From assembly GCF_003258315.1 (NCBI RefSeq), contig NZ_CP030032.1, positions 3,350,501 to 3,414,500 of the forward strand: 64,000 nt of DNA, written 5' to 3'. Below, one piece after another: positions 1 to 64,000 of this stretch; position 1 is the first letter of the stretch, and each line of letters begins with the position of its first letter. A program made the translations under genes and the position numbers. Source of the DNA: Bradymonas sediminis (GTDB lineage: Bacteria; Myxococcota_A; Bradymonadia; Bradymonadales; Bradymonadaceae). The notes beneath the pieces are model-generated. The model was not told the origin of the DNA. It worked only from the letters and a program-made list of their open reading frames with translations, and made no database searches.

Positions 1-965
1 TCCCGGCCGCCGTCTTCGGCATCATCGCCCTGGCCGGCGCCGATACCCTCTTTATCTGGTTGCATGAGAGCGCCGCGAACGACGCCATCATCGCCAAGAA
101 GAGCGGATTCCTCACCTTCGGCAATATGGCCTTCACCACCGTGGCGTCCTTCGTGGCGTGGATCGCGGTGGTCTGGGCAATGCGGCGCAACTCGGTGAAA
201 CAGGATGAGACCGGCGACCCGTCGCTGACCGACGCCAATAAAAAGCTCAGCGTGGCCTTCCTGGTCGTGTTCGTGCTCGGCTTCTCCTTCATGACCTGGT
301 TCTGGTTGATGTCGCTTGAGCCGCACTGGTTCAGTACGATGTACCAGGTGTACGCGTTCGCTGTGCTCTTCCAGGCTGGACTGGCGCTGATGGCCATCCT
401 TCTGCTGCACTTCAAAGAGAACGACTATTTCGGCGACTTCGTCCACAGCCGTCAGGTGCTGCTGGTGGGCCAATGGCTCTTCGCGTTCAGCGTCTTCTAC
501 GCCTATATCGCCTTCAGCCAGTTCCTGCTTATCTGGTACGCCAACATTCCTGAGGAAGCCGGCTGGTTCGTCCACCGCATCCAGGATAGCGGCGCAGGCT
601 GGACCTGGTTCATCATTCTGTTCGCGGGCAAGTTCATCATCCCCTTCTTCACCCTGCTGCCGCAGGAGAATAAGAAGAATCGTTTCAACGCCCTGCGCTA
701 TATCAGCTACCTGCTGATGTTCATGCTGCCCTTCGAAATCTGGTGGTGGGTCGCCTTCGTCCCGGTCGACCATCACATCCACATCGATGTGCCGTGGCTT
801 GAAGTCCTCATCGTTCTCGGCTTCGTGGGCGTATTCATCATCACCGTCGCCCGCAGCCTGGGCTCGGCGAATATCTTCCCCATCAAAGACCCGTTTTTGG
901 GCGAGTCGCTTGAGCACCATATGCACGGCGAGCTTCCCGAGCCGAAAGCCCAGACTCAGGCCTGA
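1..965 (+). CDS. actF: Alternative complex III membrane subunit ActF, 3' part
   Basis: The reading frame is already open at base 3, so this is the C-terminal part of a longer gene and the first ATG/TTG inside it is not the true start. About 320 residues are visible with roughly eight hydrophobic helices and short loops. Family knowledge: ActF is a quinol:cytochrome c oxidoreductase membrane subunit of about 400-460 residues. The visible pattern (WFSTMYQVY, a FSQFLLIWYANIPEE helix, then a VDHHIH loop) fits ActF. It sits just ahead of a multiheme cytochrome c and a cytochrome oxidase operon, the usual place for ACIII genes. The other ACIII subunits (actA-E) should lie left of the window. The main alternative is another ACIII polytopic subunit. 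Confidence 0.8.
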   Translation, partial: PAAVFGIIALAGADTLFIWLHESAANDAIIAKKSGFLTFGNMAFTTVASFVAWIAVVWAMRRNSVKQDETGDPSLTDANKKLSVAFLVVFVLGFSFMTWFWLMSLEPHWFSTMYQVYAFAVLFQAGLALMAILLLHFKENDYFGDFVHSRQVLLVGQWLFAFSVFYAYIAFSQFLLIWYANIPEEAGWFVHRIQDSGAGWTWFIILFAGKFIIPFFTLLPQENKKNRFNALRYISYLLMFMLPFEIWWWVAFVPVDHHIHIDVPWLEVLIVLGFVGVFIITVARSLGSANIFPIKDPFLGESLEHHMHGELPEPKAQTQA

Positions 966-1057
966 TACGAACTTGAAATGGTGCGCTCGCACAGGCACCT
1001 CTCACACATATTGAATCCGAAGCTGCGTTGGCACGCGCCCTGGTTAAAGTAAATATC

Positions 1058-2491
1058 ATGAAAGACCAAATACTTGCTAAAGTTCTAAAAGTTTCGCTCG
1101 CCGTGGGCTCGGTCTGCGTGTTGGCACCGTTTGTCAGCGCTCAGGGAATCGGCTCCACCGAGATGGACAATATGCTGGTGTCGACCCCGCAGCGCGTCGA
1201 GCGCGGCGCGGAGCTCTTCCAGCAAAACTGCAGCGTCTGTCACGGTAAGACTGGCGAAGGCATGGCCAATATCCAGCTCGCGGGAGCCGACGGCCGCACC
1301 TTCAACACAGCCGACTTCACCAAGGGTGAATATAATATCGCGAAGGGCCCGATTCAGGCCTATAACGTGATCACCTTCGGTCTCGAGGACGCCCTGGTCG
1401 GCGCCGACGTCGCCGCTGCTGAAGAACGCCTGGGCGGCAAAGTGCCCACCCACCCGACCTTCAACTTCCTGCAGTACCAGTCCCGCTGGGATATGGTTCA
1501 CTATATCCGCAGCCTCTCGCCGACCGCGGGCCGGATTGACCCGGAAGAGATCATTGCGAAGGCAAAAGATCGCGCCATCAACGGCGTTTGCGACGAGGAC
1601 ATCAAGTCCTCGCTCAACGAGAAGGTCACGCCCCAGGGCGACGAGCAACTCGCCACTGGCAAAGAGATCTTCAACGCCAACTGCGCCAGCTGCCACGGCC
1701 AGAACGGCAAGTCGGACAACCCGGTCGGCTCGAGCCTGATGCCCCCGGCGCGTAACTTCACTACCGAAGACCCCAAAGAGTGGACCAATCAACCGGTCAA
1801 CGCCCTGAGTGTCTTCGACGCGATCACCAACGGCGTGCCAGGCACCTCGATGGCATCCTACGCGAACCTCGGTGAGGACGAGCGCTGGGCCCTGACCCAA
1901 TACGTGCTGAACTGGGTCCCCGACAGCGTCAAGGTCGACGCGACCGAGGCGCAGATCGTCGCCGCGTGTCGTAGCTTGAGCGCCCCGGAAGCCCCGGAGC
2001 CCATCTCGATCGACGTCGCCATGCGCGCGCTGATCAAAGACCAGGCCGAGCAGCGCGCGGTGCGCCACGCTCAATACGGAGCGGTCGAATTGCAGGCCGG
2101 CGCGGACGCCAAGTCGGGCGCCCTCACCTTCATGCAGAGCTGCGCAAGCTGCCACGGTAACTCGGGCTCGGGTGCCGCCACCGGCCCGCTCGGCGCACAA
2201 CCGCCCTACTTCTACCTGACCACCGACCGGCTCAGCCCGGCGGCCGCAGGTGGAACCACCGCGGACTTCGCCCGACGTTCCTACGCCGGCGCCCACGCAA
2301 CGCTCGCCGGCATGAGCTCGGCGGCCACGCTGAGCAAAGCCGAGTGGAGCAACCTGCAGGCCTACGTCGCATCCTTCGACGGCGACGTCGAGATCAAGGT
2401 CGCCGCCCCCAAGGTTGACCCCGAAGCGGTCACCACGCAAGGCGAAGTCGCCCCCGAAGGCGAGGCGGCTCCCGAAGCCGAGACCGAATAA
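1058..2491 (+). CDS. Secreted triheme cytochrome c, probably ACIII-associated
   Basis: 477 residues. I chose ATG 1058 over the upstream TTG 1028 because it begins a clean signal peptide (MKDQILAKVLKVSLAVG, cleavage near VSAQ). Three CxxCH heme sites are visible: CSVCH at about residue 58, CASCH at about 209 and CASCH at about 362, each opening a class I cytochrome c domain. The C-terminus is an acidic Pro/Glu/Ala tail. It follows actF by 92 bases and precedes coxB, so it probably passes electrons from alternative complex III to the caa3 oxidase in the periplasm. The ActE subunit known from Rhodothermus-type ACIII carries one heme, so three hemes would be an expanded version if this is ActE. 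It could also be a separate soluble carrier. Confidence 0.8.
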   Translation: MKDQILAKVLKVSLAVGSVCVLAPFVSAQGIGSTEMDNMLVSTPQRVERGAELFQQNCSVCHGKTGEGMANIQLAGADGRTFNTADFTKGEYNIAKGPIQAYNVITFGLEDALVGADVAAAEERLGGKVPTHPTFNFLQYQSRWDMVHYIRSLSPTAGRIDPEEIIAKAKDRAINGVCDEDIKSSLNEKVTPQGDEQLATGKEIFNANCASCHGQNGKSDNPVGSSLMPPARNFTTEDPKEWTNQPVNALSVFDAITNGVPGTSMASYANLGEDERWALTQYVLNWVPDSVKVDATEAQIVAACRSLSAPEAPEPISIDVAMRALIKDQAEQRAVRHAQYGAVELQAGADAKSGALTFMQSCASCHGNSGSGAATGPLGAQPPYFYLTTDRLSPAAAGGTTADFARRSYAGAHATLAGMSSAATLSKAEWSNLQAYVASFDGDVEIKVAAPKVDPEAVTTQGEVAPEGEAAPEAETE

Positions 2492-2828
2492 TCTAATATC
2501 AACACGCTGGCTTCTCTCGGGAGCCAGCGTGTTGAGCGTAAGCGCTGATAAAAATTGCGAAACCACCCGATCGGAGCCCCCTATAGTTCGTGCATAATTT
2601 GCATTAGCGTCTTTTAAATTTTGCCGAATGTCATAGCGGAAGCATAAACAACCTCGATTCAGGCTAATTATCTGGTTCGGGGTTGACTTTTTTGCGCATA
2701 TTCCGCACGGTCATGACGCAGATCATGGCATTTTTATTTTGTTAAATAACGCATATCGACACCGCGGCCCCACCTCGCGTTTTGACGAGGTTATTAGCCG
2801 CATTACCATGTCTAAATAGAAGAATATA
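2492..2828. other. Intergenic region between triheme cytochrome c and coxB
   Basis: 337 bases without a gene. The first part holds a strong hairpin (listed separately). The rest is clearly more AT-rich than the flanking genes and probably carries the coxB promoter. A TTGACT hexamer lies at 2683-2688, but I see no well-spaced -10 partner. An inverted repeat CATGA-N6-TCATG lies at 2712-2727 and could be an operator. No assignment to a known regulator is possible. Confidence 0.4.
2500..2534 (+). terminator. Hairpin terminator after the cytochrome c gene
   Basis: A perfect 13-bp stem (arms 2500-2512 and 2522-2534) starts 8 bases after the stop codon. No U-tract follows, so it may be an RNA-stabilising or partial terminator rather than a classical intrinsic one. 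It separates the ACIII part from the cox operon. Confidence 0.6.
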
Positions 2829-4496
2829 ATGAGCATCCATACCAACTCGAAACGCCCTTTTAAGCTTCTAATCCCCGCGCTTGTTGTTCTGACGGCGATT
2901 CTCGTGCCGATGACCGCGCTCGCGATCCCCGGCTCCGGCGAGTATATCGGTATCCACTCCGGTAGTGGCCGTTTGATCAACGAGCTGTATCGCGATGTGT
3001 TCATGGCGTGCCTGCTGATTATGGTGATCGTTGAGGGTCTCCTCATCTTCTCCATTCTCAAATTCCGTCGTCGCAACGACGACGAGCAGCCGTACCAGAA
3101 CCACGGCAATATGAAGTTGGAGTTGGGATGGACCCTGGCGGTTATCGTCCTGCAGATCTATCTGGGCTTCACCACCATCAGCGTCATGTACGACACCGAG
3201 GTTCTGCCCGAGAAGTCGATGACGGTTGAAGCGGTCGCTCGCCAATGGGCATGGGACTTCAAATATCCGGAGCAAGGCGGCATCGTCAGCCCGGACCTCA
3301 TCATCCCGGCGAACACCAACATCACGCTGGAAGTCACGTCCAAAGACGTCATCCACGCGCTGTTCATCCCCGAGATGGGCGTCAAGATCGACGCCGTTCC
3401 GGGACGCAAGAACTACTATTGGTTCAACGCGGACGGTAAATTCAAGCAGCTGCCGAACTCGGGTCGCGACACCCAAGAGGCGAGCTCGCGGGTCTACCCC
3501 ACCACGCGCAGTGGTTGGTGGCAGGGCCTGAAAGACCGTTTCAGCATGAACGAGAACACCTTCTATAGCCCGGCCGCCGGCTCGACCCTTGAGCGTCAGG
3601 TGACCTACCTGGCCGGTCGCCCCGACACCGACTCCCCCTACACTCAATACTCGGGCACCGAGTACCGCGGCATGTGCGCGGAGACCTGCGGTAAAGACCA
3701 CTGGAATATGTATTTCCGTATGGTCGCCATGACCCAGTCGAGCTTCGAGCAGTGGGTCGACGACGTGAAGACCGGCGCCAACAAAGGCGAAGTCGACGGC
3801 GCTCAGCTCTATAGTCAGAGCTGTGTTTCCTGCCACGGCGACAACGGCAAGGGTACCCCGGGCACCTTCCCGCCGCTGGCCGGCACCGAGCTGACCAACG
3901 AAGACAGCGAAGACGCCAAGAAGAAGCACGTCTCCATCGTCCTCAACGGCCTCGACGAAGCAGTCGTCGTCCAGGGCGTCACCTACGGTCTGGGTCAGAT
4001 GAAGACCCAGAACTTCGGCGCCAAGTTCAACGACGAAGAGCTCGCCGCGGTCGTCAACCACGAGCGTACCAGCTGGGGCAACAAAGGCGGCACGGTGGAC
4101 GCTGAGTTCGTCGCGTCAATCCGCGACGAGTTGGGCCTGCCGGCCTTCCCCGCCGGTGGTGCCGAGCCGGTCTCCGACGACGAGCTGATGGCGGTCGGCC
4201 AAACGGTCTACGCTTCCTGCGTGAGCTGCCACGGACAGGACGGAAAAGGTCTCGAGAGTGCCCCTGGCTTCACCGGAAACAAGATCGCGATGAACGACCT
4301 CGAGGCGGCCGTCAAGGCGCTCGACAACGGGCTCGACACCCAGGACTGGTCCGGCGTCCAGCCGGCCATGGGTAAGGGCATGAGCGACAAGCAGGTCGCC
4401 GGTGTGCTCACCTATATTCGCAAGTCGTTTGGCAACGAAGGCGACGCTGTACAGCCCGCTGAAGTCACCACGATTCGTGAAGCAGCCAATAAATAA
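2829..4496 (+). CDS. coxB: Cytochrome c oxidase subunit II with two fused cytochrome c domains (caa3 type)
   Basis: 555 residues. N-terminal signal/anchor (about 12-32), two transmembrane helices (about 55-77 and 101-121), then the cupredoxin domain. The CuA ligands are present: His176, and the CAETCGKDHWNM loop giving Cys283, Cys287, His291 and Met294. Two cytochrome c domains follow, with CVSCH sites at about 332-336 and 464-468. Known role: it accepts electrons from cytochrome c or ACIII at the fused hemes, passes them to CuA and then to CoxA. Odd: about 70 residues (roughly 203-275) sit between the strand after VPGR and the CuA loop, where classical CoxB has only some ten residues. Most caa3 enzymes carry one C-terminal heme domain, so two is an expansion. 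First gene of the cox operon. Confidence 0.96.
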   Translation: MSIHTNSKRPFKLLIPALVVLTAILVPMTALAIPGSGEYIGIHSGSGRLINELYRDVFMACLLIMVIVEGLLIFSILKFRRRNDDEQPYQNHGNMKLELGWTLAVIVLQIYLGFTTISVMYDTEVLPEKSMTVEAVARQWAWDFKYPEQGGIVSPDLIIPANTNITLEVTSKDVIHALFIPEMGVKIDAVPGRKNYYWFNADGKFKQLPNSGRDTQEASSRVYPTTRSGWWQGLKDRFSMNENTFYSPAAGSTLERQVTYLAGRPDTDSPYTQYSGTEYRGMCAETCGKDHWNMYFRMVAMTQSSFEQWVDDVKTGANKGEVDGAQLYSQSCVSCHGDNGKGTPGTFPPLAGTELTNEDSEDAKKKHVSIVLNGLDEAVVVQGVTYGLGQMKTQNFGAKFNDEELAAVVNHERTSWGNKGGTVDAEFVASIRDELGLPAFPAGGAEPVSDDELMAVGQTVYASCVSCHGQDGKGLESAPGFTGNKIAMNDLEAAVKALDNGLDTQDWSGVQPAMGKGMSDKQVAGVLTYIRKSFGNEGDAVQPAEVTTIREAANK

Positions 4497-4581
4497 TCGC
4501 GCTGCATTCTAAACAGTCATTATTGCGTCTTATCGCAGTTATATTTTCTGAAGTACTCGACGAAACGAAGAGCCGAACGAT

Positions 4582-6267
4582 ATGTCTACTGAAACCAAAT
4601 ACGGTTATCTCGCGCCGCTGACTGAAAAGTCGCGCAAATCCGCAGTCCATTACGCCAAAGAGTGGTTCGGCAGCACGGACGCAAAACGCATCGGCGTGAT
4701 GTATGTAATTTTCGCGTTGTTTATGGGCGCGCTTGGAGCGCTGCTGTCTGTCTTCATCCGCGCGGAGCTGCTCCACGCGGGGCCGGACTTCATGGGACCG
4801 GATTTCTACTCCACCCTGCCCGGCATGCACGCCTCATTGATGATCTTCTTTTTCGTCATCCCGATTTATACCGGCCTGGGTAACTTCATCATCCCGATTC
4901 AGATCGGCGCGCCCGATATGGCGTTCCCCAAGCTAAACCTGGTGGCGTTCTGGATCCTGCCGGCCTCCGGCATGATGCTGTTGAGCTCGTATGTGTTCAA
5001 CGCGCCCGGCTTCGGTTGGACTGCGTACCCGCCGATCTCGACCTCGGCCTTCTCGCCGTCGATCGGCGCGGACCTGTGGAACGTCTCCGTCATCCTCGCC
5101 GGCGTGAGCTCGACGATGGCGGCGGTCAACTTCCTTGCGACCATCTTCAATATGCGTTGCAAGAATATGTCGTTCTTCCAGCTCTCGCTTTTCACCTGGG
5201 CTATCATCGTCACCAGCCTGCTCATCCTTGCGGCGACGCCGGTGCTCTCCAGCGCGCTCATCATGCTGCAGCTTGAGCGTACCTTCCCGGGCGCGTTCCA
5301 CTTCTTTAGCCCGGCTCAGGGCGGAGACCCGATTCTGTACCAGCATCTGTTCTGGTTCTATTCGCACCCCGCTGTTTATATCATGATTCTGCCCGGCTTC
5401 GGCATCATCTCCGAAGTGCTTCCGACCTTCTCGCGCAAGCCCATCTTCGGCTACTCCGTGATGACCTGGTCGCTGGTCGCCATCTCCGTGCTCGGCTTCC
5501 TGGTGTGGGCACATCATATGTTCACCACGGGCATCGCCCTGCGCGTGCGCGTCGGCTTCATGTTCCTGTCGATGATTATCGCGGTGCCCACCGGCATCAA
5601 GATCTTCAGTTGGCTGGCCACGATTTGGAACGGCAGCCTTAAATTTGACACCCCGATGCTCTTTGGTCTTGGCTTCCTGTCGATGTTCACCCTCGGCGGC
5701 CTCTCCGGCGTCGTCATCGCCGCCGTGCCGATCGATATCCAGCTGCATGACACCTATTATATCGTCGCCCACATCCACTACGTCCTGGTGGCTGGCTCGG
5801 TCATGACGATCTTCGCGGGTCTGTACTATTGGTTCCCGAAGCTTACCGGCAAAACCTACCACGAGACCCTGGGCAAAGTTCACTTCTGGGGCACCGCGAT
5901 CTTCATCAACGTGACCTTCTTCGGCATGCACTACCTCGGCATGAAGGGAATGCCGCGTCGCTATTTCGACTATGACCCGCAGTTCGAGGCCCTCAACTTC
6001 ATCTCGAGCATCGGCGCGTTCGCCCTGGTCGCGATTCAGTTCGTCTGGCTCTTCAATATGCTTTGGAGCCTGAAATACGGCAAAGTCGTGGGCCGCAACC
6101 CCTGGAAAGATGGCACCAACCTGGAGTGGTACACCACCTCGCCGCCCCAGCACCATAACTTCCCCGAGGCGCCGGTCTGGACCCCCATTGACCGCAGCCA
6201 CGGCCACAACACGGGCGGCCCCAAGCGCGACGCAGACCAACTCACTGAACCGCTTCCCGCTGAGTAA
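4582..6267 (+). CDS. coxA: Cytochrome c oxidase subunit I, A2-type heme-copper oxidase
   Basis: 561 residues with about twelve transmembrane helices. Ligands seen: low-spin heme a His83 (MHASLMIFF) and His399, heme a3 His397 (VAHIHY), CuB His262, His311 and His312 (WAHHMFTTG), and the His-Tyr pair partner Tyr266. The D-channel glutamate of the HPEVY motif is replaced by Ala264 and preceded by Tyr260-Ser261 (YSHPAVY). That is the established signature of type A2 oxidases such as the Rhodothermus and Thermus caa3 enzymes. It reduces O2 to water and pumps protons at the cytoplasmic membrane. It is in tandem with coxB (85-base gap) and coxC. Confidence 0.97.
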   Translation: MSTETKYGYLAPLTEKSRKSAVHYAKEWFGSTDAKRIGVMYVIFALFMGALGALLSVFIRAELLHAGPDFMGPDFYSTLPGMHASLMIFFFVIPIYTGLGNFIIPIQIGAPDMAFPKLNLVAFWILPASGMMLLSSYVFNAPGFGWTAYPPISTSAFSPSIGADLWNVSVILAGVSSTMAAVNFLATIFNMRCKNMSFFQLSLFTWAIIVTSLLILAATPVLSSALIMLQLERTFPGAFHFFSPAQGGDPILYQHLFWFYSHPAVYIMILPGFGIISEVLPTFSRKPIFGYSVMTWSLVAISVLGFLVWAHHMFTTGIALRVRVGFMFLSMIIAVPTGIKIFSWLATIWNGSLKFDTPMLFGLGFLSMFTLGGLSGVVIAAVPIDIQLHDTYYIVAHIHYVLVAGSVMTIFAGLYYWFPKLTGKTYHETLGKVHFWGTAIFINVTFFGMHYLGMKGMPRRYFDYDPQFEALNFISSIGAFALVAIQFVWLFNMLWSLKYGKVVGRNPWKDGTNLEWYTTSPPQHHNFPEAPVWTPIDRSHGHNTGGPKRDADQLTEPLPAE

Positions 6268-6275
6268 TTATTGTC

Positions 6276-6306
6276 TCCCGCGCGCTTCAACCAACGGCGC
6301 GCGGGA
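6276..6306 (+). terminator. Hairpin between coxA and coxC
   Basis: Perfect 10-bp GC-rich stem (arms 6276-6285 and 6297-6306) just after the coxA stop. No U-tract follows, so it more likely protects or processes the coxBA message than ends it. Confidence 0.45.
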
Positions 6307-6385
6307 TGTCGACCCAATCGAATTGTTTATAATAGCCTGACGCAATTTTTAGGGCGCAGGCAAAGACGAACACAGGTTTTTGAAT

Positions 6386-7027
6386 ATGGCAACGCAACAA
6401 GTCGCAGAGTCTGTTAGCGACGTCGACGTCAGCGGCGAGTCTCTCGGAATTACAAACGGAAAGATTGGACTGTGGACCTTTTTGCTCATGGACGCCATGA
6501 CCTTCGCAGGGTTCCTGGCAGGTTACGCGCGACTGCGCTGGACCCCCGACAGCAACTGGCCCAACCCGTTTGAGACCTTCGGTGTCACCGGCATCCAGCT
6601 CACCGCCTTTAATACCTTCGTGCTCATTTGCAGTAGCGTCTCGATGGTCCACGTGCTCTCCGAGACCATTCGGGGCGACCTGGAGCGCGCGCGCAAATGG
6701 ATGGTCGTGACCATCGTCGGCGGCTTGATCTTCCTGGGCATCCAGGGCTTCGAGTGGACCCACCTCATCCTTGAGAAATGGCCCTACCTGGTCGGCGGCG
6801 GCGCGGTTGATTATAACCTGAACTTCGCGGGCACCTTCCTGAGCCTCACCGGCTTCCACGGCGCTCACGTTGCCATCGGCGTGATGTATAATATCATCAT
6901 CTATCTGGGGCTTCGCCGCGGAAAGATTACCCAGGAGAACTCCTCCTTGATCGAGCTGGCGGGCCTTTATTGGCACTTCGTCGACCTGGTCTGGATTCTG
7001 GTCTTCACCTTTGTTTATCTCATCTGA
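6386..7027 (+). CDS. coxC: Cytochrome c oxidase subunit III
   Basis: 213 residues. I chose ATG 6386 rather than TTG 6380 two codons upstream. Five transmembrane helices are visible. Family motifs are the GLWTFLLMDAMTF first helix, the GFEWTHL loop, GFHGAHVAIG, and the C-terminal YWHFVDLVWILVFTFVYLI helix found at the end of nearly all CoxC proteins. It has the short five-helix form rather than the seven-helix mitochondrial form. It supports proton uptake and stability of CoxA. It belongs to the coxBAC-subunit IV operon. Confidence 0.95.
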   Translation: MATQQVAESVSDVDVSGESLGITNGKIGLWTFLLMDAMTFAGFLAGYARLRWTPDSNWPNPFETFGVTGIQLTAFNTFVLICSSVSMVHVLSETIRGDLERARKWMVVTIVGGLIFLGIQGFEWTHLILEKWPYLVGGGAVDYNLNFAGTFLSLTGFHGAHVAIGVMYNIIIYLGLRRGKITQENSSLIELAGLYWHFVDLVWILVFTFVYLI

Positions 7028-7163
7028 CCGGCCGCCTCGCCGCCCGATGAGCGACGTCCTTCGCGTCCGGTGGACGCGCTGAAATTCAAACTAATCTGGC
7101 GATTGTGCCGCGCGCAGCACCCAATAAGCGCTCAATCGCCCGAAACGCTAGATAGAAGATACG

Positions 7164-7514
7164 ATGCAAACACTCGAAGAAGTTGAACAAAAGAATTGGC
7201 TCGGCATCTCCTGGCTCAAATCCGACTATATGTGGGTATGGGTTGCGCTCTTGGTCCTGACGCTGCTCGAGGTCATCGTGCCCGAGCCCGAGCTCATCGG
7301 TCTGGGTTCGTTCCCCGGGTTCATGGGCATCATGGAGCCACGCACCTTTCAGGTCGTGTCGCTGATTGGCCTGGCGGTCATCAAGACCTTCCTGGTCGCC
7401 TGGTATTATATGCATCTTATCAGCGAGCGCCCGCTGATTGTCTTGATCGCCGCGGCCCCGTTTGTCTTCGCGACCTTCCTGACCATCGGCATGTTCCCGT
7501 GGGGACCGGGCTGA
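7164..7514 (+). CDS. Cytochrome c oxidase subunit IV-like membrane protein
   Basis: 116 residues with three hydrophobic helices (about 24-38, 62-85 and 90-108) and the VIKTFLVAWYYMHL segment typical of the prokaryotic cytochrome c oxidase subunit IV family (CtaF/CoxD/CyoD superfamily). It lies last in the cox structural operon and is followed by a clear terminator. It is probably an accessory oxidase subunit; the family name rests on the motif and the position. Confidence 0.85.
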   Translation: MQTLEEVEQKNWLGISWLKSDYMWVWVALLVLTLLEVIVPEPELIGLGSFPGFMGIMEPRTFQVVSLIGLAVIKTFLVAWYYMHLISERPLIVLIAAAPFVFATFLTIGMFPWGPG

Positions 7515-7532
7515 GCATCTTAGATTAGCATC

Positions 7533-7563
7533 AGGCCGGCTCTGCACGCAGAGCCGGCCTTTT
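7533..7563 (+). terminator. Rho-independent terminator of the cox structural operon
   Basis: Perfect 11-bp GC-rich stem (arms 7533-7543 and 7550-7560) with a 6-base loop, followed by a short T run. It lies 18 bases after the subunit IV stop codon. Confidence 0.85.
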
Positions 7564-7674
7564 GCGTATCTTATACCCGACTGCTTTTGCCTCGACGCCC
7601 TGCCGAATTCACCCGCTTGCTCCCTGTCTTTGGGACCCGAACGCCAAGCGCCTCCAGCACCCGAGACCCCTGAA

Positions 7675-8700
7675 ATGGGCACTCCCGCCGCCGAACCTTC
7701 GCCTTCGAATTCAACCCGACAACGCATCAGTGATTATTATCACTTGATGAAACCGGGCATCTTGCGCCTGCTGGTGATCACCGCGTCCTGCACGATGCTG
7801 GTCGCCGCGCGCGGCATGCCCGACGGGTGGCTCTTCTTGTGGACCATCATCGGCAGCATCCTGGTCTGCGCGAGCGCGAATGTCTGCAATATGGTGTGGG
7901 ACCGCGATATCGACCCGATGATGCGGCGCACCAAGAATCGCCCGATCCCGCAGGGACGCGTGTCGGCGCGAAGCGCGACGATCTTCGCCGCCCTGCTCGG
8001 CCTGTCGGGCGTCGCAGTCCTCGCCGTGCTGGTGAATCCTCTGGCGGCGCTAATGGGCTTTCTGGGGCATATCTACTATTCGGTCATCTATACGATGTGG
8101 CTCAAGCGCAGTACGCCGCATAATATCGTCATCGGCGGCGGCGCCGGCGCGTTCCCCGCCCTGATCGGGTGGACCGCGGTCACCGGCAGCCTGAGCTGGA
8201 CCGCCTGGATCATCTTCGCCATCGTATTCCTGTGGACGCCGCCGCATTTCTGGGCGCTCGCGCTGTACAAAGACATCGACTACGACAAGGCCAATATCCC
8301 GATGATGCCAGTGGTGCGCGGCGAGCACACCACGAAGCTGCAGATGCTTTTGTACACGCTGGTGCTTATCGGCATGACGACCCTGCTGGCGGTCGTCGGC
8401 ATGATGGGCATCATCTACCTGGTCGCCTCGGTCCTGCTTGGCGCGGGCTTCGCCTATTGCTGTGTGCGTTGCGCTTTCGACGACACCGACCGCTGGGCCA
8501 AGCGCACCTTCGCCTATTCCATCGTGTATCTTGGCCTGCTCTTTGGGGCGATGTCGGCCGACAGCCTCTACACCAAGCACTTCACCCAGACGCGCCATAT
8601 CGCCGACCAGATGAATCGGGAGTCGGTCATATTCCTGGGATATACCCCCAACCCGGAGTCTTCGGGCTTGAATTTGCCGACGAACGTGGGTACCCCCTAA
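7675..8700 (+). CDS. ctaB: Protoheme IX farnesyltransferase (heme O synthase)
   Basis: 341 residues from ATG 7675; a TTG at 7630 would add 15 Pro-rich residues of unclear reality. Nine hydrophobic helices of the UbiA superfamily are visible. The first Asp-rich prenyl-binding motif lies in NMVWDRDIDPMMRRT followed by NRPIPQG, and the second polar loop is YKDIDYDKANIPMMPVV. The enzyme adds a farnesyl group to heme b to give heme o, the precursor of heme a needed by CoxA. It begins an assembly block of ctaB, ctaG, a small membrane protein and surf1. Confidence 0.95.
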   Translation: MGTPAAEPSPSNSTRQRISDYYHLMKPGILRLLVITASCTMLVAARGMPDGWLFLWTIIGSILVCASANVCNMVWDRDIDPMMRRTKNRPIPQGRVSARSATIFAALLGLSGVAVLAVLVNPLAALMGFLGHIYYSVIYTMWLKRSTPHNIVIGGGAGAFPALIGWTAVTGSLSWTAWIIFAIVFLWTPPHFWALALYKDIDYDKANIPMMPVVRGEHTTKLQMLLYTLVLIGMTTLLAVVGMMGIIYLVASVLLGAGFAYCCVRCAFDDTDRWAKRTFAYSIVYLGLLFGAMSADSLYTKHFTQTRHIADQMNRESVIFLGYTPNPESSGLNLPTNVGTP

Positions 8701-8801
8701 TCGCGTCGAACTTTGCTGACGCCTCGCATATTGACCGCACCGACGAGCGCACACTTTTTAATTTGTTGCGTGCTGCTCCTTTCATTCCTTCGGAGTTCGC
8801 G

Positions 8802-9500
8802 ATGACAGATGACCAGAAAGACCAACAGGCTGCTGAGAAGCTTGACCTGACCGGCAAGACCACAAACGGCGTGCTTCCCTACGCCGACGGCACCCACGTC
8901 GCCACCGATCACACAAAGCTTCTGAAGTTCGTTGGCATCACCCTGGCCGCGTCGTTCGCGCTCGCCTGGGGCTCCATCCCGCTCTACCGCATCATCTGCG
9001 CCAAGATCGATCCGGGCGGCTCCTCGTCGCAGAACGGCACGGTGTCAGAATACACCAACGTCACCGTGGACGAGTCGCGCGAGCTCAAGATTCGCTTCTC
9101 GGCCACCGTCAATAGCGAGCTGCCCTGGGAGTTCGTCCCGACCGAGTATACCGCGACGGTTCACCCAGGCGAGAAACGCCTGACCAAATTCTACTCCAAG
9201 AATTTGAGCTACGCCGACACCATCGTCGGCAAAGGCGTCTACGATATCGTGCCGCCCGAGGCCGCTCAATATTTCAAGAAAATCGAGTGTTTCTGCTTCA
9301 CCGAGCAAACACTTGCCCCCAGTGAGTCGATGGATATGCCGCTGTATTTCTGGTTCGACCCGGATATCCCCAAGCATATCACCAATATCACGCTGTCTTA
9401 TACCTTCTTCAAAGTGAAGACGGTCGACACGCCGGTCGAGAAAGCTGGCGACAATGCCCCGGCCGTAGAGACCGCAAGCGCCGCGCAGATTTCGCCCTAA
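8802..9500 (+). CDS. ctaG: Cytochrome c oxidase copper assembly protein CtaG/Cox11
   Basis: 232 residues from ATG 8802, with CGGAG six bases upstream. It has an unstructured N-terminal tail, one transmembrane helix (about 43-62) and a periplasmic Ig-like copper domain with the copper motif KKIECFCFTEQ. The longer open frame running back into ctaB is only a shadow. Cox11 proteins deliver copper to the CuB site of CoxA. The gene is 101 bases after ctaB. Confidence 0.94.
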   Translation: MTDDQKDQQAAEKLDLTGKTTNGVLPYADGTHVATDHTKLLKFVGITLAASFALAWGSIPLYRIICAKIDPGGSSSQNGTVSEYTNVTVDESRELKIRFSATVNSELPWEFVPTEYTATVHPGEKRLTKFYSKNLSYADTIVGKGVYDIVPPEAAQYFKKIECFCFTEQTLAPSESMDMPLYFWFDPDIPKHITNITLSYTFFKVKTVDTPVEKAGDNAPAVETASAAQISP

Positions 9501-9556
9501 CCTCTAACTTTTGTCGCCTGCGCCCACCCTCGGGACAGGCCGCCTCTGGGTTGTTT

Positions 9557-9739
9557 ATGAGCCAAGAATCAACCGCACCGAACCAGCCCGAAGAATCAGG
9601 CGCCGCATCCTCAGTCGAGGAGTTCGCGCCCTCCGAGGACATGAAGAAACGCAACCGCCAGCTCGGGCTCATCTTCCTGGGCATCGTCGCGTTTCTGATC
9701 TTATTGACCGTCGTCACCCGCATCATCTTATCCTCATGA
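9557..9739 (+). CDS. Small single-helix membrane protein of the cox assembly block
   Basis: 60 residues from ATG 9557. It has an acidic Ser/Glu-rich N-terminal half, the basic stretch MKKRNRQ and one transmembrane helix (about 38-58) ending at the C-terminus. Its stop overlaps the surf1 start (ATGA at 9736-9739), which implies translational coupling. No family is recognised. By position it may be a small oxidase assembly or anchoring factor. Confidence 0.7.
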   Translation: MSQESTAPNQPEESGAASSVEEFAPSEDMKKRNRQLGLIFLGIVAFLILLTVVTRIILSS

Positions 9740-10554
9740 GCCAGCGCAAACGCCTGCAATTTAAGCCCCGATTCTGGCCCACGCTGGGCACCATCGTGGG
9801 CCTCGCGCTGCTGCTCGCCCTGGGCACCTGGCAGACCCTTCGGTATTTCGAGAAGCTCGCGATCGAAGCCGAGCGCGCCGCGCACCTCACCGACGCGCGC
9901 ATTCAGGTCAAGAGCCTGGCCGAATTCCAGCAAAAGGCCCGCTCCTACAGCCCCATCGAGGTCCGCGGCTCCCTCGATCCAGATTACGTTTTTTTATTTA
10001 AACATCGCACCCACGACGGCGGAAAGCCCGGCTATTGGGTCGGCGGCGTGCTGCGTTTTGCAGAAGGCCCGGGCGGGCTGATCGTCAATCGTGGGTGGGT
10101 GCACCGAAACAGCGCCCAGGAGCTCGCCGCCGAACCCCTGGACACCGAGCTCAAGTCCTATAACGGGCTTGTTTATCAGCCCCAGCGCGTCATCGCAGAC
10201 GAGGGCACCCGCGCCGAATTGACGCGCGGCGAGCTTGCGCTGAAGACCTCTGCGCAGGGGGATGTCGTCGAGTGGGAGTCCTACGATATCACCGGCATCG
10301 CGCAGGCGTTGAGCGTCGAGACCCCGACCACGCCGACCATCCTGGTGCTCGGCCCCGAGCATAGTGAGTATCCCTATCCGGTGGCGAGCCTGGAATACGT
10401 CACGCAGCCCTATATGACCTCGGAGCGCCACCTGGGGTATCTGAGCTTCTGGTATTTGACCGCGCTGGGGCTTCTGGGGATGTATTTGGCCAACGCCTTC
10501 GGCCTGCTGACTTCGGGGCGCCATAACCCGGCGCCGTCGCAGCCGCAGAGCTAG
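9736..10554 (+). CDS. SURF1 family cytochrome oxidase assembly protein
   Basis: 272 residues. I placed the start at ATG 9736, which overlaps the preceding stop, because the protein then begins with the expected N-terminal helix (about 14-31) ending in LGTWQTLRYFEK. The periplasmic domain carries the family NRGWV motif and the C-terminal helix HLGYLSFWYLTALGLLGMYL. SURF1 proteins help insert heme a into subunit I. Last gene of the assembly block. Confidence 0.93.
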   Translation: MSQRKRLQFKPRFWPTLGTIVGLALLLALGTWQTLRYFEKLAIEAERAAHLTDARIQVKSLAEFQQKARSYSPIEVRGSLDPDYVFLFKHRTHDGGKPGYWVGGVLRFAEGPGGLIVNRGWVHRNSAQELAAEPLDTELKSYNGLVYQPQRVIADEGTRAELTRGELALKTSAQGDVVEWESYDITGIAQALSVETPTTPTILVLGPEHSEYPYPVASLEYVTQPYMTSERHLGYLSFWYLTALGLLGMYLANAFGLLTSGRHNPAPSQPQS

Positions 10555-10558
10555 CCTC

Positions 10559-10579
10559 GGGCCGGCGCGACGCCGGCCC
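10559..10579. terminator. Hairpin between convergent surf1 and tlpA-like genes
   Basis: 9-bp GC-rich stem with a 3-base loop (arms 10559-10567 and 10571-10579) in the 39-base gap between two convergent genes. It could serve both directions; the downstream T-rich stretch on the plus strand is weak. Confidence 0.65.
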
Positions 10580-10593
10580 TTCAAGCTCCTTCC

Positions 10594-11160
10594 TCAGAGC
10601 AACGCCTCGATCAACTGCTTCACTTCGGGGCGAGTCCAGTCATAATCACTCACAAATCGCGCGACGATCTGGCCGTCGCGGTCGATGATATAGGTCTCGG
10701 GAATCAACTCGGTGCCCATGGCCGCCGAGCTCTGACTATTCGGGTCCCATAACACGGTCATCTGGCTCTGTTGATTGGGCAAAAACTCGTCCATGAATTT
10801 GCCGATATCTTGCTGCTCGACGTCCAGGCTCACCGCGACCATGACCAGCCCGCGGTTGCGGTATTGGCGCACCAACTCCTCCATGCTCGGCATCTCTTTG
10901 CGGCACGGCACGCAATAGCTGGCCCAGAAGTTCAAGAAGACCACCTTGCCGCGATAGCTCGACAGGCTGGCGGCCTGGCCGCTGTCGACGTCGAGCAGCT
11001 CGAAGTCCGGCGCCGGGCGGTCCACCCACTCGCCGTCCAGGCGCACCACCGCCTCCATCACACCCGGCTTGTCGGCGATGGCCCAGGGCCCCGCGATCAT
11101 GGCCGCGAAGGCCCCCAACGCAGCCACGAGAATCAGAATTTTGACCGAAGATGCACTCAT
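10594..11160 (-). CDS. TlpA/ResA-like membrane-anchored thiol-disulfide oxidoreductase
   Basis: 188 residues. An N-terminal signal anchor (about 7-28) is followed by a thioredoxin-fold domain with the active site WASYCVPC (Cys83, Cys86) and the cis-Pro region ELIPETYIIDRDG. Known relatives reduce apocytochrome c heme-site cysteines or the CuA site of CoxB in the periplasm. Both substrates are encoded next door, so such a role is a reasonable inference. Transcribed toward surf1. Confidence 0.9.
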   Translation of the reverse strand: MSASSVKILILVAALGAFAAMIAGPWAIADKPGVMEAVVRLDGEWVDRPAPDFELLDVDSGQAASLSSYRGKVVFLNFWASYCVPCRKEMPSMEELVRQYRNRGLVMVAVSLDVEQQDIGKFMDEFLPNQQSQMTVLWDPNSQSSAAMGTELIPETYIIDRDGQIVARFVSDYDWTRPEVKQLIEALL

Positions 11161-11206
11161 AAGTCCTAAACCTTAAACGAAAAATACCGCCACGCGCCCA
11201 AGCCTT

Positions 11207-12049
11207 TTACCAGTCATTGCGCAGCCTGCGAAGGGTGCGAAACGCTGCCTCGGCCGGCGCCTCGGACTTTTGCATTTCCTGGGAAAAAATATCGCCATGC
11301 GAGGTCTTAAGCCCCTCCACGAGCGCGGGGTCGTCGACCCGTAGAAACGGATTATACGCCCGCTCGTCGCCGAGGGTTCGGCGGCGCAAAATCCGGTCCT
11401 TTTTGGCGACCCGATCAGCCTTGGCCGCCTCGACGACTTCGCGCTCGGCCTTGAGTAGCTCCTGCGCCGGCGCGTTGTCGGGCTCCAAGGAGAGGATAAA
11501 CTCCAGATTTCGCAGCGCGTAGTCGTGGCCCGGATAGAAGATCACCGAATCGCTCAGCGCGCTGATTACGTCGCGAAAGGTCGCGTAGAGGACCCCGGGG
11601 TCCCCGCCAAAGCTGCAATTTCCGACGCCCCCGGCAAAGAGGGTGTCTCCGCTTAACAGATGGCGCTCGCCGAGCAAGCTAATATGCCCCGGCGTATGCC
11701 CGGGCGTATCCAACACGCGCACCTCGACTTCGCCGACCGCCACCGCGTCGCCGGCGTACAGCTTTCGGTCTACCGCGCGCGATTGGCCCGCCTCGATCTG
11801 GGGCGTGTCCACCGCCCCGGCGAGCAGCGACGCCTGCGGGAACGCCGCAAAGACCGCGTCATTGCCGCCGATATGGTCGTGATGAAAATGTGTATTGACC
11901 ACCGCCTCTAACTCCAGCCCCTCGCGCCGCAGAAACTCCACCGCCTGCGCCCCATCGACCGGGTCCACCAACACCGCCCGTCCCTGTGAGTCGTGCAAGA
12001 GGTAGAAGAAGTTGTCACTGATCGAACTGGCGAGTATTTCAACATTCAT
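11207..12049 (-). CDS. gloB: Hydroxyacylglutathione hydrolase (glyoxalase II)
   Basis: 280 residues. I chose the ATG at 12049 because an AGGA sits 5 bases upstream; the ATG two codons earlier has no spacer. It has a metallo-beta-lactamase fold with the THFHHDHIGG metal site, DTPGHTPGH, SGDTLF and PGHDYAL motifs. The C-terminal part (TLGDERAYNPFLR) matches the glyoxalase II substrate-binding domain rather than a generic metallohydrolase. It hydrolyses S-lactoylglutathione in methylglyoxal detoxification. A persulfide dioxygenase is the main alternative, but the NPFLR signature argues for GloB. Confidence 0.9.
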   Translation of the reverse strand: MNVEILASSISDNFFYLLHDSQGRAVLVDPVDGAQAVEFLRREGLELEAVVNTHFHHDHIGGNDAVFAAFPQASLLAGAVDTPQIEAGQSRAVDRKLYAGDAVAVGEVEVRVLDTPGHTPGHISLLGERHLLSGDTLFAGGVGNCSFGGDPGVLYATFRDVISALSDSVIFYPGHDYALRNLEFILSLEPDNAPAQELLKAEREVVEAAKADRVAKKDRILRRRTLGDERAYNPFLRVDDPALVEGLKTSHGDIFSQEMQKSEAPAEAAFRTLRRLRNDW

Positions 12050-12136
12050 AATCATCCTGGATGAATAAAATTAGGAGATTTGGAGGTGGTGAAAACAGAT
12101 TTTTTCCCATGAAGTGTGCGCCCGAACTTCTTTGGA

Positions 12137-12574
12137 TTAGGCGGTCGGGTCGCCCAGACGCGCCCCGGCCCGGCGAAGATGGGCGTCGAGCCGGCGGCGA
12201 TACGCCGGGGGCATCGCGAAGGGGTCGATCCAGATGTGGGCCGGCCCCGCGCACTCGCTAAGGTTGAGCGCCCAGCGGGCCACCGCGTCGACGTCGGTCG
12301 GCAGGCACCACACGCCGCTTAGCAGCCATACCCCAACCGGCAGATTTTTGCGCGCGCAAAAGCGCACCATCTCCCGCAACTCTTGAGGTCTTATGGCGTC
12401 GGACACCAACGCATCGGCCAGGTCCACTCGCCCGGCATCTTCGCCGACCGCCCACTGAATCGTCAGCCCCGCGTCGAGGTTGGGCTCTTGCTCAAAATAC
12501 AGCCCACCACCGCTCGACTTTTGCCCCAATAAACCCCAACCATCCAACCCCTTAATAAGATTCCGAAGCCCCAT
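12137..12574 (-). CDS. Hypothetical protein
   Basis: 145 residues starting at ATG 12574, which has a GGGG-containing ribosome site 7 bases upstream; the open frame back to 12697 lacks such support. The protein is soluble, with an N-terminal MGLRNLIKGLDGWGLLG segment and a mixed alpha/beta body. No family is recognised. It lies between gloB and a divergent secreted protein gene. Coding is supported by the ribosome site and sensible composition only. Confidence 0.6.
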   Translation of the reverse strand: MGLRNLIKGLDGWGLLGQKSSGGGLYFEQEPNLDAGLTIQWAVGEDAGRVDLADALVSDAIRPQELREMVRFCARKNLPVGVWLLSGVWCLPTDVDAVARWALNLSECAGPAHIWIDPFAMPPAYRRRLDAHLRRAGARLGDPTA

Positions 12575-12723
12575 CGCGTCGCCCCTTTTCTGTTGGCGTT
12601 TAGCCCCCAAAACACTTCCATTTTTGTAGGCCAACCTTATTGTAAGTGCTTTGGACATCGTGTTAAGATGAAACGCAGAATGCACCGCAAAAATCACCTC
12701 AATACTTCAGTCCAAAGCGTCTT

Positions 12724-15465
12724 ATGAAATCCGAGACCACCGTTTCTCGCACACCATCCACCGAATCCACCGATTCCGGTCAGCGCTCGACCTCCAAAAT
12801 ATCTACCCGCGCTTCGCGGCGCACATGGATTATGGTGGCCCTTTTTGCTTTTTCAAGCATGGGCTCGAGCGCGTGTATGCTGGATTTCGACGCTTTTGAG
12901 GAATCCGACTCGTTGATCACCGACAGCGGAGCCGACGCCAACAACACCCCGTTGGGCGACACGGTCGAAGACGACGCGGACGGCAGTGATGACGATATTT
13001 CCGACGACACCACCGACGACGACGCTGAATCGCAGCCGGTCCCCACGGTGGTCGGCGCGTCATGCGCGACGGACTCCGATTGCGGTGACGAGGGTCTTTG
13101 CTACCAAAATTATTGCACGACGGACTGCTCCGCCGGCGAAGCCTGCCAGCAGGGCAGCTCCTGCCAGGCGATGAACTTCGGCCCGAAAGCGGGCGTCGAG
13201 ATCTGCGTGGTCGATTGTGATTACACCGATGCCGCGTCCTGTGGGGGCGTCGCCGAGCGCGACGACCTGCATTGCCTGCCGATCAACCAGTTGCCCCTCG
13301 AGGCGATCGCCGTCAAAACCCAGACGGCTTGCGTGCCCGACCAGGACCGCGACGGCGTGGCAGATATGCTCGACAACTGCGTCGACACCGCCAACCAGGA
13401 CCAGCTCGATTTCGACGGCGATGGCATCGGCAACGCCTGTGATAGCGCCCCGAGCTGCCACGCGCTCGCCGTCGACGGCGTGCTCGACTACGGCACCGTC
13501 GCCTACCCGGCCGAGAACTTCGTCGCCCCCTCCTCGACCCACCTGAGTTGGGTGCCGATCTTCGGCGGAACCGACGAAAACGGCGACCAGGTCGCGACCG
13601 TAAAGGTTATCGACCGCGCGTCGGGCGCCTGGAAGGACGCCCCGGATTTGCCCTTCACCGCCTTTGGTCGCACCACGACTCCGAGCGAGGACAATCGCTA
13701 TTGGATCACCCCCGGCGCCCCGACGGCCTCCGGCGACCTCTTTGATCAGGCGTTGATGATCGCCGCCGACGGTCGCGTCAGCCTCGGCGCTCGAATTAAC
13801 TTCCCGAACAACACCCCGCTCATCGCCGCGGGCAGCACGCCCAGCGGTCAGGCATTTATTCAGACCGCGACGGCGAGCGTCCCAACGAATTGGAGAATCT
13901 CTCGGGTCGCTCAGGGCCTGGATTCCTTCCAAACCGTCGCTACGGGCTCGTCTAACGCGCTGTCCTGGTACACCACCCAAACCCTTGACGGCGGCGTGCT
14001 CTTTTACTCCGACATCGTGAATAGCGGCGACCCCTTGCTCATCAGCTTCAGCGATCCGGCGGGCAAATCCTTCACCACGAAGACCGTAGCGCTCTCGCCC
14101 CTGGGCTCGCCGATTATCTCCCCACTGCTGATCCCGGGCGGCGGTCAATTTGTCTATATCATCGACCGTAATCTTGGCGCGATCATTCGCTACTCGATGG
14201 ACACCGGCGCGGTTCAGCAGATCTCCGGCTTCGACTTTGACTTCAGCGCGATGACCAACCCGAGGTTCATCTCGACGCCGCACTCAATGAGCTTTATTGC
14301 CCTGGAGCGCTCCGTCGACAACCCGCAGAATGTGCGCGCGCGCGAGTTTTTCCTGGGATGCATGCCGCAGTACGCCACCATGGACAGCGACGGCGACGGC
14401 ATCAACGATTTCCTGGATAATTGCCCGAATACCAGCAACTTGGACCAGTCCGATATGGACCGCGACCGCATCGGCGACAGCTGTGACCCCGACATCGACG
14501 GGGACGGGTTCCATAACGGTATGGAAGCCCTCGGGGAGACCGACCCGCTCAACCCGTTGAGCTTCCCCCTCAGCGGTTATCTGGCGTATATCCGCGATGA
14601 CGGCACCCAGCGCACCCTGGAATACGCATCGCTCGACGCGATGGACACGCCCACGAGCCTTAGCGCTGACACGGCCGCCGCGCCGCATCGGCCGTACTTT
14701 TTGGGCGGAAAATCCCAGATCATGGCCCTCTCGGGTGCGCCCGAGAGCGCGACTGGCGTGGATATCTTCTCCGTGCACGCCGACGACCCGACCACCCCTG
14801 ACAATATCGACCTGGCCGTGCCGCTGCGCGCCGCGACCGTCCTAGACACGTCCTATCAGGGCAACACGCCGGCGCAGATCACCGCGATTCACCCGAACCC
14901 CACGCGCGCGGGTACCTGGATGCTGTCGGACATTTCCACCGCTGACCTGTCCGTCGCCGCCTATGACTCGACGTTGCCTGATTTCCGCGGTTTGAACGGC
15001 AACCTCCATGGGATGGGCGTGGTCCTTGCGGGTCCCGAAAATTGCGAGGTCTGCCTCAAACCGTTTCAGTTGAACCAATCCCAACGCTCGGTTACTAGCG
15101 TCGGCTGGGCGTCTCTATTCGGTGAGTGGAAGTTCGCGCGTCTGGCGCCCACCACGTCGTTCTCGCCGGCCCTCGCGGTGACCGACGACGACGGCCGCGG
15201 CCAGCGCGCCTACGTGCAAGGGGAGTATTTGCGCCCGCCGGGCATGACCCAGATCAACTCGCTGGTCCCCACGGGCGTTGAGTCAAACGTGATCGTCTCG
15301 GCGCGCCGCAACGCCTCGAGTCCCTACGAATTGTGGTTCTATAACTCCAAATCTCAGACCTGGCACCTGCTCCAGCGCGCCGCCGAAGACCTGATCGAAG
15401 TGGATTGGACCGCCAAGCTTCCCGCCCCCCCTGGGCTCGTTGAGCCGGAGCTGCCGGTTGAATAA
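12724..15465 (+). CDS. Large secreted protein with thrombospondin type 3 calcium repeats
   Basis: 913 residues. The N-terminus is a 34-residue Ser/Thr/Arg-rich stretch, a hydrophobic helix (about 35-50) and Cys51 in a poor lipobox (GSSAC), so it may be a lipoprotein. An acidic Asp/Ser linker and a Cys-rich segment (about 114-200) follow. A TSP3 calcium-binding repeat (DRDGVADMLDNC, then FDGDGIGNACD) lies near 208-240, a domain with beta-propeller-like repeats at about 250-540, and a second TSP3 block (DSDGDGINDFLDNC) near 555-610. The last 300 residues are an unrecognised beta-rich domain. TSP3 repeats typically bind Ca2+ and make rigid extracellular stalks. Myxococcota encode many such surface proteins; the function is unknown. 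Confidence 0.85.
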   Translation: MKSETTVSRTPSTESTDSGQRSTSKISTRASRRTWIMVALFAFSSMGSSACMLDFDAFEESDSLITDSGADANNTPLGDTVEDDADGSDDDISDDTTDDDAESQPVPTVVGASCATDSDCGDEGLCYQNYCTTDCSAGEACQQGSSCQAMNFGPKAGVEICVVDCDYTDAASCGGVAERDDLHCLPINQLPLEAIAVKTQTACVPDQDRDGVADMLDNCVDTANQDQLDFDGDGIGNACDSAPSCHALAVDGVLDYGTVAYPAENFVAPSSTHLSWVPIFGGTDENGDQVATVKVIDRASGAWKDAPDLPFTAFGRTTTPSEDNRYWITPGAPTASGDLFDQALMIAADGRVSLGARINFPNNTPLIAAGSTPSGQAFIQTATASVPTNWRISRVAQGLDSFQTVATGSSNALSWYTTQTLDGGVLFYSDIVNSGDPLLISFSDPAGKSFTTKTVALSPLGSPIISPLLIPGGGQFVYIIDRNLGAIIRYSMDTGAVQQISGFDFDFSAMTNPRFISTPHSMSFIALERSVDNPQNVRAREFFLGCMPQYATMDSDGDGINDFLDNCPNTSNLDQSDMDRDRIGDSCDPDIDGDGFHNGMEALGETDPLNPLSFPLSGYLAYIRDDGTQRTLEYASLDAMDTPTSLSADTAAAPHRPYFLGGKSQIMALSGAPESATGVDIFSVHADDPTTPDNIDLAVPLRAATVLDTSYQGNTPAQITAIHPNPTRAGTWMLSDISTADLSVAAYDSTLPDFRGLNGNLHGMGVVLAGPENCEVCLKPFQLNQSQRSVTSVGWASLFGEWKFARLAPTTSFSPALAVTDDDGRGQRAYVQGEYLRPPGMTQINSLVPTGVESNVIVSARRNASSPYELWFYNSKSQTWHLLQRAAEDLIEVDWTAKLPAPPGLVEPELPVE

Positions 15466-15654
15466 ATGCATCGCGATTGAGGCGCCGGCATAAGTCGGCC
15501 ATATCGCGGCCAACAACCCGATACTCGAAGTTTTCAACTTTAGCCTATCAATGCTATATTTCGCGATGAACAGATGCACCCCCGGGCGAGCGTCGCAGCC
15601 GCCCGGGTGATCAGACGCTTTTAATCACCGTACCAAGTTCGAAATTGAATCCAA

Positions 15655-17634
15655 ATGGCTGAGCAACTGCCCCAAAAATTTGGAAGCTACACGCTCCACA
15701 AGCTCATTGCTCGTGGCGGCATGGCCGAGATTTATCGAGCGACCATGCCTGGTATCGGCGGTTTTGAGAAAACCGTGGCGATAAAGAAGATCCTCCCGCA
15801 CCTGGCGGAGGATGAAGAATTTATCACCATGCTCAAGGACGAAGCCAATATCCTGGTCAGCATCAGCGACTCCAATATCGCCCAGGTCTACGACCTGGGG
15901 CGCATTGACGACAGCTATTTTATCGCCATGGAATACGTCCATGGCCTCGACCTGTCGCATGTGATGAAGGGGCTGCGCAAACAGAACCAGATGATTCCGG
16001 TCGACCACGCGCTCTATATCACGAGCTGCATCTGCGCCGGGTTGCACGCCGCCCACACCAATACCGACAAGGACGGCCGCCCCCTCAACATCGTTCACCG
16101 CGACGTCAGCCCGCATAACGTCATCATCAGCTATGCCGGCGACGTTAAATTGATCGACTTCGGCGTCGCCAAAGCCGCGGTAAAGGAGAACCACACCCAG
16201 GTCGGCGTGATCAAAGGTAAATTGCTCTATATGGCCCCCGAGCAGGCGATGGCCAAATCGCTCGATGGCCGAGCCGACCTCTTCGCGGCGGGGCTTTGCC
16301 TCTATAAGATGTTGACCAATGAGCTGCCTTTCCGCGGCGACAACGAATTTCAGATCTACAACAATATCCTCTCCAAGGAGATCGTCCCGCCGCGCGAGCT
16401 CAACCCGCAGGTCAATCAGGAGGTCAACCAGATCGTGATGACCCTGCTGCAGCGCGACCCGGACAAGCGCTACCAGGACGGCTACAGCGCCAAACAAGAC
16501 CTGCGTCGCGCGCTCCAAAACCTCGCCCCCGGCTACACGGTCAATCGCCTCGGGCGCTTCATCGAGGACAATTTTTCGGCGGCGGCGATCCAGCGCCAAA
16601 ACGCCATGCAAGACGCCTCGGGGCCGAGCTCTATCCCGCCCATGACACCGTCGGCCACCTCGGTGGGCACCGGCCAGATGCTCGCCGACGCCGACATCGA
16701 AGAGCTGCAAATCGAGGAGTTTGACCTCGTCGAGGACGATGGCTCGCCGGCTCATGCCGGCTCTGCCCAGCCGCTCACTCCGGGCTTTAACGCACCGCCG
16801 GCGAACGGCAATTTGCGCACGAAGAAGCTCGACGAGAATACCGGACAATTTGGCGTCCAGCAGCTCACGCCAGCGCTTAACAATCCGACCCAGAACGATA
16901 AGAAATTGCCGGGCGCGGTCTATGTCGTCGGCGCCCTGCTGATCGTGGTGGCGGTTCTTTTTGGACTGACCTTCCTCGACGATGATGCCGAAGCGCCCGC
17001 CATAGCCGAGCCAGTGGCGACCGCCCCGGTGACGCCCGACCCCGCGCCGCCGCTGCCCGCCACGGTCACCGTCAGCTTGGACTCCGACCCCAGCGGCGCC
17101 GAGCTCTACCGAGGCGGCGACTTCCTGGGCACAACGCCCCAGGAATTAACCCTTCGGCGCAGCGCCGAGCCGATGACCATCACGCTGTCGATGGACGGCT
17201 TCGCCGACCGCGAGCTTCGGTTCGTGCCGGACGCCGATATCAAGGAGGTCTTCGAATTAACGCCCGCAGATGACCTGGGCGAAGACGGCCTCGAGGACTC
17301 ACCGCTTGAAGACGACACCCCTCAAGAGGTCGAGGAGCCTGCGGAGGCGCCCAAGCCGACGCCTGCCAGCGCCGCTCCGAAACCGGCCGCGCCCAAGCAA
17401 CCCGCGAAGAAGCCGGCTGCGCCTGCCCCGAAACCCGAGAAACCTGATCCCAAGCCGGTCGTTCAACCGATCGACTCCGGCCTGGACCTCTGGGACGATG
17501 AGCCCGTAAAAGAAGCGCCCAAGAAACCGGCCGCGCCCAAGAAGCCCGCGAAAAAGCCTGCGAAGAAAAAAGAGGCCGCGCCGGAACCACCAAAAGATGA
17601 AAAACCCAGTGATATTCTGAACCCATTTGGTTGA
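15655..17634 (+). CDS. Membrane Ser/Thr protein kinase with C-terminal PEGA domain
   Basis: 659 residues. A complete Hanks-type kinase domain lies at about 11-300: a glycine loop (IARGGMAEIY), Lys44 (VAIK), catalytic Asp150 (VHRDVSPHN, the variant HRDxSPxN usual in Myxococcota), DFG at 168 and APE in YMAPEQ. A disordered linker follows, then one transmembrane helix (about 419-439), a PEGA domain (about 468-540) and a Pro/Lys/Ala-rich tail that may touch peptidoglycan or nucleic acid. Predicted topology is cytoplasmic kinase with extracytoplasmic PEGA. All key catalytic residues are present. It is followed by a PEGA/TPR protein gene that may be functionally linked. Confidence 0.94.
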   Translation: MAEQLPQKFGSYTLHKLIARGGMAEIYRATMPGIGGFEKTVAIKKILPHLAEDEEFITMLKDEANILVSISDSNIAQVYDLGRIDDSYFIAMEYVHGLDLSHVMKGLRKQNQMIPVDHALYITSCICAGLHAAHTNTDKDGRPLNIVHRDVSPHNVIISYAGDVKLIDFGVAKAAVKENHTQVGVIKGKLLYMAPEQAMAKSLDGRADLFAAGLCLYKMLTNELPFRGDNEFQIYNNILSKEIVPPRELNPQVNQEVNQIVMTLLQRDPDKRYQDGYSAKQDLRRALQNLAPGYTVNRLGRFIEDNFSAAAIQRQNAMQDASGPSSIPPMTPSATSVGTGQMLADADIEELQIEEFDLVEDDGSPAHAGSAQPLTPGFNAPPANGNLRTKKLDENTGQFGVQQLTPALNNPTQNDKKLPGAVYVVGALLIVVAVLFGLTFLDDDAEAPAIAEPVATAPVTPDPAPPLPATVTVSLDSDPSGAELYRGGDFLGTTPQELTLRRSAEPMTITLSMDGFADRELRFVPDADIKEVFELTPADDLGEDGLEDSPLEDDTPQEVEEPAEAPKPTPASAAPKPAAPKQPAKKPAAPAPKPEKPDPKPVVQPIDSGLDLWDDEPVKEAPKKPAAPKKPAKKPAKKKEAAPEPPKDEKPSDILNPFG

Positions 17635-17698
17635 GCTCAAGAAATAATTCGCGTCGCACCCCACGGCGCATCAACTACGCCGGCCCACGCAGGAAGCT

Positions 17699-18892
17699 AT
17701 GAAGCCCTCAATGACTACGCTGCACCCGCGCCATATGCGCCTCATCCTGGCCTCGACGTTGCTCTTCGCCACCTTTGGCGCCGCCTCCACGATGATGCCG
17801 GCCCCGGCGTTTGCGCAGTCTGCCGACGAGATCGAGCAGGCCAAGCAGCATTTCTTTGACGGCCAAAAAGCGTATCAAGACGAGGACTTCGACGCCGCCG
17901 CCAAGTCCTTCCTCGCCGCCTACGAATTATCGGAGCGCGCCGAGTTGCTCTATAATGTCGGGAAATCCTATTGGATGGCCGAGAATCTGCTGGAGGCCCA
18001 GGATTATCTGCAGCGCTATATCAACGCGATGCCCGAGGCCAATAACGCCGAAGAGGTCATTGAAGCGATCATCGAGATCCAGCAGGAGTTGGCCACGCAG
18101 ATGGCGACCGTGCAGGTCACCGCATCTCAGCCAAAGCTTGAGGTCTTCGTCGCCGATGAAGACACACCGCGTTGCAAAATCCCGTGCGCGGTCTCATTGA
18201 TGCCCGGCGAGCACACCCTGTCGGTCCACCCCGCCGGCGCCGAGGTCATCAAGAAAAAGATCACGCTCAAAGCCGAAGAACAGGCCTCCCTTAACTTCGC
18301 CATCCCCGGCCAACTGCTTATCTATAGCGACCAGCGCTCCGGCACCGTCGAGGTGGCAGGCTCGGGCAGTTATTCGCTGCCCATGGACGCCGCGATTGGC
18401 CTGGCGCCCGGCAGCCATAATATCACCGTCACCGGGCCCGACGGCGCGTTCTGGGAAGGCACCGTCGAGGTCGAAAGCGGCGAGTTGAGCGAAGTCTCCT
18501 TGCCGATGGCGTCGACAATCCCGGCGCCTGAGGGCCAGGGAATCAGCACCCTGCGCACCGTCTCATTCGCCCTGGCGGGGCTGGCCGTGGGCCTGGGCGC
18601 CGGTGGTGCGGTGATGGGCATGCAAGCCGCTGACACCCACGACACCCTCGGTCAACGCCAGAGCGCGCTGGGCTCGGTGGACGCCGCGATGGTCGAGCAG
18701 GGCCGCTCCCAACAACTCGGCGCCAATATCCTCTACGCCGCGAGCGCGGCCTCCTTGCTCGCCGGCGCCGGCCTCTTCACCTGGGACCTGATGAGCGGCG
18801 AGTCCGAGGAGATTCCCGCCTCGAAGCCCGCGCCCAAAAGCGCGCCAGAGCCCGTCGAAGCCGATGACGACGACGACCTCCTCGGCCTCTGA
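17699..18892 (+). CDS. Secreted TPR protein with PEGA-like domains and C-terminal membrane helices
   Basis: 397 residues; AGGAA lies just before ATG 17699. Signal peptide to about residue 40 (AFAQS), then TPR-like helices (about 45-120; QKAYQDEDFDAAAKSF, LLYNVGKSYWMAENLLEAQDYL). Two beta-rich PEGA-like domains (about 135-195 and 200-265) and two hydrophobic helices (about 285-310 and 340-360) follow, then an acidic tail (DDDDDLLGL). This architecture is common in Myxococcota beside Ser/Thr kinases. It is 64 bases after a PEGA kinase, so the two may act together at the envelope. The exact role is unknown. Confidence 0.82.
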   Translation: MKPSMTTLHPRHMRLILASTLLFATFGAASTMMPAPAFAQSADEIEQAKQHFFDGQKAYQDEDFDAAAKSFLAAYELSERAELLYNVGKSYWMAENLLEAQDYLQRYINAMPEANNAEEVIEAIIEIQQELATQMATVQVTASQPKLEVFVADEDTPRCKIPCAVSLMPGEHTLSVHPAGAEVIKKKITLKAEEQASLNFAIPGQLLIYSDQRSGTVEVAGSGSYSLPMDAAIGLAPGSHNITVTGPDGAFWEGTVEVESGELSEVSLPMASTIPAPEGQGISTLRTVSFALAGLAVGLGAGGAVMGMQAADTHDTLGQRQSALGSVDAAMVEQGRSQQLGANILYAASAASLLAGAGLFTWDLMSGESEEIPASKPAPKSAPEPVEADDDDDLLGL

Positions 18893-18911
18893 TTATCAAT
18901 TGGTATGATCT

Positions 18912-18943
18912 AAAAACGCGCCCGCTTTAGCGGGCGCGTTTTT
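18912..18943. terminator. Bidirectional Rho-independent terminator
   Basis: Perfect 14-bp stem with a 4-base loop (arms 18912-18925 and 18930-18943). The stem is flanked by A5 on the left and T5 on the right, so it works for the TPR gene on the plus strand and for the DUF493 gene on the minus strand. Confidence 0.92.
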
Positions 18944-18946
18944 GGT

Positions 18947-19240
18947 TTAAAGCACAAACTTTACGCCTTCCAACGATTGAAACGCCGCGTAGATATCGAG
19001 CACGTCCTCGGCCTTCTCCACCGAGACATCCACCGTCACGGCCATATGATTGCCGGCCGAGCTCTCGCGGGTCTTCACCTGCGGCTCAACATTGCCCAGC
19101 ACGTTGATCACCGCCTGAACCACCCGCGCCACGAAGGCATCCGAGTTCGTGCCGATCACCTTGAACATAAAGGGCCCGGGGAAATCGTGCACATCGCGAA
19201 GACGCTCTAAAAACTCCGACTTGCTATTTGTGTCTGTCAT
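18947..19240 (-). CDS. DUF493 (YbeD-like) small regulatory-fold protein
   Basis: 97 residues starting at ATG 19240, with GAGG 6 bases upstream. The longer open frame to 19342 adds an unlikely basic extension. The body (FPGPFMFKVIGTN, then HMAVTVDVSVEKAEDVLDIY) matches the alpha/beta ACT-like DUF493 fold of E. coli YbeD. YbeD relatives are often linked to lipoate metabolism, but lipA here lies about 15 kb away. Function unknown. Confidence 0.85.
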   Translation of the reverse strand: MTDTNSKSEFLERLRDVHDFPGPFMFKVIGTNSDAFVARVVQAVINVLGNVEPQVKTRESSAGNHMAVTVDVSVEKAEDVLDIYAAFQSLEGVKFVL

Positions 19241-19563
19241 CGTAATCCTCGTATTTTCGCTGTCATTTGGCGACCCGTGATGGCTTGTGCGGCGCCGCGC
19301 GCCGCTGCGATGGATCGTCATCTTGGCATAAAAATTAAGCACAAAAGAACATTCCGGGCGTCGATACTATAAGCTCAAAGATTTCGAAATAGCTCGAACT
19401 TGCGCCGGCGGCGAAAAACTGCGAAACGCCTCGCGCTGCGCGCCGGGTGCGCCCATAACCCTCGACGATTCACAGGATGAGTGAGAGCATGTAGAACGGA
19501 TCGTCTGACAAGTTTCTCTCGGCCGACACCCGCGCCTGGCCGCCCACCATCGCCCCGATCGAT
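19241..19563. other. Intergenic region between divergent DUF493 and maf genes
   Basis: 323 bases. It should hold the promoters of both genes. The part from 19380 to 19480 is GC-rich with GCGC runs. I see no convincing promoter hexamers, RNA gene or repeat. Confidence 0.4.
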
Positions 19564-20163
19564 ATGAATCAACCTGACCATAACTTCCCGAGACTTATCC
19601 TCGCCACCGAGTCGACCTTTAAGCGTGAACTCCTGGAGCGATTGAGCATCCCATTTGAGAGCGTCGCCGCGAAGATCGACGAGCGCCCGCTGGCCGGTGA
19701 GTCCCCGGCGGACACCGCGCGCCGCCTCGCCCGGCAGAAGGCCGAGGCGGTCGCCGCCGCGCACCCGGGCGCCTGGGTCATCGGCGCAGACCAGGTCATC
19801 GCGCTGGGCGACACGCGCTTCTCAAAGCCGAAGACCGCCGAGCGCGCCTGCGCGCAACTCGCAGAGCTCAGCGGCCAGACGCACGCGCTGCTGACGGCGG
19901 TCGCGCTCGTCACACCGGGCGGCGCAGTCAGCGACGACCTCGCCAAGTACCAGATGGAGATGCGCGCCCTGACAAGCGCGCAGATTGCCCAATATATCGC
20001 CGAAGATCAGCCCCTTGGGTGCGCCGGCTCCTATATGATCGAGGCCGGCGGTATTCGCCTTTTTCGGGCCATGCGAGGCGACGATTATACCGCGATTATC
20101 GGGCTCCCGCTGACCCGCGTTCACACGCTTTTAGAGCGCGCCGGCTTTTTCGACGTCGCCTAA
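19564..20163 (+). CDS. Maf-family nucleotide pyrophosphatase, YceF-like
   Basis: 199 residues. Motifs: LILATESTFKRELLERL at the N-terminus (the Maf S-x-x-R/K-x-x-L-L loop), GADQVIALG with the catalytic Asp, a SxPKT-like loop (FSKPKT), and CAGSYMIEAGG. The last motif matches the CAGSF(K)xEG loop of the YceF subgroup, which hydrolyses m7GTP, rather than the YhdE dTTP/UTP subgroup. It therefore probably sanitises modified nucleotides. No clear ribosome site is seen before ATG 19564. The rRNA methyltransferase gene follows 38 bases later, so both may be co-transcribed. Confidence 0.9.
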   Translation: MNQPDHNFPRLILATESTFKRELLERLSIPFESVAAKIDERPLAGESPADTARRLARQKAEAVAAAHPGAWVIGADQVIALGDTRFSKPKTAERACAQLAELSGQTHALLTAVALVTPGGAVSDDLAKYQMEMRALTSAQIAQYIAEDQPLGCAGSYMIEAGGIRLFRAMRGDDYTAIIGLPLTRVHTLLERAGFFDVA

Positions 20164-20201
20164 TCTCACGCACCTTAGCCCATACGCCACGGAACGCCCT
20201 G

Positions 20202-21215
20202 ATGGCCCCAAATCCTCCCGAATCCGCCTCGCAAAACGACGCCCGCGCCGAGTTGGCGGCTTTCGCACGCTACCGCTCTATCGTCGACGATTGGGAGGCA
20301 TTCGGCGCGGCCCTCGCCCGGCCGCTGCCGATCTGTGTGTGGACCAATACGCTGCGCACCACGCCCGCGCGCCTGGGCGAGTGGATGGCGCGCGGCGGGT
20401 TTCCGGTCGCGCCCATTGGCTGGTATCCCGGCGCGTTTCGCCTGCCCGCCGAGGACGCCAGGGGCGAAAAGCTCCGCCCCGGAAACCGCGTCGAGTACCT
20501 GGCCGGCCTCTACCATATCCAGGAAGAAGTCTCGCTTATCCCGCCGGTGTTGCTCGCCGCGACCGGTGACGAGCGCGTCCTCGACCTCTGCGCCGCCCCC
20601 GGCAATAAGACCGCCCAGCTCGCCGTGGCCATGCAGAATCGCGGCACCCTCATCGCCAATGACCGCGACCCCTACCGCATCAGCGGGCTTCGGCGCACGC
20701 TGGAGCGCCTGGGCATCACCAACACCAGCGTCACGGTGCACGACGGCGCGAATTACCCCGCCCGCCACTATGGCGACACCCACGGCGCCTTCGACAAGGT
20801 GCTGGTCGACGCGCCCTGCTCCTGTGAGGGGACCTCGCGCAAGCACCAGGGCGCCACGCCCATCTCCAGCGCCGAGGGCTCCGCGCCGCTGCACGGCACC
20901 CAGCTCGCGCTGCTGCGAAAGGCCGTCCAACTCTGCAAGGTTGGCGGGCGCATCGTCTACTCAACCTGCACCTACGCGCCCGAAGAGAACGAGGTGCTCG
21001 TCGATGAGTTGCTCAACCTCGTGGGGCGCGCGCACCTGCGCCTGCTCCCGGCGCGCATCCCTGGCCTCATCACCTCGGCGGGGCTCACTCATTGGGCCGG
21101 CCAGGACCTGGGCGAAGACCTCGCCCAGACCTTGCGCGTATGGCCGCATCAGAATAATACCGGCGGCTTCTTCGCCGCGCTCATTGAGAAGACCGCCGAG
21201 ACCCGCCTATCATGA
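20202..21215 (+). CDS. RsmF/RsmB-type rRNA (cytosine-5) methyltransferase, catalytic part
   Basis: 337 residues. I started at ATG 20202; the longer frame only overlaps maf. SAM-dependent NOL1/NOP2/Sun family: SAM loop VLDLCAAPGNKTAQLA (about 122-140), motif IV VLVDAPCSCEGTSRK and motif VI YSTCTYAPEENE, giving the two catalytic cysteines of m5C methyltransferases. The C-terminus ends after the MTase fold (GGFFAALIEK), with no PUA domain. The next gene overlaps by ATGA and looks like that missing domain, so the pair resembles a split RsmF. The target would be a cytosine in 16S rRNA; the exact position cannot be told from sequence. Confidence 0.9.
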   Translation: MAPNPPESASQNDARAELAAFARYRSIVDDWEAFGAALARPLPICVWTNTLRTTPARLGEWMARGGFPVAPIGWYPGAFRLPAEDARGEKLRPGNRVEYLAGLYHIQEEVSLIPPVLLAATGDERVLDLCAAPGNKTAQLAVAMQNRGTLIANDRDPYRISGLRRTLERLGITNTSVTVHDGANYPARHYGDTHGAFDKVLVDAPCSCEGTSRKHQGATPISSAEGSAPLHGTQLALLRKAVQLCKVGGRIVYSTCTYAPEENEVLVDELLNLVGRAHLRLLPARIPGLITSAGLTHWAGQDLGEDLAQTLRVWPHQNNTGGFFAALIEKTAETRLS

Positions 21216-21841
21216 GTAAAACCGACCCCATACAACCGGCCCAGGACTTCGGCCAGCGCGCCGATTGCGCCGCCCTCGACGCCCAGGTAACCCGCGTCGA
21301 CGGCCAGCCCTGGTTTGCCTCCATCGAGGCGCGCTTTGGCATCCCGGCGGCGGTCTTTGACCCCTATTATCTGGTGCGCCCCAACACACGACGGCTCCAC
21401 CTGGTCCGGCGCGATCATCATCCGCCGGCCGCCCCGCCCGCTCAAATCATCGGCATGAGTTTTTTACATACGCAGATGAAATACCCAAAGTTGTCGACCG
21501 CCGCGGCGATGGAGTTTGGCCCCCACGCCACGCAAAATCGCGCCCAGCTCACCTCCGCGCAGGCCGACCAATTTTTGAGGCGCGCGTCTTTTATTCTGCC
21601 CGCCGAGCAATGCGGCTTATGCACCGGCGCCGGGTATATGCTAGCCTTCGTCGATGAGATTTGCCTGGGCGTCGGGCTGATTAGGCCCGCCGAGCCCGGC
21701 CAAGAAATCGCGGAACACGGTGGTGTTTTCGCGAGTATGATCCCGCAGGCCTGGGCCCTCCTTGAGGATCGGTCGGCCTTTGATACCCTGCTGGTCAAAG
21801 ACGAAAACCACAGCGATTTGGGCTCACCAAGAGACCACTGA
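21212..21841 (+). CDS. RsmF C-terminal/PUA-like RNA-binding protein encoded separately
   Basis: 209 residues; its ATG overlaps the methyltransferase stop (ATGA, 21212-21215), implying coupled translation. The stretch MKYPKLSTAAAMEFG, LTSAQADQFLRR and the GYMLAFVDEICLGVGLIRP block resemble the C-terminal RNA-binding region of RsmF (PUA-like domain), where KLST, a TxxQA helix and an xLGxG strand recur. There is no SAM motif. I infer it binds rRNA for the upstream enzyme. Similarity was judged by eye. A free-standing PUA protein is the alternative. Confidence 0.65.
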   Translation: MSKTDPIQPAQDFGQRADCAALDAQVTRVDGQPWFASIEARFGIPAAVFDPYYLVRPNTRRLHLVRRDHHPPAAPPAQIIGMSFLHTQMKYPKLSTAAAMEFGPHATQNRAQLTSAQADQFLRRASFILPAEQCGLCTGAGYMLAFVDEICLGVGLIRPAEPGQEIAEHGGVFASMIPQAWALLEDRSAFDTLLVKDENHSDLGSPRDH

Positions 21842-21843
21842 TT

Positions 21844-24800
21844 ATGACATCTTCATCGGACTCTCAAAATACCGACCAGCCTGCCCCCGAGGCGCCCAGC
21901 GACCCATTCTCAACGGTGTCGCCGCGCTACCGTTTTTTGCGGGTTATCGGCGACGGCCTGATGGGCGAGGTCTTCGAGATGCTCGACGCCCAGACCCAGG
22001 AGTCGGTCGCCGCGCGCCTCATCACGCACGCGCTGCCCAGGGAGCCGCAGAAATTCACGCGCACCCTCGACTCCCTTAGCCGCATCGAGCACCCCCATCT
22101 GGTGCGCTTCGTCGAGAATATCGAGCGCGACGGCCTGCATTATGTCGTCAGTGAGTTCGCCCCGGGCGTCGACCTGATGACCTACCTGCGCCAGCCGCCG
22201 ACCGCCGAGGAGCTCGTCGCCCTGGAGCAGCGCGAAGACATCGCCGACGCGGGTATCACCGACACCCACGAAGCCGCTCACACCGGCCCGATCGAGATCG
22301 CGGTCGACTACGACGCCGAGCAAGACGCCGCGCCGGTCGAGGCCGGCGAGCACACCCCGGCGCCGAGCGCCGACGCCGACGCAAACGACCCCAGCGACGC
22401 GCCGCATACCTCGCCCGAGTCCACGCTCGACACGCCAGATTCGGAGCCATCGCTTGATTTAAGCGACCTTATCTCCCAGGAGTTTACGGCGCCTGCGGGC
22501 ACCGGGCTGGGCGAAGAATCCGCCTCCGAGATTGTCGAGAGCCTCGTCGAAGATTCGCCGGCCAACCGCCAGGACACCTTGATGCTGGTGCTGCTGCGGC
22601 TCGACCGAATCCTGCCGCAGATCATCGACGCCCTGGAATACCTGCACCGATTTAAGAAGCACCACGGCGACCTCAAGCCGGCCAATATCCTGGTCGACCA
22701 CGCCGGCCGCTGCATGCTGGTCGACTACGGCATCGTCCAAGAGTTGCGCATGCGCAAAGAAGGCGAGACCGACGCGCCGGCCTCGGTGCAGCCGGGCGAG
22801 TCGGGCGAAGATGCCAACCGCGCTAACGCGGTCTTCGGGCCGCCCTCCGACGCCGCCCTGGCCGCAAGCTTCGCCTACCGCGCCCCCGAGAGCCTGGACT
22901 TCGACGAGACCGAAGTCGCCGGCCCGCCCGCCGACCTCTACGCCCTGGGCTGCGTGCTGTTTGAGGCCGTGAGCAACCGCCAGGTCTTCTACGGCAGCGC
23001 CGCCGAAATACGCGACCAGCAGCTCAACGCCGACCCGCCCCCCATCTCGGAGGTCGAGCCCTATTGCCCGGCCACCTGGGCCGACGTCATCCACGGGCTG
23101 CTCGCCAAAGATCCGCGCCGGCGCGCCTCGCTTAACGAGGTGCGAAGCCTGCTGGAGCACTCCGAATCCTACGCCATCGATATCCCGGCATCGGCCCTGC
23201 CCGCCCGCGATCTTTTCCTGGGGCGCACCGAGGTCATCGACTCGATCCTCAAGCGCTTCAAGAATAATTACCACCAGAAACGCCTCGGCGTCTCCATCCT
23301 TGAGGGACCTCCCGGCATCGGCAAAACGGCCGTCTCCCAGGCGGTCTCTTATCTGCTGTCACGCCGCGGTTGGCTGGTCTTGAGCGGTAAATGCTATAAT
23401 CGCGAATCGCTGATCTACCAGGGGTGGGATGAAATCGCGGCGCAGTTGGCCAAGATCTTCGAGGATCTGCCGGCTGAGCTGCGCCAGAAAATCGACCGCT
23501 GCCGCCGCAGGTCCGCCACGCTCTTCCCGGTACTCAGGCTGCCGGGCGACGAGCCGGTCGGGCAAATGTCGCGCCTGGACGCGATCGACAACTTCCGAAG
23601 CCTGCTGCGCCGGGTCGCCACCCAGCGCCCGATCCTCTTGCTCATCGACGACTTGCAATGGGCGAGTTGGGACACCACCTCTTTGCTCCTGGACCTGATC
23701 GGCGACCCCAAGGGCCTGAGCTGCATGGTGCTTGGCACCTGGACGCTCGACGCCAACGCCAAACCCAACGCGCCGGCTCACCCCATGATCGCCGGGTTGG
23801 AGTCCGCCCCGGCGCACGTCAATTGGGTCGAACTCGGCGGGTTTAGCCGCGATGACGCGCGCGAATACGTCCTGAGCGCCGGCGAGCACCTGTCGCTGGA
23901 CGAGCAACAATGCATCCTGGAGCGCGGCGAGCTAAACCCGCTGCTCCTCGAAGAGTTGATCTACGAGACCCGTCACTCGCCCTCGACCCTCGATGAGCAT
24001 GAATACGAGGATGAGCCCCAGGAGACCGACGCGGCCAAGAAGTCCACCACGGGGCCGCAGCCGGTGACCGAGCGCCCGCTGCTCGACCACCTGATCAGCG
24101 AGCGCCTCGACGCGCTGTCGCGGCGCAATCGCTTCGTGCTTGAGTTGCTCTCGGTGGCCTCGATTCCGCTGTCGAGCGCGATCATCTCGACCATCCTCGA
24201 CGATGAATTCGACACCACCGACCTGCCCGGCGAGAATAGCGCGATGGACGCGCTCGACCACCTGATGGGCACCCGCTTCGTGGAGCCGGTGCGCTCTCAT
24301 CAGTGGAATGTCACCTATAGCGTCATCCACAATAGCCATCGAAAGCTGATCCTCGACCAGCTGCGCGACCAGCGCTACGCCCACCTGTGCAAATGCATCG
24401 CCGAGGGGATTCGGCGCTGCTGGCCGAGCGCCGAAGAGCTGCGTTTTGAGTACCTGTTGCGCGCGGGCTTAAACCGCGAAGCCGCCGACTCCGCCATGCG
24501 CGCCACCGCCGAGGCCGAGCGGCGCTTTGCCTATAACCGCGCGGCCAAACTGTGGCGCTGGCTCACCGAAAACGCCCAATATACCAGCCTGTCGCCGAGC
24601 ACCAACCCGCAGGTCGAACACGCCCGCCTGGAGCGCCTGGCGCATCGCTACGAACATGCACATAACCTCTTCCACGCGATCGCCGAGAACACCCCCTCGG
24701 GGCTGCGGCGCGCCGGGTTTTATTGCGATGAGTTCGAGGCCTGCGTGCGCGCCGCACACCACGCCCACGCGCGGCTGGCGCTGAGCAACGCGCTGGCCAA

Positions 24801-26130
24801 TTTCGACGAGGGCATCCTGCCCGGCGGCGCCTTCGCCCATCTCAGCCTGCTGAAGGACCGCGCCCGCCTGACGACCTCGCGCTGGTCCGAGAACGTCGGC
24901 GACAGCAAGGTCGACGCGGCCAACGACGCCCAGCAACTTCGGGCTCAGATCTACTCGATGGTCCTCGACCTGCACGACCTGTTGATGCCCGCCGATATCG
25001 CCGCGATGCGCACCCGCCTGGCCCTGCTGGCAAGCGAGACCAAGGACGCCCGCATTCGTGGCCTGGACCGCCTCTATATGGCCCGCCACGCCTCGCTCAG
25101 CGGCAGCACCGGCCGAAACCGGCGCGTCGAGCGCTGGCTTAACGAGGCCGCCGACCTCTTCGCGATGGCCCAGGACAATCAACTGCGCGGGCTATGCGAG
25201 ATCTTCCGGGTCGACCATCACCGCCTGCACGGCGAATTCGACCGGGCCGAGGAGCACCTGGAGGCCGCCGCGAAATTCTTCCGCAACGCCCACCTCCCCG
25301 AACTTCGCCAACGCTACCGCCTGCGCCTGAGCTACGCGCGGCTTCTGGGCGAGCGCGGCAACCTCAAGGACGCAAATTTTAGCGCTCGCCAGGCGATGCA
25401 TTTCTGGCGAGGCGACCGCTACGTGATGCTGCGCGTGTATCAAATCCTGTTGCCCAACGCGCTGCTCGCCGGGCGCACCCAGCGCGCCGAGGCGCTGCTC
25501 GACGCCTGTGCGCGCCTCATCAGCGATGTCCCAAGCAGCCTCACCCGGGTGTGGCTCGCCCGCATGGACGCCCAGCTCAATATCGCGCTGGGCCGCGCGG
25601 AGGTCTCGGTCGGCCACCTCGACGTGCTCGCCGAAGAAATGCACGCCAGCGGACTCATTAAGGATAAAGGCGCCGCCGCGATGCTGCACCTGACGCTGGG
25701 TCAATCGCTGGCCGCCCTGGCCGAGCGCGAGCGCAGCCTGATCCACAACCGGCGCACCGACACGCTTGAGCGCCTCAGCACCGCGGTGCGCGCGCTGCAC
25801 GCCCAGCGGCGCACCCTGCCGCCGGCGATGCGCGCCGAGGCCGCGCGCCTGCGCTGCCGCTATTATATGCTGCGCGACAACCCCAAAAAAGGTCTGCGCA
25901 TCCTCGAAAACGCGGTCAGCCGCCTCACGGGTTATCCCAACCCCATCGAATGGGCCAAATGCCTGGAGGCGCGCGCCCAACTGCTCGACACGCTTGAGTC
26001 GAGCAAGGCGCCCGCGCTGGCCGCCCAGGCCATGGATAGCTACGCGCGCTTCGGCGCGCATATCCCCCTATTTCTGGAGGGCTGGCCGCTCGCCACACAC
26101 CTCACCAAGCGAAGCGCCGACCCCGGCTAA
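21844..26130 (+). CDS. Degenerate Ser/Thr kinase fused to STAND-type AAA ATPase and TPR-like region
   Basis: 1428 residues, starting 2 bases after the previous stop. Kinase-like domain about 29-440: the glycine loop (IGDGLMGEVF) is present, but the VAIK lysine is Arg58 (VAAR) and the helix C glutamate is apparently Thr. HRD is HGD (Asp276), DFG is DYG (Asp294) and APE is present. About 125 mostly acidic residues (about 120-245) are inserted between hinge and helix E. After FLGRTEVID an ATPase follows with Walker A GPPGIGKT (488-495) and Walker B ILLLIDDLQWA. The C-terminal 600 residues are helical TPR-like. Related PknK-type proteins are signalling ATPases in Myxococcota and Actinobacteria. 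Kinase activity is doubtful here, so it may be a pseudokinase sensor or scaffold. Confidence 0.88.
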   Translation: MTSSSDSQNTDQPAPEAPSDPFSTVSPRYRFLRVIGDGLMGEVFEMLDAQTQESVAARLITHALPREPQKFTRTLDSLSRIEHPHLVRFVENIERDGLHYVVSEFAPGVDLMTYLRQPPTAEELVALEQREDIADAGITDTHEAAHTGPIEIAVDYDAEQDAAPVEAGEHTPAPSADADANDPSDAPHTSPESTLDTPDSEPSLDLSDLISQEFTAPAGTGLGEESASEIVESLVEDSPANRQDTLMLVLLRLDRILPQIIDALEYLHRFKKHHGDLKPANILVDHAGRCMLVDYGIVQELRMRKEGETDAPASVQPGESGEDANRANAVFGPPSDAALAASFAYRAPESLDFDETEVAGPPADLYALGCVLFEAVSNRQVFYGSAAEIRDQQLNADPPPISEVEPYCPATWADVIHGLLAKDPRRRASLNEVRSLLEHSESYAIDIPASALPARDLFLGRTEVIDSILKRFKNNYHQKRLGVSILEGPPGIGKTAVSQAVSYLLSRRGWLVLSGKCYNRESLIYQGWDEIAAQLAKIFEDLPAELRQKIDRCRRRSATLFPVLRLPGDEPVGQMSRLDAIDNFRSLLRRVATQRPILLLIDDLQWASWDTTSLLLDLIGDPKGLSCMVLGTWTLDANAKPNAPAHPMIAGLESAPAHVNWVELGGFSRDDAREYVLSAGEHLSLDEQQCILERGELNPLLLEELIYETRHSPSTLDEHEYEDEPQETDAAKKSTTGPQPVTERPLLDHLISERLDALSRRNRFVLELLSVASIPLSSAIISTILDDEFDTTDLPGENSAMDALDHLMGTRFVEPVRSHQWNVTYSVIHNSHRKLILDQLRDQRYAHLCKCIAEGIRRCWPSAEELRFEYLLRAGLNREAADSAMRATAEAERRFAYNRAAKLWRWLTENAQYTSLSPSTNPQVEHARLERLAHRYEHAHNLFHAIAENTPSGLRRAGFYCDEFEACVRAAHHAHARLALSNALANFDEGILPGGAFAHLSLLKDRARLTTSRWSENVGDSKVDAANDAQQLRAQIYSMVLDLHDLLMPADIAAMRTRLALLASETKDARIRGLDRLYMARHASLSGSTGRNRRVERWLNEAADLFAMAQDNQLRGLCEIFRVDHHRLHGEFDRAEEHLEAAAKFFRNAHLPELRQRYRLRLSYARLLGERGNLKDANFSARQAMHFWRGDRYVMLRVYQILLPNALLAGRTQRAEALLDACARLISDVPSSLTRVWLARMDAQLNIALGRAEVSVGHLDVLAEEMHASGLIKDKGAAAMLHLTLGQSLAALAERERSLIHNRRTDTLERLSTAVRALHAQRRTLPPAMRAEAARLRCRYYMLRDNPKKGLRILENAVSRLTGYPNPIEWAKCLEARAQLLDTLESSKAPALAAQAMDSYARFGAHIPLFLEGWPLATHLTKRSADPG

Positions 26131-26138
26131 TCTACGGC

Positions 26139-29100
26139 TCACCACCACTCGGCGCCCGCCATCTCCCAGGCCAAGTCTTCGATATACGGCCAGAGCACCT
26201 GCCAGGGGTTGTCCTCGTCGAGTTCAAGCCCGCCGATCCCGCGCATTGAGATCTCACCGGTGCGGAAATTCCAACTGCGCGCTTCGGGGCGAAGCGGTCG
26301 CTCCCCTTCGAACTCCGAGGGCGCCGGCCACTCCACATCTTCGCTGAGCAAAAAGACCTCCACGGTCGCGTTGCCGTCTTCGGAGACGCGCCGGTGCAAC
26401 CCGTCTTCGCCGCTCAAAAGCGCGCGCACCCCGGGGCCCTTAAACTCCAGCGCCAACACGGTGCCCGAGGGTTTGCGGGCGCGCTGCCACAACGCCTCTC
26501 GGCGGTCTCGGGCCGCCACATCGGCCTCGACCGGGCGCTCCGCGCGCGGCACCGCGCGACGCATCGACATCTGCCACCCCCGCGAGTCGGCGAGCTGGCG
26601 GTACCAGCGGACCAGGCGCGCGCGCCACGGGTCTTCGGGGTCGGTGGCAGGTAAAAAGAGCTCGACCTCATCGGGAGTCCCGTGCAACGTGCGCACCAAC
26701 TCCAAGAAGACCTCGTGCAAGCGCGGGTCGATCTCGGCGACGCGCTCGTCGATGTCCGCGCTGAGTTCAAAGGCGCGGGTATGATACGCCTCGCGCACCA
26801 ACTCCTCGATCGCCTCCAACTCCTCGCTGAGCTCCATCACACCCCCGACCAACTGACGCGCGTGCTCCGCGGCGCGGGCGTGCTCGGCGGCGTCGGGCAA
26901 CTCCCAAAACCCCTGGGTGCCGCTCACCCGGTCGAAGTCCTCAAAGCGCCAGGCCAACTCGGCCAGCACCTCGGCGTGGATGCAGCGCTCCAGACGCCGG
27001 CGCAGGCTGGCGATCTCCTCGATCTGGGCGAGCATATTACTGCGGCTCTCACCGCCCGCCTCCAGCGGGTCGAAATGCCACACGAGCTCGCCGGTTTCGG
27101 CGTCTCCCTCCACGTCGACGCGCATGCGATAGGAGAGGTTGGCGTCTAGCACCCCGGCCTCGGCCAGGCGACTGGCCATCGGCCAGGCGACGCGCTGCTC
27201 AATCACGCGCTTGATGGGGCGCGCCCCGTATTGCTCATCCCAGCCAGCCGCCGCCACCCAGCGCACCACCGCGTCCGAGAACTCCGCCTGAATCTCGCGC
27301 GCCCTCAAGCCCTCGCGCATCTTTAGCTTGTCGAGCTCGCGCCGCGAGATGGACTCCACGACTTCGCGCGACAGCGAGCGAAAGGGGATAAATTGGTCGA
27401 TACGCGCCAGGAATTCCGGGCGGAAATAGCGCTCGGCCTCCTTGCGAAAATGTTGCTCCCAGGACGCCGCGCCCCCGCCGCCGCCAAAGCCGATGGCCGG
27501 GCGCATCGTGTCGACCCCGAGGTTGCTCGTCATGATGACGATCGTATTCTGAAAACGCGTGCGCCGCCCATTGGCGTCGCTCAGGCGCGCCTCGCCGAGC
27601 ACCTGCAGCAGCACATCATAGACGCTCGGGTGGGCCTTCTCGATCTCGTCGAGCAAGATCACCGAGAACGGCTGGCGGCGCACCGGACCGGTGAGATCGC
27701 CCTCATGCGCCCCCTCGCCCATCAGTCGGGCGTAGGCGTTGGACTGGGCGTATTCACTCATATCGAGGCGAATCAGGCGCTCCTCATTGCCAAAGAGAAA
27801 CTCGGCCAGCGCGCGCGCCAGCTCGGTCTTTCCCACGCCGGTGGGCCCGACAAAAAAGAAGGACCCCAGCGGGCGCTGCGCCGACGACAGCCCCGCCTTC
27901 GTGATGCCCACCACGTCGGCGACCTGGCGGACGGCCTCATCCTGGCCCATCACCCGGCGCGACAGGCGCTCGCGCACCTCGCTCAGATCAAGGCTTCGGT
28001 CGTCGAGCAACATCACCGGCGGCAGCCCGCTCTCCTCGCAGAAGCGCTCGACCAGGTCGACCTCGCGCACCCGCTGCGCGAAGGATTGGGCCGCGCGCCG
28101 AAGCGTACGCCCGATAAAGTCAATCGCCCCGCCCACCGGACTGCCCTCGGTGGCGAAGCGCTTCTCCAGACGCCAGGCGCGCTCAACCGCCGCCGGCTCC
28201 AGCTCAATCCCCTCGGCCGCGCTCATGCGCGCGGCCGCCTGCTCGACGATCTCCCGGGACTCCGCCTCGGGCGGATCGCTCAGGCGAAGCACCTGAAACG
28301 CCCGGGCAAAACCGACATCGCGCTGCTCGATGCGCGTCCACTCCTCGACCGTCGCCTCGGCCACAATCCGAAGCCTGCGGTCAGACAAATGCGGCTTCAA
28401 AAATTGGGCGAGGTTATAATCACTGCCGACAAATTTACCGGCGTCGAGCGCCTGAATGAGGCTGCCGATATAGAGGATATCGTCCTCCTCCTCGAGCTCC
28501 TCGACCACCCGCGCGCATTGCTCCTGCCAGCCGCCCGACTGCGGGTCGGTCGAGGTCAAGCGCGGCGCATCGGCAAACCACAGCCGGCGCGCGCGCGCGC
28601 CAGAATCCGCATCCCCACCCGCCTCCTCCTCCCGCTGCAAAGCCTCCGCGCTCAACAGCGCCAAATGCTTGATAATACTGGTCTTTCCGACCCTCGGCGG
28701 CCCCACCAGGACAACCGCCGCAGGATGTGACGCGCCGAGCAACTCCCGAAGCTGCGCGATCGTCTCGTCGCGGCCAAAGGTCGCCAAGATCCCGCGCTCG
28801 GCGCGGGTCTTCGGGTCTAAATGACTCCAATCGCGGGCAACCTCATGAAGGGTCGGAGCGGCCTCGACGGTCTCATCGTCGGCCTCGACCTCGGCGAAGG
28901 CGTCTAGCCACAACGATCCCACCGGCATGCGCGCCAGATCCAGCGGCTCGAACTCGACCTCCAGGAGGCTGACCTCGTAGGCGTCCGGCTTGGCCTGGTG
29001 CATCGAGAGTTCGTATTCATGGCGACGCAGCATTTCGCCGAGCATCCCCTGATACAAAGCGTTTTGCTTCAAATTTTTGGCGTCTCTATCGCCCGCGGCG

Positions 29101-29477
29101 GGGGCCTCTTCGGGCAGCCAAACCGGCCCGGCCAACCCCTGCACGCTCAACTCCAGCACCCCGTCGAAGCGCCGCTCGAGCACATAGGTCGGGCGCGCCA
29201 AATACTCCGAGGCCTTGCCGCCGGAGCGCCACTGGTCCGCCCGGCGAACCAGCGCGGGCAGCGCCAACTTCTGAATACGCGGCTTCGGCGCACGCCCCAT
29301 GCGGGCGAGCAGGCGCGGATGGGTGCGCTCAAGCGTGTAGCAGCACGCCTGGCGCAACTTCTTGCGGGCCTCGTCGGCGTCCGCCGCCGCCGCGCTAAGC
29401 TCGAGGTCCCCCAACGTCTCCGCGATCGCCAGGCCCCCGTCGTATAAGCGAATTCCAATGGGAAATATGAGCTTCAT
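26139..29477 (-). CDS. ClpB-like double AAA+ ATPase fused to a release-factor-like C-terminal module
   Basis: 1112 residues. Residues 1-230: unrecognised domain. About 231-470: ClpB D1-like, Walker A GPPRVGKT (259-266), but Walker B reads DDILYIGSL without Asp/Glu. About 490-800: ClpB D2-like with Walker A GPTGVGKT (544-551), Walker B VILLDEIEKAH (Asp610, Glu611), sensor 1 MTSNLG, Arg finger RPEFLARID and sensor 2 GARPIKRVIE. The aromatic GYVG pore loop is missing between RLMGEG and LTGPVRR. About 815-975: a helical region resembling the PCRF domain of RF2 (FWELPDAAEHAR to RWYRQLADSRGW). About 1003-1085: beta-rich, with LSGEDGLHRRV, and GIGGL where class I release factors have GGQ. It converges on the pseudokinase gene 8 bases away. 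The AAA+ calls are firm; the release-factor likeness is by eye. Confidence 0.85.
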   Translation of the reverse strand: MKLIFPIGIRLYDGGLAIAETLGDLELSAAAADADEARKKLRQACCYTLERTHPRLLARMGRAPKPRIQKLALPALVRRADQWRSGGKASEYLARPTYVLERRFDGVLELSVQGLAGPVWLPEEAPAAGDRDAKNLKQNALYQGMLGEMLRRHEYELSMHQAKPDAYEVSLLEVEFEPLDLARMPVGSLWLDAFAEVEADDETVEAAPTLHEVARDWSHLDPKTRAERGILATFGRDETIAQLRELLGASHPAAVVLVGPPRVGKTSIIKHLALLSAEALQREEEAGGDADSGARARRLWFADAPRLTSTDPQSGGWQEQCARVVEELEEEDDILYIGSLIQALDAGKFVGSDYNLAQFLKPHLSDRRLRIVAEATVEEWTRIEQRDVGFARAFQVLRLSDPPEAESREIVEQAAARMSAAEGIELEPAAVERAWRLEKRFATEGSPVGGAIDFIGRTLRRAAQSFAQRVREVDLVERFCEESGLPPVMLLDDRSLDLSEVRERLSRRVMGQDEAVRQVADVVGITKAGLSSAQRPLGSFFFVGPTGVGKTELARALAEFLFGNEERLIRLDMSEYAQSNAYARLMGEGAHEGDLTGPVRRQPFSVILLDEIEKAHPSVYDVLLQVLGEARLSDANGRRTRFQNTIVIMTSNLGVDTMRPAIGFGGGGGAASWEQHFRKEAERYFRPEFLARIDQFIPFRSLSREVVESISRRELDKLKMREGLRAREIQAEFSDAVVRWVAAAGWDEQYGARPIKRVIEQRVAWPMASRLAEAGVLDANLSYRMRVDVEGDAETGELVWHFDPLEAGGESRSNMLAQIEEIASLRRRLERCIHAEVLAELAWRFEDFDRVSGTQGFWELPDAAEHARAAEHARQLVGGVMELSEELEAIEELVREAYHTRAFELSADIDERVAEIDPRLHEVFLELVRTLHGTPDEVELFLPATDPEDPWRARLVRWYRQLADSRGWQMSMRRAVPRAERPVEADVAARDRREALWQRARKPSGTVLALEFKGPGVRALLSGEDGLHRRVSEDGNATVEVFLLSEDVEWPAPSEFEGERPLRPEARSWNFRTGEISMRGIGGLELDEDNPWQVLWPYIEDLAWEMAGAEWW

Positions 29478-29808
29478 GCGTCCTTTTTAATATCGAAATA
29501 TAGACAGAATATAATCGGTGGATAGCTTCATTTTACCCGCTTATATGGGATGAAATCACCCGGCCAGGCTCTCCGTGTCCGTAGCGGCGAAGCTATAGCA
29601 ATAATTCAAGGGTATCACACCTGTAGCGAGCCATCTTTTTTTGGCGCGCAGCCAGCCCGAGCCCCAGAACCTGCTAAAGTTGGCCTGTGGCGCCTAATTT
29701 GGCCGCTTAAATTGATAAATGGCCCAACATTCGGTTACACTAAATGTCGAACCCCGATTCACCAATACTTGTTATTTTTTAGTTATCGCCCCCATAAGGA
29801 CCTTGCCC
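29478..29808. other. Intergenic region between divergent AAA+ and VWA lipoprotein genes
   Basis: 331 bases, clearly AT-richer than the genes on either side, as expected for a double promoter region. The AAA+ gene start at 29477 is followed on the plus side by an AT-rich block (29486-29520). Before the lipoprotein start, ATAAGGA at 29794-29800 is a good ribosome site. No repeat or RNA gene seen. Confidence 0.45.
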
Positions 29809-32943
<3,135 letters not shown>

Positions 32944-32967
32944 TTCGTTGACATAGCAGGCTAAACC

Positions 32968-33005
32968 AAAACCGCCGCAGGCTTTCTAAAGCCTGCGGCG
33001 GTTTT
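32968..33005 (+). terminator. Rho-independent terminator after the VWA lipoprotein
   Basis: 16-bp stem with perfect arms (32968-32983 and 32990-33005) ending in a T4 run, 24 bases after the stop codon. Confidence 0.92.
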
Positions 33006-33030
33006 GTATTCAGTGAGGTCAATCGCACAC

Positions 33031-33064
33031 AAAAAAAATCCCCAACCGTTTGACCGGTTGGGGA
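33031..33064 (-). terminator. Rho-independent terminator of the lipA-thiE operon
   Basis: 10-bp stem (arms 33039-33048 and 33055-33064) followed on the minus strand by eight T (A8 at 33031-33038). It lies about 45 bases beyond the thiE stop. Confidence 0.92.
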
Positions 33065-33109
33065 CTAAACTCTCGACATAATGTCATTCGAAGCCGACAA
33101 AACCGCGCG

Positions 33110-33829
33110 CTATATCTCGCGCGCCGGGCCCACCGCCTGGAGCAATCCGCGCGCCGCCAACTCCGGCTCATCCGCCGCGACAATCTCGCGAATCACCGCC
33201 ACGCCCGACGCTCCATGCGCCGCAACCTGCGCCGCATTCTGCACATTCACGCCGCCGATCCCAACCATCGGCACCGACTCACCGATCGCCCCGCGAACCT
33301 CGGCCAACACGCCCGGCCCGCGCGGCGCTGACGCGTCTGCCTTGCTCGCCCGCGCCTCATAAACCGCGCCAACGCCCAGGTAGTCTGCGCCGCCTTCGAC
33401 CAACGCCCGCGCCCCCTCGGCATCCCCCGAAGACGCGCCAATCACAAGCCGCGGCGCGATACGCCGCGCCTCGGACACCTCGATGTCTTTGGGCCCCAGA
33501 TGCACACCATCCGCCCCGCAGGCAAGCGCCACGTCAATGCGGTCGTTGACCACAAAGAGCGCGCCGAAGCCGTCACAAACGTCCTGGAGTGCGCGCCCGT
33601 ATTCGACCAACTCCCGGCTCGTCGCCGACTTGTCGCGCAACTGCACCACGCCCGCGCCGCCGCGAAGCGCCGCGCGCACCACGTCGAGGATCGCCGAAAA
33701 ACGACGGTCCTTATCGGTCTGGCCGGCCGCCGCGCCAACCCGCTCAGCCGACAGCGCCGACGGATCCGCGATCAAATAAACTCGCCAATCCGTGCGCTCA
33801 ATCTTGTCGCGTCGAGACGTCGCTTTCAT
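33110..33829 (-). CDS. thiE: Thiamine-phosphate synthase
   Basis: 239 residues, a TIM-barrel. Motifs: YLIADPS, GGAGVVQLRDK (pyrophosphate and Mg binding), FVVNDRIDVALACGADGVHLG, and the C-terminal phosphate loop PMVGIGGVN. It joins hydroxymethylpyrimidine diphosphate and thiazole phosphate to form thiamine phosphate. Its ATG overlaps the lipA stop by 4 bases, so the two are translationally coupled. No other thi gene is visible here. Confidence 0.95.
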   Translation of the reverse strand: MKATSRRDKIERTDWRVYLIADPSALSAERVGAAAGQTDKDRRFSAILDVVRAALRGGAGVVQLRDKSATSRELVEYGRALQDVCDGFGALFVVNDRIDVALACGADGVHLGPKDIEVSEARRIAPRLVIGASSGDAEGARALVEGGADYLGVGAVYEARASKADASAPRGPGVLAEVRGAIGESVPMVGIGGVNVQNAAQVAAHGASGVAVIREIVAADEPELAARGLLQAVGPAREI

Positions 33830-34836
33830 GCGTTTTTCGCCGCTTTGGCCTTTCGTTTCTCAGCGATCTCGGCGGCCTGCAAATCGGCGCGGTAGCTCGA
33901 GCGCACCAGCGGCCCCGCCTCGACATGCTCAAAGCCCATCTCCATGCCGGCCGCGGCGAGCTCATCGAACTCTTCGGGCGTCACCCATCGAGCCACCGGA
34001 AGATGGCGCGGGCTGGGGCGCAGATATTGCCCCAGGTTCAGAATCTGTACCCCCACATCGACCAGGTCCTGCATCGTCCGCAGCACCTGCTCTTTGGTCT
34101 CACCAAGCCCGAGCATCATCCCCGTCTTGGTCAGGACGCCGTTGCCATATTGCGCCGAGCGCTCAAGCACCGCCAACGAGCGGTCGTAGCGGGCCTGGGG
34201 ACGCACGACCCGGTGCATCTCGGCCGAGGTTTCGATATTATGCGAGAAGCAGTCCGGTCGCGCCTCAAGCACCAGATCGACATCCTCAAGCACGCCCTTA
34301 AAATCACCGGTCAAAACCTCGACCCCAAGCCCGGGGCACAGCTCTTTGGTGCGCCGAATCGTCTCCGCCCAGATGGCCGCGCCACCGTCGGCAAGATCGT
34401 CGCGGTCCACGCTGGTGATGACCACATAGTTAAGGTCCAATTTGGCCAGCGACTCCGCGACGCGGCGCGGCTCATCCGCGTCCACCTCGCCGGGACGACC
34501 CGTCTGGACGTCGCAAAACCCGCAGCTTCGCGTGCAGATATTGCCCAGGATCATAAACGTCAGCGCCTTGCGGCTCCAGCACTCCCCGATATTCGGGCAG
34601 GCCGCCGACTCACAGACCGTATTCAGGTCGTTTTTGTGCACGAGTTGGCGCGTCTCGAAGAACTCGGGGGTCATCGACATACGCTTTCGAATCCACTTCG
34701 GCCGCGGACCGGCCTCATCGGGCAGATTCTGCAACTTCTTGCGCGCCGGGCCCGAGACGCGATCCGCCCCGGTGGGCTCGCGTTTAGCGGGGGCGTTGAG
34801 CTCTTTGACGATCGACGGGTCGACTTTCATGACCAT
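33826..34836 (-). CDS. lipA: Lipoyl synthase
   Basis: 336 residues. GGGAG lies 7 bases before ATG 34836. Radical SAM enzyme: the auxiliary 4Fe-4S cluster motif CESAACPNIGEC and the radical SAM motif CTRSCGFC, preceded by MILGNICTR. C-terminal RSSYRADLQA supplies the conserved RSSY serine ligand. It inserts two sulfur atoms into octanoyl-carrier domains to make lipoyl groups for 2-oxoacid dehydrogenases and glycine cleavage. First gene of a two-gene operon with thiE. Confidence 0.97.
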   Translation of the reverse strand: MVMKVDPSIVKELNAPAKREPTGADRVSGPARKKLQNLPDEAGPRPKWIRKRMSMTPEFFETRQLVHKNDLNTVCESAACPNIGECWSRKALTFMILGNICTRSCGFCDVQTGRPGEVDADEPRRVAESLAKLDLNYVVITSVDRDDLADGGAAIWAETIRRTKELCPGLGVEVLTGDFKGVLEDVDLVLEARPDCFSHNIETSAEMHRVVRPQARYDRSLAVLERSAQYGNGVLTKTGMMLGLGETKEQVLRTMQDLVDVGVQILNLGQYLRPSPRHLPVARWVTPEEFDELAAAGMEMGFEHVEAGPLVRSSYRADLQAAEIAEKRKAKAAKNA

Positions 34837-35123
34837 GGGTTACTCCCGGGGAACCGCGCCCCTGGTGATGCAGAACAATTCAATTAGGTTTCGCGCGTCA
34901 AAATACAGCCGCATCCCCGCGGCATCGCGCACGTGGGTGTCTAACAACATGGCGACCGTCCGGCAAGACGCCCCTGCCAAATATTTCCGGCCACCGAACC
35001 CCTCCTGACTCACCAGGCGCCTGCCCCCAGATGACTCGGTAATTGCACCCAATCAAGCACTCGATTAGGTTAGCCCGCGTCTCAACGCGCCGACTCACTC
35101 CCTCCTGCCCCACTAAATTATTC

Positions 35124-37622
35124 GTGTACGCCCAGGTTGCTGTCGACATCCCTCTATTCACCGCCCTGACCTATAAGGTGCCCGCGATCCTTGCCGACTC
35201 CTTGGAGGTCGGCCACCTGGTTCAGGTGCCGTTTCGAAACCGCGCCAAGACCGGTCTCGTGATGCGTCTGAGCGATACGCTCGAAGATCCGTCCATCGCA
35301 TCGAAGATCCGCCCGATCGAAGATATCGTGGACTCCGAGGCGCTGATGAACGCGCGCGGCACCGAGTTTTTGCAATTTATCGCCGACTATTACCTCGCCC
35401 CCATCGGCCAGGTCGCCCGCCTCGCGCTACCCTCGTTCGTGCGCCTCGAAGGCCTCAAACACTATCGACTCGCCGACGCGCCCGCCGACGGCGCCCCCGA
35501 AACCGACGGGCTGCCGGAGCTCGACGATGACCTGCGCGCGGTCCTTGAGCACCTGGCTAAATCCAAGGAATCGGTGGCCTGCAAAGACCTCAAAGCCCTG
35601 CGAAAAGGCCTCACCTACACCCACATGAGCACGCTCGAGGCGCACCCGCGCGTCGAGGTCACCTACGAGGAAGACGACGCCAAGGTCAAAGCCAAGACCG
35701 ACAAATTCTACCGCATCGCCCCCTTGCCCGACGGCGAGTCGCTCGACGATCAACGGCTGGGCAGCAAACAATTGCGCATCCTCGACTTCATCGCCGAGCT
35801 GCTCGAGAGCGGGCGCGAGAACGTCTCACTTACCGAGATTCGCGAGGCCATCTCAGCCCCGCATAGCAGCCTCAACGCGCTCGAGGAGCGCGGCCTGCTC
35901 ACCATGACCGAAGAAGAGGTCTACCGCGACCCCTTCGACCGCGAACCCGTCCAGCCCCCCGAGGACCACGCCCCCACCGCCTCCCAAAAGAAGGTGCTCG
36001 ACGCCATCGGCCGGGCCCAGGCCGAGGATCGTTTCGAGGGATTTGTCCTGCACGGCGTCACCGGCAGCGGCAAAACCGAGGTCTATATGCGCGCCATTCG
36101 CGCCGAGATCGCCGCGGGCCGCCGCGCGATGGTGCTGCTGCCCGAGATCGCGCTGACCCCGCAATTCGTGGCGGTCTTCCGCGCGCATTTCGGCGAGCAA
36201 ATCGCGGTCCTTCACTCGGCGCTGACCCCGGCGCAAAAATTCGACCAGTGGCGACGCATCAAGCGAAACGAGGTCAATATCGTCATCGGCGCGCGCTCCG
36301 CGCTCTTTGCCCCGCTGGAGAAGATCGGCATCATCATCGTCGACGAGGAGCACGACACCAGCTTTAAACAGGGCGAAGGCGCGCGCTACAACGCGCGCGA
36401 TATGGCGCTGGTGCGCGGCAAACTCGAGAACGCCCGCGTCGTGCTCGGCAGCGCCACGCCCTCGCTCGAGTCCTATCATAACGCCAAATCCGGCCGCCTC
36501 ACCTACCTGGCCATGCCCGACCGCGTGGCGGATCGCCCGATGCCCACGGTCGAAATCGTCGACCTTCGCGACAAAGACGAGGGCCCGCCCGGCCCCTCCG
36601 ACGTCCTCTCCGACGAACTACTCAAGGCCATGGAGCGCACGCTTAAAGATGAGATGCAGGTCATCCTCTTTTTGAACCGGCGCGGCTTCTCCCCGTGTGT
36701 GACCTGCCAGAGCTGCGGGCATATTTTCAAATGCATCAACTGCGATGTCTCGATGACCTATCATCGCCACCAGGAATCGCTGCGCTGCCACCATTGCGAC
36801 TACTCGATCCGCATGCCCGAGTCCTGCCCGGAGTGCAGCGACCCCAAGATCAACCGCCAGGGCACCGGCACCGAGCGGCTGCACGGCCATCTGGTCGAGC
36901 TCTTCCCGCGCGCCCAGATCGCGCGCCTGGACCGCGACACCAGCGGCGGCAAAAAACTCGGGCGCATCATCCGCGCGTTTCGCCGCGCCGAGATCGACAT
37001 CCTCGTCGGCACCCAGATGGTCACCAAAGGCCACGACTTCCCGGGCGTGGTCACCGTCGGCGTCGTCATGGCCGACTTAAGCCTGAACTTCCCGGACTTT
37101 CGCGCCGCCGAGCGCACCTTCCAATTGCTCACCCAGGTCGCCGGGCGCGCCGGGCGAAGCCACGACCCGGGCCACGTCTATATTCAATCGTTTAACCCGG
37201 GCCATTATAGTCTTCTGGCCGCCCGCGAACACGACTACGCCCGCTTCTCCGAGCGCGAACTCCAACTGCGCCGCGAACTGGCCTACCCGCCCTTTGGTTA
37301 TCTGATCGCCATCAAATTCGAGGCCGCCAACGAAGGCCGCTGCATCCAGGCCGCCCGCGACTATTCCACCGCCGCCCGGCGCGTCTTCAAAGAAGACAAG
37401 GCCCTGGCCGAGAGCGTCTTCATGCTCGGGCCGGCCATGGCGCCCTTGAGCCGGCTCAAGGGCAAGTCGCGCTGGCAAATCCTGCTCAAAAGCCGCTCCC
37501 GCCAGGCCGTGCGAAAGCTCGCCATCGGCATGCTCAACGGCGTAGCGCATTTCGAGCCCAACAAGTCGAATTACCGCGACGTGCGCATCATCGTCGACGT
37601 CGACCCGGTTCATATGCTTTAA
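35124..37622 (+). CDS. priA: Primosomal protein N' (replication restart helicase)
   Basis: 832 residues from GTG 35124, which gives the expected N-terminus (VYAQVAVDIPL); TTG 35043 would add 27 residues and no clear ribosome site supports either. N-terminal 3'-end DNA-binding domain and winged helix, then a superfamily 2 helicase core with Walker A GVTGSGKTEVY and DEEHD (DEEHDTSFKQ). Zinc-binding cysteines follow: CVTCQSCGHIFKCINC, then CHHCDYS and CPEC. It reloads the replisome at stalled forks and D-loops. Divergent to lipA, convergent with the UDP-sugar pyrophosphorylase gene. Confidence 0.95.
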   Translation: MYAQVAVDIPLFTALTYKVPAILADSLEVGHLVQVPFRNRAKTGLVMRLSDTLEDPSIASKIRPIEDIVDSEALMNARGTEFLQFIADYYLAPIGQVARLALPSFVRLEGLKHYRLADAPADGAPETDGLPELDDDLRAVLEHLAKSKESVACKDLKALRKGLTYTHMSTLEAHPRVEVTYEEDDAKVKAKTDKFYRIAPLPDGESLDDQRLGSKQLRILDFIAELLESGRENVSLTEIREAISAPHSSLNALEERGLLTMTEEEVYRDPFDREPVQPPEDHAPTASQKKVLDAIGRAQAEDRFEGFVLHGVTGSGKTEVYMRAIRAEIAAGRRAMVLLPEIALTPQFVAVFRAHFGEQIAVLHSALTPAQKFDQWRRIKRNEVNIVIGARSALFAPLEKIGIIIVDEEHDTSFKQGEGARYNARDMALVRGKLENARVVLGSATPSLESYHNAKSGRLTYLAMPDRVADRPMPTVEIVDLRDKDEGPPGPSDVLSDELLKAMERTLKDEMQVILFLNRRGFSPCVTCQSCGHIFKCINCDVSMTYHRHQESLRCHHCDYSIRMPESCPECSDPKINRQGTGTERLHGHLVELFPRAQIARLDRDTSGGKKLGRIIRAFRRAEIDILVGTQMVTKGHDFPGVVTVGVVMADLSLNFPDFRAAERTFQLLTQVAGRAGRSHDPGHVYIQSFNPGHYSLLAAREHDYARFSERELQLRRELAYPPFGYLIAIKFEAANEGRCIQAARDYSTAARRVFKEDKALAESVFMLGPAMAPLSRLKGKSRWQILLKSRSRQAVRKLAIGMLNGVAHFEPNKSNYRDVRIIVDVDPVHML

Positions 37623-37629
37623 ATGACTT

Positions 37630-38784
37630 TCAGATAATACCGCGCCCCGCCATCAAAGACTTCAGGCGGTCGCGGTTCTGGGCGAGGTCCTCGCGACGCT
37701 TCACCGGCTCAAAGCGCGAGTCATCCCCGGTCGACGGCACCTTCAATATCGCGGTCTTTAGCACCGCCGAAAGCTCCCCGGCGAGTCGCTCGAATTGGAT
37801 GGCCGAGCGCCCGTCCACCGTTTTCTCGACCACAAACCAGGTCAACTCCGCCTGCTCCTCGAGCGCATCCGCGTCGAAAAGAAAGGTATTGGTATTTAGC
37901 AATTGCAGCGCGTCTTTGAGCGACGCGTCCGGCAGCCGAAAATGCTCCACGATCTGGGGCATCCCATCGACCCGCGCGACAAACCCGCCCACCTGGCCGG
38001 GCTTCTTCTGCACCGCCTCCACGCTCATCTGCACCCCGCGCGACGACGCGTCGACGTGCATCCCCACGACCAATGGGTCGAGCGTCGCCAGGATATTGTC
38101 GACATTCGACATCATCAGATATTTGCCGCCGCTGCGACGGAATTCCGCCAGGGCCTCGCGGCGAATCGCGGTCTGAAGATCCCCGTGCCCCGGCGCATAG
38201 AGCGAAACGTTCTGCGCCTCATCGCGGCGAAAAAGTTCGCCCTCCGGCGCCATGCGAAGGCTCACGCTCTGGTTAAAATGAATGATCTGGTCGGTGTTTA
38301 ACCCGAAATTATCATGCGCCCGCAGATGCTGGGCGGTCTTCTCGGCGGTCGCAAAACTATTCATCAAGAGCATGCGCGCGGCCGAGCCGTAGCGACCGAT
38401 ATCGCGCGCCTTTAGCGCCAGAAACGACAGCCCATCGAAGACCTCCACACACCCTTTGACCACGCCGCCAAAACGCGTCGCCATACCGCCGTTCAATACG
38501 ACGATGCCGACCTCGCCGCGCGAGATGGCCGCCTCGCCGAGCGCGATAAACGCGCGTCCCTCGGCGCTATCGCGCCCCGGTAGTTCGCGCACATCTTCGT
38601 CCGCGGGCACCTCAACCTCGCCCCCAAGGCGATTCTTTGATGCGCTGAGCTCTCCGCTCAAATAGGCCTGCCGAAGCGCCATAAATTCTTCGACGTCAAA
38701 ATGATTCGCCTCAAGAACGCCGCGCTGCGCCTCGCTGACCTGCGCCCATAACTCTTCTTCGGATATCTGCTTTGCTGCCGTCAT
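37630..38784 (-). CDS. UDPGP-family nucleotide-sugar pyrophosphorylase
   Basis: 384 residues from ATG 38784, chosen because GGAAG lies just upstream; the frame is open 13 codons further. Motifs of the eukaryotic-type UTP-glucose/UDP-N-acetylglucosamine pyrophosphorylase family: VVLNGGMATRFGG (nucleotide loop, normally LNGGxGTxxG with a Gly at the place of Ala), APGHGDLQTAI, MMSNVDNILA and NTNTFLFD. It probably makes a UDP-sugar for the cell envelope; the sugar cannot be told from sequence. The GMAT replacement of GxGT in the loop is unusual. Confidence 0.85.
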   Translation of the reverse strand: MTAAKQISEEELWAQVSEAQRGVLEANHFDVEEFMALRQAYLSGELSASKNRLGGEVEVPADEDVRELPGRDSAEGRAFIALGEAAISRGEVGIVVLNGGMATRFGGVVKGCVEVFDGLSFLALKARDIGRYGSAARMLLMNSFATAEKTAQHLRAHDNFGLNTDQIIHFNQSVSLRMAPEGELFRRDEAQNVSLYAPGHGDLQTAIRREALAEFRRSGGKYLMMSNVDNILATLDPLVVGMHVDASSRGVQMSVEAVQKKPGQVGGFVARVDGMPQIVEHFRLPDASLKDALQLLNTNTFLFDADALEEQAELTWFVVEKTVDGRSAIQFERLAGELSAVLKTAILKVPSTGDDSRFEPVKRREDLAQNRDRLKSLMAGRGII

Positions 38785-38896
38785 CGTTGCTTCCAATAAA
38801 TTTAAGTTTATTCGTATCGACACTCATCAAACCCATCGAATCAACATCGCCCTCGGGACGATGGGCGATGAACGTAGTCACAACCGCATATAATGC

Positions 38897-38937
38897 AAAG
38901 GTCGCCGAAGCCTTATATTTAGGCTTCGGCGACCTTT
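38897..38937. terminator. Hairpin terminator between two leftward genes
   Basis: 16-bp perfect stem with a 9-base loop (arms 38897-38912 and 38922-38937). It ends the glycine-rich lipoprotein gene, about 40 bases past its stop. T runs are short on the minus strand and longer on the plus strand. Confidence 0.8.
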
Positions 38938-38975
38938 TTATGCACGACGAAGAAATTCGAAGCGACGCGTTAAAC

Positions 38976-40901
38976 TCAGTCGACTTCCATCACCTCCTCC
39001 ACCACCCCGCCCGGCGCACTCCCCGCCGCGCCGGCGCCACCCGCGCCAGCCTGCGCGCTACCCTGCTCATAGCTCACATCCGTCGCGCTCAGCGTCACCC
39101 CGACCGTCGCAACCCCGACGCTATTTCCGCCCAGACCGCCCACACCATCGCCGCCTACGCCACCGTCGCCGCCAAAGCCGCCTTCGCCGCCCCGACCTGC
39201 GTTCGCGCTTTGGGCTGGAGTATTCGCACCACCAGCCGCACCGCTCTCCCCAACACCGCCTTGCCCACCCCCACCGCCGTCGCCACCGATACCCAGCGTG
39301 ATCGCGGTATCGACCACTTCGATCGCCTCGCCGACCACCACGATACCGAAGGAGCTTCCGCCGGGCTGACCGTTCGCGCCCGCTTCGCCGCCGCAGCCGC
39401 CCGCGCCCCCCTGGCCGCCGTTGCCGCCCAATTTCAGGCTCGCGCCGCTCTCGTAATTCCCGCCGGCGCCGCCGCCGCCGCCGCCACCGCCATCGCTGCC
39501 AGCGCCTGGCTCGACGCCCACCGCAGGCGTCCACGCCCCGGCGCTGAACACACCGATCACATCAGCTGCTGGCAGCGCGCCATCGGCCCCCGCGTCACCC
39601 GACGCGCCGGTTGTGCCGTCTGCGCCGTTTCCGGCGGCGCCGTTGCATTTATGTTGACCACCTGCGCCGCCAAGGCCTTCTTGCTCTCCAAGATTCGCCA
39701 AGGCACCGTCCAAACCGGGTGTCGCTTCTCTACCGTTATAACTTGATGTGGTACATGGCTTTTCACTTGAGTTCGCCACGCCACCCGCACCACCTACCGG
39801 AGCCGTACACGCGCGTATTCCTCCCGCCGCGCCCGCCTCACCGTCAGCCGCCGCACCGCCGATGATCTCCGCGTTCTGCACGCGCAACCCCGCCGAGTCG
39901 GTCGCCCGAAGCGCCAGAGTCGACGCGCCCGGGTGATTCTCATTCTCCGCGCCAAAGCCGACGATCGTGATATGATCAACCACGGTCGCGTCGCCGATGC
40001 CGGCCGCCTCCACCGTGACAAACTCATTGGCGCTCGCGTCATAGTCGCCGGGCGCCGCCACGATGCGGCTGACCTCGGTGTCCGGAGCGCGCCCGCTGAA
40101 GTCGGCCACATATCCGCCGTACAGGCTCACCCCGTTTTGCAATGCGACCGCGCCCACATACTCTCCGCCGGCGACCAGCACCGTCGAGCGCCCCTCCTGC
40201 GCCGCCAGCTCGAGCGCCTTGGCCAGCGTCGCCACCGGCTCGCCCGGGAGCAACCCGGCGTTGGCGTCGTCCCCGCTGCTCGCCACGAAAACCGTGTCCT
40301 CCAATATCCCGTCCACCCCGTCGCAATTGCCGTCGACCCCCGCCGCGTCAATCGCGTCCTCCGGGTCGCTCATCTCACACTCGCACCCGTCGGTTGCGTC
40401 GCCGTTAAAGTCGACAAACCCCTCAAGGCACGCGCTCTCATCAATCCCGCAACTGGGCGCCTGCTCGCCCGCCACGCACACCGGCGCCCGATTGGTGGCG
40501 TCCGACTCGCACACCGTCCCGCACGCCCCGCAATTGTCGGCGTCGGCCGCCAGATCGACCTCACAGCCATCCGACGCGTCCCCGTTGCAATCGGCGTAGC
40601 CCTCATCACACGTATATTCACAGGTCTTCGTCGCGCTATCGCAGGTCCCCGCCTGGTGTGTGCCGCCGGCGCAGTCCGCGTCGACCTCGCACAGGGCGTT
40701 GGTGGTATCCGGCTCGGTCTCGGCGTCGGTGGTGTTGGAGTCAACGTCGGAGTCAACGTCGGACTCAACGTCGTGACCGGCATCCGCGATATCACCGGCG
40801 TCGTTTTTTAATTCCGAACCAGTGTCCTTCTCGTCGTCAGAGCAAGCCGGGAGCGAAAGCAGCACAAGCGCACAGAAAATATAGAGTGATTTACGATACA
40901 T
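38976..40901 (-). CDS. Glycine-rich lipoprotein with Cys-rich and DUF1565-like beta-helix region
   Basis: 641 residues from ATG 40901; the longer frame to 40982 adds an unlikely Cys/Tyr segment. Signal peptide with a good lipobox (LLSLPAC, Cys20). An acidic Asp/Glu/Thr linker follows (to about 80), then Cys-rich repeats (DADCAGGTH, DGCEVDLA, NCGACG; about 70-190). A DUF1565-like segment comes next (DTVFVASSGDDANAG...PVATLAKALELA, about 210-245), then right-handed beta-helix-like strands. The last 270 residues are a Gly/Ala-rich region. It is probably a surface or outer-membrane lipoprotein; the function is unknown. Its composition is extremely biased. Confidence 0.85.
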   Translation of the reverse strand: MYRKSLYIFCALVLLSLPACSDDEKDTGSELKNDAGDIADAGHDVESDVDSDVDSNTTDAETEPDTTNALCEVDADCAGGTHQAGTCDSATKTCEYTCDEGYADCNGDASDGCEVDLAADADNCGACGTVCESDATNRAPVCVAGEQAPSCGIDESACLEGFVDFNGDATDGCECEMSDPEDAIDAAGVDGNCDGVDGILEDTVFVASSGDDANAGLLPGEPVATLAKALELAAQEGRSTVLVAGGEYVGAVALQNGVSLYGGYVADFSGRAPDTEVSRIVAAPGDYDASANEFVTVEAAGIGDATVVDHITIVGFGAENENHPGASTLALRATDSAGLRVQNAEIIGGAAADGEAGAAGGIRACTAPVGGAGGVANSSEKPCTTSSYNGREATPGLDGALANLGEQEGLGGAGGQHKCNGAAGNGADGTTGASGDAGADGALPAADVIGVFSAGAWTPAVGVEPGAGSDGGGGGGGGAGGNYESGASLKLGGNGGQGGAGGCGGEAGANGQPGGSSFGIVVVGEAIEVVDTAITLGIGGDGGGGGQGGVGESGAAGGANTPAQSANAGRGGEGGFGGDGGVGGDGVGGLGGNSVGVATVGVTLSATDVSYEQGSAQAGAGGAGAAGSAPGGVVEEVMEVD

Positions 40902-41430
40902 GATTAGAGCCCCATTTTGATTATTTTTGACAATCCATTCCGAATAACAACAATGATATTTCGCCCCGCCAAACCCGCCCACGGACCGTTAGAGACTTCA
41001 GCGACGACCGACTACGGCGGATGAAGAGTTCCGCAGTCCCTGTCACTAAAAGCGTGCGCACACCCTAAAGTCATCGATGACTCCATGCTTAATTAGGTTT
41101 CGGTTGCTGCCGTCTCACCCCAGGTCATACCGCAAGCTTATTTCCCTAAAAAAACGGTCCCCAGCTGCCCCATCGAATGGGCAACTGAGCGAAAACTGGG
41201 CAGAGCAAAGCAGTTGGCATGACAACTTCAACGTCATGAAACTCATCAAGAATAGAAAAATCCTACCCCGATACTGTCGAGCAAAGTGTGCCCCAAATTT
41301 AGTAGATGTGACGGAGAGCGTCAAATCGGATCAAGTCAGAGTCAAGAGCGGAAGCGTCCTCCAGCGATAGACAGGTGCACCCGCGCTCTAAACACCGCGC
41401 AGGCGGTTTGAAGGGGAGAAAACGCACGCA
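40902..41430. other. Intergenic region with no supported gene
   Basis: About 530 bases, lower in GC than the surroundings. It contains the promoter side of the leftward glycine-rich lipoprotein gene. A 97-codon plus-strand open frame (41077-41370) has no ribosome site, odd composition and no family, so I do not call it. No repeat is obvious apart from an ATTAGGTT octamer at 41091-41098 that recurs elsewhere. Confidence 0.5.
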
Positions 41431-41467
41431 AAAACAAAAAACCGCGAACCATATCCATGATTCGCGG
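41431..41467 (-). terminator. Rho-independent terminator of the prkA-yeaH-spoVR-fur operon
   Basis: 7-bp stem (arms 41442-41448 and 41461-41467) with a 12-base loop that can extend inward. It is followed on the minus strand by a T-rich tract (A-rich on the plus strand, 41431-41441). It lies about 25 bases past the Fur-family gene. Confidence 0.85.
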
Positions 41468-41492
41468 CTCTTAAAATATTATTAAAAAATCA

Positions 41493-42026
41493 TTAATGCT
41501 GGCAGGATTTGCATCGGCCACGCAACCAGACGGTCGCCTGGGTGACGCGAAAGTCGGGGTTCGCGCCCTCAAAGGCTTCGGCATCGGCGATCAAATCATC
41601 CAGGGCGCCTGGCTTCAAAAAGACGTCGAAAATATCGCCACACCCGTCGCAGAGCGCATGGTGGTGCGGCACCACCGTCGGGTCAAAATAGGTCTGCCCG
41701 TCATGAGCCGTAACGCGCGTGAGCAGGCCAATCTCTTCGAGCAATTCCAGCGTATTATAGACGGTCGCCAGCGACAGACTCGGCACGACATCATCGAGGG
41801 TGGCGAAGACCTGTTGGGGCGTGAGGTGCCCGGCGCCGTCGTGGAATATCTCTAAGATCGCGCGGCGCTGCGGCGTCAGGCGAAAGCCCGCATCCTTCAA
41901 GCGCTGCAAACTCTCATCGAGCCCGGTGCATTCGGCTCCCGACACGCCCTCTTCTGAAGACGCGCCCTTCGAATCCTGATGCTCCGCCGAAAGACCAGCG
42001 CTGCCTATATGCGTTATGCTTGCCAT
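41493..42026 (-). CDS. Fur-superfamily metalloregulator, PerR-like
   Basis: 177 residues from ATG 42026. A disordered 34-residue N-terminal extension is followed by the winged-helix domain (FRLTPQRRAILEIF, SLATVYNTLELLEEIGL). The metal site DPTVVPHHHALC...DIFDV has Asp where PerR has Asp85 and Asp104, and the His residues of PerR, rather than the Glu of Fur. CDGC and CKSC supply a structural zinc. It therefore probably senses peroxide by metal-catalysed oxidation, though Fur-type iron sensing cannot be excluded. It lies 55 bases after spoVR in the same direction and before a terminator, so it is the end of that stress operon. Confidence 0.88.
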   Translation of the reverse strand: MASITHIGSAGLSAEHQDSKGASSEEGVSGAECTGLDESLQRLKDAGFRLTPQRRAILEIFHDGAGHLTPQQVFATLDDVVPSLSLATVYNTLELLEEIGLLTRVTAHDGQTYFDPTVVPHHHALCDGCGDIFDVFLKPGALDDLIADAEAFEGANPDFRVTQATVWLRGRCKSCQH

Positions 42027-42081
42027 AATTACCGCTTCTAAACTGCTATATACGCCCGACAAAGGCAGGGTTGCGCCCCGG

Positions 42082-44796
42082 CTAGATCGGCTCGTAATCA
42101 AAAGGCGAATCGCGATGCTCCGTGCCGTCATAGCTCAGCAACGTGCCGCGATCCTCTGAAATTGTCTCGATATTGACCGGACGCTTCCACACCCGATGCA
42201 ACGCCTCAAGCACGCCCTGGGCGTAATCGAAGCGAAGCGGCGTGCCGTCAAACTTGTGGTGGAGCAGCAACTCGCCGCGATTCTTAAAGTTGCCGTCCTT
42301 CACGTAAATGAAGGGTTGACCAAAATTTGTCAACTGCGTCAACAACTTCTCTTTGACCTCGCGGAACTCGCGACTCTCGATCTCCCAATTACCCGATTTG
42401 CGATTATAACCGAAGGTGAACATCTTATTTTCGCGCGCGAACTCCTCGGTCAGGAACTCATCGATAAAGGTCACGTCATTATAGATCTTTCGAACCTCGA
42501 AGATCTTATCGCGCCCCATCCCCAACTCGCGGTCCCAATTCACCTTGCGCTCAAGGTCATCGACCTCTCGCCATTCCTTGCCAAATTTCCCCCGATTCCA
42601 ACGGTCCTCGATATCCCGATACAGCGCCACGCCCAATTTATAGGGGTTAAATTGCCCGGGCGCCGAATACATGACCTTCGAGTTAATATCGGCAAAGTCG
42701 ATGATCTCGGAGTCCTTCAGGACTCTCTCGGTCAGGATTTTTGAGTGCCAATAGGAGTTGTGATTGACGAAACCGCCTGCCGCATAGCGATGCGTCTCGC
42801 GCACCGAAATATCATAAACATCCTCATGCCCGGCTTCGACGCTGACGACTTCGTCGCACCACGACTCCGCCTTAAACCATTTGTGCTCACAGATATATGA
42901 GGCCAGGGCTGCTGACTTTCGCTTGAGATCAAAGCCAATCGCGTCGGCGAATACACCGGCGGATTTCCCCGTAATATGAATGTGCCAGCAACCATCCACT
43001 TGCTCGCGGCGTCGACTCAGGATGCCGAAATTGAGCAGCAATAGTTGAACCTGCTCACTCATGACTTCACTGGAAGTGCTAAGAATCACTCCCTGTTTGC
43101 CGGCATAACCGTCCGCGTCAAAAAGGCCGCGCAAAAAGGCGCTAACGACCGCTTTGGGGGAACGAAGAATGACCTCCGGAATCCTCTTTTCGGAGGCACT
43201 CGCTCCATCGGTCAATCCGAGCGCATCAGTTAACCATTCCGAGAGGTTTTCGGCATGAAAGAGCACACGCCATCGCCCCTCGTCCTTTTTGATGACCGCA
43301 GGGATTCCGAAAAGTTCGCGCCCCATCTCGGCGAATCGCAGGGCATGCCCATGGTCGCCACTGGTAAAGCCGAGGTTGCGCTTGACCCGGCTGATATGGC
43401 CGGCCCCGACCAGCCCACCCAGAAAACAGCCCAGCTCACAGGTAACGGTCGCGGGGATACAAACCGCTCGGCGCTTATTGACGGATTGCGGAAGGGCTTG
43501 ATTCTCGGGCGAGTCGTAGAGTTCGAGCGCTGCCTCGACCGCGCTGGAGCGACGAATATTCGCGCTACCTCGGTATCGGAGCACCGTGCTCAGCGAAACA
43601 TCGGCAGATTCTGCAACATCCTGCAGACTACACCGCGCCGGCGCGCTCCACTCCAGCTCAACTTGCTTCTCAGGCCATAACCCTGCCCCGCCGGAAACCA
43701 GAATCTCATCGCCTTGCTGAATCTCATCGAGGCGCGTCCAGGTTTCGCCATCGGCCTTCAGAATGCGATGATTATTCGACCCGGTCAGCCGCAATCCGCG
43801 ACGCGTGCGCAGCGTAATCGTCTCATGATTGGGGATGATATTATAATCGTAGACATCCTGGGGTTGGTCGCCGTCGGAGACGACCTTGAGGCGACCAGTC
43901 ACCAACTCTTCCATGGTCACCAAACCATCGGAGGTAAAGACCCGCGTGTCCGCTGCCACGCAGGCCCATCCTTCGTTCATGATCTTCGTCTGCCCCTGGG
44001 GGGCGAAATAATAAGCCTCTTCGCGGATGATCGACAGGATATCGGCCTCCCAACCCTCGAGCGGCGCGTTCTCCAGCAAGAACTTCATGACGTCGCGCTG
44101 CGGCTCACGCGGGAAGTTTTTGCGCCGCGCGTCCTCCTCCTCCATCTTGCGCTTCTGCTGCTCGATATAGCTGGACGGGTTAATATACTCGTCCATATAG
44201 TCCTTCGCCTTAAACTTGGGCACCTCGCGCGCGCGCAGATCGTCGCTCTCTTCGGGCTCTTCCGGGCTCTCGCGCTCGATAAAGGGACTATAATAATCGA
44301 TTAGATTATCCAGCGACAAACAGGTGTCGATAAAGTCTTCGACCTTTTCGATCCCGCGACGGTCCAGATGACGGCGCACCCGCGCGCCGTGATTGGCCAT
44401 CTTGTCGACCATCTTCCGGTCGGTTTTGGAGAAATAATAGTTATTCTTGAAGAAATCGACGTGCCCGTAGACGTGCGCGATCACCGTCTTTTGGTCGACG
44501 AGATTATTGCCCTCCAACAGATAGGCATAAGACGGGTCATTATTGATGACCATCTCGTAGATCTTCGACAGCCCGTATTCGGCGCTTTTGGAGAGTTGCT
44601 CGTACTCCATCCCAAAGCGCCAATGCGGATAGCGCGTCGGGAACCCGCCATAGGCGGCCAACTCGTTGATCTGTTTATAGTCGACCATCTCGAAGACAGT
44701 CTCGAAGAAATCAAGCCCGTATTCGTTCTCAGCGACGTCGCGAATATGCTCGATGATTTCACGCAAATGCAGCGGCAGTGTTCGGATAGTTCGCAT
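42082..44796 (-). CDS. spoVR: SpoVR family protein interrupted by an in-frame intein
   Basis: 904 residues, of which 502 are SpoVR (usual family length about 500). The N-extein is residues 1-278 (HLREIIEHIRDVAENEYGLDFFETVFEMVDY, split here only for naming; motifs GGFPTRYPHW and IAHVYGHVDFFKNN) and the C-extein is 681-904. The break falls inside the conserved family motif MNEGWA/SYWHSK. SpoVR was first seen in Bacillus spore cortex formation but is common in non-spore formers in operons with prkA and yeaH, linked to stress and stationary phase. It starts 5 bases after the yeaH stop. Function depends on splicing, described with the intein. Confidence 0.95.
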   Translation of the reverse strand: MRTIRTLPLHLREIIEHIRDVAENEYGLDFFETVFEMVDYKQINELAAYGGFPTRYPHWRFGMEYEQLSKSAEYGLSKIYEMVINNDPSYAYLLEGNNLVDQKTVIAHVYGHVDFFKNNYYFSKTDRKMVDKMANHGARVRRHLDRRGIEKVEDFIDTCLSLDNLIDYYSPFIERESPEEPEESDDLRAREVPKFKAKDYMDEYINPSSYIEQQKRKMEEEDARRKNFPREPQRDVMKFLLENAPLEGWEADILSIIREEAYYFAPQGQTKIMNEGWACVAADTRVFTSDGLVTMEELVTGRLKVVSDGDQPQDVYDYNIIPNHETITLRTRRGLRLTGSNNHRILKADGETWTRLDEIQQGDEILVSGGAGLWPEKQVELEWSAPARCSLQDVAESADVSLSTVLRYRGSANIRRSSAVEAALELYDSPENQALPQSVNKRRAVCIPATVTCELGCFLGGLVGAGHISRVKRNLGFTSGDHGHALRFAEMGRELFGIPAVIKKDEGRWRVLFHAENLSEWLTDALGLTDGASASEKRIPEVILRSPKAVVSAFLRGLFDADGYAGKQGVILSTSSEVMSEQVQLLLLNFGILSRRREQVDGCWHIHITGKSAGVFADAIGFDLKRKSAALASYICEHKWFKAESWCDEVVSVEAGHEDVYDISVRETHRYAAGGFVNHNSYWHSKILTERVLKDSEIIDFADINSKVMYSAPGQFNPYKLGVALYRDIEDRWNRGKFGKEWREVDDLERKVNWDRELGMGRDKIFEVRKIYNDVTFIDEFLTEEFARENKMFTFGYNRKSGNWEIESREFREVKEKLLTQLTNFGQPFIYVKDGNFKNRGELLLHHKFDGTPLRFDYAQGVLEALHRVWKRPVNIETISEDRGTLLSYDGTEHRDSPFDYEPI
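42757..43962 (-). other. Intein in SpoVR (LAGLIDADG-bearing, 402 residues)
   Basis: In-frame insertion covering residues 279-680. Block A starts with Cys279 (CVAADTRVFTSDGLVTMEEL), a B-like motif GSNNHRIL carries His343, and the end VNHN has penultimate His679 and Asn680. The +1 residue is Ser681, so cleavage chemistry is complete. Removal rejoins MNEGWA to SYWHSK, the uninterrupted family sequence. The middle holds two LAGLIDADG-like motifs: GCFLGGLVGAGHI (about 455-468) and FLRGLFDADGYA (about 554-565). The first has Gly where the catalytic Asp belongs, so homing endonuclease activity is doubtful. A LacI-like helix-turn-helix (about 389-420) lies between the two halves. Confidence 0.95.
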
Positions 44797-44801
44797 GGAA
44801 T

Positions 44802-45917
44802 TTAAAGACCTTTTCCCAGGAATTCTTTAATCGAATCGTAGATCGCCTCTCTATTCTTAATCTCGGAGAGAATGACCTCGTCGTCCCCGCCGAATCGCTC
44901 GCTTAGGTCCTTGATGAACTGCCCGGACCCGTAGGGCGACTCTACCTGCCCGTAGCAAAACATATTCGAGCGCGGGATGATCCCCTCGCTCAAGATCTTC
45001 AGGCACTCTCCGGTGTCATCGACCGACCAGTTGTCGCCGTCGGAGAAGTGGAAGGGATAGACATTCCACTCCTCGGGCGGATACTCCTTCTCCAAAATCT
45101 TCAGGCATAATTTATAGGCGCTTGAGATCATCGTGCCGCCGGATTCCCGCGTATGGAAAAACGTGTCGCGGTCAACCTCTTTGGCGGTCGCGTCATGGAT
45201 AATATAACGACTCTCGATCCCCTTATATTGGCTGCGAAGCCAGGTATCGATCCAAAAGGATTCGATGCGCACCATCTCTTTTTGCTCGTCGCCCATCGAA
45301 CCCGACACGTCCATCATATAGATGATGACCGCGTTCGACTCCGGCAGCTCCGTCTCTTTCCATGAGCGGTAGCGCATATCCTCTTTGATCGGCACGATGA
45401 CCGGGTTATCCGGGTCATAGTCGCCGAGCGAGAGCTGGCGTTTGAGCGCCTGTTTATAGGACTCCTTAAAGTGGCGCAGACTCTCCGGGCCGGTCATGCG
45501 CAGGCCGCTATATTTCTGGCGGATCGTCTCGACCCGCTTCTTTCCGCGCGGCTCGATATTGGGTAATTCGAGCTCTTCGCCCATGATCTCGGCGAGCTCG
45601 TCGAGGGAGACGTCGACGTCGAGTCCGTGCTCACCGGCTTCGTTGCCGGCCTCTTTGCCCTCGCCCTCTTCCCCTTCGCCCTCGCCCAGGACATCGCCGG
45701 GCTCGCCTTCGCCCTGGCCAACGCCCCCGGTATTCTTCGAGCCATAGCGAAAACGCGGGATATCGATGCGCGGAATGGGCACCTTGACCACATCCTTGCC
45801 CTGCTTCCCCGTCAACTCACCCTGGCTCATATATTTGCGCAGGTTGCGTTTGATCTTACCGCGCACGATCTGCTTAAAGCGGCGATGATCTTGCTGGATT
45901 TTATTGAGTTCAGTCAT
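44802..45917 (-). CDS. yeaH: YeaH/YhbH family protein (DUF444)
   Basis: 371 residues. DUF444 proteins are VWA-like: here MDVSGSM with the MIDAS pattern (DxSxS) near residue 208, an acidic linker rich in Glu/Gly (about 70-90), and the C-terminal [10 protein letters not shown] block. It is about 122 bases downstream of prkA and 5 bases before spoVR; the same three-gene order is known in Gammaproteobacteria, where yeaG-yeaH is induced by nitrogen and stationary stress. It probably works with PrkA. Function at molecular level is not established. Confidence 0.93.
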
Positions 45918-46039
45918 ACGTATCTTTGTCTTCTTGACGGGCTGATATCAATGGAGAACGCGCCCCCACGCAACACACCTGAGCACCGCGGGCGGAGCGA
46001 CCGCCTGGGCCGCCCCGCCAACGTCAAAGCTGCGATGCG

Positions 46040-48103
<2,064 letters not shown>

Positions 48104-48539
48104 ATACAGTCTCTCCTGGAACTTCGACCGGGCTCTAATTGGCGAAACAACTCATCAAATATTGTGTATTTGCGGACCCTGAATCCCACCCCAAATCTGC
48201 GCTTGCTCATCGCAAGGGAGGCCGCGTCGGATGGTAAATCAGAGCCCTGAATCTCACTTTTCGCGCTTGCAGGTTCTTTCGGCCCCACGGTAGTTAAACG
48301 TCCACCGCCGGACGATTCATTCCCGCGCGCTCGGGGTTCTAGAATCAGTGCCCATCAACGTGTGCTCGGGCGCCCAAAAGTCAATATTTTCTCTGCGTTC
48401 TCTATTCATACTTGTTATCGCGTGTAGTCTGCAAGTCGGGACAACTCCTTTTAGACAAAAGACAATCGCGCCCGCGACGTTTTTTGAGCGCGACACCGAT
48501 ATGGGGCCAAAATCTTGCAGGAAACTCAGGGAGTGATTT
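48104..48539. other. Promoter region between prkA and nth
   Basis: 436 bases between divergent genes. It carries the prkA ribosome site at its left end and GGGAG before nth at its right end. A TTCTAGAATC segment (48336-48345) and mixed AT-rich stretches (48379-48420) could form promoters, but I cannot define -35/-10 boxes. No RNA gene or repeat is evident. Confidence 0.45.
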
Positions 48540-49241
48540 ATGCGTAAATCTCAGGCGAATTTATTTTCTGAAAATGGTCACGCCACGCTCACGACCGCGC
48601 TTCAAGAACTCTACGCGCGCTACGGTGAGCCGACCTACGATGGCCCCGATGATTTATTGGGAGTGTTGGTGCAGACGATCCTGAGCCAGCAGACCACCCG
48701 GCAGAATTGCCAGCGCGCCTTCGGCCAATTGCTCGATAAATTTGCGGGGGATTGGCGCCGCTGCCAGATCGCGCCGCGCGCAGACCTCGAAGAAGCCATC
48801 GCCTGCGCCGGCCTGGCCAAGCAAAAATCGACGCGCATCCAGGCCCTATTGGCGCGCTTGGAGGAGGAGCGCGGCGACTATAGCCTCGAATTCTTGCGCG
48901 AGATGACGCCCGACGACGCCCGCGACTACCTCACCTCATTCAAGGGCGTGGGGCCCAAGACCGCCGCGTTTACGCTGATGTACGCCGCCGGCATGGCGCT
49001 CTTTCCGATGGACACCCATATCTTCCGCATCTGCGAGCGCCTCGGCTGGCTCGACGCCGGCCAATCAAGCAAACAAGCGCACCGGCGGATGGAGGAGATG
49101 ATTCCGGCCGGCCAGCACTACCCCGCGCATATGGTCTTGGTGCGACATGGACGCGAGGTTTGTCACGCGCGCTCGCCGGCGTGTGAGGACTGCCCGCTTG
49201 GCGATATCTGCCTTTATTATCAAGATCTTATATCGAAATAG
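48540..49241 (+). CDS. nth: Endonuclease III (DNA glycosylase/AP lyase)
   Basis: 233 residues. HhH-GPD fold: ILSQQTTRQNC, the helix-hairpin-helix FKGVGPKTAAFTL with the catalytic Lys, PMDTHIFRICERLGW with the catalytic Asp, and the 4Fe-4S motif CHARSPACEDCPLGDIC. It removes oxidised pyrimidines and cleaves the abasic site in base excision repair. GGGAG precedes the start. It is the right-hand neighbour of the prkA promoter region and convergent with the epimerase gene. Confidence 0.93.
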   Translation: MRKSQANLFSENGHATLTTALQELYARYGEPTYDGPDDLLGVLVQTILSQQTTRQNCQRAFGQLLDKFAGDWRRCQIAPRADLEEAIACAGLAKQKSTRIQALLARLEEERGDYSLEFLREMTPDDARDYLTSFKGVGPKTAAFTLMYAAGMALFPMDTHIFRICERLGWLDAGQSSKQAHRRMEEMIPAGQHYPAHMVLVRHGREVCHARSPACEDCPLGDICLYYQDLISK

Positions 49242-49265
49242 ATAACACGCGGGCCGACCTTCTGC

Positions 49266-49682
49266 TTAACCCTCTTCGGGCTCGGCGCGCTGGGTGAGTT
49301 CGAAGAGCACGCGCCCGGTGTCGGAGGGGTGCATAAAGCTGATAAGCTTGCCGTGGGCGCCGTCGAGCGGCTCGTCGCTCAGCAGACGAATCTGGTGCTC
49401 GGTCATCCGCGCCCGCCCCGCCTCAATATCCTCACAGCCCGCCGCGATATGATGCACGCCCTCGCCATTTTTCGCCAAAAACCGCGCGATGGGTCCCGTC
49501 TCGTTGAGCGGCTCCAACAGCTCAATCATCGACTCACCGATCTTAAAAAACGCCACCCGCACGCCCTGAGCCGCGACTTCTTCTTCGCCCAAAAACTCCA
49601 GGCCAAACGCGTCCCGATACAACGCGATGCTCGCCTCAATGGAGCGCACCGCGATTCCAATATGGTCGATCTTTGTCAGCAT
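49266..49682 (-). CDS. mce: Methylmalonyl-CoA epimerase
   Basis: 138 residues from ATG 49682, with AAGGAA just upstream; the longer frame to 49724 is unsupported. Two beta-alpha-beta-beta-beta VOC modules. Metal ligands in family positions: KIDHIGIAVR (His), the FFKIGESMIELLEPL segment, the GVHHIAAGCEDIE block (His), and a Glu in VLFELTQR. It interconverts the R and S forms of methylmalonyl-CoA in propionate, odd-chain fatty acid and branched amino acid metabolism. The mutase genes are not in this window. Confidence 0.92.
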   Translation of the reverse strand: MLTKIDHIGIAVRSIEASIALYRDAFGLEFLGEEEVAAQGVRVAFFKIGESMIELLEPLNETGPIARFLAKNGEGVHHIAAGCEDIEAGRARMTEHQIRLLSDEPLDGAHGKLISFMHPSDTGRVLFELTQRAEPEEG

Positions 49683-49979
49683 ATTTTTCCTTGCAATTGC
49701 GTTGAATTCGTCACAAAACCCCAATTAGGTAATCGTGACAACATATTTTACAGCGTTTAACATATGCACCGCTTTCTATAGCGGCTGACTGCTGCGGCGC
49801 GAAGTCTAAATATATATGTGTCGCACACACCCGCAAAGATGCCGTCACCCATCGATATATCTACTCTATTTCAAGGGCGACCCATTATTTGTCGGCGCTT
49901 GCATCGGCAAAAGCACCGCCGCGCGCGCTCTAAAGTATCTTCGATTTCTGTTTTTTAACCACGATGGATGATTTAGCCA

Positions 49980-51791
49980 ATGCGAAGCAGCTTCCACAGC
50001 CTTTTTCTCGTTCTATTTATGACATGCCTGATAAGCGCCTGCACCACTTCGGCGTCGGATTCAGACGCACCTCTCGGCGAAGATGCCGGCGTTGCGGACG
50101 TCGGTGAAGACGTCGGTGAAGACGTCGGTGAAGACGTCGGTGAGGACGTCGGTGAGGACGTCGGTGAGGACGTCGGTGAGGACGTCGGTGAGGATATCGC
50201 CGCAGATCCGACCTGCGACGACGATCTGCTTAACGGCAACGAGACGGACGTCGACTGCGGAGGCGGCGATTGCGCGCCCTGCGCGCCCGACTTGAATTGC
50301 ACCGAAGGGACCGACTGCGCCGAGGGTGTATGCGCCGGGGGGATCTGCGCGCAGGCCGAATGCGGCGACGCGCTGGTCAACGGGAGCGAGCAATGTGACG
50401 ACGGCAATGCGGACTCGGGCGACGGCTGCGACGACACCTGCCAGACCGAAGAGGGATGGATATGCAGCGCCGAAGAGCCCAGCGTATGCGCGCTGGGATG
50501 CGGCGATGGGCTGGTGGTGGGGCTCGAAGAGTGTGACGACGGCGGCGAGTCGGCGAGCTGCGACGCCGACTGCACGGCGCCGCTGTGCGGCGACGCCGTG
50601 GTCAACACGGCCGCCGGCGAGGAGTGTGACGACGGCGGCGAGTCGGCGAGCTGCAACGCGGATTGCACCCCGGTGCGCTGCGGCGACGGCGTGCTCAACG
50701 CGGCCGCCGACGAGGAGTGCGACGATGCTAATGAAGCCGACGGGGATGGTTGCTCAAGCCAATGCCTCACCGAGGTCTGCGGCGACGGCGCGCTCAATAA
50801 CAACGGCACGGAGCAATGCGACGACGGAAACTCGACTGACGGCGACGGCTGCAGCGCTGCGTGCGAGGTGGAATGCGCCCGCGGCGAATTCTATTGCGAA
50901 GCCGACGACCAATGTGTCGCCACCGACAGTGACGACGCGAACTGCGGCGCGTGTGGCAATGTCTGCGCGACCGACCAGATGTGCGTGGCCGGCGTGTGTG
51001 AGTCGCTTTGCTTCGGGGTCGATTGCTCGGCGCACGAGACGCTCTGCGCCACGGCTGCGTGCGTGATTGAAAATAATGCAGCGACTTGCCAGGCGACCCC
51101 GGTTGCCGACGGCGACGCCTGCATCGCCGACCACGCGACCTGTGAGACCCCCACCTCAATATGCCAGGCGGGCAATTGCGTGGGGACCGCCCTGAACGGC
51201 GACGCCGTCACATGCCCGCTGAGCGCCCCCACGACCTTCCTAAACCCGCGCTGGATGGGATGGCACGGCTCGTCCAACACCTTCTGGACCCAGGGAGTCG
51301 CCTCGTGCGAGGCGGACGAAGTGCTCACGGGCATCACCGTAAGGCACAGTGGTCACTTTATGGCCTGGATTGGCTTAGTCCAGGGGATCTGCTCGACGGT
51401 CTCGAGCGCGGGCGACGACTACGTATTGGCGGAGCGAGGCGCCACGGCGCAGCTTGGTTACGGCGCGCCCTCCGGCACGACGAGCACCGCGCGCTGCGCG
51501 GCCAACGAGATGTTGGTGGGCCTGGGTGGGCGAAGCGGCACATCGATTGATGCCATCAGCGTGCGCTGTGCCCCTTACTCACTGGTGGCAGACGCGTCCG
51601 GCGCGCGCGCCATCACGCGTGGGGAAATTTCGGAGTCGGCAATCGTTGGAAATAGCGGCGGTGGGTCTTTCGAGCAGGACTGCTCAAATGATGGCGTGGC
51701 GCGCGATTTTGAGTTCGTTCAATCGCCAGGCACCGTAGGCAACACGGGCTTGCGGCTGAATTGCCACGATATCTATTTGCCCGTCGACTAA
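49980..51791 (+). CDS. Cys-rich lipoprotein with Asp/Gly tandem repeat and DUF4215-like repeats
   Basis: 603 residues. Signal peptide with lipobox LISAC (Cys21), then eight copies of GEDV (about 40-72) encoded by a 12-bp tandem repeat. Cys-rich modules of the type CGDGxxxxxEQCDDGN...DGC...C follow (about 110-330), matching the DUF4215/Myxococcus Cys-rich repeat family. Further Cys pairs and a C-terminal beta-rich domain with W/G motifs (about 420-600) complete it. It is probably an exported surface protein in the same class as the TSP3 lipoproteins here. No enzymatic motif is seen. Confidence 0.85.
   Translation: MRSSFHSLFLVLFMTCLISACTTSASDSDAPLGEDAGVADVGEDVGEDVGEDVGEDVGEDVGEDVGEDVGEDIAADPTCDDDLLNGNETDVDCGGGDCAPCAPDLNCTEGTDCAEGVCAGGICAQAECGDALVNGSEQCDDGNADSGDGCDDTCQTEEGWICSAEEPSVCALGCGDGLVVGLEECDDGGESASCDADCTAPLCGDAVVNTAAGEECDDGGESASCNADCTPVRCGDGVLNAAADEECDDANEADGDGCSSQCLTEVCGDGALNNNGTEQCDDGNSTDGDGCSAACEVECARGEFYCEADDQCVATDSDDANCGACGNVCATDQMCVAGVCESLCFGVDCSAHETLCATAACVIENNAATCQATPVADGDACIADHATCETPTSICQAGNCVGTALNGDAVTCPLSAPTTFLNPRWMGWHGSSNTFWTQGVASCEADEVLTGITVRHSGHFMAWIGLVQGICSTVSSAGDDYVLAERGATAQLGYGAPSGTTSTARCAANEMLVGLGGRSGTSIDAISVRCAPYSLVADASGARAITRGEISESAIVGNSGGGSFEQDCSNDGVARDFEFVQSPGTVGNTGLRLNCHDIYLPVD
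50097..50192 (+). repeat. 12-bp tandem repeat, eight copies
   Basis: Unit GACGTCGGTGA(A/G), eight perfect-to-near-perfect copies in frame (Asp-Val-Gly-Glu). The first three end in A, the last five in G, which suggests recent expansion. Since the unit is a multiple of three, gain or loss of copies changes protein length but keeps the frame. Confidence 0.95.
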
Positions 51792-51830
51792 GCCGTACAA
51801 ATCCGTCGGGCAGCACGGTGTGTCCAGATA

Positions 51831-51867
51831 AGAGGCGTTCGTCAAGATTAAGGCGGCGCCTCTTTTT
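51831..51867 (+). terminator. Rho-independent terminator after the Cys-rich lipoprotein
   Basis: 7-bp stem (arms 51831-51837 and 51857-51863) with a long loop, followed by T4 and A/T-rich sequence. About 40 bases beyond the stop codon. Confidence 0.7.
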
Positions 51868-51981
51868 AGTTGCTTGACTCTACCTGATCGGATCCTACCC
51901 TTGCTGTCACTCATTTGTGATACATGATGCGTCTATTTTGTAGCCGTTCAGGGGGCATCACAAATTGGAGCCAGATCACCT

Positions 51982-52022
51982 TGACCTGGTCATAAAAGAG
52001 TTTCCTTCCAAGACCTGGAAGG
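51982..52022 (+). promoter_or_regulatory. Two palindromes upstream of yceI, possible operators
   Basis: TGACCTGGTCA (51982-51992) is a perfect 11-base palindrome; CCTTCCA-N5-TGGAAGG (52004-52010 and 52016-52022) is a second inverted repeat. Both lie 65-105 bases before yceI, where a dimeric regulator could bind. The regulator is unknown. Confidence 0.4.
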
Positions 52023-52087
52023 TCGGCTCCGATGTTAGAAAGGTCCAATGAACGCTCACTTTATTTTTCTTCACCAAGGATTCAATC

Positions 52088-52615
52088 ATGACCTGGAATA
52101 TTGACAAGGCTCACTCGAAGATCGGGTTTAGCGTGCGCCATATGATGATCGCGAAGGTGCACGGTGAGTTCACCAATTTTGACGTCCAGCTCAACCTGGA
52201 CCCGGTGGAGCTCGGCAATTCAAAAATTATCGCTAATATCGACGTCCAGAGCATCGACACCGCCCAATCGCAGCGCGACGATCATCTGAGGTCCGCAGAT
52301 TTCTTCGACGTCGAAGCATTCCCCACGATCAACTTCCAGAGCACGGACTTCGAGAAATCCGGCGACGACAATGTTAGGCTGGAGGGCTTGTTGACCATCC
52401 GCGGCATCACCAAGCCCATCACCCTGAAGGGCGAGCAACTCGGGCCGGTCAAAAACCCGATGTCGGGAGTCCGTTCGGTCGGCTATTCACTGACCGGCGA
52501 GCTGAGCCGTGAGGACTTCGGCCTGACCTGGAATAAGGCGATGGAGTCGGGCGGGGTGATGGTCGGCAAAAAGGTGACCATCAATATCGACGTCGAAGTC
52601 GCCGAGAGCGAGTGA
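52088..52615 (+). CDS. YceI family protein
   Basis: 175 residues, AAGGA 7 bases upstream. Begins with WNIDKAHSKIGFSVRHMMIAKVHGEF, the family start; a DHLRSADFFDVEAFP motif and the C-terminal VGKKVTINIDVEV strand follow. YceI folds into a lipocalin-like barrel that holds polyisoprenoids. There is no signal peptide, so this copy is probably cytoplasmic, unlike E. coli YceI. It stands alone between two terminators. Its precise ligand is unknown. Confidence 0.92.
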   Translation: MTWNIDKAHSKIGFSVRHMMIAKVHGEFTNFDVQLNLDPVELGNSKIIANIDVQSIDTAQSQRDDHLRSADFFDVEAFPTINFQSTDFEKSGDDNVRLEGLLTIRGITKPITLKGEQLGPVKNPMSGVRSVGYSLTGELSREDFGLTWNKAMESGGVMVGKKVTINIDVEVAESE

Positions 52616-52661
52616 GCGACGTGAGTTGAGCGGCTCATTTGGCGGTCGCTGACCAAGCATC

Positions 52662-52705
52662 GATGCCCCCATCGCTTTTAAAACGCGATGGGGGCATCTT
52701 GCTTT
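52662..52705 (+). terminator. Rho-independent terminator after yceI
   Basis: 14-bp stem (arms 52662-52675 and 52685-52698) followed by a T-rich tract, about 46 bases beyond the stop. Confidence 0.88.
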
Positions 52706-52760
52706 TCTTGCGCGCTTGCGCGGGGTCAAACCTGCGAATTCGCGCGAATCGTCATAAACG

Positions 52761-52788
52761 AAAAGCCCGGCGAGCTTGTCCCGCCGGG
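52761..52788 (-). terminator. Terminator of the leftward beta-propeller lipoprotein gene
   Basis: 7-bp GC stem (arms 52766-52772 and 52782-52788) followed on the minus strand by CTTTTCGTTT. It is 18 bases past the stop. Confidence 0.8.
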
Positions 52789-52805
52789 AGCATCAGAAGC
52801 GACGA

Positions 52806-54608
52806 TTAATCTTGCGCCGCGGGCTCAGTTGCCTCTTTGGTTAACTTAAAGCCTTCAACCCGCCCAGGGCCAGAATCGGCGTCACACGAGGACACATAGA
52901 TCATATCGTCGACGCGCAGCGGCACCGCATAGCGGCGACCCGGACCTTTTAAGGCCGTCTCAAACACGCGGGCGCCATCGTCGACGTTGAGCCCGATCAG
53001 CTTGCCGGATTTATCGCCCTTGGCCACCTCGACCACCCAGGCAGTCTCGGGGCTATCTTCGCCCAATTGGGTGAGCATCATACGCGAAGGGTGCTCACGG
53101 AAGCGCTGGATCGCACTGGGGTCTTCGAAATCAGGGAATTCCCACAGCCGCTCGTAGCGTGGTCCGGAGGCGTCGACCTTAATGGCAACCGCCACAATGC
53201 CGGCCGGATGGGTCTTATCGGGCATAAAGGTGGGCACCAACAAGATCGGGTTCTCGGCGTCGCCGGCGACCAACGGTTGGGTAACAGCCATCCCCGCCCA
53301 GTCTTTGGCGCAGGGGTCGTCGGCGGCGCCGCATTGGTCGACGAGTTTAATCCGGTCAAATTGGGTGCCGTAATGCGTCTGGTCGATCAGGTATAGGTGG
53401 CCGTCCTTGGTGGGATAGCTCAGCGTTTTATAGCCGCCAACTTCGACATAAGAAGGGGTGCTGCCGCCGATATAGTCGAGCTTTTGCCAGCACTCGAAGA
53501 GGGTCAGCCCGTCGCAGCGATCATCCCAGGGCTCGGGCGCCTTATCATCTTGTCCACTCAGGCGCGGTATCCACAGGTTCTCGCAGGATTCGATACAGGC
53601 CAGGGAGGGCTCATCCGGGTTAAAATCCGCGCAGAGTGAGGCGTCACAGGCCGGGTCAAACTCAAGGCCGGCTCCGGTGCGCATCAGCGTATTCGCATAG
53701 TCTTTGCGCGCCAGGTCGAGCTGCCCGTTGCCCGCGGCAAGCACGAGTTCGTAGCCGTCCGGCTGGTCGATGATCAGCGGGCCGGAGGGGGCCCAAAATC
53801 CACCGCCGCACTTGCGCTCGCGCGAGCCGGAGCTATTCTCTGGGCCGCAATTTTCGTCTGGCTCAGGCGTGCTGATCAGGCTGGCCGATGTCGCCAATTC
53901 AGCCCCCTGGGCTTGCCAGGCATCCAGGTCAATCTCAAACGCCCACCCATGCCAGGGCTGAATGTCGCGGGTGTTGCCCGCGGTAATATAAACCTTGCCG
54001 AGGCTATCGCCGGGGAGCTTGCCGATCTTCACGTCGCCGCGCGCCAGGGCGTGGCTGGGCCGAAATGAAATATCGACCTCCTCAACGCTTTGGTGGGTTG
54101 CCTCTAGCTCGATGGTCTCGAAGTCGGGGTCCACCGCGTGCGCCACAAGGTCGATGACGGCGACCCGGTGGCTTAAGCGTTGACTATTGGCATCCACCTT
54201 CTCCAGATCGCCGGGCACCGTGTGATAGGCCACGACGATGCGCGTATCGTCGATAAAGGCGGGCTGTGCGATGGAGAGGACGCCCTGGCCTTGCGCCGCG
54301 GGCAGCGCCAGGCTCCACTTTTGCTCGCCGGTGGTCGGGTCGAGCCCGAGTAGATTTCCCTCGGCGCCCAGCGCAACGATCTCAAGGCCGTTGGGACCCG
54401 AAAACTCCATCGGTGAACTATAGATACAGCCCGCAAACTCAACGCCCGGGGCATTTGTGGTGGGGAACGCGCGCTGAATCTTCCACTCCTCCGGGCTCAC
54501 CTCCACCTCAGGCGGCTCTGCATCGGCGGAGTCATCGGCACATCCACCCGATAGTGCTGCCGCAAACCCAACGCCCAGAACCGTCTTATATAAGAACCTT
54601 GAAATCAT
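52806..54608 (-). CDS. Secreted lipoprotein with PQQ-like beta-propeller repeats
   Basis: 600 residues from ATG 54608, preceded by GGAG (54614-54618 region) at suitable spacing; ATG 54614 has no spacer. Signal peptide with lipobox ALSGGC (Cys24). Repeats such as NLLGLDPTTGEQKW and KLIGLNVDDGARVFE resemble the W-motif of PQQ-like (YVTN) beta-propellers. Cys pairs are scattered (CDASLCADF, CIESCENLW). Function unknown: perhaps an envelope scaffold in the BamB style. No catalytic motif. Confidence 0.75.
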   Translation of the reverse strand: MISRFLYKTVLGVGFAAALSGGCADDSADAEPPEVEVSPEEWKIQRAFPTTNAPGVEFAGCIYSSPMEFSGPNGLEIVALGAEGNLLGLDPTTGEQKWSLALPAAQGQGVLSIAQPAFIDDTRIVVAYHTVPGDLEKVDANSQRLSHRVAVIDLVAHAVDPDFETIELEATHQSVEEVDISFRPSHALARGDVKIGKLPGDSLGKVYITAGNTRDIQPWHGWAFEIDLDAWQAQGAELATSASLISTPEPDENCGPENSSGSRERKCGGGFWAPSGPLIIDQPDGYELVLAAGNGQLDLARKDYANTLMRTGAGLEFDPACDASLCADFNPDEPSLACIESCENLWIPRLSGQDDKAPEPWDDRCDGLTLFECWQKLDYIGGSTPSYVEVGGYKTLSYPTKDGHLYLIDQTHYGTQFDRIKLVDQCGAADDPCAKDWAGMAVTQPLVAGDAENPILLVPTFMPDKTHPAGIVAVAIKVDASGPRYERLWEFPDFEDPSAIQRFREHPSRMMLTQLGEDSPETAWVVEVAKGDKSGKLIGLNVDDGARVFETALKGPGRRYAVPLRVDDMIYVSSCDADSGPGRVEGFKLTKEATEPAAQD

Positions 54609-54692
54609 TTTCATCTCCGTGATTGGTGTCAACGGGGCGAACCTTTCAAAATAGACATTTCATGTCAAACTCACCGGGGATAATTTGTGATA

Positions 54693-57600
54693 TCAGCGAA
54701 AATCGCGACTTCGTGAAGCCGGCTGGCGAAGCTCAATCTGGGGCACCCAGAGGCGCTCAGCGACGAGATGGCACACCCCCTCCTGCTGCTGAACCTGCCC
54801 GCTGATGCCTAAAAAAGCCTCGGTGCGCGCGATGACGCGATAGGCCTCGTAGACCTTTGGCCAGACGATGACATTTGCCAGGCCGGTCTCATCTTCCAGG
54901 GTCATAAAGAGCACGCCGGAGGCGGTGCTCGGGCGTTGGCGGCAGATGACCATCGCCACAAAATGGGTGGAGCGCCCGTTCGGGTATTCTTTGAGCTCGG
55001 CGGCGTCGGGGTAATTGCGGCGCTTTAACTCGGGGCGCACCGCCTGCATCGGGTGGCCACGCAGGCTATGAAAGGTGGTGCGATAATCCCAGGCGATGGC
55101 GTCATTTTTGTCGAGCGCGGCAAATTTAGGCTCGGCGATGGCGGCCGTTTTATTGGCGGCCACCTCGGCCGAAGAAGTACCCTCGGGAAACAGCGGCAAT
55201 GTCTCGCGCCGAAGTCCCCGCACCCGCCAGAGGGCGTCGCGCTGCGAGATGCCAAAGCGGTGGAAGGCGTCGGCCTTGGCCAGTTGGCGCAGGGTCTGGG
55301 CGTCGAGTGAGCCGGCGAGTCGCTGGAGCAATCGCTCGAAGTCGCGCATTGAATTCCCCACGATGCCGCTGCGCGCTCGCTCAATCGCCGGCCATGCGTC
55401 CTCGCGCATGCCCTTGAGATAGCGAAACCCCATACGAATCGAGAACTTAGCACCTCTTTGACCTGGCATATCTCGCAGCGCTCGGGGCGCCCGAGGGATC
55501 GAAGAATCTGCGACGATGGGCTCCATGGCGCAGTCCCAAACGCTCTCGCAGATATCCAGCGGCTCAAAGCGCACGCCATGCCGTTTGGCGTCCTCGATAA
55601 TGGTCGCCGAGGAGTAAAACCCCATCGGCTGCGAGTTGAGCAGCGCGCAGGTAAACTCGACCGGATAATGACATTTCAAATACGCGGTGGCGTAGGTAAT
55701 CAGCGCGAAGCTCGCCGCGTGACTCTCGGGAAATCCATATTCGCCGAAGCCCCGGATCTGCTCGAAGACCCGCTGGGCATATTCGCGCGCGATGCCGCGC
55801 TGAATCATACGGCTGATTAATTTTTCGCGGTGCTTCTCCAGGCGCCCCTCGCTGCGCCAGGCGCCCATATCACGGCGTAATTGGTCGGCCTCGCCGGGCG
55901 TATAGCCAGCGGCGATGACGGCCAACTTCATGACCTGCTCCTGAAAAAGGGGCACGCCCAGGGTCTTCTCGAGCACCGGCTTGAGACTCGGGTGCGGGTA
56001 TTCGACGGGCTCGACGCCGCTTCGCCGGCGCAGATAGGGATGCACCATCCCGCCGCTTATCGGCCCGGGGCGCACCAGGCTGATTTGAATCACAAGATCA
56101 TAAAATACCCGCGGGCGAAGTCTCGGGAGCATCGCCATCTGCGCGCGGCTCTCGACCTGAAAGACGCCGATGCTGTCGGCCTTCTGGAGCATCGCGTAGG
56201 TCGCAGGGTCGTCGACCGGAAGTTCGGCCATCGAAAGCTCAACCCCGCGATGCTCGCGCATCAGGCGAAATGCCTTATCAAGATGGGTGAGCGCGCCCAG
56301 CCCGAGCAGATCGAGCTTGAAGAGCCCGAGGGTTTCGACGTCGTATTTGTCCCACTGCACGACCGTTCGCGCCTCCATGGTGGCCGGCTCAATCGGGACC
56401 ATCTCGTGGACCGGTTCGGCGCCAAGCAAAAATCCGCCGGGGTGAATCGAGAGATGACGCGGGAAGTCGAGCATCTCCTCGACCAACTCGAGCAACCATT
56501 GGACCTCCATATTCTGCGGGTCGAGGCCGGCCGCGGCGAGGTCCTCGGGGCCCGGCCCGTGGCTGCGTCCGGTGGTTTTGGCGAGCTGCTCCAGCGCGCC
56601 TGCGTCGAGGCCGAGGACTTCGCCGACGCTTCGCACCGCCGAGCGCGCGCGAAAGCGCACGACGTTCGCAAGAATCGCGGCATGCTCACGCCCGTAAAGC
56701 TCATAGACATGCTGAATCACCTCCTCGCGGCGTTTATGAGAGATATCCAGGTCAATATCGGGCGGCTCGGCGCGCTCTTCGGACATAAATCGCTCGAAGA
56801 GCAGGTTCATGCGCACCGGGTCGATGGCGGTGATCCCCAGGCAATAACAGACCACCGAGTTGGCCGCGGAGCCGCGCCCCTGGCATAAAATTTCATTGTC
56901 TCGGCAAAACTCGATAATCTCGGCCATGCTCAGAAAATATCCGGCATAACCGAGCTTTTTGATGATGCCTAATTCGCGCTCAAGCTGGGCGCGCACGTCC
57001 TGGGGGATCTTGCCTTGATAGCGTCTCTGCGCGCCCTCCTCGCTCAGTCGGCGAAGTTGCGCGTCTGAAGTAACCCCCTCAGGAAGCCCACCAGTCGGGT
57101 AGGCATATTTAATCTGAGAGGCGCAAAAGGTGCATCGACGCGCGATGCGCCGCGTGTTGGCGATGGCCTCGGGAAGATCGGCGAAGCGCTGGGCGAAATC
57201 TTCGGGCGAAATAAGCGCATGCTGATGATTGGGCTTTAGGAGCGTTCCGGCGCGCTCCAACGTCGTATTATAACGAATGCAGGTCAGAATATCCTGAAGC
57301 CTTCGACGGCGCTGGCGGTGATAAAGCGTCTCGATTGCAGCACAAATCGGCAGCTCAAATCGGGCGGCGCGCTCCAGCAGTCGCGCCTCGTCGGCGACCT
57401 GATTCTCATGGTGATGGCGCACAACCATCGCGTAAAGACGGTCGCCAAATGCGCGCTTGAGCGCCTTCGCAATCACATCAAAATCATGCTCCGGGATTGG
57501 GCGCATCAGCGTGCTCTGCTCGCCGCCCCATAGCGCGATGAGGTCGGTCGCGTGGGCGCAAACCTCGGCGAGCGTCACCTGTGATTCGCCCTTGGGGCAC

Positions 57601-57902
57601 CGGGCCTGACCGAGGGTGATCAGCTGACACAATTTACGATACCCCTCGCGTGTTTGGGCCAATAGAATCAGGGTTGATTGGTCCTCAAGGGTGAGTTCGG
57701 CGCCGTAGATAAGATGGATATTTTTATCCCTCGCGTGGCTATAGGCGCGCACGACTCCATAGACGCCGTCGCGGTCGGTAACCGCGATCGCCTCAACCCC
57801 CAACTCAATCGCGCGATCGATTAACTCTTCGGGATGGCTCGCACCCTCCAAAAAAGAATAATTCGACTTACACCATAGCGCTGCGTATCCCGGATTCCTC
57901 AC
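54693..57902 (-). CDS. dnaE2: Error-prone DNA polymerase III alpha subunit
   Basis: 1069 residues. I chose GTG 57902, two bases after the imuB stop, with GGGAGG upstream; the frame continues to 57932 but into imuB. PHP domain (SNYSFLEGASHPEEL), palm with the catalytic aspartates in PPDIDLDISH, GRGSAANSVVCYCLGIT, and PLFQEQVMKLA. The C-terminal OB fold (FVAMVICRQRPSTASGVLFMTLEDETG) is typical of DnaE2. With ImuA and ImuB it copies damaged DNA in SOS mutagenesis. Last gene of the imu operon. Confidence 0.96.
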   Translation of the reverse strand: MRNPGYAALWCKSNYSFLEGASHPEELIDRAIELGVEAIAVTDRDGVYGVVRAYSHARDKNIHLIYGAELTLEDQSTLILLAQTREGYRKLCQLITLGQARCPKGESQVTLAEVCAHATDLIALWGGEQSTLMRPIPEHDFDVIAKALKRAFGDRLYAMVVRHHHENQVADEARLLERAARFELPICAAIETLYHRQRRRRLQDILTCIRYNTTLERAGTLLKPNHQHALISPEDFAQRFADLPEAIANTRRIARRCTFCASQIKYAYPTGGLPEGVTSDAQLRRLSEEGAQRRYQGKIPQDVRAQLERELGIIKKLGYAGYFLSMAEIIEFCRDNEILCQGRGSAANSVVCYCLGITAIDPVRMNLLFERFMSEERAEPPDIDLDISHKRREEVIQHVYELYGREHAAILANVVRFRARSAVRSVGEVLGLDAGALEQLAKTTGRSHGPGPEDLAAAGLDPQNMEVQWLLELVEEMLDFPRHLSIHPGGFLLGAEPVHEMVPIEPATMEARTVVQWDKYDVETLGLFKLDLLGLGALTHLDKAFRLMREHRGVELSMAELPVDDPATYAMLQKADSIGVFQVESRAQMAMLPRLRPRVFYDLVIQISLVRPGPISGGMVHPYLRRRSGVEPVEYPHPSLKPVLEKTLGVPLFQEQVMKLAVIAAGYTPGEADQLRRDMGAWRSEGRLEKHREKLISRMIQRGIAREYAQRVFEQIRGFGEYGFPESHAASFALITYATAYLKCHYPVEFTCALLNSQPMGFYSSATIIEDAKRHGVRFEPLDICESVWDCAMEPIVADSSIPRAPRALRDMPGQRGAKFSIRMGFRYLKGMREDAWPAIERARSGIVGNSMRDFERLLQRLAGSLDAQTLRQLAKADAFHRFGISQRDALWRVRGLRRETLPLFPEGTSSAEVAANKTAAIAEPKFAALDKNDAIAWDYRTTFHSLRGHPMQAVRPELKRRNYPDAAELKEYPNGRSTHFVAMVICRQRPSTASGVLFMTLEDETGLANVIVWPKVYEAYRVIARTEAFLGISGQVQQQEGVCHLVAERLWVPQIELRQPASRSRDFR

Positions 57903-57904
57903 GC

Positions 57905-59491
57905 TTATTCGACCCTCCCATGCAAATACCAACCCCTGCGCAGGCGGTCATAAAACACCCATAAAAGCTCGCCAGAATGCGTGTCGAGATAATAATATTC
58001 GCGGTGTACGGCCTCCTGCGTCCACCAATGTCCCGATAGAATATAGGGCGCTTCGGAGCCTTGATTTTGCATCGCCACCGCGCGTGCGATGGGTTCGGGG
58101 TCGGCCAAAATGCGTCGAACCAGGGATGTTGAGGAATTTGGCGCGTCGTCTTTTGCCGCCAAATTCGCGGTCACAAGTGACAATGACGCGCTTGGCCGGG
58201 CGAGCGTTTGCAAGGGTTTGAGCGCGAAGCGATCTTCGGGAAGATGGGTATTTTGTGCCTTAAAACCCAGCACGCAGAGCGGCCCAAACTCCGCGCGTAG
58301 CCTCGCCAGGGCGTGTTGAGCGTCGTCCCAGCGCCGGTCATTTCGGGCGCTAAGCAGGCGAGTTTGCTCACTTTTGTCGGGCACGCCCACCGCCAATAGA
58401 TGAAGGCGCGTCGGGGTGCGGCTGAACTCGATGATCTCGAGGCGAAGACGCACCAATTCGATCATGGTGCTCTCGTCGAGGCTCGGGCGTGCGGGGCGAA
58501 CAATCTCGCAGAACTCGAGCTCCTCATCGCGATAAAAATTCATCTCAAGCTGCAGCAAGACCAGGGCGCGCCCGGCCAATTTCTGGGCCATCGCGTGAAG
58601 CTCGAATTTGATCCGGAAGATCAGCCGCTCGGTATTGAACTCCCCCTGGTCAAACAGCAGCGTTCGCTCGATCGGGGCGTCCTCGGAGGTGCGTCGAATC
58701 GGAAGATCATTTCGGGTGGAGGCGAAGTCGTAAAATTGGCGCGCCTCCTTGCCGAAGCGCCGGGCAATCCCCGAAGCCGGCAGGTCTAAAAACTCCCCGA
58801 CCGTTCTGATGCCAAGCTGGAGCAGGCTTTCTTTCAGGCGAGGATCGAGGTCGAGGCGCGCCAGTGAAAGCGACCTAAGCATATGCTTTTCTTGCGCTTT
58901 CGACTCCAGAACACGCACACCAACCCCTTGCGTATGCGCCAGGGCATAGGTGCCAAACCGGCTAAATCCCACCACGACTGACGCGAAAAACTCCTCCTCC
59001 TTCAGCGCTGCTTCGAGCTTGGCGGCCCAGGCCTCAAAGCTGCCATAGAGTCTGTCGAGACCGGTGGCCTGGAGCCAGAAGGCGGTAGTTCGCCCCAGGG
59101 CTTCGCCGCGCTCGGCTTTTGCGGAGTCGGTCGCCAAAAACGAAAAGCGCATCGAGAAGTCGCTAAGCGCGTCAAGATGCGGACTAAAATCGCCGAGCTG
59201 CTCGCGCAACTCCTCGCGCACCTGCTGATATTCGTCGGGGCAATAGATGGCCGCGCGCAGATTATTAGAGAACGCGGAATCCGCGGGATCGCTGCAGAGA
59301 GAGAGCGCGCCAGCATAACGCATGCCGGGCTCGATCTTGAGGCGCCGCGCGTGTTTATTTGCCTCTAAAATGCGCCCGCGCGGATGATCGCGGTCGAGGA
59401 GCACCGTGGGAAAATTTCGCCACTCAGGATTTGCTTTTAGCGCGATCTGCATCGCCAAAAAAGGAAGTTTAACGCAGGCCAGGCGTTCCAC
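57905..59491 (-). CDS. imuB: ImuB, inactive Y-family polymerase-like mutagenesis protein
   Basis: 528 residues from GTG 59491, chosen because a near-perfect AAGGAGG lies 6-7 bases upstream; the frame is open upstream but reads into imuA. Y-family fold lacking the usual catalytic carboxylates, as in all ImuB. Typical parts: ACVKLPFLAMQIALK at the N-terminus, LDLDPRLKESLLQLGIRTVGEFLDLPASGIARRFG (helix-hairpin-helix, named here by its ends LDL and RFG), and a C-terminal tail. It links DnaE2 to the sliding clamp and ImuA. Overlaps imuA by 23 bases. Confidence 0.94.
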   Translation of the reverse strand: MERLACVKLPFLAMQIALKANPEWRNFPTVLLDRDHPRGRILEANKHARRLKIEPGMRYAGALSLCSDPADSAFSNNLRAAIYCPDEYQQVREELREQLGDFSPHLDALSDFSMRFSFLATDSAKAERGEALGRTTAFWLQATGLDRLYGSFEAWAAKLEAALKEEEFFASVVVGFSRFGTYALAHTQGVGVRVLESKAQEKHMLRSLSLARLDLDPRLKESLLQLGIRTVGEFLDLPASGIARRFGKEARQFYDFASTRNDLPIRRTSEDAPIERTLLFDQGEFNTERLIFRIKFELHAMAQKLAGRALVLLQLEMNFYRDEELEFCEIVRPARPSLDESTMIELVRLRLEIIEFSRTPTRLHLLAVGVPDKSEQTRLLSARNDRRWDDAQHALARLRAEFGPLCVLGFKAQNTHLPEDRFALKPLQTLARPSASLSLVTANLAAKDDAPNSSTSLVRRILADPEPIARAVAMQNQGSEAPYILSGHWWTQEAVHREYYYLDTHSGELLWVFYDRLRRGWYLHGRVE

Positions 59492-60185
59492 GGCGCACCT
59501 CCTTATCGGTCCACCCCGGCGCGCGCCGGTTATCTTTGAGCGCGCGCAGCGTGCAGTGAAATCTCCCACTCGGCGCGCGCGCCCGGCTCGCCTCGACGCG
59601 CAGCGAAACACGCAGCGCGCTTGAGCCTGTCTTCTTCGACCTCTTTTGCGACGCGTCGCCCCTGGGCGCCCTCGCCTGGCCCAGGGGTGTTCCGCGCAGA
59701 AAAACCACCGTCGCCTCGTGGCGCTCGGCCATACGCGCCAGCCGATTTTGCTGCGAAAGACTTATCTTCGCCCCCTCGCTGATATCGACGATGACCAGGC
59801 CAAACCCACCCGATCGCAAAAGCGCATCTACCCCGCGCAGCACCTGCGTGACATCCCTGGGCCATATGATCGCCAGGGACCCGAGATCCACGCCGTTTTC
59901 GAGCATATCGGGGGCGTAAAAAAGACTCTCCCCTGCCGTCACCCACGCCACTGGCGCGTCCGCCTGCTGGGCCTGCACGATAAGGCGCGCGCTAAAGGAA
60001 AGCGCCGCCGATGCATTCCCCCCGCACAGCTCGACCAATTGCCCCCGAAGTTGCTCAAATGACCACCTTGAGTCCCGATTTGCGCCGCCGTCTTTGCTCG
60101 GTCCATCGGCGGGCATAGCCGGGCGGTCGCGCTCTAAAAGCGCGCGCGCCGTCATGACATGCGGGATATCGAGTAGAAGAGCCAT
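59469..60185 (-). CDS. imuA: ImuA, RecA-like mutagenesis accessory protein
   Basis: 238 residues. Fold like RecA/SulA, with the conserved VAWVTAGESLFYAPD and LVIVDI regions but no clear Walker A P-loop, as expected for ImuA. The C-terminus is Arg/Ser/Ala-rich and basic, which might bind DNA. It overlaps imuB by 23 bases. First gene of the imuA-imuB-dnaE2 cassette, normally controlled by LexA. I see no good ribosome site before ATG 60185, so the start is less certain. Confidence 0.85.
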   Translation of the reverse strand: MALLLDIPHVMTARALLERDRPAMPADGPSKDGGANRDSRWSFEQLRGQLVELCGGNASAALSFSARLIVQAQQADAPVAWVTAGESLFYAPDMLENGVDLGSLAIIWPRDVTQVLRGVDALLRSGGFGLVIVDISEGAKISLSQQNRLARMAERHEATVVFLRGTPLGQARAPRGDASQKRSKKTGSSALRVSLRVEASRARAPSGRFHCTLRALKDNRRAPGWTDKEVRRGTPGLR

Positions 60186-60218
60186 AATATCAAAATATTG
60201 GGGTTAGAATCGAAAACA

Positions 60219-60224
60219 CTGAAC
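60219..60224 (-). promoter_or_regulatory. Possible LexA half-site upstream of imuA
   Basis: CTGAAC on the plus strand (GTTCAG on the minus) sits 34 bases before the imuA start. GTTCAG is the conserved right half of the motif described for Myxococcus-type LexA, and imu cassettes are usually SOS controlled. The left half is degenerate here, so this is a weak call. Confidence 0.3.
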
Positions 60225-60293
60225 AAATGAACCCACTGAAACAATATATAGGCAGGCCCAAAATATTTGTCAAATTTAGCCGACAAGAAAGTC

Positions 60294-60333
60294 ACGAGCC
60301 CACGAGATTTCGTGAGAAATCTCGTGGGCTCGT
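60294..60333. terminator. Strong 17-bp hairpin between the membrane protein gene and imuA
   Basis: Perfect 17-bp stem with a 6-base loop (arms 60294-60310 and 60317-60333). It lies about 70 bases past the stop of the leftward membrane protein gene and about 110 bases before imuA. It is probably the terminator of the preceding operon, isolating imuA. The T run on the minus strand is broken. Confidence 0.75.
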
Positions 60334-60405
60334 CAGACGAAAAACACAGCCCCACATTATTACTTTAAATCGACATCAGACGCCTCCAGGGCGCTCCCAA
60401 AAAAA

Positions 60406-60942
60406 CTACTCCCGGCGCGACTGGTCGCGCTTTCGTCGCTCTTTTTGCTTCATATTTAGACGTGTCTTATCGTCGAGATCACTCAGCGGGATCAGGCTCA
60501 TAAGCAGCAAATAAATCTCGAAGAGCGCGACCCAGGAGAGCAGCGAAAAAAAGATCACGCGCGCGCTTTTATACTCATCGATCGCGGTCGCGCCGACGAT
60601 CGCCTCGCCCCAGATAAGCACCGCCAGGCTCAGGCAAACCACGAAGGTCGACCACAGCACCAGGCGTATCAGGCGCTCGAAGATGGTGTCGCCGGGGGCT
60701 TCGACGGCGGTGTTCGCCGCGATGGCGCCCGATGAACCCAGCGCGCGCAGTTCCTGGCCGTGCAGCACGCCGATCCACACCCCCGCCACGCCCAGCACGA
60801 TCGCTGAGACCTTGAGCATATTATCGAAGAGCGCGATCTGTGCGCCCAGCGCGACCTCCCCGCCCAGAAAAAAGCCGGCCAGGAGCGCGACGCCCAAAAA
60901 CCCCAGAAACCACCACATCTCGCGCGTGTTAAAATGTCCCAT
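60406..60942 (-). CDS. Four-helix membrane protein, unrecognised
   Basis: 178 residues with four hydrophobic helices (about 9-27, 40-60, 92-113 and 128-150) and a basic Lys/Arg-rich C-terminal tail (MKQKERRKRDQSRRE). It starts 26 bases after the upstream 352-residue gene, so they are probably co-transcribed. No family is recognised. Small four-helix proteins beside a soluble partner occur in several defence and stress modules, but nothing here proves that. Confidence 0.75.
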   Translation of the reverse strand: MGHFNTREMWWFLGFLGVALLAGFFLGGEVALGAQIALFDNMLKVSAIVLGVAGVWIGVLHGQELRALGSSGAIAANTAVEAPGDTIFERLIRLVLWSTFVVCLSLAVLIWGEAIVGATAIDEYKSARVIFFSLLSWVALFEIYLLLMSLIPLSDLDDKTRLNMKQKERRKRDQSRRE

Positions 60943-60968
60943 ATTCTCGTCTCACTCGGGCGTCCTGA

Positions 60969-62027
60969 TCATTCGCTCAAAAGCTTCTCAATCAGGTCCA
61001 TGCGCGCGGCGCTGATCGCCTCCTGGAGGGAGTCAAACTCCACGATCTCATCGTCAATCCGGCGCAGATCGAGCTCCATCTCGGCCTTAAGCAGCGCGTC
61101 CGACAGCCAATAGGTCTTGGCGCTCTCGCCGCTGAGCACGAACCCCAGGTTCTCGAAATCACCGCGCGCGCCCTGCTCAAAATTCTCGACCATCGCCTCA
61201 AATTCGGCCTCGCTCGGGCTCAGGTCGAACTCCAGCCGGTATTTTCGCCCCGCGGCTTCGCTTGAGAGCGCCTGGACTTCCTGGCCGTCGCGGCCCACCA
61301 AAAAGTCGAGTCCGCGCTTCCAGACGGCCCGCTCCACCTCGACCTCCCAATTGACCTCGCTCTTTCGAATCACTCGAAAGATCCGGGCGCGATTCTCGCG
61401 CAAAAATTTGAGCTGCGAAAACCCACGCAGCGGCGCAGACTCAAAGCGCGGGGTCACGCCCTGTCGAAGCTCATCACCCGGGCGCGCGCGGTAACCATCA
61501 ATCGCCACTTCATCCTGATGATTCTGCGCCCTCTGCACAAAGCCGGCCTCTTTTCGAAGATACTCGCTCAGGTATTTCTGCAGCCCCGGGTGCCCGTTTT
61601 TGACGCGACTGCCAAAGCGAAAAATTCCGAAGATATTTTGGCTGGGGATGAACCAATAATAGGACGCATAGCCGGGGATATTTCCGCGGGGAAGATCGGT
61701 AAAGTCCACCTGCGCGCTGCCTGTGGGGGCGCTGGGGTCCACGCTCGGCACGCGCCCGTCATTTTCGGGCGTCTGATTCCAGGTGACCACCAGATAGTCG
61801 CCGTGCTCGCCGAAGGGGCGCGCGTAGAGGCAATAGACGGGCAAGATCGGGCTGGCGCCCTCGGTGGCCGAAAAAAGCTTCGTCTCGTGAAGCTCACGCC
61901 CCTGGATATGCACGAATTTTTCCAGGTCGCCCAGCAGCGCGGCGACGTCGGCGAAGAGATGCTCATCCGCGGCGTAATACCCGCATTTGGCGACCTCGTA
62001 GAAGTTCAGCTTGGTCCGTACTGCCAT
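60969..62027 (-). CDS. Unrecognised soluble protein of the kinase-associated operon
   Basis: 352 residues. The N-terminal half (KLNFYEVAKCGYY, YLVVTWNQTPENDG, GNIPGYASYYWFIPSQNIFGIFRFG) looks like a conserved globular domain with Tyr/Trp-rich strands. The C-terminal half is helical and acidic. GGGACGAG precedes the start. No catalytic motif is evident. It lies between a DUF4336-like gene and a four-helix membrane protein gene, with gaps of 28 and 26 bases. A sensory or defence role is possible but not shown by the sequence. Confidence 0.7.
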   Translation of the reverse strand: MAVRTKLNFYEVAKCGYYAADEHLFADVAALLGDLEKFVHIQGRELHETKLFSATEGASPILPVYCLYARPFGEHGDYLVVTWNQTPENDGRVPSVDPSAPTGSAQVDFTDLPRGNIPGYASYYWFIPSQNIFGIFRFGSRVKNGHPGLQKYLSEYLRKEAGFVQRAQNHQDEVAIDGYRARPGDELRQGVTPRFESAPLRGFSQLKFLRENRARIFRVIRKSEVNWEVEVERAVWKRGLDFLVGRDGQEVQALSSEAAGRKYRLEFDLSPSEAEFEAMVENFEQGARGDFENLGFVLSGESAKTYWLSDALLKAEMELDLRRIDDEIVEFDSLQEAISAARMDLIEKLLSE

Positions 62028-62055
62028 GCTCGTCCCAGTTTTTCAGATTATCAGT

Positions 62056-62766
62056 TCACACCGTCCGACTCGCCTGGCGCAGCGCCTGCGCCGGCTTGCG
62101 CGCCACTTCATGATGCGAGCAAATTAACAGGTTTAGATCTTTGAGGGTAGCAAGGCGCGCGAGGTGTTCACGCAGTTTCTTGCGGTCGCGGACAAAGAAA
62201 AACCGCGCCAACCGCGAGACCCTCGGGCCGCCCGAAGAGCGGGTGATATGCTTTAGAATAAACCCCTGAAAACCAGGCATGTGCGGCATATTGAACACGA
62301 TGTCATTAAAGACCAGCGCCCTTCCGTCCTCGTCGACAATATGCATAACGCCTTCACGCTCACGGGTTCCGTCGAGATGCTCGAACTCGACCACCCCATC
62401 GCTAACCCACTCATCATAGGTCATCGTGACCGGCACGACCTGCTCAACAGCCTCGCGCGCGCCTTTTGGGCAAATGACGATCAGGTCCTCGTAACGCTCC
62501 CAAAACGCGCGTGCGTTAAGGCGATGCTGACTGCCCGGCACGACCAGCACCTGAGGAGTGCCCCATCGCTCAAGCTCCGCCATCTGAGCCTCTTCGAGGC
62601 AAATTCCGTTATGGATAATTAGGCCCCCCTCGGCGTTCTTGGCCACCGTCATCACCCGCCGAAGCGGCATGCGCGGCACCGCCCCCTCCACCCGCCGCAC
62701 CCGCGGCGATAGTTCCTCAATCGGACCATTCTCCAGGACGTTCCACTCAGGATGACTCGTCGGCAT
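62056..62766 (-). CDS. DUF4336-like (metallo-hydrolase-related) protein
   Basis: 236 residues from ATG 62766, with GGAGGGAG just upstream; its start overlaps the kinase stop by 20 bases. The body has RRVMTVAKNAEGGLIIHNG, the VLVVPGSQHRLNARAFWERY segment, and a C-terminal RDRKKLREHLARLATLKDLNLLICSHHE. These resemble DUF4336, a degenerate metallo-beta-lactamase fold. The HxHxDH site is absent, so hydrolase activity is doubtful. The coupling with a sensor kinase suggests a linked role. Confidence 0.6.
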   Translation of the reverse strand: MPTSHPEWNVLENGPIEELSPRVRRVEGAVPRMPLRRVMTVAKNAEGGLIIHNGICLEEAQMAELERWGTPQVLVVPGSQHRLNARAFWERYEDLIVICPKGAREAVEQVVPVTMTYDEWVSDGVVEFEHLDGTREREGVMHIVDEDGRALVFNDIVFNMPHMPGFQGFILKHITRSSGGPRVSRLARFFFVRDRKKLREHLARLATLKDLNLLICSHHEVARKPAQALRQASRTV

Positions 62767-64000
62767 GCGCTCCCTCCGGTTTCTTATCAACTTTCTTATC
62801 AACGCCTTTTGAAGGCAGATTTTTGCGCATATATTTGCGAACCTGCTCGAGCAATTGCGCCTCGTAATCGCCCCCGATGCGCCTTCCACCCTTGCTCAGA
62901 ACCTCGCTGGTCCCCTGGCGCAGCCCTTCGAGTTCGGCCTCGGTGAGCTCCTTGGCGGTGACCACAATGACGGGGACGTCGCGGTAGATTTCGCGACTTC
63001 GGAACTCAACCAAAAACTCGAACCCATCCATCTTTGGCATCATCAGGTCGAGCAGCACGAGGTCCGGAGTGAACGCGTCGAGGGTGTCCAGGCCCACCTG
63101 GCCATTGTCGGCCTCGACGACCTGCCACCCGTCGCTCTGCAGCGTGCGGCGCAGCAGCGCGCGCGTGGGCTCGTCGTCTTCGACGAGCAGAATCTGCCCG
63201 CCCCCCGGCCCCGCGGCGCGGTAGCCGTCGAGGATATCGACCAGGCGCTGGCGATTGATGGGCTTGACCATATAGTGGTCGGCCCCCAGGGCATAGCCGC
63301 GCTCGCTCTCGGCCACCATCGTGACCATGATGATGGGGATACCCGCCAGCGCGTCGTGCGCCTTGAGCTTCGACAGCAGCGTCCAGCCGTCCATCGACGG
63401 CATCATCACGTCGAGGGTGATAAGATCGGGGCGCAGCTCTTCGGCGAGCAAAAGCCCCTCGGAGCCGCTGGCGGCGGTGGCGACCACGAAGCCCTCGCGC
63501 TCCAGGATTCGGCGCAACAGATCGCGCATCGTCGGGTCATCATCGATGACCAGCACCGTCTGGGCATTTGGCCCGGCCGCCACCCGCTGCTGCGGGAGTT
63601 CTCGCGCCGCGGGAAACACCTCCTCGGGGGCGATATTTGCGGCCAGGCGCACCGTAAATTTGCTGCCCTTGCCCCGGGTCGACTCCACCTGAATATCGCC
63701 CTCAAGCAGCGCACAAAAATGGCGAGTGATGGTCAAGCCGAGGCCGGTGCCGCCGAACTCGCGCGTGGTCGAGGAGTCCGCCTGGGTGAAGGCGTCGAAG
63801 ATCATCTCCAGCTTCTCCGCGCTCATGCCCACGCCGGTGTCTTCCACCTCGCAGATCACCTGCTCATAGCTTTCATCCGGGCCGACGCGCATCGTAATCG
63901 TGCCGTCGGAGGTAAATTTGCAGGCGTTGCTCAACAGGTTAAACAGCACCTGGCGCACCTTGGTGGCGTCGGACCTCATGAACCCGAGCTCGTCGCTGAT
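62747..64000 (-). CDS. Hybrid sensor kinase with two receiver domains, 3' part
   Basis: 418 residues visible; the N-terminal part (sensor, DHp with phospho-His) lies beyond the right edge. What is seen: the ATPase N box VRQVLFNLLSNACKFT, the G1 box EDTGVGMS, the F box IFDAFTQADSST and the G2 box GGTGLGLTITRHFC. Two receiver domains follow: VLVIDDDPTMRD with phospho-Asp in LDVMMPSMDG, and ILLVEDDEPTRA with phospho-Asp in LDLMMPKMDG. A Lys-rich tail ends it. It feeds a phosphorelay, perhaps to an unlinked partner. The next gene overlaps it. Confidence 0.92.
   Translation of the reverse strand: MSDELGFMRSDATKVRQVLFNLLSNACKFTSDGTITMRVGPDESYEQVICEVEDTGVGMSAEKLEMIFDAFTQADSSTTREFGGTGLGLTITRHFCALLEGDIQVESTRGKGSKFTVRLAANIAPEEVFPAARELPQQRVAAGPNAQTVLVIDDDPTMRDLLRRILEREGFVVATAASGSEGLLLAEELRPDLITLDVMMPSMDGWTLLSKLKAHDALAGIPIIMVTMVAESERGYALGADHYMVKPINRQRLVDILDGYRAAGPGGGQILLVEDDEPTRALLRRTLQSDGWQVVEADNGQVGLDTLDAFTPDLVLLDLMMPKMDGFEFLVEFRSREIYRDVPVIVVTAKELTEAELEGLRQGTSEVLSKGGRRIGGDYEAQLLEQVRKYMRKNLPSKGVDKKVDKKPEGAHADESS

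Follow-up and report, generated by a model that had tools for sequence, protein, structure and literature searches.

The window analysed here, a 64,000-nucleotide stretch of the Bradymonas sediminis chromosome (genome G000, 5.05 Mb in one contig), carries on its minus strand the gene order prkA, yeaH-type (DUF444), spoVR. The prkA gene (46040-48103), encoding AAA_PrkA and PrkA C-terminal domains, is followed by the yeaH-type gene (44802-45917), the upstream partner of spoVR, and then by spoVR itself (42082-44796), an open reading frame of 904 amino acids without any break; domain content and neighbourhood both identify the host protein as SpoVR. A Fur-family gene (41493-42131, minus strand) lies directly downstream, and because its longest open reading frame overlaps the end of spoVR by 50 bases its translation probably begins at a more internal position. 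The minus-strand frame at 38976-40982 encodes a Gly/Ala-rich protein of 668 amino acids that has a Cys-rich first part and is without a Pfam match.

Anatomy of the SpoVR insert

Residues 279-680 of the precursor form an in-frame insert of 402 amino acids (CVAADTRV...FVNHN) encoded by 1206 nt at 43962-42757 on the minus strand, and its borders are exact, with MNEGWA on the N-terminal side and SYWHSK on the C-terminal side. The sequence-only reading, which had placed an intein splitting this motif at 42757-43962, is confirmed to the base. The N-extein (residues 1-278, ending in KIMNEGWA; 43963-44796, minus strand) and the C-extein (SYWHSK onward, with Ser at +1; 42082-42756, minus strand, stop codon included) match Pfam SpoVR (PF04293) separately, over profile positions 6-270 and 268-406 with 432 bits in total, and the precursor also matches SpoVR_C. 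Deletion of the insert leaves an ordinary full-length SpoVR of 502 amino acids, again as that reading had proposed; an annotation of SpoVR that ignores the intein is wrong in size by 402 residues.

The insert matches the Pfam profiles Intein_splicing (PF14890; 40.9 bits, cut-off 35.8) and LAGLIDADG_3 (PF14528; 63.2 bits). The match to the NCBIfam profile TIGR01445 begins at insert residue 1 and that to TIGR01443 ends at residue 402, with scores both close to the cut-offs: 24.8 bits against 24.5 for TIGR01445, and for TIGR01443 15.3 with the insert alone against 15.6, rising to 16.5, just above the cut-off, in the whole protein. The doubt left by these scores is removed by the homologues described below. 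The splicing residues are Cys1, a block B SxxH (S62-N-N-H65, TxxH being commoner), Asp384 and His391 of block F, the terminal His401-Asn402, and Ser+1.

In the AlphaFold model the pLDDT of the intein part is mostly above 90, while that of extein residues 270-276, just before the junction, is below 50; a sequence search found no solved SpoVR structure. The best PDB matches of the intein, by sequence and by predicted fold, are inteins with endonucleases, namely TliVMA (7qsu)/PhoVMA, PI-PkoII, PI-PfuI, and PI-SceI, and this resemblance together with the PF14890 score points to a Hint fold. The endonuclease part matches I-DmoI-like folds and contains two LAGLIDADG motifs. The Hint splicing fold and motifs, and the position of a two-motif LAGLIDADG domain between the Hint halves, are thus shared with the known inteins, whereas the SpoVR intein differs from those of the TliVMA and PI-SceI type in having SxxH in block B and an extra LacI-like helix-turn-helix segment before the endonuclease, and its host is SpoVR rather than an ATPase, a polymerase or a protein of nucleotide metabolism. 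The extra segment (intein residues ~110-149; 43516-43635, minus strand), which separates the Hint half from the endonuclease, is predicted to form three helices; the LacI profile matches 20 of 43 homologues at E<=0.01, and the window copy only weakly (E 0.0067, under the Pfam cut-off).

The first LAGLIDADG motif (FLGGLVGAGHIS; 43390-43425, minus strand) has alanine in place of the first catalytic Asp (D187A; codon GCC at 43404-43402), and the second (LRGLFDADGY; 43105-43134, minus strand) retains the catalytic Asp284. LAGLIDADG enzymes require both Asp residues for a double-strand cut, so that the endonuclease of the window copy is probably dead and this copy unable to home. Six relatives from the window's class have GAC or GAT at this codon, and the first-motif Asp is present in 61 of 65 complete copies, missing from the window and three others. 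The domain in the window copy may be regarded as a family homologue from which cutting is not expected, and splicing of this copy should be intact. The substituted base, read here from one assembly of the strain, could be a sequencing error.

Conservation and distribution of the intein

A DNA pattern scan for MNEGWA-Cys, with the third codon chosen so that the ordinary C-[FY]-W dropped out, was applied to a collection of ~85,000 genomes, one per species; 96 stretches matched, of which 80 were listed. An intein occupies exactly the same SpoVR site at at least 75 loci (75 of the 80 listed, 63 of them complete), a lower bound given that the scan required Cys1 and a Met before the Asn and left out some third residues. 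The remaining listed loci (L090, L097, L101, L118, and L123) are not inteins at the SpoVR site. The sequence-only reading had called a SpoVR host unusual, which holds for the searchable literature but not for nature, and it had granted that many SpoVR inteins at this site would undo any claim to specialness; with so many loci in a one-genome-per-species collection, that claim falls.

By record title the complete copies come from ten phyla, Myxococcota, Halobacteria (Methanobacteriota), Chloroflexota (Ktedonobacteria), Pseudomonadota, Planctomycetota, Acidobacteriota, Armatimonadota, Bipolaricaulota, Nitrospirota, and Bdellovibrionota, with the qualification that many are from metagenome bins and single taxon labels may be wrong. 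The "Pseudomonadota" copy L084 matches G025, a genome placed in the window's own order. When sampled genomes were searched with a profile built from 43 inteins, matches turned up for 12 of 242 Halobacteria, for 17 of 379 Myxococcota, and for 14 of 47 Ktedonobacteria; within the window's class SpoVR is present in 39 of 57 genomes and the intein in 8 of those 39 (one truncated by a contig end). Judged by these samples, the presence of the predicted intein is patchy and its host range unusually wide, taking in two domains and phages. A plasmid search for the intein returned one partial LAGLIDADG match and nothing more.

In the set of 65 complete copies (63 from the scan, the window copy, and L039), Cys1, the block B His, D384, H391, H401, and N402 are each present in all 65, a count that for Cys1 holds partly by construction, the scan pattern having required Cys, and that for H401 and N402 concerns residues also used to locate the insert end; the block B His, D384, and H391 played no part in finding the copies. 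The residues named in the sequence-only reading (Cys1, block B His, terminal His-Asn, and Ser+1) are therefore not only present in the window but recurrent, the +1 position being Ser in 58 copies and Cys in 7. With insertion site and catalytic residues shared by all 65 copies, a chance origin of the insert motifs is, on this comparison, excluded. Intein-free SpoVRs of the window's class have Ser, Thr or Cys at the +1 position, so the insertion site would supply a ready nucleophile.

Intein length is 389-414 residues in all copies but one of 345 (L082, Thermosporothrix hazakensis; intein at 1086-2120), in which both LAGLIDADG motifs are degenerate and which is apparently heading toward a mini-intein. 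Values of dN/dS (omega) of 0.07-0.18 over the whole intein in close pairs, alike in the splicing and endonuclease parts, argue that most copies have been kept functional. For the window copy compared with L122, omega is ~0.12 over the whole intein, a rough value with synonymous sites near saturation.

No paper pairing "intein" with "SpoVR" or with "stage V sporulation protein" was found in a 5.39-million-paper library that leaves out subscription journals, supplements, and intein databases, and within the literature searched the SpoVR allele is apparently unreported. A survey of 118 halobacterial genomes recorded 24 alleles in 13 host genes, SpoVR being absent (Soucy et al., 2014; PMC4071816). 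Like the intein described here, those alleles are patchy homing inteins, some of which cross domain borders; SpoVR is missing from that table, whereas 12 of 242 halobacterial genomes have the intein here. A second intein of the window's genome (C1:1028135-1029448) lies in DnaE, the alpha subunit of DNA polymerase III (1668 aa; L043:2367-7373, minus strand). It also has a LAGLIDADG_3 domain but a different host, and since the profile of SpoVR inteins does not match it at E<=1e-8 it would be a distant relative at most.

Probable transfer between lineages, and phage-borne copies

Genomes G016, G018, G019, and G020 have the intein whereas G017, of the same genus, is without it, and the same contrast separates G002 from its congener G003; the empty sites in G017 and G003 are scarless at the DNA level. 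A single class contains intact endonucleases, dead ones such as that of the window, and unoccupied sites, which makes it a ready set for study of the homing cycle.

In the intein tree haloarchaea and Bradymonadaceae form one group (support 96, and 100 in a reduced set) that stands apart from other Myxococcota, whereas in the extein tree Bradymonadaceae group with other Bradymonadales and Myxococcota, and haloarchaea with Bipolaricaulota. AU tests reject both a tree in which all Myxococcota inteins are forced together (p-AU 0.0144) and one in which haloarchaeal and Bradymonadaceae exteins are forced together (p-AU 0.0175), these p-values being moderate and the groups having been picked after the first trees were viewed. 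Identity between the window and haloarchaea is 51-55% for the intein and 33-39% for the extein; between the window and its own family the corresponding values are 55-63% and 69-75%. The simplest account of the conflict between intein and host-protein groupings is that the element crossed domains, moving between bacteria and haloarchaea in one direction or the other, and the conflict makes this a clear case of archaea-bacteria transfer. Copies L084 and L126, from the order's other family, group with other Myxococcota, by which placement there are at least two intein histories inside the order.

On nine IMG/VR contigs of 31-335 kb a SpoVR-like protein is interrupted at the same site by a full-length relative of the intein, with 38-42% identity (L143-L149, L151, and L191). 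In the tree these copies form two groups, one of which adjoins the Planctomycetota and Bdellovibrio copies. The second LAGLIDADG motif is present in all six phage copies examined and the first in five, the search pattern having missed it in L144. The prkA gene is found on all eight tested of the nine contigs, and on the contig of a further phage insert, L150. Because prkA and spoVR lie together on viral contigs (G676-G684), the stress module is, as judged by gene content, phage-borne. Three phage contigs were sampled for phage functions: L225 (335 kb) has an endolysin, PhoH genes, and a tail collar fibre match; L226 has phage SSB, UvsX-like recombinase, and DnaB-like helicase families; and on L223 only sugar and metabolic families were seen. 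A paper on a jumbo phage contains the word SpoVR (PMC8504454).

The L150 insert (L150:2001-3224; NEG/C...HN/CATFFHH, in a phage-contig SpoVR) was left out of the same-site set owing to its shifted register and very long branch, and is possibly at a second insertion point in the same SpoVR motif. L152, L162, L164, and L173 were set aside as other alleles, inteins that directly follow a P-loop-like GSGK/RSGK motif in phage-contig proteins of putative, terminase-like character. Annotated phage records gave distant matches only, labelled terminases and polymerases.

Proposed mechanism and alternative explanations

Sequence motifs and profile matches, the predicted fold, the homologues, and the empty sites without scars identify the insert as a cis-splicing intein of class 1 that carries a LAGLIDADG homing endonuclease domain. 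It is read as a new SpoVR allele confined to one site, mobile across phyla and domains, with an endonuclease that is probably dead in the window; a probability of about 0.95 is assigned to this reading. Intein hosts would then include a stress-module protein that belongs neither to replication nor to nucleotide metabolism, invaded at one invariant site. The mechanism inferred from sequence, in its splicing, nuclease-loss, and phage-transport steps alike, would run as follows. After translation Cys1 would start an N-to-S acyl shift, Ser+1 would take over the N-extein, and Asn402, aided by His401, would cyclise, releasing a normal 502-residue SpoVR. Homing into spoVR genes that lack an intein would carry, or have carried, the element from phylum to phylum and between bacteria and haloarchaea, and spoVR genes on phages may serve as its vectors. 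The window copy probably persists only by having to splice. The sporadic presence of the intein and its homing-endonuclease architecture are as a mobile element predicts.

The sequence-only reading had further suggested that splicing may act as a redox or stress switch through Cys1; on such a view active SpoVR would be produced only under certain conditions. The insert does split the most conserved SpoVR motif, so that the precursor is probably inactive, SpoVR belongs to a prkA-yeaH stress cluster beside a Fur-family regulator, and conditional splicing under oxidative stress has been described for other inteins (reviewed in PMC5874633). However, the comparison of copies gives this suggestion no specific support. 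Cys1 is the sole invariant cysteine, with no conserved disulfide partner: among the 65 copies no second invariant cysteine was found, the best being present in 39 at residue 325 in the endonuclease part, with extein cysteines judged only via invariant columns of an alignment. A redox switch would need more than Cys1 and, because every Cys1 intein has Cys1 and no second Cys is conserved, it is possible but unsupported. Close relatives of the same genus live without the intein, and the prevalence of the first-motif Asp fits a mobile element rather than a domesticated switch. Deletion of prkA in Bacillus anthracis made no difference under peroxide (PMC13001217), a result that concerns PrkA and not SpoVR. 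Conditional splicing is considered quite unlikely. A combined account, in which an intein of the PrkA-YeaH-SpoVR module circulates among bacteria, archaea, and phages via phage-borne spoVR and is kept in some lineages, such as that of the window with its disabled endonuclease, as a switch gating SpoVR, is considered quite unlikely.

Decay beyond the endonuclease, leaving a non-splicing intein and a gene that yields non-functional SpoVR, is very improbable. The loss of one catalytic Asp may indicate that decay has begun in one function, but the splicing residues are all intact, the frame is open, the exteins match full-length SpoVR, and the Hint part looks constrained (omega ~0.16 for the window against L122, with synonymous sites near saturation); a pseudogene was considered and rejected. 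Retention of the insert in the mature protein as a lineage-specific accessory domain of SpoVR would agree with its being in frame and conserved at a single site across many phyla, and yet is extremely improbable, given that the insert has every protein-splicing motif, with borders that are exact, and that close relatives lack it and show no trace of it.
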